A stretch of DNA of 64,000 nucleotides from Phycisphaerae bacterium (GTDB lineage: Bacteria; Planctomycetota; Phycisphaerae; Sedimentisphaerales; Anaerobacaceae), in assembly GCA_030601745.1 (NCBI GenBank), contig JAUWBI010000008.1:1-64000 (forward strand), given 5' to 3'. This document shows, piece after piece, positions 1-64,000 of the stretch. Below the pieces are notes generated by a model. The model saw only the letters and a program-made list of their open reading frames with translations, made no database searches and was not told the DNA's origin. Position 1 is the stretch's first letter, and each line of letters starts with the position of its first letter. The position numbers and the translations under genes are program-made.

Positions 1-1
1 T

Positions 2-1246
2 TGTAATTACATAAAGGGTGGACTTTATTTTTATGTTCGAAAGAGTAACGATGCCGGATATGGAAGCGCAATCACATCAGTATCTCTAAACGAATGGATA
101 CATGTGGTTGGAACATTCAGTGATGGAAATATAAGTATTTATAAAAACGGGGCTTTTGTGCAAAGTACCGGCCTGGGGACCCCAACTATACATAGTAATA
201 ATGAACCTCTCGGAATAGGCGCTGAGGGCGACGGAGGCAGGCCTTTCAAGGGCATAATCGACGAGGTGGCAATCCATAACAGAGCTTTGTCCGATGAAGA
301 AATCCAACAACTTTATCAGATTGGGCTGACCGGACATAATGATTATCATTTGCTGCCGGATTCGCCCTGTATAAACGCCGGCGACCCGAATTACGCAGCC
401 GAGCCCAACGAAACAGACCTCGACGGTCTGCCTCGTGTAATCGGCGGGCGAATCGATATGGGCGCTTACGAGTTTAATCATATCCCAATCGCCGATGCCG
501 GGCCTGACAGAGAAGTTGGCGCCTGGCCTGACGGCATAGCGGAAGTAACTCTGGACGGCAGCGGCTCGTATGATGATGACGGCCAGCCGCTAAGCTACCT
601 CTGGAACTGGACAGTTGGCGGCAATACCTATACAGCTACCGGCCCGACTCCCACGATTGAACTGCCTGTGGGCGAACAAACAATAGAGTTAATTGTGAAC
701 GATGGGATAGATGATTCTGAGGCGGACGAAGCTGTGATAACAGTGATTGAGCCGATAGAAGTCGCAATGAAATTCACGCCACAGGCACTGAATCCCGACA
801 GCAAAGGTAACTGGGTCAAGGCGCATTTTGTTCTGCCGGAAGGTTTTGACGTTGATGATGTAGATGCTAATACGCCGGCAATCCTACAGCCGGGTGACGT
901 CGAGTCGGAGGTGCCGATGAATGTATTTGTCAATGAAGCTAACTTCGTTGAGGTTGAGGCCGCATTTGAGCGCGGTAGTTTCTGCGAAGCAGGGATAAGC
1001 GATGAGGCTATGGAGGTAAGGGTTGTAGGGTCGTTTACCAGCGGCCAATACTTTTACGGCACAGACACAATCAGGATAATCACTAAGAATCTCCGGTACC
1101 TTGGCGTTTTGGCATCTCATTGGCTGGAGGGGGGCTGCGGTGCGCCTGATTGGTGCGGCGGCGTCGACCTCGACCACAACTCTATGGTTGACCTTGTGGA
1201 TTTTGCACTGTTCGACGGCTGTTGCATTGAAGTCATTAGACAATGA
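2..1246 (+). CDS. Secreted LamG/PKD-type protein with dockerin-like C-terminus (5' partial, open at window edge)
   Basis: Frame stays open to base 2 (CNYIKGGLYFYVRKSNDAGYGSAITSVSLNEWIHVVGTFSDG, LamG-like); PKD-like middle; C-terminal GGVDLDHNSMVDLVDFALF resembles a dockerin repeat. Confidence 0.85.
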   Translation, partial: CNYIKGGLYFYVRKSNDAGYGSAITSVSLNEWIHVVGTFSDGNISIYKNGAFVQSTGLGTPTIHSNNEPLGIGAEGDGGRPFKGIIDEVAIHNRALSDEEIQQLYQIGLTGHNDYHLLPDSPCINAGDPNYAAEPNETDLDGLPRVIGGRIDMGAYEFNHIPIADAGPDREVGAWPDGIAEVTLDGSGSYDDDGQPLSYLWNWTVGGNTYTATGPTPTIELPVGEQTIELIVNDGIDDSEADEAVITVIEPIEVAMKFTPQALNPDSKGNWVKAHFVLPEGFDVDDVDANTPAILQPGDVESEVPMNVFVNEANFVEVEAAFERGSFCEAGISDEAMEVRVVGSFTSGQYFYGTDTIRIITKNLRYLGVLASHWLEGGCGAPDWCGGVDLDHNSMVDLVDFALFDGCCIEVIRQ

Positions 1247-1502
1247 GCAGGTCAGAATGCAGGATTGAATAAAGGGCTGTGAGTTTACTGCTTGCAGCTT
1301 TTTTTGTTTTCTGGTTAAATCTATTGCTTAAAAGCTAACTTGCGAGGTGAAGTGTTGGGGGCAAGCAAGTGATTAGTTGATTAGCGAATTAGTGATTAGT
1401 GGCAAGGACTTAAAATGAAAAAAATTAACCACGAATTACCACGAATTTTTTTAGCCACGAAAAGGCACAGAAAGCAGAAAAAAATAAAACACGAATTAAC
1501 CT

Positions 1503-1563
1503 TGTCCCCGCGAAAGCGGGGAACCAGTAATGAGGAATGGATTCCTGCTTTCGCAGGAATGAC
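1503..1563. repeat. Double palindromic element (CCCCGCGAAAGCGGGG + ATTCCTGCTTTCGCAGGAAT)
   Basis: Hairpins 1506-1521 and 1541-1560; related copies at 32718-32737, 41593-41612 and 52442-52461. Confidence 0.85.
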
Positions 1564-1605
1564 ATTATTGGTGTAATTCGAGAAAATTAGTGGCAAAAAA
1601 CAAAA

Positions 1606-2529
1606 ATGAAACAAGATAAGCCGAAGATTGCCGTAGTCGGCAGCTCCAATATGGATTTGGTAGTGAAATCAACGAGGATACCTGCAATAGGTGAGACGAT
1701 TCTCGGCGAAGATTTCATAATGACTCCCGGCGGTAAAGGGGCAAACCAGGCGGTGGCGGCTGCGAAATTGGGGGCAGAGGTATTCTTTATAGCCAGGTTG
1801 GGTGATGATGTGTTCGGAACGCAATCGCTGGATAACTTAAATAAAGAGGGCGTGAACACGAAATATGTTGTTCAAACCAAAGGAGTCGCCTCAGGGGTGG
1901 CTTTAATTACCGTTGATGATGCGGGTAATAATGTAATTGTGGTAGCTCCGGGGGCGAATCAAAAATTATCGCCGGAAGATGTCAGAGAAGCTGAATCGTG
2001 CATCGCTTCATCGGGTGCGTTGGTTGCGCAACTTGAAGTACCGCTGGAAACAGTTGAATTTGCCGGCCGATTAGCACATAATTGCGGGGTGCCTTTTATT
2101 TTGGACCCGGCCCCAGCGCAAAAGCTTGGTCCGGAACTTCTCAGAATGATAGAGGTGCTGACGCCAAATGAGACAGAAGCTCAGATTCTTACCGGTATAG
2201 AAGTAACGGATGAAGAATCGGCGCGTATGGCGGCTGAAAATTTGTTGGAATGTGGAGTGAAAGCGGTTATTCTAACTATGGGGACAAAGGGGTTTTTGTT
2301 AGCGAGCAATGGGAGGATGGAATTTGTTCCTGCTGTAAAGGTGGAGCCGGTTGATGCTACGGCGGCGGGAGACGCTTTTACCGGAGGGCTGGCGTTTGGT
2401 CTGGCCCAGGGCCGGGCACTTTTCGAGGCGGCTTTGTTTGCCAATCGTGTAGCGGCTCTGTCTGTTACGAAAATGGGAGCACAGTCTTCGATGCCGAGTG
2501 CCGAAGCGGTAGAAAGTTTTATGAAATGA
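1606..2529 (+). CDS. rbsK: Ribokinase (PfkB family)
   Basis: VVGSSNMDLV, GGKGANQAVAAAKLG, DATAAGDAFTGGLA signatures. Confidence 0.95.
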   Translation: MKQDKPKIAVVGSSNMDLVVKSTRIPAIGETILGEDFIMTPGGKGANQAVAAAKLGAEVFFIARLGDDVFGTQSLDNLNKEGVNTKYVVQTKGVASGVALITVDDAGNNVIVVAPGANQKLSPEDVREAESCIASSGALVAQLEVPLETVEFAGRLAHNCGVPFILDPAPAQKLGPELLRMIEVLTPNETEAQILTGIEVTDEESARMAAENLLECGVKAVILTMGTKGFLLASNGRMEFVPAVKVEPVDATAAGDAFTGGLAFGLAQGRALFEAALFANRVAALSVTKMGAQSSMPSAEAVESFMK

Positions 2530-2553
2530 GATGGTCTACTCAAGGAGAAAGTA

Positions 2554-3507
2554 ATGAGAAAGTATGACAGGTTGATTTTAAGTGTTTTTGTCCTGTGCCT
2601 GGTGGTCTTATCCATTCTGCCGTTTGGTTGTAAGCAGCGCGAGGCAGACAAACCGAAAATCGCTTTGATTATGAAGTCTCTGGCGAACGAGTTTTTTAAG
2701 ACGATGGAGGAAGGTGCGCGGTCGCACCATAAAGAGCACGCCGGGGAGTATGACCTTACGGTAGTCGGCATCAAAGACGAAGAGGACGTAGCCAGGCAAG
2801 TCGACCTTGTTGAGCTGATGATTGCTCAGGAGGTGGATGCGATAGTAATTGCCCCTGCCGATTCGAAGGCATTAGTTCCGGTTTGCAAACGGGCAATGGA
2901 TGCGGGGATTACCGTTGTCAATATTGACAACAAATTCGATGCCGGCGTTCTCGCGGACAAGGGTGCCAAAATACCTTTTGTCGGGCCGGACAATCGCAAG
3001 GGCGCACGACTTGCGGGCGAATACTTGGCGAGCAGACTGAGGCCGAGGGACAAGGTGGCGATTATCGAAGGAGTGCCCAACGCGTTCAACGGGATTCAAC
3101 GCACGCTCGGTTTCGAGGACGCAATGAGGACAGGGGGGATGAACATCGTCAGCTCGCAGACGGCGTACTGGGAGACGTCAAAGGCGAACCAAGTTGTGTC
3201 AGCGCTGGTTACGGAGTATGCGGACCTGAAGGCGGTTCTCTGCGCGAACGACAGTATGGCTCTCGGTGCGGTGGCGGCGATTAAGGCGGCGGGTAAGTCT
3301 GACGAGATTCTGGTCGTCGGCTTCGATAACATCCTGGCGGTGCAAAGATTGCTTGAGGAAGGAAAGATTCTGTGCACAATCGACCAGCACGCGGACAAGC
3401 TGGCCATATACGGCATCGAGTATGCCCTTGAGATGCTTAAAGGAGAGGGGACACCGGCGGACAGGGAAACTCCCGTTGACCTTATTACAGCGGAAACGCT
3501 TAAATGA
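2554..3507 (+). CDS. Sugar ABC transporter substrate-binding lipoprotein (RbsB-like)
   Basis: Lipobox near GCKQR, periplasmic binding protein fold motifs, adjacent ATPase and permease. Confidence 0.92.
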   Translation: MRKYDRLILSVFVLCLVVLSILPFGCKQREADKPKIALIMKSLANEFFKTMEEGARSHHKEHAGEYDLTVVGIKDEEDVARQVDLVELMIAQEVDAIVIAPADSKALVPVCKRAMDAGITVVNIDNKFDAGVLADKGAKIPFVGPDNRKGARLAGEYLASRLRPRDKVAIIEGVPNAFNGIQRTLGFEDAMRTGGMNIVSSQTAYWETSKANQVVSALVTEYADLKAVLCANDSMALGAVAAIKAAGKSDEILVVGFDNILAVQRLLEEGKILCTIDQHADKLAIYGIEYALEMLKGEGTPADRETPVDLITAETLK

Positions 3508-5066
3508 CGCCTGCGAAGAACAAAACACTCCTGAGGGCCTCCGGGATAAACAAGTCATTCCCGGGTGTGCAGGCGTTGTCCGGCGTTGACTTCGACTTGA
3601 GAGAGGGGGAGGTGCATGCCCTGGTGGGCGAAAACGGCGCGGGCAAGAGTACGTTGGCTCGGATTATAGCGGGGGTGGAGACGGCGGACTCCCCTAAGGG
3701 GCAGGCCGGCGGGATGTCTCTTGATGGGCAGGCCTATCGGCCGGGCGGCAGAGCGGACGCCGAAGCTGACGGCGTCCGGGTGGTGATGCAGGAGCTGCAT
3801 CTGGTTGCCAACCTCACCGTTGCGGAAAATATCTTTATCGAGAGGATGCCCAGCAGATTCGGGTTTGTGGACTATGAGAAGCTGAACCGCGCGGCGAGAG
3901 AAATAATGACGAAGGTAGGGCTTGGGGCCGTTGAGCCGTCGGTTGCTGTAAGGTACCTTGGGGTTGGGCAGCAGCAAATGGTCGAGATAGCCGCAGGATT
4001 GTCGCGGCGCTGCCGGATACTGGTATTAGATGAGCCGACCGCGTCGCTCACCGACAACGAGATAGAACTTCTTTTCGCGCAAATCAGGAAACTCAAGGAC
4101 GAGGGAGTGGGCATCATCTACATCTCGCACCGTATCGAAGAGGTCATTGACATAGCCGACCGTGTTACGGTGCTGAGAGACGGCAAGGTCATAGCAACGC
4201 GCTCGACGAGCGAGTTGAGTCTTAACGATATTATCCGTATGATGGTGGGTCGCGACCTGGAGCACGAGCAACTACGACACGCAGGGGAAGCGGGTAAGGT
4301 GGCTCTTAGTGTGGTCGGACTTACCCTCGGCGACAGGGTGAAAGATGTTACGTTCGAGGTGCGGCGGGGCGAGATATTTGGTTTCGCGGGATTGATGGGG
4401 TCCGGTCGGACAGAAATGGCGCGGGCAGTGTTCGGGGCGGACCGCGCCGACAGCGGCGAGATATATCTGCACGGAAGAAAGGAGCCGGTCAAAATCCGCA
4501 AGCCGCGCGATGCGGTGCGCAATGGTATCGCTCTTCTTACGGAGGACCGCAAGGAGCAGGGATTGCTTCTGCGGCTGGCTGTGCGGGCGAATATTTCGCT
4601 GGTTCGATTGTGCGATGTCAGCCGGTTCGGGTGGATAAACATATCCCGGGAGCGGTCGGTGGCCGGCCGGTATGTCGATGCACTGTCAGTACGCTGTTCA
4701 TCTACCGAGCAGACAGTCGGTGAACTGAGCGGAGGCAACCAGCAAAAGGTGGTCATCGCAAAATGGCTTTACAGGGACTCGGCTGTTCTTATCTTTGATG
4801 AGCCGACGCGCGGCATTGACGTGGGGGCCAAGTTCGAGATATACCATATGCTTGGAGAGTTAGCAGAGAAAGGCAAGGCCGTCATTGTGATTTCGTCGGA
4901 CCTTAAAGAGCTTATGGCCGTCTGTGACCGTATTGGTGTGATGTCGGCGGGCCGTCTTGTGGCGACATTCGGCCGGGATGAGTGGAGCGAGGAAAAGATA
5001 ATGGCTGCGGCCTTTAGCGAGTATGTTACTACCCGACCGGGGAGCAAAGGAAGTTTATGCGAATGA
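3504..5066 (+). CDS. Sugar ABC transporter ATP-binding protein, two ABC domains (RbsA-like)
   Basis: GENGAGKST, LDEPTASLT, LSGGNQQKV; ATGA overlap with upstream gene. Confidence 0.95.
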   Translation: MTPAKNKTLLRASGINKSFPGVQALSGVDFDLREGEVHALVGENGAGKSTLARIIAGVETADSPKGQAGGMSLDGQAYRPGGRADAEADGVRVVMQELHLVANLTVAENIFIERMPSRFGFVDYEKLNRAAREIMTKVGLGAVEPSVAVRYLGVGQQQMVEIAAGLSRRCRILVLDEPTASLTDNEIELLFAQIRKLKDEGVGIIYISHRIEEVIDIADRVTVLRDGKVIATRSTSELSLNDIIRMMVGRDLEHEQLRHAGEAGKVALSVVGLTLGDRVKDVTFEVRRGEIFGFAGLMGSGRTEMARAVFGADRADSGEIYLHGRKEPVKIRKPRDAVRNGIALLTEDRKEQGLLLRLAVRANISLVRLCDVSRFGWINISRERSVAGRYVDALSVRCSSTEQTVGELSGGNQQKVVIAKWLYRDSAVLIFDEPTRGIDVGAKFEIYHMLGELAEKGKAVIVISSDLKELMAVCDRIGVMSAGRLVATFGRDEWSEEKIMAAAFSEYVTTRPGSKGSLCE

Positions 5067-6043
5067 TAATAGAAAAGAGAACAGCCGGGCTACCAGCTTT
5101 CGTTACAGATTACCTCGGTATGGCGCTGGCACTGGCCGGGCTCATTGTCTACTTCGGAATTAAGGCCGACAATTTCTTTACGCTCACGACCTTCAGGATG
5201 ATTGCCAACCAGATTCCGGACATAACAATAATTGCGGTGGGGATGACCTTCGTGTTAATCATTGCGGGGATAGATTTGTCGGTGGGGTCGGTGATGGCGC
5301 TGGCAGGTGCGGTGCTGGGTGTTTGTCTGGTCCGATTCAATCTGCCGCTTCCAGCGGCAATTGCTGCGTGCCTTGCGGTGGGTATCGTCTGCGGGCTGGC
5401 GAACGGTTTCGTAGTGATACGGTGGCGGCTTCCGGCCTTCATTGTTACGTTGGGTATGCTGGAAATCGCGCGGGGCGGCGCTTATCTTGTAACCGATTCG
5501 CGAACCGTATATATCGGCGGGCCTGTGGAAGTAATCACGGACACTTCGATTCTGGGTCTGTCGCTTCCATTTATCATTGCCGTTGTGATTGTGGTGATGG
5601 GGCAGGTGGTGCTTTCGCGTACTGTTTTCGGTCGGTATCTGATAGCGATCGGCACAAACGAAGAGGCAGTTCGGCTGTCAGGGATTGACCCGGCCCCGCT
5701 GAAACTGGGTGTGTTTGTGCTGTGTGGTTTTCTGACATCGGTGGCGGCGGTGATACACACGGCGCGAATGTCATCAGCGAATCCGAACGCCGGCTATGGT
5801 CTGGAGCTTCAGGCCATTGCTGCGGTTGTCATTGGGGGTACGAGCCTTATGGGTGGTCGTGGGTCGGTAGTAAGCTCATTCTTCGGTGTGCTTATCATTG
5901 CGGTGTTGGGTACGGGGCTGGCCCAGATTGGGGCACAGGAGCCGACTAAACGCCTGATAACGGGCTGCGTTATTGTGGCGGCCGTTATCCTGGACCACTA
6001 CCGTCACCGGATTCGCAAAGGCGGGGGGATGGGAAAAAATTAA
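5057..6043 (+). CDS. Sugar ABC transporter permease (RbsC-like)
   Basis: Multi-TM, GIDLSVGSVMALAG, NEEAVRLSGI motifs; overlaps upstream gene. Confidence 0.94.
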   Translation: MRMIIEKRTAGLPAFVTDYLGMALALAGLIVYFGIKADNFFTLTTFRMIANQIPDITIIAVGMTFVLIIAGIDLSVGSVMALAGAVLGVCLVRFNLPLPAAIAACLAVGIVCGLANGFVVIRWRLPAFIVTLGMLEIARGGAYLVTDSRTVYIGGPVEVITDTSILGLSLPFIIAVVIVVMGQVVLSRTVFGRYLIAIGTNEEAVRLSGIDPAPLKLGVFVLCGFLTSVAAVIHTARMSSANPNAGYGLELQAIAAVVIGGTSLMGGRGSVVSSFFGVLIIAVLGTGLAQIGAQEPTKRLITGCVIVAAVILDHYRHRIRKGGGMGKN

Positions 6044-6069
6044 CCGCAGAGAACGCAGAGAGTAGCATA

Positions 6070-6277
6070 GGATACCAGAGTATCAGGGTATTAGGATGCA
6101 GGAAACCAGGGAATCTGGGGATCAGGTAAACGGATTGACGCAGATTTATTTCGTATTGCGTATGTCGTATATCGTATGTCGTTAGAGGAATTTATTAGTC
6201 ACAAAAGGGCACGGAATAGGTGGTTATCAGGATATCAGGGAATCAGGGTGTAGGGTATCAGGGAATCTGGGGATCAG
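6070..6277. repeat. Two period-8 degenerate tracts (6070-6125 and 6222-6277), ending in a shared segment, with a period-7 tract (6153-6180) between
   Basis: GGATACCA GAGTATCA GGGTATTA ... GGAATCTG GGGATCAG; second tract GGTTATCA GGATATCA GGGAATCA ... Confidence 0.85.
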
Positions 6278-6511
6278 GTAAACGGATTGACACGGATTTT
6301 GTTTGGCCACGAAAAGGCACAAAAGTTTAATCGCGGAGAACGCTGAGAGCGCAGAGAAAAATAAGAAGGGAAAGAAAAGAAGCTGGATTCCTAACGGGGT
6401 TCTGCCCGGCCTTTAGCTTACGCCGTTTTTAGTGTGTCTTCCATTGCGTATTCAGGGTCGAAGGGGCAGCAATCTATTCATTAACCTAACAACAAACAAA
6501 ACGGTTTTAAC

Positions 6512-7012
6512 TTAAGGTAGCAGATACCCAATAAACCAATCAAGAACACGTTTTAGGATTATTATGAGGGCTCCTATAACTCCGGCTTTGACCAAAGTCC
6601 ATATCCCCCGGCGTTTAGCAGGAGTAGTATCCGGCCCTGTTTCTGCTGGCTTTTTGGGCCTTAAGTCCTCTTGGGTCATTTTCTCTATAAGGCGAAGTTT
6701 CTGAGCAAGCTTACGTGCGTCGGCTCGGGCCATACAAACTGCGATGTTAGAATCGCTTCCTTCACTCCTGTAGTGGTCAACATCTCTTGCTTTTTCGTAA
6801 AGCCCATCAAAATCTTTTCGAATTAACTCAAGTTGTTCTGGCATACGGCTTTGTAACCATGTAAACGCTAAATCAGGTAAGTTGTCGAGAGCCTTTTTAA
6901 GACTTCCGTAGAAACTTATGTGCCCGATGTGTTCCGGCAGTTTAGGTTCGACTCTTTCCGCCCACTTTTCCAGTTTTTTTGCTATTTCGTCGATTGTTAA
7001 TAAATTCATCAT
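6512..7012 (-). CDS. Hypothetical protein with C-terminal transmembrane helix
   Basis: 166-aa ORF, C-terminal hydrophobic segment KAGVIGALIIILKRVLDWFIGYL. Confidence 0.6.
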   Translation of the reverse strand: MMNLLTIDEIAKKLEKWAERVEPKLPEHIGHISFYGSLKKALDNLPDLAFTWLQSRMPEQLELIRKDFDGLYEKARDVDHYRSEGSDSNIAVCMARADARKLAQKLRLIEKMTQEDLRPKKPAETGPDTTPAKRRGIWTLVKAGVIGALIIILKRVLDWFIGYLLP

Positions 7013-7295
7013 TCAAACCTCATAAAATAAATTTCCATTAAAAGTAACAGCCTCTACTCTAAATAGGTTTCTAAACGGCCGAATTCTAGTTTAAAATTTT
7101 TATCCCATTTCAATACTACCAAGAGCACCGTTATTCCCCGCCAAACAACCTGGTGCAGAAAAGGCCCTTGCTCAGCGGCAAGAAATAGCGTATAATCCAA
7201 ATTGACAAGTAAATAGCTTTTTGCACTGAACTTTTTAGCGGTGCCCTTTTTGGTGCGCCGCAAAAATATCAACAATTTTTTGAAAGGAGACGAAA

Positions 7296-7664
7296 ATGAA
7301 AAAAATTGCTATCTTACTAATATTGGTTATCGCAGTTACCTCAATTACCAGCTGTATGACTGCTGAGAAAATGAATGAAATTATGAGTTCTTGGAAAGGG
7401 CATCACTTTTCTGATTTGATTGCCGCTTGGGGACCTCCGCAACAAACATTAGATGATGGTCAAGGTGGCAGAATTATGACTTGGACAGAAACCCATTCTT
7501 ATACGGCTCCGGGGCAAGCTACAACTCAGTCCTATGGTGTTTTATCAAACCCGTCCTATCACACAACTTACACACCTGGACAAACACATACTTGGACAAA
7601 TACTCGCACATTTTGGGTAGACTCAAATGGTATTATTACTCGCTGGGCTTGGCGGGGCTTATAA
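7296..7664 (+). CDS. Hypothetical lipoprotein
   Basis: Signal peptide plus lipobox-like TSITSC; SD aaaggaga upstream. Confidence 0.7.
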   Translation: MKKIAILLILVIAVTSITSCMTAEKMNEIMSSWKGHHFSDLIAAWGPPQQTLDDGQGGRIMTWTETHSYTAPGQATTQSYGVLSNPSYHTTYTPGQTHTWTNTRTFWVDSNGIITRWAWRGL

Positions 7665-7804
7665 CACTATCCGGCTTGGGTGCGGTGATGTTGAGAAGGA
7701 AAATACTAAAACAACTGACTTTGTTTTCCCTTGCTTGGCTACTTAAAAGCGAATAGAATTGTTTTGTTATGTCAGGTCTGTTTTTGTGTGTGAGAAAAGC
7801 TAAT

Positions 7805-9991
7805 ATGAGAAAAATAACCTTTCTGTTTACCTGCTTACTACTAATCGTTTCTCATAGTGCCACTACAAAAGCCGACGAAGGTCTTGTCGAATTAGCCAAG
7901 AAGGTTAGGCCAGCGGTTGTTCTCATAGAAACCTTCGATAAAGATAACAACCCAGTAGGACAAGGTAGCGGATTTTTCATAAATGACAAAGGCCATCTGA
8001 TTACAAACCATCATGTAATCGAAGGGGCAGATTCCGCAACTGTCAAAATTACAAGCGGAGAGATATATTTAGTCCAAGGTATTATTGCTGTTGATGAGAA
8101 CTCAGATGTCGTAAAACTGCAGGTCAATACCAAGAGTGCGAAAACTTCTTTCTTGCCAGTTTCCGAAAAAATACCATCTGTAGGCGAGGACATTGTGGTT
8201 GTTGGCAATCCTTTTGGCCTCGAGTCCACTGTTTCTAAAGGCATTGTATCGGCTATTCGCCCAATTCCTAACTTCGGTAATATCATCCAGATATCAGCGC
8301 CCATATCAGCCGGGTCAAGCGGCAGTCCTGTCCTTAACGTAAAAGGTGAAGTTATCGGTGTTGCCACCTTCATTCTGATAGAAGGGCAGGCTCTGAATTT
8401 TGCCGTGCCAAGTAAAAAGATTATAGATTTAGAGACATACGAAACAATTCAGCAGTTTTCTCAATATCTTCAAATCCTGAAAAAGAAAAGATCTGACGAA
8501 GCTAAGAAACAACTCACTGCTGCCCAAAAAGAAATCTTGCAGAAAGCAGAAGCAGGTGACAGTAATGCCATGTGCGAACTTGGCGAGATGTACCACAGAG
8601 GAACATGGGGTTTTGAAAGAGATTATACAAAGGCTATAGAATGGTATTTAAAGTCCGCTGAAGCTGGGAATAGTGCTGCTATGCTTGGTCTTGCGGAAAT
8701 GTATGGCGAGGGAACGGGAGTTACTGAAAATTGGGCTAAAGCAATAGAGTGGACAGAAAAAGCTGTGGGGGCAGGCAACATTGATGCCATGCTTGACCTT
8801 GGACGAGCATACCTGTTCGGAAAAGTTGTACCCAAGAATGTTGCAAAAGCCTTGGAATTACTGCGTAGGGCTGCTGAAGCTGGTAGTGATGTTGCAATGC
8901 TTGAGTTAGGTACAATATATTATCGTGGCGAAGAAGTTAAACAAAATTGCACCAAAGCTTTTGAGTGGGTTAGTAAAGCTGCAGATAAGGGAGATGATAG
9001 GAGCGCTAAGTTCTTTTTAGCTCTCTTATACCATGAAGGTTGTGGTGTTGCAAGAGATGATGCTAAGGCCTTAGAATGGATTCGGAAAGCAAGACCAAGA
9101 CCCTCGGAGAGCATGGTTTTGCTTTTTTTTCTGGAATATTTGCGTGAGCCTGAGCTGGTAAGTCGGGATAATGTAGTCGATTTATGTGTTATGGCTGCCA
9201 ATGCGGGCGACAGTGGGGCCATGCTGTGGCTTGGCAATCATTTTGAACTTTACGCTAAAGATATCAGAAAAGCTTTGGAGTGGTATCAAAAGGGCGCGGC
9301 AGCAGGAGATGCTACTTGCATGTTTTGCCTTGGTGAGATTTATAAAAAAGGTGTGGGCGTTGAAAAAGATTACCTAAAGTCTGTAGAGTGGTTCCGTAAA
9401 GCTGCCGAAGCAGGTCACAACGGTGGCATGTTAGAACTCGCGTTGGCATACAAGAAAGGGAGAGATTACACAAATGCTGTAGCGTGGTTCCGGAAAGCCG
9501 CAAAGGCAGGAAACTACGAAGCTATGTTTTATCTCGGACGTGCATACAGCGAAGGCGAGGGTGTCGCTAAAGATGTCGCCAAAGCTATTGAATGGTACAC
9601 TAAAGCAGCAGAAAAAGGTGAAGTGACTTCCATGCTTAATATCGGTTCGTTGTTTCTTAAAGGCGAAGGTATTGCTCAAGACCATAAGAAGGCTTTCGAG
9701 TGGTTTCATAAAGGTGCTGAGGCAGGGAGTGTTGAAGCCATGACGAGTCTTGGAGTAATGTACTATGAAGGCAAGGGTGTTGACGAAGACAAGGTAAAGT
9801 CTGTGGAATTGTGGCGCAAAGCGGCGGCAGCAGACAATTGTACAGCTATCTGCCTCCTTGGGGTGGCTTATGAGTATGGCCACGGTGTCACTAAAGACCA
9901 TTGGCAAGCTGTAAGGCTATACCAAAGGGCAGCAAGGCTTGGGGATGAAGACGCGAAGAAAAAGCTTGTCACGCTCGGTGAAACATGGTAA
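7805..9991 (+). CDS. Trypsin-like serine protease fused to about 12-13 Sel1 repeats
   Basis: Signal peptide; His (TNHHVIEG), Asp (ENSDVVKL), Ser (GSSGSPV) motifs; repeated AEAGNSAAMLGLAEMYGEGTGV units. Start moved from 7769 to the signal peptide Met. Confidence 0.9.
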   Translation: MRKITFLFTCLLLIVSHSATTKADEGLVELAKKVRPAVVLIETFDKDNNPVGQGSGFFINDKGHLITNHHVIEGADSATVKITSGEIYLVQGIIAVDENSDVVKLQVNTKSAKTSFLPVSEKIPSVGEDIVVVGNPFGLESTVSKGIVSAIRPIPNFGNIIQISAPISAGSSGSPVLNVKGEVIGVATFILIEGQALNFAVPSKKIIDLETYETIQQFSQYLQILKKKRSDEAKKQLTAAQKEILQKAEAGDSNAMCELGEMYHRGTWGFERDYTKAIEWYLKSAEAGNSAAMLGLAEMYGEGTGVTENWAKAIEWTEKAVGAGNIDAMLDLGRAYLFGKVVPKNVAKALELLRRAAEAGSDVAMLELGTIYYRGEEVKQNCTKAFEWVSKAADKGDDRSAKFFLALLYHEGCGVARDDAKALEWIRKARPRPSESMVLLFFLEYLREPELVSRDNVVDLCVMAANAGDSGAMLWLGNHFELYAKDIRKALEWYQKGAAAGDATCMFCLGEIYKKGVGVEKDYLKSVEWFRKAAEAGHNGGMLELALAYKKGRDYTNAVAWFRKAAKAGNYEAMFYLGRAYSEGEGVAKDVAKAIEWYTKAAEKGEVTSMLNIGSLFLKGEGIAQDHKKAFEWFHKGAEAGSVEAMTSLGVMYYEGKGVDEDKVKSVELWRKAAAADNCTAICLLGVAYEYGHGVTKDHWQAVRLYQRAARLGDEDAKKKLVTLGETW

Positions 9992-10096
9992 CTGGCTAAG
10001 TAACAAGCCGAGTACAGGCAGTCTTTTGAAAAATAGCCCAAACCAACCACGCTCTTACTGCTCGGCTTTGGTGTGGTGATGCTGAGAAAAAAACGC

Positions 10097-10124
10097 TTGA
10101 CTTAATCAGCAAAATAGGTATAAT
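10097..10124 (+). promoter_or_regulatory. sigma70-like promoter TTGACT-N16-TATAAT
   Basis: -35 at 10097-10102, -10 at 10119-10124. Confidence 0.6.
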
Positions 10125-10130
10125 AAAAAA

Positions 10131-10222
10131 GTGTATTTTTTTATCCTTTCAAAAAGACCCCTGCTGAGGGTTACGCATTTCCCTCGCCTCCTGGAACCGG
10201 AAAACGCAAGCAGGGGCTTTTT
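10131..10222 (+). ncRNA. Candidate small structured RNA ending in an intrinsic terminator-like stem
   Basis: Outer stem CCCCTGCT (10158-10165)/AGCAGGGG (10209-10216), inner GAGGG/CCCTC, then CTTTTTATT; no ORF; promoter just upstream. Confidence 0.5.
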
Positions 10223-10509
10223 ATTGAATCGCCTCAAGAAAAGCGCTGTTCTGCCTAAAAACTTGACTAAAACCGGCTGTTTTCTTCCTTGATTTTGCAG
10301 GTTAGCCCGGATATAATTGTATCACCTTAATTAACTTTACCAGAGACTGGAGGTTGGTGATAAATGAGACTTTATAATATGAATTCCGCGAAATTTTATG
10401 AGGCGATAACGGTGCGCACAGTGTGCACCGTGAAATATTAACAGTTCCCTGCTGGAGTTTATCCCGCACAAGGATGCGGGGCAGGGACAAGTTTGAAAGG
10501 AGAAAAGCA

Positions 10510-11103
10510 ATGAACGAACGAAGAACTGCAAAAGTGAAGGTGAGCTTGGGAAAGACCGTGTTTTTAATGACAGCCATCCTCATCATTTGGAGCGGCTCGG
10601 CAGCAGCTCAGCAAAGCCTCCGTGACCTTGCGAAAGAATACGGGTCTGACTGGTTGGCTGGCCGATGGACTGCCACAACCGACAACGGTACAAAGATCCT
10701 GTTAGTGTACAGGTGGGAACTTAACGGACATCTCTTGACTGCTGATTTCAAGATGGGTGAGTATGCCTCCCGCGGCATGATCTTTTACGTGCCGGGCGAG
10801 GAAAAGGCCACCGAGGTGGGCATTGACAACAGAGGTGGCAGGACCAAGGGAACATGGGAAGCGCAGGATGGCAAGCTTGTCTCGAAAAGGGAGCATGTTG
10901 ATGCTGAGGGCAATGTACGAAAGAGTGCTACCGTCTATACGAAAGTGGATGCTAAGACGATAAAAATCGCACTCTATGGCCTGGACCAGGACGGTGAGCT
11001 TGCTGATGAGCCGTGGTTCACCATGGACTTCAAGCGCAAAGCCGGCAAGACCAGTAAGAAAACAGATAAGCCCGCTGGTGAATCCCAAAAGAAATCCAAC
11101 TGA
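10510..11103 (+). CDS. Hypothetical secreted protein
   Basis: N-terminal hydrophobic signal FLMTAILIIWSGSAAAQQ; SD gaaaggag; start moved from 10423. Confidence 0.75.
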   Translation: MNERRTAKVKVSLGKTVFLMTAILIIWSGSAAAQQSLRDLAKEYGSDWLAGRWTATTDNGTKILLVYRWELNGHLLTADFKMGEYASRGMIFYVPGEEKATEVGIDNRGGRTKGTWEAQDGKLVSKREHVDAEGNVRKSATVYTKVDAKTIKIALYGLDQDGELADEPWFTMDFKRKAGKTSKKTDKPAGESQKKSN

Positions 11104-11209
11104 CAACTACTACGGGCAGTGCGATGTGCCTGAGATATACAGATTTGGTGGCCTTGCAGCCGGAGGCATCCACAGCCTTGGTCTTGTTATATGCACGGGG
11201 CGACTGATA

Positions 11210-11281
11210 ATGGATTTTAATAATGATTGCTTTGTCGATTTTGGTAATTTTGCTCTCTTTGGTGACCAGTGGTTGCAGTGA
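11210..11281 (+). pseudogene. Orphan dockerin-like C-terminal remnant
   Basis: Reads MDFNNDCFVDFGNFALFGDQWLQ*, preceded by RCC1-like LAAGGIHSLGLV, no 5' gene body. Confidence 0.5.
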
Positions 11282-11522
11282 GGCAAGTAGTCCTTTCGAC
11301 ACGGGGTGCCGTTGGTAATGAGTTAGCAAATAACGCCCGGCGGAGCCGGGGGCTAAACATAATTGAGATTGCCGCGCATCGCTTCGCGATGCTCGCAATG
11401 ACAATTTTCAAATAGATGGCTCGAATACTGCCCGTATGATTGGCAGCTAAAATGAGAGTATTTGTTTACCGCTGAGAACGCTCCCCGTTTCCACGGGGAC
11501 AGGCGAGAGCGCAGGGAGGATA

Positions 11523-11690
11523 GACGACGGACGACAGACGACGGAGGACAGAGGACGGAGGGCAGAGGACGGAGGGCAGAGGGCGGACGACAGATGACAG
11601 AGGACGGAGGAGGGACGAGGGACGAAAGACGAGGGAGGACAGAGGACGGAGGGCAGAGGGCGGATAGTGAATATCGAATATCGAATATCG
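11523..11690. repeat. 24-unit array of period-7 degenerate repeats
   Basis: GACGACG GACGACA GACGACG GAGGACA GAGGACG GAGGGCA ... AATATCG x3, phase kept throughout. Confidence 0.95.
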
Positions 11691-11751
11691 AACAAGGAAT
11701 GGGGAAGTGGAAGAACGGTGGACAGTGAGGGGAAATAAGGTAAGTGTGAAA

Positions 11752-13782
11752 ATGGTAGCTTATACAATCAGAGATTTGCAGAGAGTTTTGTGGGTTGGTG
11801 TGATAAGCATTGCGGCGCTCTGGGCTGGAGTAAGCGCCGGGGAAGAGCAGAAGCCGCCGTGGGAAGGTCAGTACAAAATCCGGGCGCACGAGAAGGAGCG
11901 CCTTACGGCGGCTGATGTGGTCGGGCCGGATGGTCTGGTATATCCGAACTGGACCCGGTGCGGTGTGCAGGGCGGGATTGGCCGCGTGAAAATCTTCGCA
12001 AGCATCGAGGACTTCGGCGGCAAAGCAAACGATAATCTGGACGATTCGGTCGCGCTCGATAAGGCGTGTCGAGCAGCAGGTAAAAATGGAGGCGGGGCCG
12101 TGGTGTTAGGCGCAGGGACGTATTATCTGGACTGGCCGGTGACGGTGCGCCATAACAACGTGGTCATTCGAGGACGAGGCAGTAACAAAACGAGATTGAT
12201 TTTCCGCTATGCGATACCGAAGAACGGCGTAGGTTTCTATACGCTGAAACCCGGCAGTCGCGTTGGTAAGAATACGCGGATAGAAATACACTGTCGGCCT
12301 GGCGGACTTATGAAAATGACGATTATGGCGGACGACGCTGTGATTCAAAGATGGCAGCGCAGTATGCACTCCGGCAATACGTTTGCCTGCGCTGCGAGGG
12401 GCCGGGATGTCATCAGCAAAGTCGGTGACGGTGAGCACACGCTCAAGGGTATTGCGGAGTATAAGGACGGCAGCAAGCTGACAGGTGAGATTAAGGTCGT
12501 GGTGGATTCATCCCGCCCCTCCGAGGGGTTGGATTCATCCCGCCCCTCCGAGGGGCTGGATTCATCCTTCATTGACAGACGCCCCGTCCCGAGCAGACAA
12601 GGTGCCATCACCTTCGAGGGACGGGGATGGACGGGGAGGAAAATCAAACTGGCGCGTGACGGCAAACGTGGTGACCTGACACTTACGCTGGAAAACGCAA
12701 AAGGACTGAGGGTGGGCGACTGCCTTTACATTGAAGGCCCGGCCACGGCTCGCTGGAAGAAACTTACGAAGAACGCCTGCCTGTGGGGTGCGTATCGCTG
12801 CTATGAGGTTATCATCAAGAAGGTCGAAGGCAATACCATTACTATTAATCAGCCGCTTCGCATTGAATTTCCGGTTATCGATGGTTCCTTTGTGCAGAAA
12901 ATCGTGCCGATACAACGCTGCGGGATTGAGGACTTATATATAGAGCAGACTGAAAATCTGTGGATAAGCAGCGTGATGTTCTATCATGCGTGGAACTGCT
13001 GGGCGCGTGGTGTTACGGTGAAGATGTGCGGTCGGTTTCCGGTGTACGGCAGTATGGCAAAGTGGTGCGAGATTCGCGATTGTATCTTCGACGACGCCTG
13101 GTTCAAGGGCGGGGGCGGGACGGCATATACGGGCTGGGACAGATGCTGGGACTGCCTCATCGAGAATGTCGAGACGTTCAAGATGCGGCATGGGCCTCTG
13201 TTTCAGTGGGGGGCCAGCGGTAACGTGATTCGCAAGAGCGTCTTTCACGAGAGCGACGCCCAATGGCACTCGGGATGGACGAACGAGAACCTGATGGAGC
13301 AGTGCGTCATCACGTCGGTAAGGGGTCACGGCGGGTATGGGTTCGGTATGTGGGCTTCGCCGCCGGAGGACAAGGCGCACGGTCCGAACGGCCCGCGCAA
13401 CGTGGTTTACAACTGTGACGTCAGCTCAGAGAAGGCGGGAGTGTGGATGGGCGGGATGAACGAAAACTGGCTGATTGTTTACAGCCGTTTTGTGGTCGAG
13501 CGTGGCCAGGGGGTGTTCGCTAAAACGGCGAGCTTCGACCACGTTATCAAGGACAATGTTTTCGTGCTCAAGGACAAGTTGTCGCCGATGGTATTTCTGG
13601 CTTCTGCGGACTGCATTGGGGTGGAGATAATCGGCAACCGTCTGTACGGGGGGAATGGAAGGATTTCCGCCGGCAGAGGTAAGCCGGGGCGGGTCGAAGG
13701 GAACCGGGCGCTGCCGCTTGGTGAGGCGCCAAAACCGAGACCTGCGGTGCCGTCGATTTACGAGTGGCAAAAGGCACGGTAA
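11752..13782 (+). CDS. Secreted right-handed beta-helix (pectate-lyase-fold) protein
   Basis: ASIEDFGGKANDNLDDSVALDKAC motif, repetitive beta-helix C-terminal half, signal peptide. Confidence 0.85.
   Translation: MVAYTIRDLQRVLWVGVISIAALWAGVSAGEEQKPPWEGQYKIRAHEKERLTAADVVGPDGLVYPNWTRCGVQGGIGRVKIFASIEDFGGKANDNLDDSVALDKACRAAGKNGGGAVVLGAGTYYLDWPVTVRHNNVVIRGRGSNKTRLIFRYAIPKNGVGFYTLKPGSRVGKNTRIEIHCRPGGLMKMTIMADDAVIQRWQRSMHSGNTFACAARGRDVISKVGDGEHTLKGIAEYKDGSKLTGEIKVVVDSSRPSEGLDSSRPSEGLDSSFIDRRPVPSRQGAITFEGRGWTGRKIKLARDGKRGDLTLTLENAKGLRVGDCLYIEGPATARWKKLTKNACLWGAYRCYEVIIKKVEGNTITINQPLRIEFPVIDGSFVQKIVPIQRCGIEDLYIEQTENLWISSVMFYHAWNCWARGVTVKMCGRFPVYGSMAKWCEIRDCIFDDAWFKGGGGTAYTGWDRCWDCLIENVETFKMRHGPLFQWGASGNVIRKSVFHESDAQWHSGWTNENLMEQCVITSVRGHGGYGFGMWASPPEDKAHGPNGPRNVVYNCDVSSEKAGVWMGGMNENWLIVYSRFVVERGQGVFAKTASFDHVIKDNVFVLKDKLSPMVFLASADCIGVEIIGNRLYGGNGRISAGRGKPGRVEGNRALPLGEAPKPRPAVPSIYEWQKAR
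12504..12567. repeat. In-frame tandem 27-bp palindromic repeat within CDS
   Basis: ggattcatcccgcccctccgagggg[tt/ct] x2 then ggattcatcc. Confidence 0.95.
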
Positions 13783-14041
13783 GAGGGTAACCGAAAACGA
13801 CGGCGGGGGGCGATTTTAATTGACTATTTGCGATTGCCGATTTACTCCGCCACACGGACGGCGGACTTTCAGCGCTGCGATGCTCGCAATGACCAAAACA
13901 AGGAATGGCTAAGAGCAGGCAGAGCCATAGTAAGGTCAGGTTTTTCATTTTAGTCACCTCCTGTACTGAAGATTGCCGGAACAGTCTTAAATTTAATTAT
14001 AACGTTTTTGTTTGATAATGAAGGGGTTTTTGTAGGTATTT

Positions 14042-14557
14042 TTAGGGCCAGAAGGCGGCGACGGCGACGATAAGCCAGATGAGGATGCCCATCGCAAATT
14101 TGGTGGTAATGCCGAGGAATTCGCCGAGCCCGGCACCGACTGCGAAGCGAAGCGAACGGTCCATTTTCTTTCCTCGTGAGAATTCCAGTCCCCATACGCA
14201 TAATCCCGCGCCGAGACAGGCACCGAGCAGTGTGCCGAGAAAAGGGACGGGGATGAGGAAGGTGCCGAGCAGAGCGCCTGTTACGGCACCAAAAAGCGCT
14301 ACGATTGAGCCGGGCCAACTTGCACCTGATTTTTTTGCCCCGGCCAGGCCGGCAAAGAATTCAAGCAGCTCGCCGAGGACAGCTAAGGCTATTACGGCAA
14401 TCAATGTATAGATTGAGAAGACGCCGTCATCCCACCGCCACCAGGCGAACAGGCAGGTCGCAGTGACGATGAGCCAATTGCCCGGCAGGCCGAAAACGAC
14501 CAGGACCAGGCAAACCGCGTTGAGCAGAATCAGGATGGTTGACCAGAGATAAAGCAT
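14042..14557 (-). CDS. DUF456-like membrane protein
   Basis: Gly-rich multi-TM; VFGLPGNWLI, GEFLEF-like and GLEF motifs. Confidence 0.8.
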   Translation of the reverse strand: MLYLWSTILILLNAVCLVLVVFGLPGNWLIVTATCLFAWWRWDDGVFSIYTLIAVIALAVLGELLEFFAGLAGAKKSGASWPGSIVALFGAVTGALLGTFLIPVPFLGTLLGACLGAGLCVWGLEFSRGKKMDRSLRFAVGAGLGEFLGITTKFAMGILIWLIVAVAAFWP

Positions 14558-14623
14558 TGATTAATTGTAAAGCAAGAACGAAAAAGAGAAAAGGAAATTC
14601 GTGGGCAGCAAGTGAAACAGGAG

Positions 14624-14651
14624 GAATATCGAATATCGAGTGTCGAATGTC
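14624..14651. repeat. Period-7 tract (GAATATC GAATATC GAGTGTC GAATGTC)
   Basis: Direct reading. Confidence 0.85.
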
Positions 14652-14673
14652 GAATGGAGAAGGGCAAGAGGGC

Positions 14674-16533
14674 TTACACGTTTGCATCTCTTTTTCTTGT
14701 GGATAGAAGGATTAAGTTTCGTATTTCGGCGGGGTCCCTGGCGGTGAGCCATCGCTGCTCGAACTGCTTTTCCTGCGCAATCTGGGCGATAGCCATCAGG
14801 GCCCGCAGGTGATAATTTCTCTGGTCTTTGCTGCCAGTCAGGACGAACATTACCTTGACTGGGTCCGGCGCGTGCGGGAAGTCAATGCCATCAACGGCGC
14901 GGACGAGTAAAATATCGAATTTGTTTTCGCCTTCCACTACTATGTGCGGTATGGCAAAGCCCGGCTGAATAACGGTGCCGCCCTCTGCTTCACGATGGAG
15001 GAATTTCTCGAAAAGTACGTATTCATTTGTCCCCAGCCGTTCGGCCAGGATGGCGGAGACCTGTCGGAAGATTTTTTCGGCACTTGTTTTGCCCTGGATG
15101 TCCAGGATTTCACAATCCTTTATAAGCTGGTCGAATCTGTCCTCAACAATCTCGTCCCGCTCAATGATAATCTCCCTTAACTCATCCGGTAAAGTGGCGT
15201 CAACCAGCTCTCTGGCGGTAACGCGTTCAATAACATGGACGAGGGCCGCGCGGCGGCTTACTCTGCTCTTGGCGTAAATTAGATACCAGACGAAGGCACA
15301 AGCGATAAAAATTGCAGTTATTAAAAGAGGGCCCCAGCCCATTTGAAAGATAAGAAATCCATATCCGCCGACCGCTAATATCTGGGCCCAGGGATAAAGG
15401 GGAGAGCGAAATTTTGGTCGATAACTCTGTATCCTGCTTTCCCGCATAACAATAACGGAGAGATTCACAAATAGAAACAGTAGAATCTTTAGAGTAGATG
15501 CCGTCTTGACCAAATCCTCCAGGCGCAAGAATAAGATGACTATAATCATAAAAGCAGCGGTAACGATTATAGAAAAATGAGGGGTTTTTGTTCTGGCATT
15601 TACTCTCTGAAGAAATTTGGGTAAGAGGTAATCGCGACTCATAGCCATAGAATCTCGGGAAGCTGTTAAGATGCCGGCATTGGCTGTGGAGGCAAAGGCC
15701 AAAACGGCGGCAAAGGCCAGAATCAGGCTGCCATAATTTCCCATAAAAGTGCCGGCGCCAAGCGAAATTGGGGTGAGAGAATTTGAGAGCTGCGTGGAAT
15801 CGAGCAATCCCACTGTTACGAAAACAACTGCAGCATAAAGAACCATCACAACGCCGAAAGCGAGAAACATCCCCAGGGGGATATTGCGTCCCGGATTTTT
15901 GACCTCTTCGGCAACACATGCTATCTTTGTTAAACCTCCGAATGAAACAAAAACAAGACCTGCGGTAGCAACAACGGAGCCCAAGCCGAAAGGCATAAAG
16001 GGAGTGAATCTGTCCGGTTGAACAGATATGAAGCCGCGAAGGACATATAAGAGGAGTATGCCGATGAGAGAAAGAACCAATGCTACCTGGAATCTGCCGG
16101 TATGTTTGGCACCGATGATATTAACAAGCATAAAGAAGAGACAGCATCCCACAGCAATAAGTTTTATTTGTGTCTTTGTAATACCGGGGTTAATCAGCGT
16201 AGCAAATATGCCCAGGCCGAGAAGGGCAAAGGCACTTTTGAAACTCAAGGAGAACCAACTGGCAAATCCGCCAATGGTGCCTATGGGAGCACCCATACTT
16301 CTCTCAATAAAAAAATAGACTCCGCCTGCTTTTGGCATAGCGGTAGCGAGTTCTGCCTTTGCAAGCATGGCCGGGAAGACGAGGATGCCGGCCAAAATAT
16401 AAGAGAAGACCACAGCAGGGCCGGCTTTTGCGTAAGCAATGGCAGGCAGAATAAATAGGCCTGAACTTATCATAGCGCCGGCTGCCACGGCAAATACATC
16501 AAGAGAACCAAGCTGTTTCTTTAGCTGAGGTAT
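14674..16533 (-). CDS. APC-family amino-acid permease fused to a C-terminal PTS EIIA-like domain
   Basis: N-terminal APC motif GAMISSGLFILP; C-terminal GFAIPHIVV with EIIA-type His; N-terminus extended upstream of the ORF-track start (16488). Confidence 0.85.
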   Translation of the reverse strand: MPQLKKQLGSLDVFAVAAGAMISSGLFILPAIAYAKAGPAVVFSYILAGILVFPAMLAKAELATAMPKAGGVYFFIERSMGAPIGTIGGFASWFSLSFKSAFALLGLGIFATLINPGITKTQIKLIAVGCCLFFMLVNIIGAKHTGRFQVALVLSLIGILLLYVLRGFISVQPDRFTPFMPFGLGSVVATAGLVFVSFGGLTKIACVAEEVKNPGRNIPLGMFLAFGVVMVLYAAVVFVTVGLLDSTQLSNSLTPISLGAGTFMGNYGSLILAFAAVLAFASTANAGILTASRDSMAMSRDYLLPKFLQRVNARTKTPHFSIIVTAAFMIIVILFLRLEDLVKTASTLKILLFLFVNLSVIVMRESRIQSYRPKFRSPLYPWAQILAVGGYGFLIFQMGWGPLLITAIFIACAFVWYLIYAKSRVSRRAALVHVIERVTARELVDATLPDELREIIIERDEIVEDRFDQLIKDCEILDIQGKTSAEKIFRQVSAILAERLGTNEYVLFEKFLHREAEGGTVIQPGFAIPHIVVEGENKFDILLVRAVDGIDFPHAPDPVKVMFVLTGSKDQRNYHLRALMAIAQIAQEKQFEQRWLTARDPAEIRNLILLSTRKRDANV

Positions 16534-16626
16534 CTTAAAACCTCCCTGTTATTGCTCTTATCTTGAATAAATAGTGCATAAGTCATAAGAGCATAATTTG
16601 GTTCTGCTCTTGTGCTCTTATTTCGT

Positions 16627-16653
16627 ATTATACCAGGATGCTGTAGTTTTCAA
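16627..16653 (-). promoter_or_regulatory. sigma70-like promoter for the APC-EIIA gene (TTGAAA-N15-TATAAT)
   Basis: -10 TATAAT (plus ATTATA 16627-16632), -35 TTGAAA (plus TTTCAA 16648-16653). Confidence 0.4.
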
Positions 16654-16776
16654 CAAAAATACCAATTGGTTGGACAAAACCCGCTGCGTGTATTATTATA
16701 GTTCATAGATTCGGCTTACAGTATAACCCCTAAAGCGTTGAGGGTGAATCGCATTTTTTACTGAGAACAAAGTTAG

Positions 16777-18186
16777 ATGATTAGTAGAAGAGCTTTCCTC
16801 GGTTCCATTGCGGGCGGTGCTGTGGCTATGGCTCTGCCACGGGATTTCTTTTTGAAGAAGAAGGGCACAGCCAGGCCGAACGTTATCCTTTGTATGGCAG
16901 ATGATATGGGCTGGGGTGACACCGGGTTTAACGGCAATAAAATCATTAAGACTCCGAACCTGGATGCAATGGCGGAAGCGGGGATTCGATTTACGCGTTT
17001 TTATTCTGCCGCGCCGGTGTGTTCGCCCACTCGCGGAAGCTGTCTTACAGGCCGGCATCCATATCGATATGGAATCTTTTCTGCAAATGTCGGGCATATG
17101 CGCAAGGAAGAAATTACCTTAGCGGAAGCTTTGAAGACGCAAGGGTACGTAACAGGTCATTTCGGCAAATGGCACTTGGGGACACTGCTTCCAGACTTTT
17201 CAGGGAAAGGGTCAAGGCGAAAACCCAAGGAAAATTATATGACGCCGGCTATGAGCGGATTCGATGAATGGTTCTCCACTGAGTATGCGGTAGCTACGTG
17301 GGACCCATACGATCCGGTCAACGTGCATGGGAGAAAGTTTGACGTGCGGGCGCTTTATTGGCACAACGGCAAAAACGTTACCGAGGAACTCAAGGGAGAT
17401 GATTCGCGAATCATTATGGACCGCGTAGTTGGCTTTATCCGGAAAGCCGCAAAGAATAAGGAGCCGTTTTTTGCTGTTATCTGGTTTCACGCCCCGCACT
17501 TGCCGGTCGTGGCTGGTACGGAATACAGGACGGTGTATTCGCAGTACAGCGAAGACGAGCAGCACTACTATGGATGTATCACCGCTCTGGATGAGCAGGT
17601 GGGTCGGCTTCGCAAGGAGCTGCGCGCCGCGGGCATCGCCGGTAATACGATGGTGTGGTTTTGCAGCGATAACGGGCCGGAAGGAAAAGACGGAAAGCAC
17701 GGCCGGACCCGTGGTTCAGCGGGGCCGCTGCGCGGGCGCAAACGCAGCTTGTTCGAAGGCGGAGTTCGTGTGCCGGGTTTATTGGAATGGCCTGTGCGCG
17801 TTAAGGGTGGGCGCGTGACGGACATTCCTTGCTGCACATCGGACTACTTCCCGACCGTTCTGGACGTGCTTGGCTTCAAAATGAAGGGGCAGCCGGAACC
17901 CATTGACGGCGTCAGTCTTTTGCCACTGATTGAGGGAAAAATGACTAAGCGTCCCGTACCCATCGGGTTTGAATCCGGCAGACAGGTATCGCTTACGGAC
18001 AACCGCTACAAGCTGATTTCCCAGAACAAGGGCAAGAGCTATATGCTCTTTGACCTGATTGAGGACCCCGGCGAGACAAAGGACCTGTCGGCGGAAAAGC
18101 CGGAGATTTTACGAGCGATGAAGGCGACGCTTGAGCAGTGGCGTAAATCGTGCAATGACAGCCTTGCGGGTAAAGATTATAAGTAG
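16777..18186 (+). CDS. Tat-exported arylsulfatase-like sulfatase (CSPTR)
   Basis: Tat-like SRRAFLG; CSPTRGSCLTGRHP; GKWHLG. Confidence 0.94.
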   Translation: MISRRAFLGSIAGGAVAMALPRDFFLKKKGTARPNVILCMADDMGWGDTGFNGNKIIKTPNLDAMAEAGIRFTRFYSAAPVCSPTRGSCLTGRHPYRYGIFSANVGHMRKEEITLAEALKTQGYVTGHFGKWHLGTLLPDFSGKGSRRKPKENYMTPAMSGFDEWFSTEYAVATWDPYDPVNVHGRKFDVRALYWHNGKNVTEELKGDDSRIIMDRVVGFIRKAAKNKEPFFAVIWFHAPHLPVVAGTEYRTVYSQYSEDEQHYYGCITALDEQVGRLRKELRAAGIAGNTMVWFCSDNGPEGKDGKHGRTRGSAGPLRGRKRSLFEGGVRVPGLLEWPVRVKGGRVTDIPCCTSDYFPTVLDVLGFKMKGQPEPIDGVSLLPLIEGKMTKRPVPIGFESGRQVSLTDNRYKLISQNKGKSYMLFDLIEDPGETKDLSAEKPEILRAMKATLEQWRKSCNDSLAGKDYK

Positions 18187-18234
18187 CAGTCTAAATGCTT
18201 TATGTTCTGCGATACTTATAAGAAAGAGGATATT

Positions 18235-19074
18235 ATGGCCAAGAAGAAAAAAAGGACAGTGGTTGGTTCCCCTCTGACGCCTGGTTTGCTAAGAGAATTG
18301 GGTGCCATTCGTGAATTCGTGTTTGCATCTGAAGATTTCAAGCCGGGTGGAAATTGGGTGAATACGTACCGGATATGGACGTGTCACGGGTATCGTGAAA
18401 GCGGCAACTATAATGTTGGGTTTGTGCGAATTGAACGAGCTGCCAGCAAATCAAAAGAGGAATTCATGCTCATTGTTCAGCAGCAAGTGGTACAGGTAGA
18501 CGGGATACTGAACGTTATTGATGCCCAGATGATATGCCTCAACGACCAATTGGCCTCTCCCATCGAATGGCATTTGTCCAGTCGTTTTGCCAACCCGGAT
18601 GGGCGGGCCGTCAGCGAGCTTGGGACTGAGGAGACAGTCCTCATCAAGGGCAATGTGATGAGCGTGAAAGCTGGTGGGCGCAGCTTCAAACAGAAAGTTG
18701 CCGGTCGGCCCAGTTGTGATTGGTGCTTGTTTGAGGCGGTGCAGCGTCTGAAGTTCGATAAAAAATCTTCTCTGGCCTTTGACATACTCGAAGGCCTGAG
18801 TCTTTTGAAGGAAGGCCAGCATTTATCCTACCGCGGAGTTTACCCGATGAAAATCGGAGGGAAGGAAGCTCGCCTGCATCGATTTGACCAAATAGGAGAA
18901 GGTGTTCTTCCCTACGAATACTGGCTGGATGACAACCACAGACTGCTGGCGGCCATCTCGATGCATAAGGCATATATTCTGGATGAGCGGGCGGAGAAAG
19001 CCATTAGACAAAGGACGGAACAAGTACGAAAGTCTTACGAAAGAATTAGAAGCGCGAGAAGGAAGAAAAGCTAA
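18235..19074 (+). CDS. Hypothetical protein
   Basis: Long ORF between sulfatases, overlaps the next start; internal Met preferred. Confidence 0.7.
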   Translation: MAKKKKRTVVGSPLTPGLLRELGAIREFVFASEDFKPGGNWVNTYRIWTCHGYRESGNYNVGFVRIERAASKSKEEFMLIVQQQVVQVDGILNVIDAQMICLNDQLASPIEWHLSSRFANPDGRAVSELGTEETVLIKGNVMSVKAGGRSFKQKVAGRPSCDWCLFEAVQRLKFDKKSSLAFDILEGLSLLKEGQHLSYRGVYPMKIGGKEARLHRFDQIGEGVLPYEYWLDDNHRLLAAISMHKAYILDERAEKAIRQRTEQVRKSYERIRSARRKKS

Positions 19075-20546
19075 TGAATAAAGAAAGCAAGACAAAGCTA
19101 AGGCGGCACATAAATCGGCGTGAGTTTATAAAGTTAGGCGGGAGTGCATTGGCGGTCCTGGGCAGTAGTGTTTCGTGCAAGAGCGTTTCTGCTGCCAAGC
19201 AAAGCCGCAAACTAAAGCCGAAGAATATCCTTTTGATTATTACCGACCAGCAGCATATAGATACGATTGCCGCTGGAGGGTGCCGGCATGTGCGAACGCC
19301 GGCGCTTGACCGACTGAAGAGCCGTGGTGTGAGTTTTACGGAATCATACAGTACGAACCCGGTGTGCAGTCCTGCGCGAAGCTCTATTTTTACGGGTCGG
19401 ACCAGCAGTGAAACGGGAGTTCACGTAAATAATCTGCCTATACGTTCGGATATTCCCAATCTGGGACAGTGGTTTTCCCAAGAAACGAAATACGAGACGG
19501 TTTATGCAGGGAAGTGGCACATTCCAAGAAGCTTCACAAATGATATCCCTGGCTTTAAGGTTATAAATACCGGCATTGGCGGTTTCGGTTATCTTTGCGA
19601 TACGGTTACGTCGCGAGCGTGCGAGGGCTATTTGCGAAACCGTTCACAATCGAGCCCCGCCCCTCCTAAGGGCTGGTCAAGGAGGGGCTGGGCGAGACCA
19701 TTTCTAATGGTGGCTTCCTTCCTGCAGCCACACGATATCTGTGAGTGGCTGCGTTTGAATACGAAGGACCCGGTCCAGCTTCGGTACAAGGAATTGGCCG
19801 GGGAGCTTCCGGAACTGCCGGATAATTTCCAATTCGATAGGAATGAGCCGGAGATGGTAAAACGGACGCGTCAAGCCAGAGATGCGGCTCAAGGCAACTG
19901 GAGCAAACAGCAGTGGCGGTATTATTTGTGGAGCTACTATCGGCACATCGAGTTTGTTGATGCGGAGATAGGGCGTGTTTTACAGGCGCTGGAAGATTTT
20001 GGTTATGCGAAGAATACGCTGGTTTTATTGACTGCTGATCACGGTGAGGGGACGGGGCACCACCAGATGGTACGCAAGAACACTCTCTACGATGAATCTG
20101 CGAAGGTGCCGTTGATTTTCTCCTGGCCGGGACACGTTGCCGAAGACAGGACAGATACTACGCATCTGGTTTCCGGCCTGGATATAATGCCGACCTTGTG
20201 CGACTATGCCGGCATCAAATCTCCAAAGAATATGCGTGGTTGGAGCTTACGGTCAATCCTCGAAGGAACCGCGTTATCGTGGGGGCGCACCGTGGTCACC
20301 GAAGTAAGTTCCAATAGAGGAAGGATGGTTCGAACGCCGCGCTACAAGTACATCACTTACAAGGACGACCTTGTCGAACAGCTTTTTGATATGAGAGATG
20401 ACGGCGGCGAAACCAAAAATCTTGCGACAAGCTCCAAGTATGCTTCCACATTGACAGAACACCGAAGAATGCTCAGAGACTGGGAGTCTCGGCTGGATGT
20501 TGCGCCGAATGTTCCAAATGCTGAGAGCTGGGGGCGTAAAGGATGA
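19074..20546 (+). CDS. Tat-exported sulfatase (CSPAR)
   Basis: NRREFIKLGG, CSPARSSIFTGRTSSETG, GKWHIP. Confidence 0.94.
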   Translation: MNKESKTKLRRHINRREFIKLGGSALAVLGSSVSCKSVSAAKQSRKLKPKNILLIITDQQHIDTIAAGGCRHVRTPALDRLKSRGVSFTESYSTNPVCSPARSSIFTGRTSSETGVHVNNLPIRSDIPNLGQWFSQETKYETVYAGKWHIPRSFTNDIPGFKVINTGIGGFGYLCDTVTSRACEGYLRNRSQSSPAPPKGWSRRGWARPFLMVASFLQPHDICEWLRLNTKDPVQLRYKELAGELPELPDNFQFDRNEPEMVKRTRQARDAAQGNWSKQQWRYYLWSYYRHIEFVDAEIGRVLQALEDFGYAKNTLVLLTADHGEGTGHHQMVRKNTLYDESAKVPLIFSWPGHVAEDRTDTTHLVSGLDIMPTLCDYAGIKSPKNMRGWSLRSILEGTALSWGRTVVTEVSSNRGRMVRTPRYKYITYKDDLVEQLFDMRDDGGETKNLATSSKYASTLTEHRRMLRDWESRLDVAPNVPNAESWGRKG

Positions 20547-20623
20547 TTTTATGAAGTAAAGGAAAATCAAATTAAAATCCTCTATATGCAAATAGTCTTT
20601 ATAAAGAGAGAAAGGGAGCGAAA

Positions 20624-22162
20624 ATGAAAAGACAAACAAGACGCGAATTTTTGAAGACGGTCGGCTCAGTAGCGGCGTCGGGGGCAGCGCTATCGCTGCT
20701 GCCGAGCTGTACGAGTATCGGCCAAATAATGGGGGCGGGAGGAAAACGGCCGAACATCATCTTTATCATGACGGACGACCATGCCTCGCACGCCTTAAGC
20801 TGTTACGGCAGCAAGATAAATAAGACGCCGAACCTCGACCGGCTTGCGAAAGAGGGTATGCTGTTTGAAAACTGCTTCTGTACGAATTCAATCTGCGCGC
20901 CCTGCCGGGCGGTGATTCTGACGGGTAAATACAGCCATATCAACGGGGTCATCGACAACCGGAAAAGGTTCGACGGCGGCCAGCAGACGTTCCCGAAGCT
21001 GCTGCAGGAGGCCGGTTATGAGACGGCTATGATAGGCAAGTGGCACCTCAAGAGCGACCCGACCGGCTTTGACTACTGGAATGTGCTGCCGGGGCAGGGA
21101 ACGTACTATAACCCGGTTATGAGAGAAATGGGAGAGCGAAAAAAATATACGGGGTACACCACGGATATTATTACCGGCCATTGTCTCAAGTGGCTTAAAG
21201 AACGCACCGGCGAAAAACCTTTCTGTCTAATGTATCACCATAAGGCGCCGCACCGGAGGTGGGAGCCGGGGCCAAAACATCTGGCGATGTATGACGACGT
21301 CACCATACCGGAGCCGGACAACCTGTTCGATGATTACTCCAACCGTGGAAGAGCCGCGAAGGAACAAGATATGAGTATCGAAAAGACGATGGACAAGATA
21401 GATTTGAAACTCGTGGCGCCGAGAAACCTGAATCCTGAGCAGAAGAACTTCTGGGATGCAGCATACGAACCCAAGAACGAGGCTTTCCGTAAGGCAAATC
21501 TGAAGGGCAAAGACCTTGTCCGCTGGAAATACCAGCGTTACATCAAGGACTACCTGCGTTGCATTGCATCGGTTGATGATAATGTTGGCCGGCTCCTGGA
21601 TTATCTTGATGAGTCGGGGCTGAGCAAGAATACGGTTGTGTTCTACACTTCGGACCAGGGTTTCTATCTGGGCGACCACGGCTGGTTCGACAAGCGATTT
21701 ATGTATGAGGAGTCGCTGCGGATGCCGCTGCTTGTTCGGTACCCGGGGCAGATAAAAGCCGGGTCGGTCAACGACGACATCGTTCTGAACCTGGATTTTG
21801 CGCCGACGTTTCTGGACTTTGCCGGTGTCGGCAAGCCGGACGATATGCAGGGCAGGTCTATCCGCCGGGTGCTCCGTAGGAGGACTCCCAGGGGTTGGCG
21901 GACGTCGATGTACTACCATTACTACGAGTATCCGGCGGTGCACAGCGTTAAAAGACACTACGGTGTGCGAACCCAGCGGTATAAGCTGATACACTTCTAC
22001 CACGACATCGACGAATGGGAGCTGTATGACCTCAGGAAGGACCCGCGTGAAATGAAGAACGTCTATGACGACGCGGCATACGCCGAGGTCGTCAAAGAAC
22101 TAAAGGTCGAACTGAAGCGGCTGCGCGCTAAATTGAAAGACACTACCGGGGCTCCCATTTAG
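20624..22162 (+). CDS. Tat-exported sulfatase (CAPCR)
   Basis: [49 protein letters not shown]. Confidence 0.95.
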
Positions 22163-22247
22163 TAATAAGTGGCAAAATGGGGCCTCTTCTAACAACCACT
22201 TCTCGTGGTTGCGAAAGAAAGAACGTTAATTTATAAGGAGTGAAATT

Positions 22248-23678
22248 ATGGGTGATTTAATAAATCGACGAGAGTTTTTGGGTGCGAGCGCAGCGGGAGC
22301 GGTGCTGCTGGGCGGGCAGTTGGGCAGGCGCGTGATGGCTGACGAAGGTGGAGAATGGCCGCCTAAGATGCCTGCGGTGAAAATCCATCAAGTTTATGTT
22401 GGCAGGACAGGGGGGATTTACCTGTCGCGGCCGGCTGAGGAGATAGCCAAGTTCGAGAAATACCTCGCTAAGGTAGAGCGGAAACTCGGCGATGTGAAGT
22501 TCGTTGGTGGCGAACTGGTACCTCCGGCCAAAGTGGACGAGATGGTGTCCAAAGTAAAAGATGCTGACGGTGTTCTGCTGTTCCATCTTTCCGGGCATGG
22601 GGGAGGCGCGCCGGCGCAGGCGCTTGGCCGGCTCATCGATGTGGGACTGCAGACGGCGGTCTTCTCGCAGCCTTTCAGCGGGCACGGGTGGATGTATTTT
22701 CCTCAGTGGCGCAAGGCCGGTAAGAAGGTCGTTGTGCTGCCGACGAGTGACTGGGGCGAGATTGACCAGATAGTTGGCCTGATGCGTGTGGCGCCGCGGC
22801 TGCGTCAAACGCGCATCATCGTCGTGCGCGGGCCCCGTGGAACAGCCCCGGCCTGCTCTGCCGAGCAGGTCAAGAAAAAGTTGGGTGTTGAGCTGGTCCC
22901 GGTCACCGTCGAGCAAACGCTCCAGGCTCACAAGGCGGTCGATATCAAGGCCGCTGAGGCCGAGGCCGAGCGATATTGGCTTAGTAAGGCCAAGGCCATA
23001 GTCGAGCCCTCGAGAAAAGAGATAATCAACTCGGCACGGTTTTACCTGGCGATAAAGAACATGATGATTAAGGAAAAGGCACAGGCCGTCACGAGCTCGA
23101 ACTGTATGGGGCGACCGGCCAAGGGCTGCCTGACGTTCAGCAAGCTCAACGACCTTGGACTGGTCGGGGCCTGCGAGGGTGACATGGACTCGACGCTGAC
23201 AATGCTGATATTCGCCTATGCGTTCGGGGTGCCGGGGTTCATCACCGACCCCGTCTTCGATACGTCCAGCAATGCGCTGATACACTTCCACTGCACGTCG
23301 GCAACGAAGATGGACGGTCCCGCCGGCAAGCGTCTGCCCTTTACCATCCGCACGCAGAGCGATAGCGAGAGAGGAGTATCGCTGGACGTGGAGAACCGCA
23401 TCGGTCAGGTAGTTACCTGCGCCAAGCTCATCGACCTCGACACAATGCTGATTTCAACCGGTAAGATATTCAAGATTACCCACGACGAGCTCGGCTGCCG
23501 TACCCAGTTCTGGACGGAGGTGGCTGATGCTGACAAGATGTTTCATAACTGGGGTGCCGGCATACTCAAAGGCGGCGTGATGACGCTGCTGCACCGCGCA
23601 GTTTTCTACGGCGACCACTTAGAGAACATCAAGAAGCTGGGTGTGCTGATGGGATTTAAGGTCGTTGAAGAAGTCTGA
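22248..23678 (+). CDS. Tat-exported L-fucose/arabinose isomerase-fold protein
   Basis: NRREFLGASAAGAVLLGG; NCMGRPAKGCLTFSKLNDLGLVGACEGD isomerase-like motif. Confidence 0.7.
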   Translation: MGDLINRREFLGASAAGAVLLGGQLGRRVMADEGGEWPPKMPAVKIHQVYVGRTGGIYLSRPAEEIAKFEKYLAKVERKLGDVKFVGGELVPPAKVDEMVSKVKDADGVLLFHLSGHGGGAPAQALGRLIDVGLQTAVFSQPFSGHGWMYFPQWRKAGKKVVVLPTSDWGEIDQIVGLMRVAPRLRQTRIIVVRGPRGTAPACSAEQVKKKLGVELVPVTVEQTLQAHKAVDIKAAEAEAERYWLSKAKAIVEPSRKEIINSARFYLAIKNMMIKEKAQAVTSSNCMGRPAKGCLTFSKLNDLGLVGACEGDMDSTLTMLIFAYAFGVPGFITDPVFDTSSNALIHFHCTSATKMDGPAGKRLPFTIRTQSDSERGVSLDVENRIGQVVTCAKLIDLDTMLISTGKIFKITHDELGCRTQFWTEVADADKMFHNWGAGILKGGVMTLLHRAVFYGDHLENIKKLGVLMGFKVVEEV

Positions 23679-23812
23679 CCGCAGAGCAGAGTTGACCGAG
23701 TTATGGAGCCCGGGAAGCAGTTCAGAAAAGAACTGCCGTGTTAGAGAACCGCAAGAGTGCGTGTCCATAGATTTGCGGCCGGCTAAAGGGTCTATACGTA
23801 AAATATAGACAA

Positions 23813-25105
23813 ATGAAAATCCTGCTTGTAAATCCGCCGATCTATGACTTTGCCGCTTATGATTTCTGGGTAAAACCCTACGGGCTGCTGAGCGTGGCAG
23901 GGTATCTGCGCGGCAGGGCCGATTTTACTCTCTTTGATTATCTCGACCGATTTACCCCTTTCGCAGCGAGGCAGAAGGACCTTGAATCCGACCAGTGGGG
24001 CCGGGGTAGATTTTATTGCGAACAAATCTTAAGTCCAGCGTGCCTGGAAGCAATTCCGCGATACTTTCGGCGATTTGGTTTGCCTCGCGGTATGTTTGAG
24101 GATTTTCTGACAGAACAAGAGCCGTTCGATTTTGTTCTTGTTCAAACGATGATGACATATTGGTACCAGGGCATCCAAGAGGTAATAGAAGATGTTCGCA
24201 GGATATGGCCGAAAGCGAAAATCGTGTTGGGCGGTAACTACGTGACACTTTGCGACAGTCACGCACAAAAATTGGGGGCGGATTTTTTAGTGAGTGGAAC
24301 AAATCTTGAGCCGCTCTGGGAATATTTGGGAGTCAAGCCGGACTTGAAGCAGCCGGCGCTGTGGGAGGCCGTGGAGAGACTAAATGTTGGAGTCCTTAAA
24401 CTCACCGACGGTTGTCCTTTCAATTGCACCTACTGCTCCGTGCCTAAGGTTTACGGCAAATTCAAGGCGCGGCCACTGGGACGCTCTTTAGCTGAGTTAG
24501 AGTTATTAACTAAACGTGGGGTTGAGAATATTGCGTTCTACGATGACGCTTTGCTGTTCGAGGCGGAAAAAGTCCTGGTACCATTTTTGAACGAGGTCTT
24601 AAAACGGGATATAAAAGCGAAGCTGCACACGCCTAATGGTCTTAATGCTCGTTTTATCACGAGAGGGCTGGCCGAGCTGATGGTGCGGGCGGGCTTTAAG
24701 ACTTTCTATCTTGGCTTTGAGAATGCTTCTTTACAATGGCAGCGGCATACCGGCTCGAAAGTTTTTTCCGATGAGCTTGCACGGGCGGTCGAGCACCTCA
24801 TCGCTGCAGGTGCCGAGCCCACCAGCATCACGGCGTATCAAATTCTCGGCCATCCTCAAACCGATGTTCAGGAACTCGAAGCCTCGATGCGCTTTGCCAA
24901 CGGGCTGGGCATTCGTGGAATGTTAGCGGATTTCTCGCCGATTCCCGGAACGCCGGATGGCGAACATTGTCGGCAATGGGTGGATATGGATGAGCCGCTG
25001 TTCCATAACAAGACCGCCTTTCCGATTATGCTGCTGGGCAATGACGAGGTAAACCGGCTGAAAGACCTGCAAAGAAGGCTGAACAGGTCGTTAACCACGG
25101 ATTGA
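23813..25105 (+). CDS. B12-binding-domain radical SAM protein
   Basis: CPFNCTYC (CxxxCxxC), N-terminal NPPIYDFAAYDFW. Confidence 0.9.
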   Translation: MKILLVNPPIYDFAAYDFWVKPYGLLSVAGYLRGRADFTLFDYLDRFTPFAARQKDLESDQWGRGRFYCEQILSPACLEAIPRYFRRFGLPRGMFEDFLTEQEPFDFVLVQTMMTYWYQGIQEVIEDVRRIWPKAKIVLGGNYVTLCDSHAQKLGADFLVSGTNLEPLWEYLGVKPDLKQPALWEAVERLNVGVLKLTDGCPFNCTYCSVPKVYGKFKARPLGRSLAELELLTKRGVENIAFYDDALLFEAEKVLVPFLNEVLKRDIKAKLHTPNGLNARFITRGLAELMVRAGFKTFYLGFENASLQWQRHTGSKVFSDELARAVEHLIAAGAEPTSITAYQILGHPQTDVQELEASMRFANGLGIRGMLADFSPIPGTPDGEHCRQWVDMDEPLFHNKTAFPIMLLGNDEVNRLKDLQRRLNRSLTTD

Positions 25106-25247
25106 GGCGGATTTTGCAGAATGTTTTAAGCAAGTATTGTAATTGGTGTGCGTTTTCAATTGATTATTGATAATCGACGGTTTATAATTGTGCAGTTGAG
25201 ATTGCTTCGCTTCGGTGGGATATGGTTTTGAGTTGGGGCGGGAGACG

Positions 25248-25487
25248 ATGGATGAGAATATGTACGAGCATGTAGAAAAGATTTTGTATGGCGTGAGCTT
25301 TATCGCCATTGGCGGGGCGATGGCGCTGATATTCTTCTTCATCTTTGCCCCGAGCATCCTCGGCTCGAAAACAATACATAAACAACTTGAGGAAATCCGG
25401 CGACAAGCTGAAGAAATGAAGGAACAGCTAAAACAAATAGCCCAACATCTGGAAAAAGGGAAAAAGAATTCCAAAAAGGAAGATTGA
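25248..25487 (+). CDS. Small membrane protein
   Basis: One TM segment plus charged coiled tail. Confidence 0.6.
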   Translation: MDENMYEHVEKILYGVSFIAIGGAMALIFFFIFAPSILGSKTIHKQLEEIRRQAEEMKEQLKQIAQHLEKGKKNSKKED

Positions 25488-25523
25488 ATCCATATTCAAA
25501 AGTTATGAGCAGGAGGTGTTTTT

Positions 25524-26900
25524 ATGAAAAAGTCATCATTAACACGACGGTCATTCATAAGGAAAACTTCAGCAGGGTTAGCGGGGGCGGCCCTGGCTGC
25601 TACCGGGGTAAGTTCTCTCTATGGAAATATCGTTAAGAAAACAAACAAGCTTGCACTTCTTGGCGGTGCTGCCGTGCGGACGAAACCATTTCCTTCGACC
25701 TGGCCTATTTTTGATGAGAATGAAGAGAAGGCGCTGCTTAAAGCGCTTCACAGCCGAAACTGGTGCTGTTTGCGAGGTAATGCCGTTTACGACTTTGAAA
25801 AAGTGTTTGCGGAGGCGATGGGTGCGCCATACTGCGCTTTATCAAACGGCGGGACTACGGCGCTTAACGCTTCTCTGCATTGTCTCGGAGTGGGGCCGGG
25901 TGATGAAGTTATTACGACGCCGCACACATTTATCGCAACTATTAACGTTATAACCAATGCGCATGCGCTGCCGGTATTTGTTGATGTTGACGGGGACACC
26001 GGCTCGATAAACGCCGACCTTATAGAAGATGCCATAACGGAACATACAAAGGTTATTTTGCCTGTTCATCTGGCCGGCTACCCGGTGGATATAGAGAAAG
26101 TTATGGCCATAGCTAATAAGCATAACATTCCGGTTGTAGAAGATGCGTGTCAGTCAGTTTTCGCTGAGGTAAATAATAAGAAAGTCGGCACATTCGGCGT
26201 CACAGGCTGTATCAGTTTTCAGGAATGGAAATCCCTGGTTTCCGGTGAAGGAGGGGCCATATTGGGAAGTGATGAAGACCTGATGTGGAGATGCGCTGCA
26301 TTCGTAAACAACGGGAGAGACCCTAAAAAAAGCAAAAGGGGTTATCCTTATCCCGGGTCTAATCATCGAATGACCGAGTTTCAGGCGGCCATTCTTACAG
26401 AACAGTTCAAACGTTTTAAGAAACAAGACAAGACCCGTCAAAGAAACGGAAAGTACCTGGAAAAACAATTACAAGAAATTCCCGGTATCAAGCCGAGAAA
26501 GCGGTACTCTGAGAGAACGAGAATCACCTACATCAGTTTTGAATTAGATTACGATAAAAAATATTTTAAGAATGTTCCTGCATCAAAGTTTGCAGAGGCG
26601 GTTCGAGCTGAAGGTGTTCCGATTTCAGGAGGGAAAAGAAGATACGGAGGCGGATGCCATAAGGAAGGGATGTTGGAAGAACACCTTAATTCAGATGCGT
26701 TTGGCGCATCGTTTTCCAAGGCCCGACTTAAAAAATACAGAGAATCGCTGCACTTTCCGGTTATGGATAATATCAGGCCCAGTGGAAAAGAAAAGCTTTC
26801 GATGGAGGGGAAAACGGCTTTTCTGGGGCGTAAAAAAGATATGGACGATATTGTAGAAGCTGTTGTAAAGGTCGCAAAGAATATCGATAAACTGACATAG
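25524..26900 (+). CDS. DegT/DnrJ/EryC1/StrS-family aminotransferase with Tat-like signal
   Basis: TRRSFIRKTSAGLAGAALA; ALSNGGTTALNASLHCLGVGPGDEVITTPHTF; SFQEWKSLVSGEGG Schiff-base Lys. Confidence 0.92.
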   Translation: MKKSSLTRRSFIRKTSAGLAGAALAATGVSSLYGNIVKKTNKLALLGGAAVRTKPFPSTWPIFDENEEKALLKALHSRNWCCLRGNAVYDFEKVFAEAMGAPYCALSNGGTTALNASLHCLGVGPGDEVITTPHTFIATINVITNAHALPVFVDVDGDTGSINADLIEDAITEHTKVILPVHLAGYPVDIEKVMAIANKHNIPVVEDACQSVFAEVNNKKVGTFGVTGCISFQEWKSLVSGEGGAILGSDEDLMWRCAAFVNNGRDPKKSKRGYPYPGSNHRMTEFQAAILTEQFKRFKKQDKTRQRNGKYLEKQLQEIPGIKPRKRYSERTRITYISFELDYDKKYFKNVPASKFAEAVRAEGVPISGGKRRYGGGCHKEGMLEEHLNSDAFGASFSKARLKKYRESLHFPVMDNIRPSGKEKLSMEGKTAFLGRKKDMDDIVEAVVKVAKNIDKLT

Positions 26901-26983
26901 ATATACAAACCCCCGGCAGGGTCGGTGGCTAAATATATTTGTATCCTGTTGTTGTAGAAGAGGAATAAGGTTCCGCTCGGCTG

Positions 26984-27865
26984 CTACTTGACTGAATCGT
27001 CGGGTGGTAGTCCGAGCTTCTTATATAATTTCCGTCGTCCGGCCTTGTCGGAGTCGAGTGTTTCTTTGGCGTATTTTGCAACTTCTTCAGCGCGGGCGCG
27101 GGGGACGACGATGACGCCGTCACCGTCGGCGACGATGATGTCACCCGGCTCGACCAGGGCGCCGCCGCAGACGATGGGGCGGTTGACGGATTCGATTTCG
27201 TTTCTGCCCGGCCGAATGCCCCTGCCCGGTTTTCTGAAGTAAAGCGGGACCTTTTGGGCGGCGATTTCGTCGGTGTCGCGGGCGGTGGTATTTGTAACAA
27301 CGCCGACACATCCGCGCAACGTCCAGCCCATAATGTTGTTCGAGCCGATGGAGCCGACGTCCGAGTCCGGAGCGTCGTCGAAGACAAGGGCCGTGCCCTT
27401 GCGGATGAGCGGAACAAATGGCTCGCTCGAGAGCTTGCTGTACCATTGGCCGACCCAGCGATTAAACGCCTCGGTTTCCATTTGGGGCGCCGGCGGCTTG
27501 TTGGTGGGGACGTATCGGACGGTTACCGCAATGCCGATAAAGCGATGCGTGAAGTGCTTGGTGTCTTTCCAGGCGGCGTGGATTTCCGGTGACATCAGGC
27601 CGATATTTGTCAGGCCGGCCTTGTCCATTCCGTCGGAAACGTCGGCGACTCGCAGGCCCTCGAAAAGCTTGAGGATTCGCCGGTCGTCTTCGGCGCTGTA
27701 AAGCTTTGTTGGAATGAAATTTTTGCCGGCCCTTAATTCTTCGATTTCCAGCTGGGCGGCGGTCGTCTCCGAATCGGCGGCTATAGTGAACAGCGAACAG
27801 CCCAACAGGCCGACTAAACCCAGTAAGGTTACTACCACTATTGTTTTTGCTTTTTTAGATTCCAT
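26984..27865 (-). CDS. RraA-family protein, exported/lipoprotein
   Basis: VVTNTTARDTDEI, PVVCGGALVEPGDIIVADGDGVIVVP motifs; N-terminal hydrophobic LLGCS. Confidence 0.88.
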   Translation of the reverse strand: MESKKAKTIVVVTLLGLVGLLGCSLFTIAADSETTAAQLEIEELRAGKNFIPTKLYSAEDDRRILKLFEGLRVADVSDGMDKAGLTNIGLMSPEIHAAWKDTKHFTHRFIGIAVTVRYVPTNKPPAPQMETEAFNRWVGQWYSKLSSEPFVPLIRKGTALVFDDAPDSDVGSIGSNNIMGWTLRGCVGVVTNTTARDTDEIAAQKVPLYFRKPGRGIRPGRNEIESVNRPIVCGGALVEPGDIIVADGDGVIVVPRARAEEVAKYAKETLDSDKAGRRKLYKKLGLPPDDSVK

Positions 27866-28100
27866 TTTTTACCTCCTGTTCCTGCGGTTAAAATTTGGTT
27901 ATTTTGCAGCTCTGGTTGTGAAATTCCAGAATGCGAACACGTCGATACTATACTATAAGCTCTTTCCGTTCCGGTTCAAGGAAAAAGAGCCCGAGTGGAG
28001 TAATTTGCAGGGTACTGTCAGATGGCTCAGTTGTTGGAGGAAGTTGTTGATTATTCCGGGGGATTTGGTACATTGTGCGGGTGGTTTGGGAACAAATGAT

Positions 28101-28535
28101 ATGATTGAAATCACAAATGATATATTTATTTGTGAGGATGAGCTTGTTTTTAAGTTCTCTCGCAGCGGCGGGCCGGGTGGACAAAATGTAAACAAGGTCA
28201 ATACACGGGTAACACTGTTCTTCGACGCGGCGAACTGCGAGAGTTTTTCCGATGTGCAAAGGCAGCGAATACTCAAACGGCTTGCAACGCGGGCCAACAA
28301 AGACGGTGTAATAAGAGTTGTTTCGCAGCGTTATCGAACTCAAAGGGCAAATCGCAGGGTTGCGGTTGAACGATTGCAGGAGTTATTGAGAGGGGCGCTG
28401 AAAAAGAAACCCGTGCGGAGAAAAACCAGGGTGCCGGAGACGGTCAAGCAGCGGCGATTAGAGGAAAAAAGGCGGCGAAGTCTCTTAAAGCAGCAAAGAG
28501 CGAAAAGACACCTTGCTGAAGATTATGCGGATTAG
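28101..28535 (+). CDS. arfB: Peptidyl-tRNA hydrolase / ribosome-rescue factor ArfB (YaeJ)
   Basis: SGGPGGQNVNKVNTRVTL (GGQ), Lys/Arg-rich C-terminus; start moved to MIEITND. Confidence 0.93.
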   Translation: MIEITNDIFICEDELVFKFSRSGGPGGQNVNKVNTRVTLFFDAANCESFSDVQRQRILKRLATRANKDGVIRVVSQRYRTQRANRRVAVERLQELLRGALKKKPVRRKTRVPETVKQRRLEEKRRRSLLKQQRAKRHLAEDYAD

Positions 28536-28705
28536 AAAAGCGGGGCCGCCGCCGTGCCGGCGACGGCTAAACACAGCCAGCGTGCGTTTTTCATATTTCA
28601 CCGGTCGGGGGTATGGTGGCCGGGTGAAGTAAAGCGCATTGAAAACGAGCGGCACTTGTGGTAAAAAGGGGGGAAAGAATAATTTTCAAATCCGGGATGG
28701 TCCCT

Positions 28706-31700
28706 ATGGCAGTTCAATTTATTCTTGGCAGAAGCGGTGCGGGCAAGACCAGCTATTGCATAAGAGCAATCGTCAGTGCGTTGCTGGAGCCGACTGACGA
28801 ACAGCGGCTGATACTGTTGGTTCCGGAACAGGCAACGTATCAGGCGGAACGCGCAATCCTTAGCGATAAAAGAATCGCCGGCTACAACAGATTGAGCGTG
28901 CTTTCGTTTGACCGACTGCAGTTTTTGCTGTCAGGGAAAAATACGGCGAGGCCGCAGCTTTCGCGCATCGGCCGGCAAATGATAGTGCACAGGATTTTGC
29001 GAGACAATAAAAGTAAATTGAAAGTCTTCGGCTCATCAGCGAACCGGCCGGGGCTGGGTCGGCAAATGGCGGAAACCATCGCTGAGCTGCACCAGTATGC
29101 AAAGACACCGGACGATATTGAGCAACTGCTGGGCGAATTGCGGAAAGATGAACATAATAGTTTAGCCGTCCTGAAATTTGCCGATATCGGCCTCGTTCTT
29201 GAAGAATATTTGAAGTTTATCGAGGGCAGGTTCATCGACCCTGATATTCAACTGAACCGTGCGTGCGGAGCGGTAGCGAAAGCAGGCTTTGTTAAAGGCG
29301 CAAAGTTATGGGTAGATGGCTTTGCCGGCTTTACAACAGCCGAGCTTGCAATGCTTGCTGAGCTGCTAAAGGTTGTCTCAGATGCACAAATTGCGCTTTG
29401 TCTGGACCCGTCAAATATTGATTTGGCAAATCCTGATGCCGAGAAGCTCGATCCGGTCGGCATATTCGGCCCGACTGAACGAACGTATATCGCCCTGATT
29501 GAACTAATAAAAAAATGTAAACTGCGACTGGCCAAGCCCGTGATCCTCGATGAGGCAGTTAGATTCTCTTCTTGTCCGCAGCTTGCTCATATCGAGCGTG
29601 ATATATTTGAGCTTGAGCCGCCGAAATCAGCGGCAGATAATATTCGCATCATATCGGCACCCAACGGGCGGGCTGAAGTCCAGTTCGTCGCAAGGCAGAT
29701 ACTTGAACTGGTCAAGGAAAAGGATTATCGATACCGTGACATTGCGGTTATCGCATCGGACATCGATAGTTATCAGCACTATATAAGGGCGTATTTTGAC
29801 GACTATGGGATACCATTTTTTATCGATAAGCGAAAACCGTTGAACCAGCATGCGGCTATCCAGCTTATTTGTTCGGCGCTGCAGGCGGTTACAGGCGGCT
29901 TTTTTAGCAGCGATATTTTTGCCTATCTAAAAGCCGACCTGGTGCCAATAGAGCGCCGGGATGTTGACGTGCTGGAAAATTACTGTCTTGCCTTCGGCAT
30001 AAGCGGCGACGACTGGCAAAGTGAGAAGAAATGGGATTTCGCAGGCGAGGACAACGGAGATTTTGACGAGCCCCGCCCCTCGGAGGGGCGGGACGAGCAG
30101 CGGATAAACGAAATCCGGCTGAAAGCCGTCGGCCCTTTGCTTGAGCTTCGGGACAGACTTTACCCGGGTGACAATCCGGCAAAAACAATCAACGCCAAGG
30201 AGTTCACGCGGATTATTTTTGATTTTATCGATGGTTTGGGTGTTCGTGAAAGAATCGGGAGCTGGGTTGAAGAAGCCGCTGAACGAAAAGATTACGCCAC
30301 CGTCGGTGAACATCTGCAGTTTTACGATAAGCTTTTAGATATATTTGACGAGCTTGTCGAGGTCTTTGCCGGCCAGGAGATGGCGTCTGAGGATTATATT
30401 GCGATTCTCGAATCCGCATTTTCGCAGTTGACGCTGGCTTTTATTCCGCCGACACTGGACCAAGTTCTTGTCGGCTCTATCGAGCGCAGCCGGCATCCCG
30501 ATTTGAAAGCGGTTTTCTTGGTAGGGGCTACGCAAAAGCAGTTTCCCGTACCGGTCAGTTTTGACAGCATATTAAGCGACGACGACCGCAGCGCTGCGGA
30601 GTCGGCGGATTTCCCACTGGCAGCAACGGCAAGCCAGATGCTTGCCGAACGCCAATACCTGGCTTACATTGCATTTACACGCCCGTCGGAATTTCTGTGT
30701 GTTACATACCCTTCGGCTGATGATAAGGGCAGTGCGGTGCCTCGCTCGCAGTACATAGACCATTTAGAATCGCTGTTTGAAAATCTCAAGGAACTATCGA
30801 TTGCAGGCGAGCAAATCGAGATTGAGAAAGTCCACGGCGAGACCGAGCTTGCTGATTTGCTCTGCAGCCGGTTAGGCAAAGATGCATCTGGTGACTTGCT
30901 TGAGAGTTCTCGTAAGCGGCTTGGTGAATTATTAAATGGAATTTGTTCGGATGAACAACCTGGAGAACTCGGCTCAAAAGTTCAATGTGCGATAAATTAT
31001 GATAATTGTGCCGAGCTTGATAAGACGATAGTTGAAAATCTCTTTAGCGGGGAGGTAAGAAGCTCTGCGACACGGCTGAGTACTTTTGCGGCGTGTCCCT
31101 ATCAGTATTTTGCCCGATATATATTGGAATTGAAGGAACGGGAAGAATTTAAGTTTGAGCCGTTGGACGTGGGCATTTTTTACCATCGTGTTCTGGATGG
31201 TTTGTTGAAGCAGCTTAGCGCAGAAACAGAAGATTTTGCGACGGTTCGGAATGAACGGCTTTTAGAGCTTTTGAGAGAACAAATATCAAAACTTGTCAGA
31301 GAGGATTCGTTTATATCAAACTTTGTCCGTCACAGACCTCATAACGCTTTTATCATTCACGTTGCCGGCGAGGTTCTTGAGGATTGTGTTTCGGCAGTTG
31401 CGCAAATGGTGCGGGCGGGGAGTTTCAGGCCGAGGGTGTCGGAAGTTTCGTTCGGGGAAGCAGGTGCAGGCCTGCGTGCCGGCCGAGGGCAACCACACAG
31501 GGTTGCCCCTACCAGCCTTGGCGAATGCGAGATTGGCCTTTCGGATGGGCGGCTGCTGTCTCTGGACGGCAAAATTGACCGGCTTGATATTGCAGAGCTC
31601 GATGGTGAAAAAATTGCGATTGTTTTCGATTATAAGCGTAAAGACAAAACCTTTAGCTGGGCAAAACTTTACTATGGCCTGGATATGCAACTGCCGATTT

Positions 31701-32221
31701 ATATGTTAGCTGTACGGAACGCATCCAATCCGCAATGCAAAGTGCAAAATGTCGCAGGGGCATTTTATATGCCGGTCGAAGTGACGCCCACAGGAGCCAC
31801 CCTCGATGAGCTATCAGAGAAAACAGAAGGTTTTGATTATAAGGCAAAAGGTGTCTTCAACGGTAAATTTGCCCGGGAGCTTGATAAAACAGCTTTGAAA
31901 GACAGTAAATTCTATAATTTTTACGTTACCAAAGACGGTGAGCCATACGGCAGTTATGGAAATAGAGGGGTGTTAAAACATGCTGATTTTGAAAAGGTCC
32001 TTAAATTTACCGAGAACAAAATAGTTCGGTTGGCTGAAGAAATACTCTCCGGCAGGATTGATGTCAGGCCATATCGTTTGAGCGGGAAATCGCCGTGTAG
32101 TTATTGCAGGTACAAATCGGTCTGCCGATTTGACTGGCAGATAAATGATTACAACTTTTTAGAATCGCTCGGCAAAACAAAGGTTCTTGGAAAGATGAGC
32201 AGAGAGGGACGAGGAAAGTAA
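28706..32221 (+). CDS. addB: ATP-dependent nuclease AddB-like subunit
   Basis: GRSGAGKTSY, CPYQYFARYIL and CSYCRYKSVCRF Cys motifs; near addA. Confidence 0.9.
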   Translation: MAVQFILGRSGAGKTSYCIRAIVSALLEPTDEQRLILLVPEQATYQAERAILSDKRIAGYNRLSVLSFDRLQFLLSGKNTARPQLSRIGRQMIVHRILRDNKSKLKVFGSSANRPGLGRQMAETIAELHQYAKTPDDIEQLLGELRKDEHNSLAVLKFADIGLVLEEYLKFIEGRFIDPDIQLNRACGAVAKAGFVKGAKLWVDGFAGFTTAELAMLAELLKVVSDAQIALCLDPSNIDLANPDAEKLDPVGIFGPTERTYIALIELIKKCKLRLAKPVILDEAVRFSSCPQLAHIERDIFELEPPKSAADNIRIISAPNGRAEVQFVARQILELVKEKDYRYRDIAVIASDIDSYQHYIRAYFDDYGIPFFIDKRKPLNQHAAIQLICSALQAVTGGFFSSDIFAYLKADLVPIERRDVDVLENYCLAFGISGDDWQSEKKWDFAGEDNGDFDEPRPSEGRDEQRINEIRLKAVGPLLELRDRLYPGDNPAKTINAKEFTRIIFDFIDGLGVRERIGSWVEEAAERKDYATVGEHLQFYDKLLDIFDELVEVFAGQEMASEDYIAILESAFSQLTLAFIPPTLDQVLVGSIERSRHPDLKAVFLVGATQKQFPVPVSFDSILSDDDRSAAESADFPLAATASQMLAERQYLAYIAFTRPSEFLCVTYPSADDKGSAVPRSQYIDHLESLFENLKELSIAGEQIEIEKVHGETELADLLCSRLGKDASGDLLESSRKRLGELLNGICSDEQPGELGSKVQCAINYDNCAELDKTIVENLFSGEVRSSATRLSTFAACPYQYFARYILELKEREEFKFEPLDVGIFYHRVLDGLLKQLSAETEDFATVRNERLLELLREQISKLVREDSFISNFVRHRPHNAFIIHVAGEVLEDCVSAVAQMVRAGSFRPRVSEVSFGEAGAGLRAGRGQPHRVAPTSLGECEIGLSDGRLLSLDGKIDRLDIAELDGEKIAIVFDYKRKDKTFSWAKLYYGLDMQLPIYMLAVRNASNPQCKVQNVAGAFYMPVEVTPTGATLDELSEKTEGFDYKAKGVFNGKFARELDKTALKDSKFYNFYVTKDGEPYGSYGNRGVLKHADFEKVLKFTENKIVRLAEEILSGRIDVRPYRLSGKSPCSYCRYKSVCRFDWQINDYNFLESLGKTKVLGKMSREGRGK

Positions 32222-32239
32222 GGTGAGAAAGGGGAAATT

Positions 32240-32647
32240 ATGAAGCCAGAAATTCAAATCAAGGTTGGTATGTGGATGGCAATTACTTTGTTGGTCGTGA
32301 TTTTGGTCAACACGTGCATTGTTTTATTTACCTTCCGTCACAATTCTATTATCTTGCGTTATCTTATGTGGCCAATCGTTTTTTCCAATGGCTTAGCTGT
32401 TCTTTATTGTGTCTGTTTTGTTTTTACCATCCGCCATAGATTACTGAAGACCAATTTGTTATTGTTAGTTATTTATACACTTCTTGTGGTACGGGCATTC
32501 TTTAGGTGGGAGTACGTTGACGTGTCAGACTTTTTTCATCTATTTTTTGGATTGCTTTCTATATTCCTTTTGTCGCAAGGTATTATTGGTATGTGGAGGG
32601 AAAAACTTGTACGAACAACCAAAGTAGAAACAGGAGAAACCAATTAA
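32240..32647 (+). CDS. Hypothetical multi-TM membrane protein
   Basis: 135-aa hydrophobic ORF between addB and addA. Confidence 0.65.
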   Translation: MKPEIQIKVGMWMAITLLVVILVNTCIVLFTFRHNSIILRYLMWPIVFSNGLAVLYCVCFVFTIRHRLLKTNLLLLVIYTLLVVRAFFRWEYVDVSDFFHLFFGLLSIFLLSQGIIGMWREKLVRTTKVETGETN

Positions 32648-32760
32648 ATGCAACTTAATTGTTAAAAGGCAAGGAGTAAGGAAAAAAGGCAAAAGTGGAA
32701 AGTAAAGGAGAAAGTGGATTCCTGCTTTCGCAGGAATGACAAAAAGTGAAGAGATAGTAA

Positions 32761-35700
32761 ATGGCTGAGAAGAAGATAAGATGGACTGAGCAGCAGCGGC
32801 GGGCAATTGTTGCACGCGGCAGTGACGTTTTAGTAACGGCCTCAGCGGGCACCGGCAAAACAGCGGTCCTTTCAGGCCGATGTGCCAACATCGTATCCGA
32901 CAAATCCGTATGTCCCAATGTGTGGAGCATACTGGTATTGACTTTTACCGAGATGGCAGCCGAGCAGATGCGTTCGCGAATAGCCGAGCAATTAAGAGCT
33001 GCATTTCTGGAAAACGGCGACGCCCATCTTCGCCACCAGCTTATGCTGTTGGGCGGCGCTGATATCAGTACGATACATTCGTTTTGCAAACGGCTTATCA
33101 CGGAGTATTTTTACGAACTCGGCCTTGACCCAACGTTCGGCGTAATCGACGGCGACGAAGCGAAACTATTAAAAGCAGAGGTTCTCGAAAAAACAATCGA
33201 CTGGGCCTGGCAGCAGAGCAACATACGAGCGGCTCTCGAACAGCTTTTATACCGGCGAGACCTTCGCACAAATGACGGTTTTCTTGCAAAGATAATAGAC
33301 CTCAGCGATTTTCTGGACGGCGTAGTTTCACGAGAAAACTGGTGCGAGCGTGCATCGGTGCTTGCAGAAGCGGCCAATCCATTTGCAGGTGACTTAGGCA
33401 AGAAACAAAAGGAAATTATTGCAGACAAATTGCAGCACATACTAAATCAGCTTCGGCACACCCAGGGACTCTATAAAAACAGGTGTCCCGACGGTGATTG
33501 GGCACAGAAGTGCGAGGATATTTTTATTAAACCCGTTGAGCAATGTATTGAACTTTCCAAGGCCGATGATTGGGGTAAATTTGCCGAAGAGATAAGAAAT
33601 TTTAAGAAGCCAAGGGTTAATAAGCCCAAAGAAGTGCCGAAAACAATCGCTGAACTTGTACAAAAGACGGTGAAAAAAGCAGTAGATGCTTTTGAGGGAC
33701 TCTCCGACCTTGCCATTATAAATCCAGACTACCTTGATAAAGTCAGCGGTGCTGCCGGCCTGCAGACAAAGGTACTGATTGAGCTGGTTAAAAAATTTGA
33801 CCGGTTATACAGCCGGGCCAAGCTAGCGGTCAACTGTCTGGATTTTGCCGACCTTGAACATTATGCCCTGAAGCTCTTAACTGATGAGGGTTCTTCGGAG
33901 GACAATTTGTTACCTTCGCAGACGGCTCTGGCGCTTCGCCGCAGGTACAAATACATATTCGTTGATGAATATCAGGATATTAACCCTGTTCAGCAGGCCA
34001 TACTTGATTTGCTCAGTTCTGAAGACAATGTTTTTGTTGTCGGCGATGTCAAACAAAGTATTTATGCCTGGCGGGGAGCTGAGCCGGAGATTTTTCTCGA
34101 ACGCCTCAAGCCTGCCCGCCGAGGGCGGGTTGACCAGGCCGATGCACTTAACGGATTACGGGTTGACCTGAATGCGAATTTCCGCTCGGCTAAAGGAATC
34201 CTCGATTTTGTCAACAAGATATTCGGCCGGATAATGACAGCATCTTTTGCAAAGATTGATTACGACGAGTCGGCCCGGTTGAAGCCGGCACTTGTAAGAG
34301 AATTTAAGGGTGAGGCGGCAAGTGACAAAAAGAGCGTTGTCGAGTTTCACATACTTGACGAACAAAACAGAGACCAGGATTTGCAAAACCAACAGATAAG
34401 CGAAATTGCCGACGACGAGAATCTAAACCCCGTTAGAAATTCCACGACTGTTTCTAACGGGGTAAATATTATCAGCTCCCGGCAGCGTCAGGCGGCAATG
34501 ATTGCCCAACGTATCAGGCAAATGGTCGGGGCAGACACGGGTAAGGCGGAATTTCAGATATATGATAAGCAGGGAGATAAATTCAGGGATGTTGAGTATC
34601 GCGACATTGTGATACTGATGCGGTCGCTGGCCAAAAAGGCCAATGACTATGTCGAAGTGCTGCGATTAGCGGGCGTACCTGTGAGCTGTCAAGCCACTGC
34701 TGGATATTTTGAGGCGACTGAAATCAGCGACTGTCTGTGCCTGCTAAAAGTCCTGGACAATCCTCAGCGCGATATCGAATTAGCTGCCGTATTGCGAAGC
34801 CCGTTTTTTAATATTAGTGACACTGAATTAGTGAAGATAAAAATCCACAGTGAAACGGATGAGCATAACAAAAACTTCTACGACTGCGTGGTCGAATGCT
34901 GTAACAGTGGGCGGGATGTAAAACTGGCCGGCAAGCTTAAAGAGATACTCGCTGCGATTGAGCAGTGGCGAACACTTGCCCGACGAGGCAATCTGGCGGA
35001 TTTGATATGGCAGGTCTATCGCCGGACCGGCTTTCTGTCATTCGTTTCGGCCCTGCCGAACGGGCAGGCACGCAGAGCTAATCTTCTCAAGCTGCACGAT
35101 AGGGCGATCCAGTTTGAGGGTTTTGCCAGCAGTGCGGGCATCCCTTCCCTGACGCGGTTCGTTGAATTTATTGAGAAGCTTCAGGAAGCAGGCGAAGATT
35201 GGGCTCCTGCTGAGCCGGAATCTGCAGCGGGTAATGCCGTTCGGATTCTAAGCGTGCATAAAAGCAAGGGACTCGAATTTCCGGTCGTTTTTTTAGCTGA
35301 GCTGGACAGTAAATTCAACAAGAGAGACATTCAGCGAGACTTTCTTGCCGATGCCGGCGATACACTGGGGCTGCAAATTATCGACCGTAAGTCAAACAGC
35401 AAGCTGCGTTCGCTTGCACACGAGGTCATCGCAGAGCGGAAGCTGTCAACAGCATTGGCGGAAGAGATGCGTATCCTTTACGTTGCAACGACGCGGGCGA
35501 GGGACCGGCTTATTTTAAGCGCCTGTGAAAAGCCAGGCAATTGCCGGACTATTATTTGCAACGGCTTCTTCTTCGGCGACGAGCCGATTCCGAGCTGGCA
35601 GCTTCGCTGGTGCCAGAGTCCTCTGGAGTGGGTCCTCTACGGACTTTCCGACCAAAAGAATTTGCACAACGCTTTTGAGACCGGCCTGGCAGCAAGAGGC

Positions 35701-36672
35701 GATGACGATGATTTATTTCGTATAAAACTTTACGAGCAGAGAGAACTTGAATGGCTCTCCAGATATATTCTTAAACTAAAACGTGGCAAATCACGCCGAT
35801 TTGCTTCGACGGTTTGTCATTCTGAGCGTAGCGCCAGCGGAGCGAAGAATCTCTCTAAACAAACAGAGTCAAAGCTGCTTTCGCAGGTAAAAAAGTCTCT
35901 GGCGTGGCGGTATGGGTTCGGCGATGCGCCGCTGCTGCCTGCCAAGACTTCGGTAACGGCAATAACACATCGCAATGATGAATACCTAAAAATCGATTAT
36001 TCCAGGGCGCTGGAACGTCAGCCAAGGATTGTTTGTGCGGCGGAACATGTGTCGGCTGAGCCGGTCGAAGGCCGACTAATCGGCACAGCTACACCCCGCC
36101 CCAGTGTATTGGGGCGGGGTACACACCTTGTAATTTCCCAGCTTGATTGGGCCAGGCCGGTAAACAAGGAAGCGATTGAAAAAGTTATAGACAAACTTTT
36201 GGCCGAAGGCGCTATAAGCGAGCTGGTTGCCGAGCATATCGACACAGAGTCGATAATAACGTTTTTTGAAAGTGAACTGGGCCGGACTGCAATCGATGCC
36301 AAAAACACTGTTTGGCGTGAATGGCCGTTCACTTTCGCTCTACCGGCGTGGCACGGTCATCCTGACCGTGCTTTCTGGGACAAGATGTCCCAGCCACAGA
36401 GACGAGGGACCCCTGCTTGCGCAGGGGCAGGCTCCAGGGATGAACTAATCGTTGTTCAGGGCATAATTGATATGTTAGTTCGGACGCCTGATGGCTTGCT
36501 GGTTATAGATTTCAAGACCGACAGAATAACCGCTGAAGAAGTCTCCGAGCGTGCCGAACTTTATCGCCGGCAGTTGGAGCTTTACAGCAAGGCGGCTGAG
36601 TCAATCCTGAAGGTCAAACTGCTCGGCAAATGGCTGTATTTTCTGACGCCGGGCTGCGCGACTGAGATTTGA
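32761..36672 (+). CDS. addA: ATP-dependent helicase/nuclease AddA
   Basis: ASAGTGKTAVL, VDEYQDINPVQQ, VLSVHKSKGLEFPVVF, VVQGIIDML...VIDFKTD. Confidence 0.96.
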   Translation: MAEKKIRWTEQQRRAIVARGSDVLVTASAGTGKTAVLSGRCANIVSDKSVCPNVWSILVLTFTEMAAEQMRSRIAEQLRAAFLENGDAHLRHQLMLLGGADISTIHSFCKRLITEYFYELGLDPTFGVIDGDEAKLLKAEVLEKTIDWAWQQSNIRAALEQLLYRRDLRTNDGFLAKIIDLSDFLDGVVSRENWCERASVLAEAANPFAGDLGKKQKEIIADKLQHILNQLRHTQGLYKNRCPDGDWAQKCEDIFIKPVEQCIELSKADDWGKFAEEIRNFKKPRVNKPKEVPKTIAELVQKTVKKAVDAFEGLSDLAIINPDYLDKVSGAAGLQTKVLIELVKKFDRLYSRAKLAVNCLDFADLEHYALKLLTDEGSSEDNLLPSQTALALRRRYKYIFVDEYQDINPVQQAILDLLSSEDNVFVVGDVKQSIYAWRGAEPEIFLERLKPARRGRVDQADALNGLRVDLNANFRSAKGILDFVNKIFGRIMTASFAKIDYDESARLKPALVREFKGEAASDKKSVVEFHILDEQNRDQDLQNQQISEIADDENLNPVRNSTTVSNGVNIISSRQRQAAMIAQRIRQMVGADTGKAEFQIYDKQGDKFRDVEYRDIVILMRSLAKKANDYVEVLRLAGVPVSCQATAGYFEATEISDCLCLLKVLDNPQRDIELAAVLRSPFFNISDTELVKIKIHSETDEHNKNFYDCVVECCNSGRDVKLAGKLKEILAAIEQWRTLARRGNLADLIWQVYRRTGFLSFVSALPNGQARRANLLKLHDRAIQFEGFASSAGIPSLTRFVEFIEKLQEAGEDWAPAEPESAAGNAVRILSVHKSKGLEFPVVFLAELDSKFNKRDIQRDFLADAGDTLGLQIIDRKSNSKLRSLAHEVIAERKLSTALAEEMRILYVATTRARDRLILSACEKPGNCRTIICNGFFFGDEPIPSWQLRWCQSPLEWVLYGLSDQKNLHNAFETGLAARGDDDDLFRIKLYEQRELEWLSRYILKLKRGKSRRFASTVCHSERSASGAKNLSKQTESKLLSQVKKSLAWRYGFGDAPLLPAKTSVTAITHRNDEYLKIDYSRALERQPRIVCAAEHVSAEPVEGRLIGTATPRPSVLGRGTHLVISQLDWARPVNKEAIEKVIDKLLAEGAISELVAEHIDTESIITFFESELGRTAIDAKNTVWREWPFTFALPAWHGHPDRAFWDKMSQPQRRGTPACAGAGSRDELIVVQGIIDMLVRTPDGLLVIDFKTDRITAEEVSERAELYRRQLELYSKAAESILKVKLLGKWLYFLTPGCATEI

Positions 36673-36721
36673 AAAAATGAACCGCAGAGACAGCAAAAAA
36701 CGCAGAGAATATTCAATTAAA

Positions 36722-36791
36722 AATTCGAAATCCGAAGCACGAAATACGAAACAAATTTGAATGTTCAAAATACAAAATTCAAAAACGAAAT
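36722..36791. repeat. Period-7 tract, 10 units
   Basis: AATTCGA AATCCGA AGCACGA AATACGA AACAAAT TTGAATG TTCAAAA TACAAAA TTCAAAA ACGAAAT. Confidence 0.85.
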
Positions 36792-36906
36792 TCTTGGAGA
36801 ATTCAGGTTTTTTTTTGTTTGGCCTTGCTCGTTGAAATTCTGTTTGTATAATGGCCTGTCCGTGATTGGAAAGTAAAGTAAGAGTTGTTGTGGAGAGTTC
36901 AGGAAA

Positions 36907-38118
36907 ATGGCAGATGCACCAAAGGCAAATGCGGTAGTAGGACAATCAGGAGGGCCGACCGCCGTGATAAATGCGTCTCTGGTCGGGGTTATCGAAGAGG
37001 CAAATAAACATCCGGAAATCGAAAACCTTTACGGAGCGCTCCACGCCGTGGTCGGAATGGCCAAAGGTCAGTTCATCGATTTGAAAAAGGTGTCGGCGGA
37101 TATGCTGGAACAGGTAGCCGCTTCACCGTGTTCGGCCCTGGGTTCCAGCAGGGATAAGCCGGACGAGGAATACTGTGCGAGGATTCTGGAGGTCTTCAGG
37201 AAACGCAATATCAGGTACTTCTTCTATATCGGCGGTAACGACTCGGCTAATACGGCCCATATTATCAATAGGATGGCGGATGACGTGGATTTTGATATAC
37301 GGGCATTTCACATTCCGAAAACAGTGGATAACGATTTGCTGGTTACCGACCATTGTCCGGGCTTCGGAACCGCAGCAAAGTTCGAGGCCTGCGCGTTGAT
37401 GGGTGACGATTTGGATAATCGGACGCTGCCGGGCATCAAAGTTGATGTGATTATGGGCAGGAACGCGGGCTTTTTGACCGCGGCCACCGTGTTGGGAAAA
37501 CAAAGGGATGATGACGGCCCGCACCTGGTATATCTTCCGGAAAGACCTGTTTCGATGGACAAATTCCTTGGCGATGTCGAAGGTGTCTTGAAGAAGCTGG
37601 GCCGATGCGTCGTTACAGCGAGCGAGGGAATCCGCGATGCCGATGGTGTTACCTGGGCTAAAAAACTTGCTGAGGGGGTAGAAACGGATGCGCACGGTAA
37701 TATTCAACTTTCCGGCACAGGCGCTTTAGCAGATTTTCTGGCAGGGCAGGTAAAGAGCAAACTTGGGGCAAAGCGGGTGAGAGCCGACACATTTGGGTAT
37801 CTGCAAAGGAGCTTTGCGGGGTTGCAATCAGAGGTCGATGTTCGTGAGGCGCGATGGTGCGGACGTCATGCGGTTCAGTATGCTATGAAAGAGGACAACG
37901 GGTCGGTTGCAATCAGACGGCTTGGCAACGGGGCGGATTATGCGGTTGAATTGTTCCGCACCGAGCTTAGCAACGTGGCCGAGAAGACAAAACCTATGCC
38001 TGATGAATTTATTAACGCCGAAGGAAACGGCGTAACGGACGCATTTATCGAATACGCAATGCCGCTAACAGGCGGCCTGCCCAAGACCTGCTACTTGGGC
38101 AATGAGCCGAGAGTGTAA
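36907..38118 (+). CDS. 6-phosphofructokinase, probably PPi-dependent
   Basis: QSGGPTAVINAS, GGNDSANTA, PKTVDNDL. Confidence 0.92.
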   Translation: MADAPKANAVVGQSGGPTAVINASLVGVIEEANKHPEIENLYGALHAVVGMAKGQFIDLKKVSADMLEQVAASPCSALGSSRDKPDEEYCARILEVFRKRNIRYFFYIGGNDSANTAHIINRMADDVDFDIRAFHIPKTVDNDLLVTDHCPGFGTAAKFEACALMGDDLDNRTLPGIKVDVIMGRNAGFLTAATVLGKQRDDDGPHLVYLPERPVSMDKFLGDVEGVLKKLGRCVVTASEGIRDADGVTWAKKLAEGVETDAHGNIQLSGTGALADFLAGQVKSKLGAKRVRADTFGYLQRSFAGLQSEVDVREARWCGRHAVQYAMKEDNGSVAIRRLGNGADYAVELFRTELSNVAEKTKPMPDEFINAEGNGVTDAFIEYAMPLTGGLPKTCYLGNEPRV

Positions 38119-38153
38119 GAGTATTTGGCAAAATATCGAAAGGGAGTTGTAAA

Positions 38154-39338
38154 ATGAAAGCTATAAATGTCCGTATGTCAGTTCTGTTGTTGATTATTGC
38201 GTTTGTTTTCTCTTTTTCCTCCCCGTCGTCACAGGCGACGACAGAGCCGGTGCGTAAGCTCATAGCTGCGGAGGGCAAGGGTTATCTTGAGACGGTCGAT
38301 GGATACCCTGTTCTACACTTGAAAGGCACGCCGGAGGAGATGGGCTTTCAGCATGGTGTGCTGCTGAAGGAGGCGGTTAGGCAAAATGTTGGTTTTCTGT
38401 TGAAGGACGGTATGGAGGGCGGGATTGAGGTTGGGTCTGTGAAGATTCCGCGTGCGATGATTGCAAGCGTTCTTGTCGGGGTGTTTGAGAACAAGGTCCC
38501 GCAGCGGTTTGTTCAAGAGATGAGGGCTCTTGCCAAGGGTTCGCAGCTTCCAGAATGGAAGATTATAGCGGCTAACCTTATCCCGGAACTGATGCACTGC
38601 AGCGGATTTGCGTTGCTTAGGGGGGCTACCGCCGAGGGTAAACTGTATCACGGAAGGGTCTTGGATTACGGCGTTGATATTAAACTTCAAGAGCACGCCG
38701 TTCTGATTGTTCAGGAGCCCGATGGGAAGGTGCCGTTTGTAAATGTTTCGTATGCCGGCTTTATTGGCTCGGTGACGGGTATGAACCTTGAGCAGATCAG
38801 TATTGGCGAAATGGGGGGCGGAGGTGTAGGAAACTGGAATGGGATACCGATGACCTTTCTTGTCCGGATGGTGCTGGCTGATGCCAAGACTCTCGATGAG
38901 GCCATTGGCATTTTCAAGGGAAACCCACGCACCTGTGAGTATTTTTACGTGATTGCCGATGCCAAAACCGATTCGGCGGTAGGGATGAAAGCTGTGCCTG
39001 AAAAGGTGGAAATAATCAAACCTGGCGAACCTGGCGAAAAGCACGAACTTCTTCCTAATCCGGTCAAAAATACCGTGCTTATGTCGGCGGGCAGCCGTTA
39101 TAAAAATCTGGCCCGGCTGGTTGCCGAAGGGTACAGTAAGTTTACGCAGGCCTCGGCGATTCGCCTTATGGACGCACCAGTTGCTATGAAGTCGAACCTG
39201 CACAATGTGCTAATGATTCCGGCCGATGGGATTATCTACGTTGCAAACGCAGACAAAGATGGCAGGCCGGCCTGGAAGCAAAAGTACTACCGGTTCGATT
39301 TACACAAACTGCTCAGCGAAAGACCCAAGGCCGACTAA
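38154..39338 (+). CDS. Secreted C45-like (acyltransferase/peptidase, NTN-hydrolase) protein
   Basis: GTPEEMGFQHG; MHCSGFALLRGATAEGKLYHGRVLDY. Confidence 0.8.
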   Translation: MKAINVRMSVLLLIIAFVFSFSSPSSQATTEPVRKLIAAEGKGYLETVDGYPVLHLKGTPEEMGFQHGVLLKEAVRQNVGFLLKDGMEGGIEVGSVKIPRAMIASVLVGVFENKVPQRFVQEMRALAKGSQLPEWKIIAANLIPELMHCSGFALLRGATAEGKLYHGRVLDYGVDIKLQEHAVLIVQEPDGKVPFVNVSYAGFIGSVTGMNLEQISIGEMGGGGVGNWNGIPMTFLVRMVLADAKTLDEAIGIFKGNPRTCEYFYVIADAKTDSAVGMKAVPEKVEIIKPGEPGEKHELLPNPVKNTVLMSAGSRYKNLARLVAEGYSKFTQASAIRLMDAPVAMKSNLHNVLMIPADGIIYVANADKDGRPAWKQKYYRFDLHKLLSERPKAD

Positions 39339-39406
39339 AAGTGCCTGACAGTTAGAACTTTGACCTTGCGATATATATCCGTTCAAAGCTGACTGAAATC
39401 CGGATT

Positions 39407-40396
39407 TCATTTTTTCTTTGATGGATTTTCCAACTTTGTTGAACGAATCTTCGTAAACTGCTTCCACTTTGCTTCAATAACTTCTTTCGCCTTCATATTA
39501 CTGTGAATATATAGACCATAGCAGAGACGCAGAGGTTTATTGGGCGAAATCTTTCTTGGCCCATCGAACGTTAGAGAAGCGCCCATCCAGCCATCATTTC
39601 GGACGTGAAAATAGGTGGGAAAGTTCGGGTTGTCCGGATGGTCAAAGAGCGTAATGCCTTCCACTTTTTCATTTGTAATAGGGCCGGAATAGTCAACCCA
39701 TCTGGCCCGCTTCCAGAAAACCGTTTTTTCGTTGACAGCTCCTTCGGAATTGCGAATTGTCCCGCCGCCATCATTGACGCCGATGGTTTTGGCCATTCGG
39801 ATGCCAATAATTCCAAAAGGGGTCTTTCTAAGTGTAACCGGTGCACCGTTGGCCTTGAATTCCATATCAATTATCAGCAGCCATTCAGAGTCATCGAGCG
39901 GCAGCGTTGTTAGCCGGCGTGTTTCAGAAAGAAGGACTTTGCCTTTATTGGTTACCCACTGGTTTTCTGTGACCATAGATGAGCACTCGGTGCCATCTTC
40001 GAATTTAATAATCCGTTTGTGGCGAATCTTCCCTTTGCCGCCGTCACTCCAGAAGTTTGTTCCATTTACGTTGTGGTGAGAAATCCAAACCGAATTGTGG
40101 TGGCTGTGCGCTTGCGGGTCGTGAGGGTGTCCCATTCGTGTGAGGGAGCGCCCTGAAGGCCCGATTACAGGAAACAGGAAAGGCCGATGAAGGGCAGGGC
40201 CAAAGTGGTATCGGGCAATCTCCACGCCGTCGCGCTGAAACGAGGCCTGCTGGTGAGGCAGCGGTATGACCTGCATAAGCGGAACGGGTTTTGGTTCAGG
40301 CAATACACTTTGTGCCGGTGCATTTGCAGCTATCGAAAGCACTAAAAAAATGTGAGCGAGACCTTTTCTGCTAAATAAAGTGTTGAAAGAAACCAT
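39407..40396 (-). CDS. DUF6807/PmoA-like secreted protein
   Basis: RPFLFPVIGPSGRSLTRMGHPHDPQAHSHHNSVWISHHNVNG. Confidence 0.8.
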   Translation of the reverse strand: MVSFNTLFSRKGLAHIFLVLSIAANAPAQSVLPEPKPVPLMQVIPLPHQQASFQRDGVEIARYHFGPALHRPFLFPVIGPSGRSLTRMGHPHDPQAHSHHNSVWISHHNVNGTNFWSDGGKGKIRHKRIIKFEDGTECSSMVTENQWVTNKGKVLLSETRRLTTLPLDDSEWLLIIDMEFKANGAPVTLRKTPFGIIGIRMAKTIGVNDGGGTIRNSEGAVNEKTVFWKRARWVDYSGPITNEKVEGITLFDHPDNPNFPTYFHVRNDGWMGASLTFDGPRKISPNKPLRLCYGLYIHSNMKAKEVIEAKWKQFTKIRSTKLENPSKKK

Positions 40397-40487
40397 AGCT
40401 CAGACCTTTCTCTGTATATTGAATGAGTGGATAAAAGTTTTTTCTCTGCTTAACTTGTTTTTATTTCTATGACCAGATGCTTCGACT

Positions 40488-40541
40488 CCGCTGCGCTCCG
40501 CTCAGGATGACAATGTGCCGCTGCGCTCCGCTCAGGATGAC
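40488..40541. repeat. Two copies of ccgctgcgctccgctcaggatgac
   Basis: 40488-40511 and 40518-40541. Confidence 0.9.
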
Positions 40542-40553
40542 GACTAAGCATCT

Positions 40554-41477
40554 TCAGTTGAACAATGCTTCCACGAAGGTATCGGGGTTGAACTCTGCGA
40601 TATCTTCGAGTTTTTCACCCAGGCCGACAAATTTTACCGGTATATCGAGCTGGTCTTTGATGGCGATAACGATTCCGCCGCGTGCGGTGCCGTCGAGTTT
40701 TGCTAAGAATATTCCTGTAACGTCAATCGCTTCGGTGAATATCTTTGCCTGGACAATCGCGTTCTGTCCGGTAGTGGCGTCGAGAACCAGCAGTACTTCA
40801 TTGGGTGCACCGGGGATTTTTCGGGCCACTACATCGCGCATTTTTGTCAGTTGCTTCATCAGGTCCTTTTTGGTGTGCAATCGTCCGGCTGTGTCGAGAA
40901 TGAGGACATCTGCATTTCTTGCGACAGCGGCCTGACAGGCGTCGAAAGCTACGGCTGCGGGGTCGCCGCCGGCTTTGTGCTTTATGATTTGTGCGCCGAT
41001 GCGTTCGGCCCAGATGGTCAACTGTTCTACGGCGGCGGCACGGAATGTGTCGCAGGCAGCGAGCAAAACCGTTTTGTTGTTCTGGCTCAATATAAAGCCG
41101 AGTTTGGCGATGCTTGTGGTTTTTCCGGTGCCGTTGACGCCAGCGACCAAAATAACGGTCGGGCCGGTCTCAGCGAGCCGTAATTGTCTGTCGCGATGCG
41201 GCCAATAGCTTTTAATGTGTTCCTTGAGAAATGGGATAATATCGTCGGTCGTTGCGATTTGCCTGCTGCGGAAAGCTGTGCGCAGGCCTGATATGAGCTT
41301 GTCCGTCGTTTCTATGCCGATATCATCGGTTATCAGCGTCTCTTCCAGCTCGTCGAGCAGATTTTCATCGATATTTCTGCCCAGACTCAGCACCGAGGAA
41401 AGTGAGGTGCTGAGTCTGTCGCGGGTTTTACCGAGCCGGTCTTTGAAGTATTCTGCCGTTTTAGTGAAAATTCCCAT
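40554..41477 (-). CDS. ftsY: Signal recognition particle receptor FtsY
   Basis: GVNGTGKTTSIAKLG, DTAGRLHTKKDLM, TKLDGTARGG-type GTPase motifs. Confidence 0.96.
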   Translation of the reverse strand: MGIFTKTAEYFKDRLGKTRDRLSTSLSSVLSLGRNIDENLLDELEETLITDDIGIETTDKLISGLRTAFRSRQIATTDDIIPFLKEHIKSYWPHRDRQLRLAETGPTVILVAGVNGTGKTTSIAKLGFILSQNNKTVLLAACDTFRAAAVEQLTIWAERIGAQIIKHKAGGDPAAVAFDACQAAVARNADVLILDTAGRLHTKKDLMKQLTKMRDVVARKIPGAPNEVLLVLDATTGQNAIVQAKIFTEAIDVTGIFLAKLDGTARGGIVIAIKDQLDIPVKFVGLGEKLEDIAEFNPDTFVEALFN

Positions 41478-41511
41478 AACTGCTTCCTTATGAACGCGAA
41501 ATTTCTTCTGA

Positions 41512-41546
41512 CCCCGTTAGAAGTTGCCGTTTTACTTCTAACGGGG
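41512..41546. repeat. Palindrome CCCCGTTAGAAGT...ACTTCTAACGGGG
   Basis: 13-bp stem; related to 34428-34462 and 61527-61587. Confidence 0.9.
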
Positions 41547-41895
41547 TTGGCGTAGTCCTGATGGTATCAGGATTTACAAAAATTTCAAGTGGATTCCCGC
41601 TTTCGCGGGAATGACAAAAGGGGGCGGGCGCGGCAGAAAGAGGCGGGCGCGGCAGATGGAGCTTTTTCAAATTCTTTGCCGGGAGGTAAAAGAATTTGCA
41701 TTTTTTTGTTTTTTTCTGCAAGTTTTTTTTGACAAACCAAACAATTCGAATTAGATTTCAATTACCGGATTTGCTCAGGCACAGGTGTTAGCCTGGTCTC
41801 GCCTTGTAAAAGTTTTTAACAAGGATGTTTTTTAATGGTCGGTTGCTGTTTGCATAGAATACGGATATGATAGGCCTTTCGCAAAGGAGGGTGGT

Positions 41896-43218
41896 TTGGC
41901 AGTTCGGGAAGTCGAAAACATTTTCGCTGATATACTTGAGCGTGCAAAAGCGCTTGACCCGGCCAATGCCCGCAAGTGGTTCGAGAAGCTAACTGCCTTA
42001 CATTTGGACGGCGGTTCACTCGGTGTTGGCTGTCCCAATGAGGCAACCGCGCAGTTTTTGTGCGATAATTGCAAAAGCAGCTTCACTCGTGCCGCTCAAC
42101 AGGTAACCGGCCATCTTGTTACCGTAGATTTCAGCGTTGACCACGACGAGAAATCTCCGCGCCGGTCTCGACTCTCCAGGCCCGGGCTTAAACTACATCC
42201 TGATTATACCTTTGATAATTTTGTAGTGGGGCCGAGTAACCGCCTCGCTCACGCAAGCTGTGTTGCGGTGAGTCAGTCGCCGGGCAATACCTACAATCCG
42301 CTTTTTCTTTACGGCAGTTCCGGTCTGGGCAAGACCCACCTTTTGCACGCTGTTTGCTGCGAGGCCGGGCAAAAATTTGATGAGGCGGTAATTCAGTTGT
42401 TAAGCTGCGAAGATTTCGTCAACAGGTTTATCAGGGCGATTGAGAAAGGAAATTTGGCCGGCTTTCAAAGCCAGTTTCGCACTGTCGATACACTGGTAAT
42501 CGACGACATTCAGTTCCTGCGCGAGCGTGAGCAAAGTCAGGAAGAATTCTTCCACACCTTTAATGCCCTTTACAACAACGGCAAACAAATCATCCTCAGC
42601 GCCGACAGCCCGCCGGGCAAGATACCTTCGCTGGAGGAGCGTCTTATCAGCAGATTTAACTGGGGTCTGGTTGCGAGAATCGACCCACCAAGCTACGAGA
42701 CAAGAGTTGCAATCGTGCAAAAGAAAGCCCACCTTCGGGGCCTGAGTATATCCGATGAGATAGCTGAGTACATTGCCCGCAAAGTGCACGCAAATATCAG
42801 GGAACTGGAGGGCGCTCTGACAAGTCTCTACGCCGTAGCGACCACTACGGGCAAGGAAATTACGCTTGAATTGGCCCAGAGGGCTCTGGAAGGGCAAATT
42901 AAATCAGCGGCCAGATATATAAGTATTACCGATATTATCGAAGTGGTAACGAGCCATTTTGACGTTCGCCTTGCGGATTTGCAGAGCAAAAAACGCAGCC
43001 AGAGCATTACCGAGCCGCGCCAGATTTGCATGTATTTGGCCAGAAATTTAACCAAACACAGCCTCGAAGAAATTGGCGGCCATTTGGGGGGGCGGGACCA
43101 TACAACCGTTATGCACGCCTGCAGTAAAATTGGCGAGTGCGAGCGCTCCGACCCGCAAATGCACGCATTGCTGGCCGAATTGACAAAACAAATCACACAA
43201 ACCTCGCAAGCCACGTAA
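41896..43218 (+). CDS. dnaA: Chromosomal replication initiator DnaA (TTG start)
   Basis: YTFDNFVVGPSNRLAHA, YGSSGLGKTHLLHAV, DDIQFLRER, GGRDHTTVMHA; SD GGAGG. Confidence 0.96.
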   Translation: MAVREVENIFADILERAKALDPANARKWFEKLTALHLDGGSLGVGCPNEATAQFLCDNCKSSFTRAAQQVTGHLVTVDFSVDHDEKSPRRSRLSRPGLKLHPDYTFDNFVVGPSNRLAHASCVAVSQSPGNTYNPLFLYGSSGLGKTHLLHAVCCEAGQKFDEAVIQLLSCEDFVNRFIRAIEKGNLAGFQSQFRTVDTLVIDDIQFLREREQSQEEFFHTFNALYNNGKQIILSADSPPGKIPSLEERLISRFNWGLVARIDPPSYETRVAIVQKKAHLRGLSISDEIAEYIARKVHANIRELEGALTSLYAVATTTGKEITLELAQRALEGQIKSAARYISITDIIEVVTSHFDVRLADLQSKKRSQSITEPRQICMYLARNLTKHSLEEIGGHLGGRDHTTVMHACSKIGECERSDPQMHALLAELTKQITQTSQAT

Positions 43219-43253
43219 GGCCAATAGCCAGTTTACGGGGCAGGCTTAAACGC

Positions 43254-43282
43254 CAAAAAAAACTGTGAAAAAATTCACAGCC
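43254..43282 (-). terminator. Intrinsic terminator of PEP-CTERM gene
   Basis: CTGTGAA/TTCACAG stem followed by T-run on minus strand. Confidence 0.8.
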
Positions 43283-43312
43283 CTTTCATTCGTAGCTAAA
43301 GCCAACTCTAAC

Positions 43313-43960
43313 TCAAGCCCTGCGTTTTCTTAACAAAGCCAATGCGCCTAAACCAAGCAGAAATATCGTGGCCGGCTCGGGGACTGCGATGGCCGCTTCG
43401 CTTGAGCCGTCAGGCAGGGCAATAATATGGACACCGATACGCAAAACGCCGGTATCCAATTCATCAATCACACTTTGAAATGAGCCGCCATTGATTAAAT
43501 CGAAAGTAATGGTAGCCCATTCGCCGGGGTTGACGCCGCTATGCGGCCGGGGCGCATCACTACCGATAGAGAATCCGTCTGCGGTCTCAAAGGGCGGGTC
43601 AAGCAATCTGCCGGCTGGCAAATTACCTGGAGTTGCGGTCTGACTGAAAGATGTTCCGGCCCCCTCAGTTATGTCCGTAGTGTCCAAAAGCGAGCCACCA
43701 TCAAAATAAATCCTTGCGATAGAAGAATTGATCAGGCTTTCATTATAAAATGTAAAATCAACCTGGCCTTGGCCCTCAGACACTTCAACGTACAGGTCCA
43801 AATCAGGACTGTTATAGTAACTGCCGTTATTGGTAAAGACCTCAAGCGGGTAAACCACGGCAGCGTGCGAAACACTGACCGGTAGGCCTAATACAGTGAC
43901 CACCAGGAAAGTAACCGCTAAATACCTTCTCCTCACTTTTTTCCCCGCACTCTTTTGCAC
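43313..43960 (-). CDS. PEP-CTERM sorting-domain protein
   Basis: C-term VPEPATIFLLGLGALALLRKRRA. Confidence 0.93.
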   Translation of the reverse strand: MQKSAGKKVRRRYLAVTFLVVTVLGLPVSVSHAAVVYPLEVFTNNGSYYNSPDLDLYVEVSEGQGQVDFTFYNESLINSSIARIYFDGGSLLDTTDITEGAGTSFSQTATPGNLPAGRLLDPPFETADGFSIGSDAPRPHSGVNPGEWATITFDLINGGSFQSVIDELDTGVLRIGVHIIALPDGSSEAAIAVPEPATIFLLGLGALALLRKRRA

Positions 43961-44225
43961 GTTACCACTAAATCCTCATTCGTGCAGATAAAATCTTTAG
44001 TTTATGAGTATGCTTTACGCACCTTAAAAACCATTATATATCGGATATGGGGGTAAAGTCAAGAAGAAACGCATCGCCAGGCCACGAAAACCTAAGCGTC
44101 CGATAATTAGCGAATTAGCTTGCCGAATTCGTGGTTATTGAATACCAGCTTTCCGCGAGTCCTGTGGGAATAGGAGAATTGACACGAACAAAAAGTTTGC
44201 GAAATTTTACTAAGTAGAGGCAAAT

Positions 44226-44251
44226 AAAAAAGCTGTGAGAAAGCTCACAGC
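44226..44251 (-). terminator. Intrinsic terminator of second PEP-CTERM gene
   Basis: GCTGTGAG/CTCACAGC stem plus T-run on minus strand. Confidence 0.8.
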
Positions 44252-44282
44252 CTTTCAATTCACAACCAAAGCTAATCCTAAT

Positions 44283-44924
44283 TTATTGCCTGCGTTTTCT
44301 CAGCAAAGCCAATGCGCCGAGACCGAGCAGAAATACTGTGGCCGGCTCAGGGATTGGCCCCGGAATGAGCCCAACGTCACCTTCTCCGCCTCCGGAGGCG
44401 GTTGCACTTACCTGCGTGTAACCCGGGGCAACGGCAATGTAATAAACCAGCGAATACTCACCAGGGTCCAACGTGCAGTACGGGTCGAAGAAATTTCCGC
44501 TGTAGGTGTAAATGACCGCCTGAGCGGGGCCAGAGTACCCGTAAAGATATGGGTCTTGATGGTCGTCCACGTTGTATCCTGCGGGCACGACATCGCTTGT
44601 CCAGCCAACGGTGTTGATGGGGGCTAAGTGTGGATTGCCAACGGAGAAGTAGTCGACCGAGATGGTTTCTGCGCCGTCGCAATCGAGCAAATATATAAAT
44701 AACATTTCGCCCGGATCAAGCGCCAAATTTCCGGGTAGTGAGGCGCTGGTGTTGTCAAAGACATACGAAAATATCGTCAGGGCCCAAGGAGTCTGAAGGC
44801 CGGCAAAGTCCTCGTTGTCTTGTGTGTAAATTGGGTCGCCGCCGATGACAGGTGCAGGTAAACCACTTGCGGGAACAGTTACGATGAAAACGATTGCGGT
44901 TAGAACTGTAGCTAACTTACTCAT
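44283..44924 (-). CDS. PEP-CTERM sorting-domain protein
   Basis: C-term IPEPATVFLLGLGALALLRKRRQ. Confidence 0.93.
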   Translation of the reverse strand: MSKLATVLTAIVFIVTVPASGLPAPVIGGDPIYTQDNEDFAGLQTPWALTIFSYVFDNTSASLPGNLALDPGEMLFIYLLDCDGAETISVDYFSVGNPHLAPINTVGWTSDVVPAGYNVDDHQDPYLYGYSGPAQAVIYTYSGNFFDPYCTLDPGEYSLVYYIAVAPGYTQVSATASGGGEGDVGLIPGPIPEPATVFLLGLGALALLRKRRQ

Positions 44925-45232
44925 TACTCCTCCTATTCCTTACATTATTTCACCACGTCTCTACTCCAAAAGAGACAAACTTCCCTGGTGGACGATACCC
45001 AAGGGTATACGTATACTCTCAATAGATACTCTCTATTAAATAACATTCTACATTGGACGTTGCGGCAAAGTCAATGAAAAAAATGAAAAAATTCTTAAAA
45101 TTTTTTATTTTTTTTGCTGGAACAGGTAGTTTTTTCCAGAAAGCGTATTTTTGGGCTAAAAAGCCCGTGTTGGTTTTTTAAGTTGCGCAGCCGGATTCGG
45201 CCTGAAAACCGTATTTTAGCATTGAGGCAGGA

Positions 45233-45994
45233 TTATTTTTTTCCCGGTTCCGGAACCGGCAGGCCGAGTTCGGCTAAAACTTTTTTCATATCCTCCCAGA
45301 CTCTTTTACGGTTCTCCTCTGAGTAATTCCGCAGCAGATAGGCGGTATGATACGTCGGCATAAGCTTTATAGGTGCTCTGCCGAGGCCGGCGTAGTATTC
45401 GTGGAATTGCCCCCGCAATTGACCTATCGACTTGTTGGTGTTTAACAGCGTTCTGGCTGCGGGAGCACCCAGAGCCACAATAATCTGAGGATTTATTATC
45501 TCAATCTGCCTTTGAAGGGAGGGAAAACAGCTTATTATCTCGTCAGCGCGGGGGTCGCGATTTTCCGGCGGGCGGCATTTCAAGATATTGGCTATAAAGA
45601 CATCGCTTCGTTTTAGCCCCATAGCTGCGATTACCTTATCCAATAGTTTTCCGGCTCTTCCGACAAAAGGTCGGCCCTGGGCATCTTCATCAGCTCCGGG
45701 TGCTTCGCCAACAAAGAGTATGCGAGCGTTTGCATTACCCTCACCCGGCACGGCATTGGTCCGCAGTGACCCCAGGTCGCACTTACGGCATCGGTGAACT
45801 TCGTCGGCGATTTTTTCAAGCTCCCCGGCTGCCTCGGCGGCAGCCGCATTGTCCTGTTGCTCCGGCTGTTGGGGCACTGAGTTTTTACCTTTGACCGCAA
45901 AGCCGCCGGTAAAAAAATCCTCCATCTCAGCGTGCTGCCGAATGACCTTATTAATGTCCACGTCTTTTTCCATCGCGGCCAATTGTAATGGCAT
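45233..45994 (-). CDS. Uracil-DNA glycosylase, family 4-like
   Basis: FVGEAPGADEDAQGRPFVGRAGKLLD, NILKCRPPENRDP, CRKCDLG; start moved from 46192 to avoid overlap. Confidence 0.9.
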   Translation of the reverse strand: MPLQLAAMEKDVDINKVIRQHAEMEDFFTGGFAVKGKNSVPQQPEQQDNAAAAEAAGELEKIADEVHRCRKCDLGSLRTNAVPGEGNANARILFVGEAPGADEDAQGRPFVGRAGKLLDKVIAAMGLKRSDVFIANILKCRPPENRDPRADEIISCFPSLQRQIEIINPQIIVALGAPAARTLLNTNKSIGQLRGQFHEYYAGLGRAPIKLMPTYHTAYLLRNYSEENRKRVWEDMKKVLAELGLPVPEPGKK

Positions 45995-46178
45995 CTCTGA
46001 AGTTACGCAATAAAAAAGGCGTCTGCTGAACCTGTATGTATTGTTACAGACCGTCCTGTGATTTTCTGTGAAAAAGGATGGTAAAAATCTAACGGGCCTT
46101 AACGCAAAACTAACAAGCCGGAGGCCACAGTTTCTCACACGCTTATCTGACTTGCCTGGGAAATACTCAGGCGTACGC

Positions 46179-47111
46179 TCAAACATATTCAATAGTTGCA
46201 GGGGGTTTTGGCGTCAAATCGTATAGGCAGCGGTTGACCCCTTTTATTTTGGTGATTCGCTCAGAAATCCGGTTGAGCTTGTCCCAGGGGAGGGGAGTAA
46301 CAGTTGCGGTTCGGGCATCGACGCTCTCGATGCAGCGAACCACAATTATCTGCCCGAATTCCCGTTTATTATCTCGTATCCCCGTCGCCCGGTCGTTCAG
46401 CAGGACTGCCATATACTGAAACGCTCCGCTGTCGGCAAGTTCTTCTTCCACAATAGCCGTGGCGGTGCGCACGGTTTCGAGCCGATTTAGAGTTACTTCG
46501 CCGACAATTCGTGTTGCCAGCGCCGGGCCGGGAAAAGGAATCCGCTGCGAGATTTCCGCCGGTAACTTTAGAAACTTAGTTACCTCGCGAACATCGTCTT
46601 TTCGCAAGGTCTTGAGCGGCTCGATTACCGAGTACCCGTAAGCCTCCTTCGGGTCAATGCCGATCTGGGCCAGAATATTGTGCTGACGTTTGATTCCCGC
46701 TACGGTCTCTTCGATATCAGTAAGAATGGTGCCGTGCAGTAAAAACTTTGCATTCGATTCCCTGACAAGCCGGCTGAAGACCTTTGAGTAAAATGTATCC
46801 GTGATGGCCTGTCGTTTCTTCTCGGGGTCTGTCAAACCGGCCAACGCAGAAAGGAACTCTTCCCGGGCGTCCACCAATTCCACGTCAATACCCATTTCGG
46901 CGAAAACCTTAACAACCCGCTCGGGTTCACCTTCGCGCATCAGGGCATTATCAACAAAGATAGTTCTCAATTGGCCACCCAGGGCACGGTGTCCGAGCAC
47001 TGTAACGAGGGAGCTGTCCACCCCGCCGCTCAGCGCGTTAATCGCCTTTGCCTCTCCGACCGTCTTCTTAATGTGAGCGATTTGCTCTTCGGTAAATTTT
47101 TTGCAATCCAT
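46179..47111 (-). CDS. guaA: GMP synthase ATP-pyrophosphatase subunit (stand-alone, no glutaminase domain)
   Basis: LSGGVDSSLVT PP-loop; IPFPGPALATRIVG; C-term PKPPATIEYV; 310 aa only. Confidence 0.9.
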   Translation of the reverse strand: MDCKKFTEEQIAHIKKTVGEAKAINALSGGVDSSLVTVLGHRALGGQLRTIFVDNALMREGEPERVVKVFAEMGIDVELVDAREEFLSALAGLTDPEKKRQAITDTFYSKVFSRLVRESNAKFLLHGTILTDIEETVAGIKRQHNILAQIGIDPKEAYGYSVIEPLKTLRKDDVREVTKFLKLPAEISQRIPFPGPALATRIVGEVTLNRLETVRTATAIVEEELADSGAFQYMAVLLNDRATGIRDNKREFGQIIVVRCIESVDARTATVTPLPWDKLNRISERITKIKGVNRCLYDLTPKPPATIEYV

Positions 47112-47240
47112 TTTTCATCTCCTTACAACCATTTCTCAACTGACACTAAAAGCAACTTGAATACTAAAGTGCGTGAATCTAACACTTCTAACCAGAACCG
47201 TCGAGCGCTGCAAAATGGGAACCCAATATAAGTAGTCAAT

Positions 47241-48011
47241 TTAAAGATTCACTGGTATTCGGCGCTGGGCCAGGTACTCTTTCATTTGCCTTATAGTGTA
47301 TTTGCCGAAGTGTGCGATTGAGGCCACAAGAACGGCGTCCGCACCTGCCTCAACAATGGCCTGGTATAAGTGTTCAAGTGTCCCGGCGCCGCCGGATGCG
47401 ATTACAGGCAGATTCACCGCATCGGCTGTCGCTTTGGTCATTGGGATATCATATCCGGCCTGTGTGCCATCAGCGTCCATACTTGTCGGCAGGATTGCGC
47501 CGGCCCCTAAATCCTCAACCCTTTTTGCCCACTCGACAGCGTCAATGCCTGCGCCCTCCGTACCGCCGCTGACCATAACTTCAAACCCCGAAGGCAATTT
47601 GGAATTACTACGGGTATCTATCGCAATAGTGATTTTCTCGCTGCCGAATTTATCTGCCGCTTCTTTAACTAAATCGGGATTACGCACAGCGGCGGTATTG
47701 ATAGATACTTTTGATACGCCCATATCCATCAACTCTTCAATTGCCTGACAGTTTCTGATTCCTCCGCCGACGGTCAACGGCACTGTCGATGGCATTGCCT
47801 CGACGGTTCTTTTGACCGCATCAAGGAGGGTTTTTCTGTTTTCAACGGTCGCCGTGATATCCAGAAATACTAATTCGTCGGCTCCAGCGGCGCAGTAAGC
47901 GGCGGCATTCTCCGCTGGGTCGCCCACGTCTTTTAGCCGAACAAAGTTGATGCCTTTAACCAATCGGCCGTCTTTTACATCCAAGCACGGAATGATTCTT
48001 CTGTAATCCAT
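47241..48011 (-). CDS. hisF: Imidazole glycerol phosphate synthase subunit HisF
   Basis: RIIPCLDVKDGRLVKGINF, DADGTQAGYD, ASGGAGTLEH. Confidence 0.96.
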   Translation of the reverse strand: MDYRRIIPCLDVKDGRLVKGINFVRLKDVGDPAENAAAYCAAGADELVFLDITATVENRKTLLDAVKRTVEAMPSTVPLTVGGGIRNCQAIEELMDMGVSKVSINTAAVRNPDLVKEAADKFGSEKITIAIDTRSNSKLPSGFEVMVSGGTEGAGIDAVEWAKRVEDLGAGAILPTSMDADGTQAGYDIPMTKATADAVNLPVIASGGAGTLEHLYQAIVEAGADAVLVASIAHFGKYTIRQMKEYLAQRRIPVNL

Positions 48012-48154
48012 ATCGTTTCTCTTCTGAATTGGCTGATACTGATTAAAATTTTTATTTGGCAGTTTAGAGTTTACTACCAGGCCTTTTTACACTAAGGTCC
48101 TGCACCGGCATTGCATTTGCAACTTTGATAAAGCCGGCAATTTTGGAGCAACAG

Positions 48155-48697
48155 TTACTTTTCTTCAGAAGGTGCCATAAAAAGCATCTCTACATCCTTA
48201 ATCACCTTCGCATAACACTTGTCAACGCTTTTCACCATTTCATGAGGAACAATCTTTATTTTGGATTTTAAGGACTTACACTCCTGGTTGAAATAGTCTT
48301 GTAAGATGGCAATTTTTTCCCGGGGAAGCTGTCTCCTCTCATCAATAGGTCGGCATCCTAAAGCTATACAAATCCGTGTGACTTCCGGTTCAAGTTCTCG
48401 GCTTAAGATATCCACTTCACATGTTTCATCACATCTCGTACACATCATCAGCCCCACCAATTCATCAAACTTCACCAGGGTGCCGCATCTGGTGCACTTG
48501 AGGTCAAAATGAAAAGTAGAGTCTCCTTCCATGAAATTCCAGAAATGACCTTCCTCATAACACGGTTCCAAAGGCGGCTTATTATGAAAGGTAAAGCAGG
48601 TAGATACCTTTCCGCAATGAAAACATTTTTTCATCACAATCAAACCGCTGGCAACATTAACCATTTCCCAGAAGTGTGAGCATTTTTCTTTTTGCAC
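48155..48697 (-). CDS. Hypothetical Cys-rich (zinc-ribbon-like) protein
   Basis: CFHCGKVSTC, CTRCGTL, CTRCDETC pairs. Confidence 0.65.
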   Translation of the reverse strand: MQKEKCSHFWEMVNVASGLIVMKKCFHCGKVSTCFTFHNKPPLEPCYEEGHFWNFMEGDSTFHFDLKCTRCGTLVKFDELVGLMMCTRCDETCEVDILSRELEPEVTRICIALGCRPIDERRQLPREKIAILQDYFNQECKSLKSKIKIVPHEMVKSVDKCYAKVIKDVEMLFMAPSEEK

Positions 48698-48730
48698 ATC
48701 TGCCCCACTTTAATAATGAGCCGGGTCTTT

Positions 48731-50095
<1,365 letters not shown>

Positions 50096-50251
50096 TTAAG
50101 ATTTTTGTTTTCCACGACTGTTATAATAAGTTAAACTAATAGCGCAACCATACAATTGCCCTGGAAACGGCAGGCAGATACAGTAATATACTATTTTGGC
50201 GGCTCGACACAAAGGATTAAATAATAATATAATCTATCAGGACAACTTATA

Positions 50252-51136
50252 ATGCATATAGAAACACTAAAGATATTCTGCGATTTAGCTGACTTGCGGA
50301 GCTTTTCAAAGACCGCTGAAAAGCATCTTCTAAGTCAATCGGCGGTCTCCCAGCAGCTTGCGCAACTGGAACTTGCTCATAAGTGCCAGTTAATCGACCG
50401 AAAGAAAAGGCCCATCGAACTTACAAAGGCGGGCCAATTACTTTACAAGGCCGCCACAGATATGCTTGAAAGATACGAACAGCTAAAAAGTGAGCTGAAT
50501 GCTATGAAATCCTCAACCGGCAGCAGAATAAATGTAGCTGCAATTTTCAGTATCGGAATGCACACTCTGCCGGACTACGTTAAAAAATTTATGGTCAGTT
50601 ACCCAAATGTTAATGTTCATATTGAATACTTTAGCGCCGACAGAATCTATGAGCTGGTTTTGGCCGGCGACATCGATATCGGTCTTGTAGCTGTTCCGAA
50701 AAGAGACAAGCGGCTCGATGTGTATGACTTTGAGGATGAGCCGCTGGTTCTGGCCTGCAGCCCGAAGCATCCTTTATCACACGAATCGCAGGTCGATATT
50801 CATAAATTGCAATTTGAAAGGTTCATCGGCTTTGAGAAAGATGTCCCTACACGGATGTGGATAGACAATATTTTACAGCGTTATAGTATTGTTGTCCGCC
50901 CGGTGATGGAATTCGATAATATCGAAACCATCAAACGAGCAGTGGAGATAAACTCAGGGATAAGCATATTGCCGGAGACCGCAATACTTCAGGAAGTCGG
51001 CAGCGGAACAATAAAGGCGATTGGGTTTTCGAATGAGAGTTTTGTCAGGCCGACGGGTATAATCGTCCGCAAAAACAAGCTTCTGGGCCAGGCCGGACGA
51101 TACTTTATCGAGCTGCTTCGCAAAAAAGCTAAATAA
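50252..51136 (+). CDS. LysR-family transcriptional regulator
   Basis: N-terminal HTH SFSKTAEKHLLSQSAVSQQLAQLE. Confidence 0.93.
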   Translation: MHIETLKIFCDLADLRSFSKTAEKHLLSQSAVSQQLAQLELAHKCQLIDRKKRPIELTKAGQLLYKAATDMLERYEQLKSELNAMKSSTGSRINVAAIFSIGMHTLPDYVKKFMVSYPNVNVHIEYFSADRIYELVLAGDIDIGLVAVPKRDKRLDVYDFEDEPLVLACSPKHPLSHESQVDIHKLQFERFIGFEKDVPTRMWIDNILQRYSIVVRPVMEFDNIETIKRAVEINSGISILPETAILQEVGSGTIKAIGFSNESFVRPTGIIVRKNKLLGQAGRYFIELLRKKAK

Positions 51137-51201
51137 AAAATAGCGTATGGCGTAGGAATAATCTTCAATTTATGACTTCCGATTGAAAACCGGAAATCTT
51201 C

Positions 51202-51236
51202 ATACGCAATACGATATACGCGATACGATATACGAA
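51202..51236. repeat. Period-7 tract ATACGCA ATACGAT ATACGCG ATACGAT ATACGAA
   Basis: Direct reading; ends 4 nt before the next start codon. Confidence 0.95.
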
Positions 51237-51240
51237 TACT

Positions 51241-51831
51241 ATGTTAATTAAAGCTGTAATATTTGATCTGGACGGCACAATAACGCAGCCTTACTTTGAC
51301 TTTGACGCCATTCGCGAAGAAATGGGGTTAGAGAAAGACTCCGGGCCGGTCCTGGAGTCGATGGAGAAAATGACGCCGCAGCAGCGGCAGAGCGCTGAGG
51401 AAATACTGCATTTTCACGAGAGGCGGGCGGTAACGCAATCCCGCCTCAACGCCGGTGCAAAACAAACACTTTCGGCACTTCGCAAGGCCGGTATTCATAT
51501 CGGGATATTGACGCGTAACAAGCGAAACAATGCTCTGGCTATTGCCAAAAAGCACGGCTTGAAATTCGAGATAATCGTTGATAGAGAGGACGGGCCGGTC
51601 AAACCCGATGCCTTCGGCGTGCTGCGAATATGTGAGCAATTCGCCGTTATGCCGGAGGAAACTCTGCTGGTGGGTGATTATCTTTTCGATTTGCTCTGCG
51701 CAAAAGCCGCAGGCGCCGTTGCGGTGCTGCTGGCCAATAACAGCAGGGCTGCCGAGTTTGCCGGGTATGCGGATTTTACTGTTGAAAAAATCGGCCAGAT
51801 ACTTCAAATTGTCGAAGATAAGAAAAGTTAA
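51241..51831 (+). CDS. HAD-family hydrolase
   Basis: FDLDGTIT, ILTRNKRNN, KPDAFGVL, VGDYLFDLLCAKAAG. Confidence 0.92.
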   Translation: MLIKAVIFDLDGTITQPYFDFDAIREEMGLEKDSGPVLESMEKMTPQQRQSAEEILHFHERRAVTQSRLNAGAKQTLSALRKAGIHIGILTRNKRNNALAIAKKHGLKFEIIVDREDGPVKPDAFGVLRICEQFAVMPEETLLVGDYLFDLLCAKAAGAVAVLLANNSRAAEFAGYADFTVEKIGQILQIVEDKKS

Positions 51832-51892
51832 CCGCAGAGAGCGCAGAGAAAATAGAATTAAAAAGACAAAAAATATAAAGGAAGGTTGGCTA

Positions 51893-52747
51893 ATGGACAC
51901 GAAGATAATAACGAAAGTTGCCTTTATCTTGTTGGCAATGCTCGGTAATTGCCGGGCTGGATGCTGTACAAAAAGTTCAGGCTTGCTGTATGAGAAAGAG
52001 GTAAAGCCCGACCCGGTTGATGCGGTCTTAAAACAATTAAACCAGAAGACCGCAGAGCTTAAATCCTACGAGGCCCGGATTGAATATCGATTCAGCCAGC
52101 CGCTGTTCGAATCAGAAACGCTAAGAAAGGGCGTTTTGTATTATGCAAGGTTCGACAACAAAAAATCGAAGCTGAGGATAAATTTTCAAACCCTTAAACA
52201 GGATGACGAAAAAGAACAAAAACACATCGAGCACTTTATCTTCGACGGCGTCTGGCTTACTCACATCGATTACCAAATCAAGACTGTTAGATGCCATCAG
52301 TTGGCCGAGCCGAACAAGCCGGTGGACGCCTTCGAGCTGGCCAGCAAGAATCTGCCGATAATCGGCTTCGCCAAAATAAAAGATTTGAAAAAACAGTTTG
52401 AAATAAAGCTGGTTGAGCCACAAAAAGAGCACACTTCTGTCATTCCCGCGAAAGCGGGAATCCAGCAGTTTATTCATCTGCATCTGAAAGTAAAACCCGG
52501 TTCGATTTATAAGGATGACTATACATACATCGACTTCTGGATTGATAAAAAATTAGGTCTGCCGACAAAAGTAGTTGCTGTCTCAACAGAACCGGAACAT
52601 CCGTTTGGGGATATTTCTGAGATAAAATTTCTCAAGCCCAAGCTCAATAAAAAGCTGGATAAGAAGGTCTTTGATTTTAAGATTCCCAGGGGCTTCGGCA
52701 AGCCGGAAATAATCCCGCTAAAGAAAAAGGAGCAAAGCGGAGAGTAG
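51893..52747 (+). CDS. Hypothetical secreted/lipoprotein, LolA/DUF1571-like
   Basis: Signal peptide; KSYEARIEYRF..., DFWIDKKLGLPTKV; start moved from 51578. Confidence 0.7.
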   Translation: MDTKIITKVAFILLAMLGNCRAGCCTKSSGLLYEKEVKPDPVDAVLKQLNQKTAELKSYEARIEYRFSQPLFESETLRKGVLYYARFDNKKSKLRINFQTLKQDDEKEQKHIEHFIFDGVWLTHIDYQIKTVRCHQLAEPNKPVDAFELASKNLPIIGFAKIKDLKKQFEIKLVEPQKEHTSVIPAKAGIQQFIHLHLKVKPGSIYKDDYTYIDFWIDKKLGLPTKVVAVSTEPEHPFGDISEIKFLKPKLNKKLDKKVFDFKIPRGFGKPEIIPLKKKEQSGE

Positions 52748-52753
52748 ACGCCA

Positions 52754-52806
52754 ATACCTCTGTTGACAGGGGTATGTGGTATCGTATTAAAAAAGGATAC
52801 GCACAC
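52754..52806 (+). ncRNA. Candidate structured 5' leader of DUF3800-like gene
   Basis: ATACCTCTGT/ACAGGGGTAT stem, then GTGGTATC/GATACgCAC hairpin overlapping the SD. Confidence 0.5.
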
Positions 52807-52807
52807 C

Positions 52808-53488
52808 GTGAGCAAGGACAGGGTTGACCACTACCTGTATATATTTTTGGACGAAGGCGGTAACTTTGATTTTTCCCGAAATGGGACGAGCCATTTCACG
52901 ATCACGTCAATTACTGTTACAAGGCCTTTCAATTTTGACACTTCTCTCGGTTTCCTAAAGTACGATCTCATCGAGGGAGGCCTTGATATAGAATACTTCC
53001 ATGCGAGTGAAGATAAACAAAAAGTTCGCGACTTAGCGTTCAAAATCATCGGGGAGAACCTACCCAATCTGCAGATTGACACGATAGTAGTTGATAAGAG
53101 GAAAACGAACCCTAACGTAAGGGACATAGCGAGGTTTTACCCGAAAATGCTCGGATACTTGCTGCAATATGTGTGTGAGGAAAGAAATCTTAAAGACTAT
53201 ACTGGAATCATTGTAATAACAGACATAATCCCGGTAGAAAGGAAACGCAGGGCTGTGGAAAAGGCAATAAAGACGACGCTCGCCCCAATCATGAAGGCAA
53301 CGAAAAAGCCGTATCAACTTTTGCATCATGACTCAAAGTCCTCCTTCGGTTTGCAGGTGGCAGACTACTGTAACTGGGCGATTTACCGAAAGTGGACGCG
53401 TGGTGACGAAAGAAGCTATGAACTCGTGAAGGATGGGATTAGGAGCGAGTTTGATATTTTCAAAACAGAAAGTACTTACTATTATTGA
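52808..53488 (+). CDS. DUF3800-like protein
   Basis: DHYLYIFLDEGGNF, FHASEDKQKVRD, LQVADYCNWAIYRKW; GTG start preferred over 52763. Confidence 0.8.
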   Translation: MSKDRVDHYLYIFLDEGGNFDFSRNGTSHFTITSITVTRPFNFDTSLGFLKYDLIEGGLDIEYFHASEDKQKVRDLAFKIIGENLPNLQIDTIVVDKRKTNPNVRDIARFYPKMLGYLLQYVCEERNLKDYTGIIVITDIIPVERKRRAVEKAIKTTLAPIMKATKKPYQLLHHDSKSSFGLQVADYCNWAIYRKWTRGDERSYELVKDGIRSEFDIFKTESTYYY

Positions 53489-53503
53489 CTGGTAAAAAAG
53501 CAA

Positions 53504-53556
53504 CCGCCTTGACTACCCTTTCGGGAGAGTCCCTTGGACTCTTGTCATCAAGGCGG
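53504..53556. ncRNA. Candidate structured RNA (three-way junction) downstream of DUF3800-like gene
   Basis: P1 CCGCCTTGA/TCAAGGCGG; P2 CCC-TTTC-GGG; P3 AGAGTCC-CTT-GGACTCT. Confidence 0.6.
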
Positions 53557-53719
53557 AATCTTTCAAACCAACCTAATAATAATATACGACAGATACGCTG
53601 GAAAAGTCAACAGAAAATAAAAATATCTTGAGAAAAATGGCCAAATAAGACTAATTAATGGAAAATACTTACCTAAACTTCCGTAGTCTGGAATAAAAGT
53701 AGCGTAGAAAGGGTTAAAA

Positions 53720-54196
53720 ATGGCGAAGGGAATAGTTATCTATTATTCAAGGACTGGCAATACAAAGGAAATGGCGGAGATTATAGCTAAGGCGATGAAT
53801 GAGGCCGATTTGCCGACCGAGTGCAAGTCGGTCGGCGATGTAAAAGCCGACGATGTGTTCGGCTATGATGCGATAGTTGTCGGCTCGCCGACGTACTACG
53901 GCCATATGGCTGGTCCGATAAAACAATTGTTCGACGATTTGGTCAGCAGGCACGGGCAGCTCGACGGCAAAATAGGGGCTGCATTTTCCAGTGCGGCAAA
54001 TATCGGCGGCGGCAATGAAACCACGATTATGGGCATAATAGAGGCAATGCTCATTAGCGGGATGGTCGTCCAGGGCGACCCGCAGGGCGACCATTACGGC
54101 CCCGTATCCATCGGTAAGCCCGATAAAAGGGTCAGGCAGCAGTGCGAACGCCGTGGCCGGAGAATCGCCGAGTTGACCAAAAAACTGGTGCCCTGA
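53720..54196 (+). CDS. Flavodoxin/WrbA-like NAD(P)H oxidoreductase family protein
   Basis: IVIYYSRTGNTKEMAEII, GSPTYYGHMAGPIKQLFD. Confidence 0.9.
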   Translation: MAKGIVIYYSRTGNTKEMAEIIAKAMNEADLPTECKSVGDVKADDVFGYDAIVVGSPTYYGHMAGPIKQLFDDLVSRHGQLDGKIGAAFSSAANIGGGNETTIMGIIEAMLISGMVVQGDPQGDHYGPVSIGKPDKRVRQQCERRGRRIAELTKKLVP

Positions 54197-54402
54197 CAGG
54201 CCGCCTTCGGCTTCGCCTCAGAGCCTGCCCCGAGCTTGCCGAGGGGATGACAGTAGAAATCGCTCAGAATGGCAAAAAATAAATATTGATTTTTTTTGCA
54301 AAAAAGGCATTTTTCTTTGACAAAACGCTTGTGCACCGTTAAGTTTTTACCGATTTTAACCCACAAACAGCAATTTTAACCCCCAGAGTGGAGGACTACT
54401 CG

Positions 54403-54576
54403 ATGCAAGAGTACGAAGACCTTAAAGTATTGGTTGCTGAAATTGAAGGCGACATCAGCAAAGCCGAAGGCGGAAATAAGGCGGCAGGGACGCGGGTTCG
54501 CAAGCAAATGCAGAAAATCAAGCAGGCTGCTCAAGTTGTTCGCAACCGCGTTCTTGAAATCAGGTCAACCCAATAA
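54403..54576 (+). CDS. Histone H1-like protein, Hc1 family
   Basis: MQEYEDLKVLV...GNKAAGTRVRKQMQKIKQ resembles Hc1-type sequences. Confidence 0.75.
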   Translation: MQEYEDLKVLVAEIEGDISKAEGGNKAAGTRVRKQMQKIKQAAQVVRNRVLEIRSTQ

Positions 54577-54769
54577 ATTATCACAGGCGTTCGTAAGCGC
54601 TGAACGCTGTGCGTATTTCGGCTCGGTTGCGGCCGGCTAATTGGCTAACCGCGTTAGAAGTAAACAGCCGCTGTTTGTCCCGCTGATAGTGGGGGCTTCT
54701 AACGGGGCTTACCGAGACCGGGCGGATAGCAGTGCCTCAAATGCGCAGAATGCTTCCCTATCGAGGTCA

Positions 54770-55261
54770 ATGATGCCACCGCCATTGTTGTTTGATTTAT
54801 CGAAAATAGACCTGACGGCAGAACCCATATTCGACAAAGAAGCGATTGGCAAAGCAAATCCCCAACGATTTGAGATGCAGCAGCTTGACGGCATCCTCTG
54901 GTACGATAAGGAAAAACTTCTTGTTCTGGCCTATAAGGATGTAACCGAGAACGAATTCTGGGTTCGCGGGCACATCCCCGGGCGGCCGTTGATGCCCGGC
55001 GTAATAATGGTCGAGGCGGCAGCTCAGCTTTCGTGCTTTTTTGTGAAGCTGATTTATGAGCTGAAGGGCTTTATCGGCTTTGCCGGTATAGGCTCAGCGA
55101 AGTTCCGCTCCATCGTTGAGCCGGGGCAAAGATTATATCTGCTTGGGCGTATTATAAAGTACAAGTGTCGCAAACACACCATCCATGTTACAACAAGTGT
55201 GCAAGGAATCGTTGACGGTACTATGGTATTTGAAGCGGTCATATCCGGTATGCAACTTTAA
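54770..55261 (+). CDS. fabZ: 3-hydroxyacyl-ACP dehydratase FabZ-like
   Basis: GHIPGRPLMPGVIMVEAAAQL; start moved from 54641 (a palindrome overlaps the upstream part). Confidence 0.88.
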   Translation: MMPPPLLFDLSKIDLTAEPIFDKEAIGKANPQRFEMQQLDGILWYDKEKLLVLAYKDVTENEFWVRGHIPGRPLMPGVIMVEAAAQLSCFFVKLIYELKGFIGFAGIGSAKFRSIVEPGQRLYLLGRIIKYKCRKHTIHVTTSVQGIVDGTMVFEAVISGMQL

Positions 55262-55305
55262 GCGTTCAGACGGCTGGAGGGTTCAGAATTTCAGTATTTA
55301 GCGAA

Positions 55306-55380
55306 TAGCCCCAAGGGGATTCGAACCCCTGTTGCCGGGTTGAAAACCCGGTGTCCTGGACCTACCTAGACGATGGGGCC
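55306..55380 (-). tRNA. tRNA-Glu (anticodon UUC)
   Basis: Cloverleaf: GGCCCCATCGTCTAG..., anticodon stem-loop CCGGG-TTTTCAA-CCCGG, GGGGTTCGAATCCCC T arm. Confidence 0.96.
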
Positions 55381-55394
55381 AACCAAAAAACCGC

Positions 55395-55484
55395 AAAAAT
55401 TAAAAATAAAAAATCAAAATTGTGGAGTTGCCGCTTTGCGGCAACGACTTCCTTAATTTTGCATTTTGATATTTGATTTTTGAT
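55395..55484. repeat. Composite element: A-rich period-7 tract, perfect hairpin, T-rich period-7 tract
   Basis: GTTGCCGC-TTT-GCGGCAAC hairpin flanked by AAAAATN and TTTTGAT heptamers. Confidence 0.7.
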
Positions 55485-55493
55485 ATTATTTTT

Positions 55494-55667
55494 TTACTCC
55501 ATACTGATAGCTTCGACAGGGCAGGCGTCAACGCAAACGCCGCAATCGATGCAGGCGTCGATGTCAACCACCGCCTTGCCATCAACCATCTTGATTGCCT
55601 CGCTCGGGCATTCTTCCACACAGGATTCACAGCCATCGCATTTTTCCTCATCTACGATAGCCGGCAT
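55494..55667 (-). CDS. 2x[4Fe-4S] ferredoxin, 57 aa (absent from ORF track)
   Basis: Minus strand: MPAIVDEEKCDGCESCVEECPSEAIKMVDGKAVVDIDACIDCGVCVDACPVEAISME*. Confidence 0.97.
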   Translation of the reverse strand: MPAIVDEEKCDGCESCVEECPSEAIKMVDGKAVVDIDACIDCGVCVDACPVEAISME

Positions 55668-55812
55668 TTACGCAACCCTTTCAAAAACAGCTCAAAACTT
55701 ACCGGTAAAAGACGAAATGTTACAAAATTATGATGATATTACAACCAATTTTTGAAGAAATTCTACCCGGGCCCGCAATCAAAGAATAATTCGACTTTCT
55801 GCCGGAACCGTG

Positions 55813-57360
55813 TCAAAAGCCGGTTTCGTAAGCGCCCAGGTCGGGTTTGCCGGTGCGGGCTTTGCCCTGAATGTCAGTACCCGGGGCACCTTCAGCCGTG
55901 CCGGCGTCTATACATGGTGAATCGGGCTGCAGATAATAATCAACCAGTCGGTAATTATCGCCCTTTGTGACATCTGCTCTTAGGTCGCCAACAACCTCTA
56001 CGGCTATAGCAGTGTTGGCCGTTATGAGGGCCTGTTTTCCGTGGGCGCTGCTTATCTGAATCAGCCAGCCGACCAGTTCATCCGGGATGAATGAGGCATT
56101 AGCATCGGCTAATACCGTGCGGTTTGTATTCGGGTCGTAACTCGGCGGCTCCGTCCAAGTTCCTGTTATGGCATCAGGACCATCCATAATAAAGAGCGGC
56201 TCCGCATCAACGTTACCCTCTCCCTGCCAGCCAGCTTGAATGTCGCTATAAATTATCAACGGTTCACAGGCCTTAGAATGCCGACGCGACTCTATCTCTT
56301 TAGGAGTGTTGTTCCATAGAACGCAGTTAGTGATCTTTGGTGCTCCGTTTGAATACTCTAATCCGCCGGCTCGTTTCCCTGCTGAATTACCGGCAATAGT
56401 GCAATTAGTAATTATCGGCGAAGGATCCCAGCATTGGATCCCTCCGCCATCTATAAGTGCTGAGTTGCCGCTTATGAGACAGTTGGTTAGTTTTATCGTC
56501 GAGCCTGGTTGTTGGCAGTGCAATCCACCGCCGCCACTCGCTGAGTTGCCGCTGATGGTACAGCCACTAAACAGAGGAGCAGAATCGTTGCAGTAGATAC
56601 CTCCCCCCAACTTATCGGCCAAGTTGCCACTGATAATACAGCCGGAAAATGTTGGAGAAGAACAGCCAGCGCACACGATTCCTCCGCCGTTTTGCTTAAT
56701 TGCCAGATTGCCGATGATTATGCAATCTGTTATCGTCGGCGAAGATTCACCGCAGCTGATCCCACCACCATTATAATTGGCGGAGTTGTCGGCTATTATA
56801 CAGTTGATGAGCGTGGCCGAGGAACGGTAAAATCTGATCCCGCCACCGAATGGGGACGAATTGCCTGTAATGATAGAGTCTATAATAATCGGAGAAGCGT
56901 CATTACAGTTAATGCCCCCGCCATGACCCCCTTCGGCGTTGCAGTGACTTATTATACAGTTCTGAATCTTGGGTGAAGACCGGTAGCAATATATGCCTCC
57001 TCCTCTCTGGTAGGCGTACCCATTGATAATTGTAAAGCCATCGAGGACGGAGTTGGAGCCTTCGCCGCTGTGGAAATAAAAACCTCGATGATATTGTCGT
57101 CTCTTGCCCTGGCAGTCGATGACGCAGTTTTCCGGGCCGTTTTCGCTGTACAAAGTAATAGCCTTGCCTTTGAAGTCGATATCCCGGTTGCCCGGGCCGG
57201 TATAAATTCCATCAGCGACAATAATGGTATCGCCTCTGGCTGCGGCATCAATCGCTGCCTGAATTGTCTTGAAGTGGTTCGGTATCAGTAAATCCTTTGC
57301 GACTACAGGGCCAGATGCAAGCAATATAGCTGCGAAAATTATTTTGATTTTAATTTTCAC
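55813..57360 (-). CDS. Secreted right-handed beta-helix protein
   Basis: FKTIQAAIDAAARGDTIIVADGIYTG; repeated NCIISGNSA units; signal peptide. Confidence 0.93.
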   Translation of the reverse strand: MKIKIKIIFAAILLASGPVVAKDLLIPNHFKTIQAAIDAAARGDTIIVADGIYTGPGNRDIDFKGKAITLYSENGPENCVIDCQGKRRQYHRGFYFHSGEGSNSVLDGFTIINGYAYQRGGGIYCYRSSPKIQNCIISHCNAEGGHGGGINCNDASPIIIDSIITGNSSPFGGGIRFYRSSATLINCIIADNSANYNGGGISCGESSPTITDCIIIGNLAIKQNGGGIVCAGCSSPTFSGCIISGNLADKLGGGIYCNDSAPLFSGCTISGNSASGGGGLHCQQPGSTIKLTNCLISGNSALIDGGGIQCWDPSPIITNCTIAGNSAGKRAGGLEYSNGAPKITNCVLWNNTPKEIESRRHSKACEPLIIYSDIQAGWQGEGNVDAEPLFIMDGPDAITGTWTEPPSYDPNTNRTVLADANASFIPDELVGWLIQISSAHGKQALITANTAIAVEVVGDLRADVTKGDNYRLVDYYLQPDSPCIDAGTAEGAPGTDIQGKARTGKPDLGAYETGF

Positions 57361-57400
57361 TTCTTGCTCTTTCTAAAGTTTCTAAGTGCACAAGAAATCC

Positions 57401-58876
57401 TTAATCAGCCATTTCGTAGGCACCGATATCGGGCTTGTTACCGCCTCGCGGCTTCCCTTCAATATCTGTTTTGGAAGCATCTTTCGCTGTGCCGGCTTCA
57501 ATGCAGGGAGAGTCATTTTGGAGATGATAGTCAAGAAGACTGTACGAGTCTCCGGGTGTAACGTATTCTGAAACATCGCCGACAACCTCTATGCTGGTAG
57601 CGGTATTCGCCGTTATGAGATCCTGTCTTGCATTTTTAGCGCGAAAAGCAATCAGCCGACCAACGAGTTGGCCGGGCATAAACGAGCCATTTGTGTAGGA
57701 CAATGTTGTCCTGTTGGTGTTTGGGTCATAACTTAGCGCCCCTGTCCAGGTTCCGGTTATTTTATCAGGGCCGTCCATAACAAATAACGGGTCGGCGTCA
57801 ATATTTTCTTCGCCTTTCCAGCCGCCTTGAATATCGCTGCAGGTTACCTCAAGATAGCTACGCCTTGCCACAATTGCCTGGGGGAAGTTTCGCCAGATGA
57901 CGCAGTTTGTAAGTGAAAGGGTTGAGAAGTCGCAGTAGATCCCGCCGCCACCTCCATACGCCAGATTGTCGCTGTGGGCCTCGTCACCACTCCAGTTATC
58001 ACAGATGGTGCAGTTGGTAATCTTGGGCGAAGAACGGGAGCGACAGTTCAGTCCTCCGCCATATCTGGCTGAGTTTCCGCAGATTATGCAGTTACAGATT
58101 ATTGGTGAGGAGTTTTCACAGCCCAGTCCCCCACCAAAATGGCCAGATGAATTACCACTGATGAGGCAGTTTGTGATTTTTGGTGAACAATCAGCACATT
58201 GAATACCGCCAGCATCGTTTGCTTGGCAAATGTTGCCGCTGATGATGCAGTTGTTAATAATTGGTGAGGACAGAAAACACCATATCCCGCCCGCGCTCCA
58301 TCTGGATGAATTAGCAGCGATGACACAGCCGGTGACTTTTGGGGCTGTCGAACTTCGAAAGAAGAACAGCCCGCCGGCGCCGCTATGGGACGAATTATCG
58401 GTTATCGTGCAGTCGGAAATTGTTGGTGCGGAGTTCTCTGCGCAGTATATACCGCCAGTATGATATGCTGAATTGCGAAGGATGGTGCACCCAGCAATTG
58501 TTGGACAGGATTTATAACAATACACTCCGCCGCCATGTGTTGCATAGCCATTAGTGATAGTAAAGCCATCTAAAACGGAATTAGCGTCTTCGCTGCTGTG
58601 GAAGTAGAAGCCGCGGCCCTTACCCTCGCAGTCGATGATGCATTTTTCCGGGCCGGTCTCGCTCATAACGCTTATGGCTTTGCCCTTAAACTCAATATCA
58701 CGATTGCCATTGCCGGTGTACGTGCCATCGGCGACGATGACAGTATCGCCATCGCTTGTGGCATCAATCGCTGCCTGAATGGTCTTGTATTCGCTGGGCA
58801 CTAGTAAATCTTTTGCGGCCGCAGAGCCGACAACAATAAACAACGCCGCCAGACTGATTAGAACTGTCCTTTTCAC
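57401..58876 (-). CDS. Secreted right-handed beta-helix protein, paralog of 55813-57360 (GTG start)
   Basis: YKTIQAAIDATSDGDTVIVADGTYTG; same architecture and C-terminal segment. Confidence 0.93.
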   Translation of the reverse strand: MKRTVLISLAALFIVVGSAAAKDLLVPSEYKTIQAAIDATSDGDTVIVADGTYTGNGNRDIEFKGKAISVMSETGPEKCIIDCEGKGRGFYFHSSEDANSVLDGFTITNGYATHGGGVYCYKSCPTIAGCTILRNSAYHTGGIYCAENSAPTISDCTITDNSSHSGAGGLFFFRSSTAPKVTGCVIAANSSRWSAGGIWCFLSSPIINNCIISGNICQANDAGGIQCADCSPKITNCLISGNSSGHFGGGLGCENSSPIICNCIICGNSARYGGGLNCRSRSSPKITNCTICDNWSGDEAHSDNLAYGGGGGIYCDFSTLSLTNCVIWRNFPQAIVARRSYLEVTCSDIQGGWKGEENIDADPLFVMDGPDKITGTWTGALSYDPNTNRTTLSYTNGSFMPGQLVGRLIAFRAKNARQDLITANTATSIEVVGDVSEYVTPGDSYSLLDYHLQNDSPCIEAGTAKDASKTDIEGKPRGGNKPDIGAYEMAD

Positions 58877-58889
58877 TTTTTAGTCTCTC

Positions 58890-58923
58890 CTAAAAAACGT
58901 CGCGACTCTTGCGCGGATCGACG
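58890..58923 (-). terminator. Terminator-like hairpin after TPR gene
   Basis: ACGTCG...CGACGT stem followed by TTTTTT on minus strand. Confidence 0.6.
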
Positions 58924-59003
58924 TACACGAAAATTAACAAATGTTAGTGTAACAGGTGGGCGTTTAAAAAGAAAGGCCTAACGCTGTAAATTTTATGTAA
59001 ACT

Positions 59004-61379
59004 CTACTTAACTGGTTCAGCAGCAGTTTTTTCTGGCACGCCGGCAGCACGTAATGCAATTGCCATATCGCGAACGAGCTTGCTTGAGTCATATCTGGCT
59101 GTCCAGTCCAGGACCTTGGCGAAATTGCTGTTCTGGTTTTTGGCCAGCAGATAAATAGCCATCATACGGGCCGGCCAGTGAGTATCGTTCAAATTTTTGG
59201 CCGCACCACTTATTAGCTCGTAATCCAGCGGCAAAGAAAGCATCCCGGCCATAGTATCGACCTTAACGACCCAATCATCGTCGTCAAGGTTATGTACCAA
59301 TGCGGATTTCAACATATCCGGCATCCAGTCGGCATACATAAATTTATAAAGCGGCTCCCGATTTGCCATCGCATGCTGCTCCATTAAAAGGCCGATGAAA
59401 AGCTGTGCGGTTTTGGTTTTTTGGCCCTGCTGTCCCGCCGACAGTGAATTAAACCGGTTTCGCAGATACTTGCCGGTAAGTTCGACGCCCGGGCGCTTCA
59501 CGAGCACCCTGGCCGGCTTTATCCAGGTGAGCCTGTTGGCTATCCTGCCCTCGTCCCGCCCCTCGGAGAGGCGGGGCTCGTCGGTGATTACAGGGTCGAG
59601 ATAAGCCGTAAATTCTATATCCAAAGATGCCTGCGGATAGGTAAGCAGTATCTGCTTAAGTTCGCCCGTAAGCAGACGCAGCGGAATAAAAAGACTCCGG
59701 CCCGGCTCGACAGGTAAGGCAGGCCTAATCTTGACAGATATCAGGTTCGGTATCTTTTTAGTAAGGTCGCCGCTAATACCGGCATCGATTCTTATGTTGC
59801 CGGCAAACAAGCCGTCGTCACTAATTATGAGGGGTTCAGAGGAATTATTTGTTATTGCAATAGTGCCGCCGAATTCGCTGCCGTAGGAAAACTTACTGCC
59901 GCGAACATTTAGCCGGACTGAAATTATTTTCTCCGGGCTAACGAATGTCGGAACGACTGCTTCTCCGAAGCTGTCTTTTAGCGCAGTCAGGACGATATCG
60001 GGGTCAATCGGCGGGATATACTCCGCGCCCTGTTGGACCAGAATCTCTTTGGCCCGTTCCGCCTCCAGCGCCCCGGGGTCTCTGGCGATTGCAGACTTCA
60101 GGGTCTCAATTGCCGAATCTCTTTGTCCCTGCGCCAGTTGAACCTGGGCTAACGTTAAATCGGCGATTTGATTATGCTCATAATTGTCGATAAGTGTCCT
60201 GGCCCATTCGGTCTGCTGATTCATCACGAGTGAATAAGCCAGAATAGCCGCTGCGGTCGGCGAGTTGGGCTCAATTGAATAAGCCTTATTGGCCCATTGA
60301 AGCGCTTTGTCAGCATCCGGCGAGGCAAAACAATAAAACCAGGCCAGTTGTTCGTAGTTCGTAGTTCGTAGTTCATAATCCACCAGCTCAAGTGCTTTGT
60401 CTTCAGCGGCCTTTAGTATCCCAGCTGCCTGCTGTTGGTTGCCGATTTTCGCCGCTGCTTTGCCGGCAATAGCTTCCAGAAGTATGTCAAATCGCCCGCT
60501 CTGGCGTAACTTCTCGGCAATTTTCAGACATCTGTGCTGATTTCGTTGAGTATTATAGCTGCTAATCGACCAGGGCAGATATATCGAGGCCGGCAGAGGT
60601 TGCAACGGATGCAGAAACTTGAACAAATCAGCACAGTATTCGTATGCGTCCGCGGCTGTCTCGTAAAGCTGCAGCCGTTCGGCGTATTGTGCAAAAGTCA
60701 CGGCGGTTTCGATGTCCAGTGGATTTTCGCCTAATGTTAATCTTAGATGCTCAAGATACATTGCAGGCCCAAGCTGGTCGCCCGCAAGTTCAGCCAGCTT
60801 TGCAAACGCCGGCTTATTATATTTATTTTTGTTATACGCAAACCAGAAAGCATTTACAGCATTCGGGTCGTCGGTCTTTTCAACCATCAGCAGGCCGAGC
60901 AAGGTAGCCAATTCAGAATCCAGAGCAGCGCTTTTACCGCCCAGATTCTCTAACATATCTTCAAGGAGCTTCTCTCGCTGCTCACGGGAGTCCAGCTGCT
61001 CAAGCAGGTAATAAACGGCCTCTCGAACCGGCTCAAGGTCGGCTTTATCATTTACGTAGTTCTCAAGCAAGTGATGGACGAGCTGCGAATAGTCTCGCTC
61101 TGGATGTTGACAGGCAAGCCTAAGCATTACGGGGTAAACGTAGTTGGCTCTGCTGTCCAGATTCATCGCGGCGGTTAAGAATATAATCGCCTGTTCGGCC
61201 TGTGCACTGTTGATATTGGGGGAGTTGGCCAGCTCGTATGCTACTTCATAAAATCTTTCGCCGACGGACGGTGAAAACAACCGACCTGAATCTAATCCTG
61301 ATACATCGGGCTGGGCCCAGGCCGACAAAGAGCAGCAGAAAAGCATCGAAAAAACTAAAAAAGACCTACTCTTTAGCAT
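59004..61379 (-). CDS. Secreted TPR/HEAT-like repeat protein
   Basis: Signal peptide; TPR-like helical repeats; 791 aa. Confidence 0.8.
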   Translation of the reverse strand: MLKSRSFLVFSMLFCCSLSAWAQPDVSGLDSGRLFSPSVGERFYEVAYELANSPNINSAQAEQAIIFLTAAMNLDSRANYVYPVMLRLACQHPERDYSQLVHHLLENYVNDKADLEPVREAVYYLLEQLDSREQREKLLEDMLENLGGKSAALDSELATLLGLLMVEKTDDPNAVNAFWFAYNKNKYNKPAFAKLAELAGDQLGPAMYLEHLRLTLGENPLDIETAVTFAQYAERLQLYETAADAYEYCADLFKFLHPLQPLPASIYLPWSISSYNTQRNQHRCLKIAEKLRQSGRFDILLEAIAGKAAAKIGNQQQAAGILKAAEDKALELVDYELRTTNYEQLAWFYCFASPDADKALQWANKAYSIEPNSPTAAAILAYSLVMNQQTEWARTLIDNYEHNQIADLTLAQVQLAQGQRDSAIETLKSAIARDPGALEAERAKEILVQQGAEYIPPIDPDIVLTALKDSFGEAVVPTFVSPEKIISVRLNVRGSKFSYGSEFGGTIAITNNSSEPLIISDDGLFAGNIRIDAGISGDLTKKIPNLISVKIRPALPVEPGRSLFIPLRLLTGELKQILLTYPQASLDIEFTAYLDPVITDEPRLSEGRDEGRIANRLTWIKPARVLVKRPGVELTGKYLRNRFNSLSAGQQGQKTKTAQLFIGLLMEQHAMANREPLYKFMYADWMPDMLKSALVHNLDDDDWVVKVDTMAGMLSLPLDYELISGAAKNLNDTHWPARMMAIYLLAKNQNSNFAKVLDWTARYDSSKLVRDMAIALRAAGVPEKTAAEPVK

Positions 61380-61390
61380 TCATAATCTCC

Positions 61391-61425
61391 GGTAAGCCCC
61401 ACCCCTCCGAGGGGCGGGGTAAGCC
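61391..61425. repeat. GC palindrome flanked by 8-bp direct repeats GGTAAGCC
   Basis: GGTAAGCC-CCACCCCTCCGAGGGGCGG-GGTAAGCC. Confidence 0.95.
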
Positions 61426-61919
61426 CTCGAAAAGCAGTAAGAGTAAAACGGCCATCTTGGCCGTCTTTTCAGGGGCTGGAAGCCCATGTTACTCAATATT
61501 TCGGGCAATTGGCCGTCTTTCTTTATCCCGTTAGAAATAAAAATGCTTACAATTGAAAAACCGTGTATTATACTAAATTCTAACGGGATTTACGTATAAT
61601 GATAGCGGAAGTTGGGTATTTTCTGGGATTGACCACCTTTTTTAGCAATCAGCAGTATCTAAACGAATGTCTTTTTCATATATGCGGCTTATTACAATGC
61701 TTGCCCCGCACCAAACCTGTCCTGAGTGGCCTGTGGTGAGCATGGCCGAACCAAATCGAAGGATAGGCGCTTGCCGCCGTGTCCCGCACGAATTGAGTGC
61801 TAACTCACGTCTAATTAGTGCGGGGTAAATTAGTGCGGGGTCATTGCGAGGCCACAGAATATGGCCGCGGCAATCTCTATTCCATCCTCAATCAATATTC
61901 AATAGTCAATAGAAAATAG

Positions 61920-63509
61920 TCAATTGGAAACGCCTGCCAGCCAGTTGTCGGCAAAGACATCGAGGTCACGCCAATCGATGGAATTATCAGCAGGGAGGCT
62001 AATGTCGCAGAACCGATTCCATTCTGCGTCTGCCGGCTGGGTCAACCAGGCCAATGCAAACATGGCAAAGTCGCTGAAATCCACCTCGCAGTTATAATCA
62101 AAGTCGCCCATATAAGCATAGTTGAACTCGTATGCGCCCATGTCCACGATGTCGGTGTCGTTACAATCGCCATCTATAATCCTCGCGTGGCCGTCCATGT
62201 CCATTTCCGGTAGATTTGGCTCATTGTTGCTGCCCGCGTCGATGCAGGGCGAACCTTCCATCAGCCGCAGGTTGTCGTCCACCGTGCCGGGGATATCGTC
62301 AGCTCCATTAGCGTCCACGAACAGCGGGTCGTCTCCATGGTTACCGGTTCCACCTAAAGCCCCGGTCCAACCCTGGATGCAGGTATTGTTGATAACGGGA
62401 GTTGACGACGCGTAGTTGTGAATCTGTGCCGATTCATCTGTTCCGCCGGCGTCTGTGTTGTGCCAGAGAATGCAGTTTGTCAGCGTCGGGTCGCTAAGTT
62501 CGTTGTAGATCCCGCCGCCTTCATTTGCCGCCGAGTTGGCGCTGAACGAGCAATTGGCCAGGGTTGGGCTGGAGAACTCCCAGTTGCACATGCCGCCGCC
62601 GCCACCTGCGGTGGAATTGCCGGTAAAAATGCAGTTCATTAGGGTAGGGTTGGTGCGTCCAGGAGTTCCAAAACTTGAATTGCCCATTCCACCACCCATG
62701 AACTGAGCAAAGTTCCCCGTGAATGTGCAGTCAGCCAGGACTGGAGAGCTTTCCCAGTTGCATATCCCGCCACCTACCATGGCAGACGCGTTGCCAATAA
62801 AGGTGCAGTCGGTTAGTATCGGATTGCATTCCCCGTCGCCGTGCCCATAGTTGAACATCCCGCCCCCGCCTAATTCGAGAGCCGAGTTGCAAATAAACGT
62901 ACACTCTGTCACTGTTGGCTTGCAATCGTTATAGTTCACATAGTTGAGCATCCCCCCGCCAGCGCCGGTGTAATCAGCGAAGGATCCGTTTGCGTTGCCT
63001 GCGGTGACTGTGAAACCATGCAGAACGGCCGTCTCGTCGACGTCGCTGCCGGTAACGACATGATAGCTGTTCTCTGACCGCGTCGGCTCGGCTAATAAGT
63101 CACAAGGGTCATCTACATCCACGTCATTGCCATTGAGGTCGCCGCTGAGAATGGTCTCGTACGTCTCGATATCTCGTTTATCAGGGTCTGGTTCACCGTA
63201 CCCGGCGTAGCCGCCCTTAATAATCACGCCGTTGATAAGTTGAAATGTGGCGAACCGGTCGCCGGGCGTAACGTAGCCGGCTTCGTCCTGATCCGGCTTA
63301 TAAATTCCCGCAGCCACCCAGATATCATTACCGTCTGTGGCCGCGGCCAATGCGTCCTGAAGATACCTGTAAGCATTGGCCCAACTCGAACCATTACCGT
63401 TTCTGGTGACGTCAACGTAAATAGTTCCTCCCGCAGCAATTGTGCAGTGAATGCCCACCAAAAATACCGCTATTATCACGGACGTTTTCAGATTTGTTTT
63501 CCCAAACAT
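61920..63509 (-). CDS. Secreted beta-helix protein with C-terminal dockerin-like domain
   Basis: GTIYVDVTRNGNGSSWANAYRYLQDALAAATDGNDIWVAAGIYKP; C-term GDFDYNCEVDFSDFAMFALAWL...NSIDWRDLDVFADNWL. Confidence 0.93.
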   Translation of the reverse strand: MFGKTNLKTSVIIAVFLVGIHCTIAAGGTIYVDVTRNGNGSSWANAYRYLQDALAAATDGNDIWVAAGIYKPDQDEAGYVTPGDRFATFQLINGVIIKGGYAGYGEPDPDKRDIETYETILSGDLNGNDVDVDDPCDLLAEPTRSENSYHVVTGSDVDETAVLHGFTVTAGNANGSFADYTGAGGGMLNYVNYNDCKPTVTECTFICNSALELGGGGMFNYGHGDGECNPILTDCTFIGNASAMVGGGICNWESSPVLADCTFTGNFAQFMGGGMGNSSFGTPGRTNPTLMNCIFTGNSTAGGGGGMCNWEFSSPTLANCSFSANSAANEGGGIYNELSDPTLTNCILWHNTDAGGTDESAQIHNYASSTPVINNTCIQGWTGALGGTGNHGDDPLFVDANGADDIPGTVDDNLRLMEGSPCIDAGSNNEPNLPEMDMDGHARIIDGDCNDTDIVDMGAYEFNYAYMGDFDYNCEVDFSDFAMFALAWLTQPADAEWNRFCDISLPADNSIDWRDLDVFADNWLAGVSN

Positions 63510-63597
63510 TTTTTAACCTCCTGAAAAAAATGTGCCTATTTTTCGGATTTGCGCATTGTAAAGCTCGCTTATCTTATGACAATTCAGGGGGACGGGT

Positions 63598-63641
63598 GCT
63601 AAAAGTGCCGCTTTTAGCTATCCACCCACCTCCCGGATAGC
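63598..63641 (-). promoter_or_regulatory. Two adjacent hairpins in 5' leader of beta-helix gene
   Basis: GGATAGC/GCTATCC and GCTAAAAG-CGGCA-CTTTTAGC (minus strand). Confidence 0.55.
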
Positions 63642-63662
63642 CTAAAATATATCGGTATTTTT

Positions 63663-63691
63663 ACTATACCGGCTGTTCTTCTCAATTTCAA
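63663..63691 (-). promoter_or_regulatory. sigma70-like promoter TTGAAA-N17-TATAGT
   Basis: Minus strand; -35 63686-63691, -10 63663-63668. Confidence 0.55.
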
Positions 63692-64000
63692 GAAAAAAAA
63701 GATTTTTTTCAGGCCCGCTCACAGTGCACCTTCGGCACTAAATACGCAATGGAAAACACAGCAAAGAGGCAGAACACAGAATACAGGACACAGAATTCGT
63801 GCATCCAGCATCGCTTGTCCGCCGTAGCTTCAGCGAAGGCGGGAGCATCAAGTATCCAACTTTAGTTCACTTTAGGCACTTTAGTTCACTTTGGCTCACT
63901 CCTCACTAACGAGCATCGAGAATCCAGAAGCCCTCTTTCAAAAACCACAAAGCCCTCTTTCAAAAACCACGATTCTTAAAGCAGTTCATAAGTATATACG

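Follow-up and report, generated by a model that had tools for sequence, protein, structure and literature searches.

A 26-bp palindrome with a 4-bp target duplication in addA, probably one of a lineage-restricted class of very short mobile hairpins in Phycisphaerae

The window, meaning here the whole 64,000-nucleotide stretch of DNA that was analyzed, comprises positions 1 to 64,000 of contig JAUWBI010000008.1 from a Phycisphaerae bacterium (GenBank assembly GCA_030601745.1). The assembly is 3.45 Mb in 123 contigs and 87% complete, and the named relatives closest to it are MAGs of Phycisphaerae, Sedimentisphaerales, and other Planctomycetota. At the center of this study is addA (32761-36672, forward strand), encoding helicase-nuclease subunit A, which matches TIGR02785 at 796.7 bits, above the equivalog cutoff of 707.65 bits, and the AddA structure 3u44 in the PDB with an E value of 1.2e-146. 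The partner subunit gene, addB (28658-32221, forward strand), matches TIGR02773 at 720.5 bits, below the equivalog cutoff of 903.7. An initial annotation, made from the sequence alone, had named AddA as the host of a short palindrome, and the TIGR02785 score supports that assignment.

The palindrome lies at 36090-36123 and has the form TACA + CCCCGCCCCAGTGTATTGGGGCGGGG + TACA, i.e., 26 bp of palindromic sequence between 4-bp direct repeats (elements are given without strand throughout). The sequence and coordinates originally reported for it are correct: an independent search recovered a perfect 11-bp stem (36093-36103 and 36110-36120) with a 6-nt loop, and the TACA repeats occupy 36090-36093 and 36120-36123. 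The left arm, CCCCGCCCC (36094-36102, forward strand), faces the right arm, GGGGCGGGG (36111-36119, forward strand), and the predicted folding energy, calculated with RNA parameters, is −25.3 kcal/mol. The added DNA, one TACA plus the palindrome, amounts to 30 nt, or 10 codons (TPRPSVLGRG). In a de novo scan for palindromes with a terminal stem of ≥7 bp and perfect 4-bp direct repeats immediately flanking them, 464 kb of sequence gave 29 places, compared to 5.7 in shuffled sequence; the addA palindrome was among the strongest of these, with a terminal stem of 10 bp, and is not a chance occurrence.

Relatives of AddA lack this segment entirely. Among 29 orthologues fetched, 27 span the site (40 to 67% identity over the C-terminal domain), and in all 27 the 10 residues are missing and the motif reads G-x-A-x-H without a gap, which is the outcome that the initial annotation had anticipated from an orthologue alignment. 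The DNA at the empty site reads GGCACGGCTACACATCTT in L055 and GGAACGGCTACACATCTT in L058, and GCTACACAT was read there in several orthologues. No addA gene was found in the contigs of genomes G001 and G002, and the comparison at this site is thus one with more distant relatives only. The feature in addA is a precise insertion with target duplication.

The insertion falls within a conserved motif of the nuclease domain, which now reads GTA-TPRPSVLGRG-TH (36082-36126, forward strand) where orthologues have G-x-A-x-H. It had been proposed that the palindrome splits a GTxxH-like motif; the location at the motif is right, but rather than being split, the motif is displaced, and a G-x-x-T-H sequence is recreated by the insert. 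GRG, the last residues of the insert, now precede TH, such that GTATH becomes GRGTH: the G at position −4 and the T at position −1 from the invariant His are restored by the insert sequence, and the invariant Ala is replaced by Gly. All remaining invariant residues of the nuclease domain are retained, and the open reading frame (ORF) continues across 1303 codons. In the AlphaFold model, the helix bearing the motif (residues 67 to 80 of the domain) begins within the insert and includes H75, the original GTA is displaced to a low-confidence linker, and the catalytic core is modeled with a pLDDT of >90; the best solved fold match of the modeled domain is AddA itself (4ceh/4cei, E = 5e-14). Since GxxTH is rebuilt before the invariant His, the insert is probably tolerated and AddA probably still works, as judged from sequence and model. 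An insertion at the invariant G-x-A-x-H, in a gene with several further inserts, might instead have abolished nuclease activity and left a decaying or regulatory allele. With GxxTH restored, every invariant residue but the Ala retained, the ORF open for its 1303 codons, and the catalytic core kept in the model, we regard such a loss as unlikely; it bears on the effect on AddA only.

Several other short inserts were observed in the two genes. In addA, a further extra segment, CHSERSASGAKNLSK (35815-35859), appears to be a widespread translated repeat of another kind, and a similar CHSERSAGG insert lies elsewhere in the AddA of relative L073. The segment AFWDKMSQPQRRGTPACAGAG (36370-36432) is missing in most relatives; in L054, the same position holds a longer insert related to it, and the loop has thus received insertions repeatedly. 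In addB, EAGAGLRAGRGQPHRVAPTSLGE (31457-31525) looks like another in-frame, repeat-derived insert. The AddA proteins of L046, L047, L049, L050, L051, L054, and L071 have different short inserts of their own elsewhere, many of them palindromic or repeat-derived, and the AddA family is a good recorder of short insertions.

The initial annotation had made its reading depend on the palindrome being repeated elsewhere in the genome. The exact sequence is unique: the 34-mer at the addA site has no second copy genome-wide with up to 3 mismatches, and its loop, AGTGTATT, occurs nowhere else in the genome. The arms and architecture, on the other hand, recur as a family, here called family A, most often as the 23-bp palindrome CCCCGCCCC-TCSGA-GGGGCGGGG, with the same left arm as the addA copy. 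This 23-mer gave 135 forward matches genome-wide (≤3 mismatches) versus 0 for a reversed control, and perfect 9+9 arm pairs (CCCCGCCCC...GGGGCGGGG) were found at 13 places versus 0 in the reversed control. In a catalogue drawn from ∼0.9 Mb of the genome, largely around search hits and with mechanical ORF calls, perfect 4-bp direct repeats flank 68 of 86 distinct copies, and 3 of 4 bases are repeated at a further 12; a perfect 4-bp repeat is expected by chance in ∼1 of 256 cases. Loop variants of 25, 26, 35, 38, 44, and 50 bp extend the family to 23 to 50 bp overall. Nested copies are found among the longest variants: at position 16196 of L087, a 27-bp unit flanked by a CAAG duplication of its own sits within another copy. 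Arm pair 9 shows compensatory changes. Within the window, family A also includes a tandem pair with a 27-bp period and TTCA in common (12507-12564) and a 38-bp loop variant that lies in a sulfatase gene and has duplicated CGAG (19651-19696). The 26-bp addA copy belongs with the family A loop variants, as shown by its arms, its ends, and its duplicated target; as its loop is unique, membership rests on those three features.

A second family, B, has ends CCCCGTTAGAA/TTCTAACGGGG, measures 23 to 110 bp, and likewise carries 4-bp direct repeats. One copy lies in addA itself at 34424-34466 (TAAA + CCCCGTTAGAAATTCCACGACTGTTTCTAACGGGG + TAAA; 35 bp, giving a 39-nt insert), where it encodes LNPVRNSTTVSNG, and a similar insert occurs at the matching position in relative L047. 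Others in the window are TTTA + 63 bp + TTTA at 61522-61592, which is common to G002; a 59-bp copy at 54645-54711 with 3 of 4 repeat bases conserved; and a 35-bp copy outside long ORFs at 41508-41550, the flanks of which no longer match.

Across both families, perfect 4-bp repeats fit YNNR in 111 of 111 elements. The repeats vary between sites, and since it is the middle bases of YNNR that vary, they are not part of the element. Bases outside the repeat are symmetrically biased (G at −1 in 45%, C at +1 in 58%), which defines the target as G-YNNR-C. A palindromic target of this kind together with a fixed 4-bp duplication is the expected trace of staggered cleavage at a symmetric site.

Whole-element presence and absence could be seen directly between species of one genus through exact empty and occupied sites. 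Genome G002, from the same genus, can be aligned over two of the window's family A copies. At 59550-59580 (CTCG + TCCCGCCCCTCGGAGAGGCGGGG + CTCG), it has exactly 27 bp fewer and a single CTCG, and the site is occupied in G001; at 61393-61423 (TAAG + CCCCACCCCTCCGAGGGGCGGGG + TAAG), it again has exactly 27 bp fewer and a single TAAG. In addB, the family A element CGAG + CCCCGCCCCTCGGAGGGGCGGGA + CGAG (30067-30097) forms a 27-nt insert. The corresponding 9 residues are missing from nearly all of ∼25 relatives aligned, and where relatives' DNA was read at the site, it showed a single GACGAG, GACGAA, or GATGAA. The original proposal of a mini-palindrome insertion with target duplication and a preserved frame is therefore upheld by the 27 empty orthologues, the congener empty sites, and the YNNR repeats.

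Could such palindromes instead have been made in place, by template switching or slippage during replication or repair, with the direct repeats as a by-product? The unique loop in addA would suit such an origin, as would the compensatory changes at arm pair 9, which hairpin template switching can give. The same arms, however, occur at >100 unrelated sites, where the duplication strictly follows YNNR, and congeners differ by the exact presence or absence of 27 bp, leaving a local error highly improbable.

For most copies, the insert plus its duplication is a multiple of three (27, 30, 39, 63, or 66 bp). Because 23 + 4 is 27 and 26 + 4 is 30, family A insertions almost always add a whole number of codons. 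Family B copies vary in length, yet element plus duplication comes to a multiple of three in 19 of the 22 located in ORFs (P = 4e-7), in 12 of the 18 located elsewhere (P = 0.004), and in 36 of 45 in other genomes by our own count of those listed (P = 2e-10); some of the last are shared by descent, and the P values overstate the significance. Most copies lie within ORFs, and the ORFs are kept open. Toward genes as such, family A is roughly neutral, with 73 of 96 copies (76%) in ORFs of ≥150 amino acids compared to 84% of random positions. With family A hitting ORFs at close to the random rate, the filter is likely to be selection against frame-breaking insertions. Two further preferences were considered. 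The hydrophilic PRPSEGR frame was used more often than the other two (27/14/8, P = 0.003 versus uniform), but once the codon phase of the duplicated tetramers was taken into account the value rose to P = 0.056, and we do not claim this preference. A preference for repair genes was also set aside, as the hosts are varied and include sulfatases, T2SSF, CdhD, YidC, Omp85, a sigma-54 activator, and a rhamnosidase.

Across genomes, the exact family A 23-mer was found in 6 of 148 searched, and a close pattern was absent from all 389 further genomes sampled across the phylum. Family B was present in 24 of the 148 genomes (that of the present bacterium included), with no more than 29 copies in any one other genome. 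No element was found in viral contigs or phages. Taken together, we interpret the addA palindrome as a member of a lineage-restricted class of mobile hairpins that are ultra-short, noncoding, and nonautonomous and that comprise two families, in Phycisphaerae (probably Sedimentisphaerales), and assign this reading a probability of roughly 0.88. A trans-acting enzyme would cut the target with a 4-nt stagger, the same enzyme would join the element at the staggered cut, and gap filling would duplicate YNNR. Given that an element and its 4-bp duplication together span a multiple of three and that no frame of the family A consensus contains a stop codon, an insertion into a gene would add residues, typically 9 to 13 and ∼30 at most for long family B copies, and may often be tolerated.

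Which machinery mobilizes the elements is a separate matter. They may be classical MITEs, that is, internally deleted insertion sequences with CCCCG-type ends that are moved by a DDE transposase with a 4-bp stagger; this account concerns machinery only and is compatible with insertion and target duplication. Terminal inverted repeats, a target duplication of fixed length, and a symmetric target preference all speak for it, and family B, at 59 to 110 bp, overlaps MITE sizes. Less easily accommodated is the dominant family, which is just 23 bp. Moreover, of the two transposase families searched (PF01609 and PF01797), PF01609 has no match in the 87%-complete assembly, and 880 kb of sequence yielded no convincing autonomous parent of 0.5 to 5 kb bounded by CCCCG ends and 4-bp repeats. 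The few long CCCCG-ended pairs observed consist of two distinct short elements or of unrelated sequence. We consider the MITE route a plausible candidate at somewhat less than even odds.

PF01797 (Y1) has two matches in the genome, one of which is above the cutoff. These matches, along with the high copy number of short hairpins, would accord with a REP/REPIN system in which a Y1 (RAYT) transposase acts on single-stranded hairpins. Against such a system stand the lack of a constant tetranucleotide tag, the constant 4-bp duplication of varied targets, and the location of approximately three-quarters of copies inside ORFs. In addition, neither Y1 gene is flanked by family A or B palindromes, and one has different TTAG-CCCCCAGG hairpins of its own. 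A REP/REPIN origin thus appears quite improbable. Around the Y1 (RAYT-like) gene at 1799-2733 of L303 lie three copies of another hairpin, TTAG-CCCCCAGGTTTATCCTGGGGG, which probably represent a separate REP family of this genome.

By our reckoning, a 23-bp duplex offers very little length for a conventional two-ended transposition complex, which leaves open a route by way of a hairpin substrate. An enzyme might take up a folded hairpin of single-stranded (or RNA-copied) DNA and join it at a 4-nt staggered cut in G-YNNR-C, a scheme that we offer tentatively. If it were correct, the element would move without a conventional two-ended complex, would rank among the smallest mobile DNAs known, and would have a length such that insertions into genes add whole codons.

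Palindromes within genes have been known since Rickettsia. In our reading of the literature, their movement has been hard to establish, because few clean empty sites or target duplications are available. Here, the signature is unambiguous (a 4-bp YNNR duplication, a symmetric target, congener empty sites, and nested copies), and the chemistry of insertion is thus directly testable. The elements also show that one lineage lengthens its proteins by at least 9 residues at near-random places, including in a helicase-nuclease that processes DNA ends. No report of such a class in Planctomycetota was found in the literature searched, which covers few subscription journals.

The closest resemblance suggested beforehand was to Rickettsia palindromic elements (RPEs), and it holds for in-frame palindromes in genes that are absent from orthologues but fails on length and host. 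Like the RPEs of Rickettsia and Wolbachia, the present elements are repeated palindromes that lie in frame within genes, are absent from orthologues outside the lineage, and fall into several families. RPEs measure 100 to 150 bp (PMC3767692), and elements of this type are known from Rickettsia and Wolbachia (PMC3767692, PMC10969869). Compared with them by description, the elements described here are mainly 23 bp (23 to 50 bp in family A, 23 to 110 bp in family B), reside in another phylum, with a host from Phycisphaerae rather than Rickettsiales, and display a strict 4-bp YNNR duplication together with presence/absence differences between congeners.

With bacterial MITEs, the elements share terminal inverted repeats, a fixed target duplication (4 bp here), a lack of coding capacity, and high copy number. 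MITEs span 70 to 300 bp with ends of 15 to 30 bp (PMC3733652), whereas family A, at 23 bp with arms of 9 to 11 bp, lies below this range and family B only partly within it; no parent transposon was found in the 880 kb examined. REPs and REPINs with RAYT resemble them in being high-copy hairpins of 20 to 40 bp. Those repeats have a constant tag, are mostly extragenic, and are associated with RAYT (PMC3733652, PMC3116915), although REPs also occur inside recBCD and other repair genes (PMC3733652). In contrast, our elements have no GTAG/CGTC tag, and their flanking tetramers are varied and duplicated; approximately three-quarters lie in ORFs of varied host genes, with no adjoining Y1 gene. Among organellar sequences, the GC clusters of yeast mitochondria are GC-rich short mobile hairpins that sometimes lie in genes. 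Repetitive hairpin-forming elements of mitochondria are also short mobile hairpins (PMC2800124); both are likened to the present elements by description. The small dispersed repeats of cyanobacteria are, as described in papers that cite them (PMC3116915, PMC4390886), very small mobile repeats as well.

Other repeats were noted in passing. An AT-rich palindrome, GATATAAGTATATGCATATATACTTATGG, is repeated at L088 (18-589), L075 (3-130), and L083 (13990-14013); these copies cluster at contig starts and possibly mark sites of assembly breaks. Within the window, a degenerate array of 14-bp units (GACGGAGGACAGAG-like) occupies 11484-11678, a short palindromic repeat resembling GTGGATTCCTGCTTTCGCAGGAATGACA is present in three copies (1535-1567, 32712-32744, and 41587-41619), and CCGCTGCGCTCCGCTCAGGATGAC forms a tandem pair, 30 bp apart, at 40488-40541.
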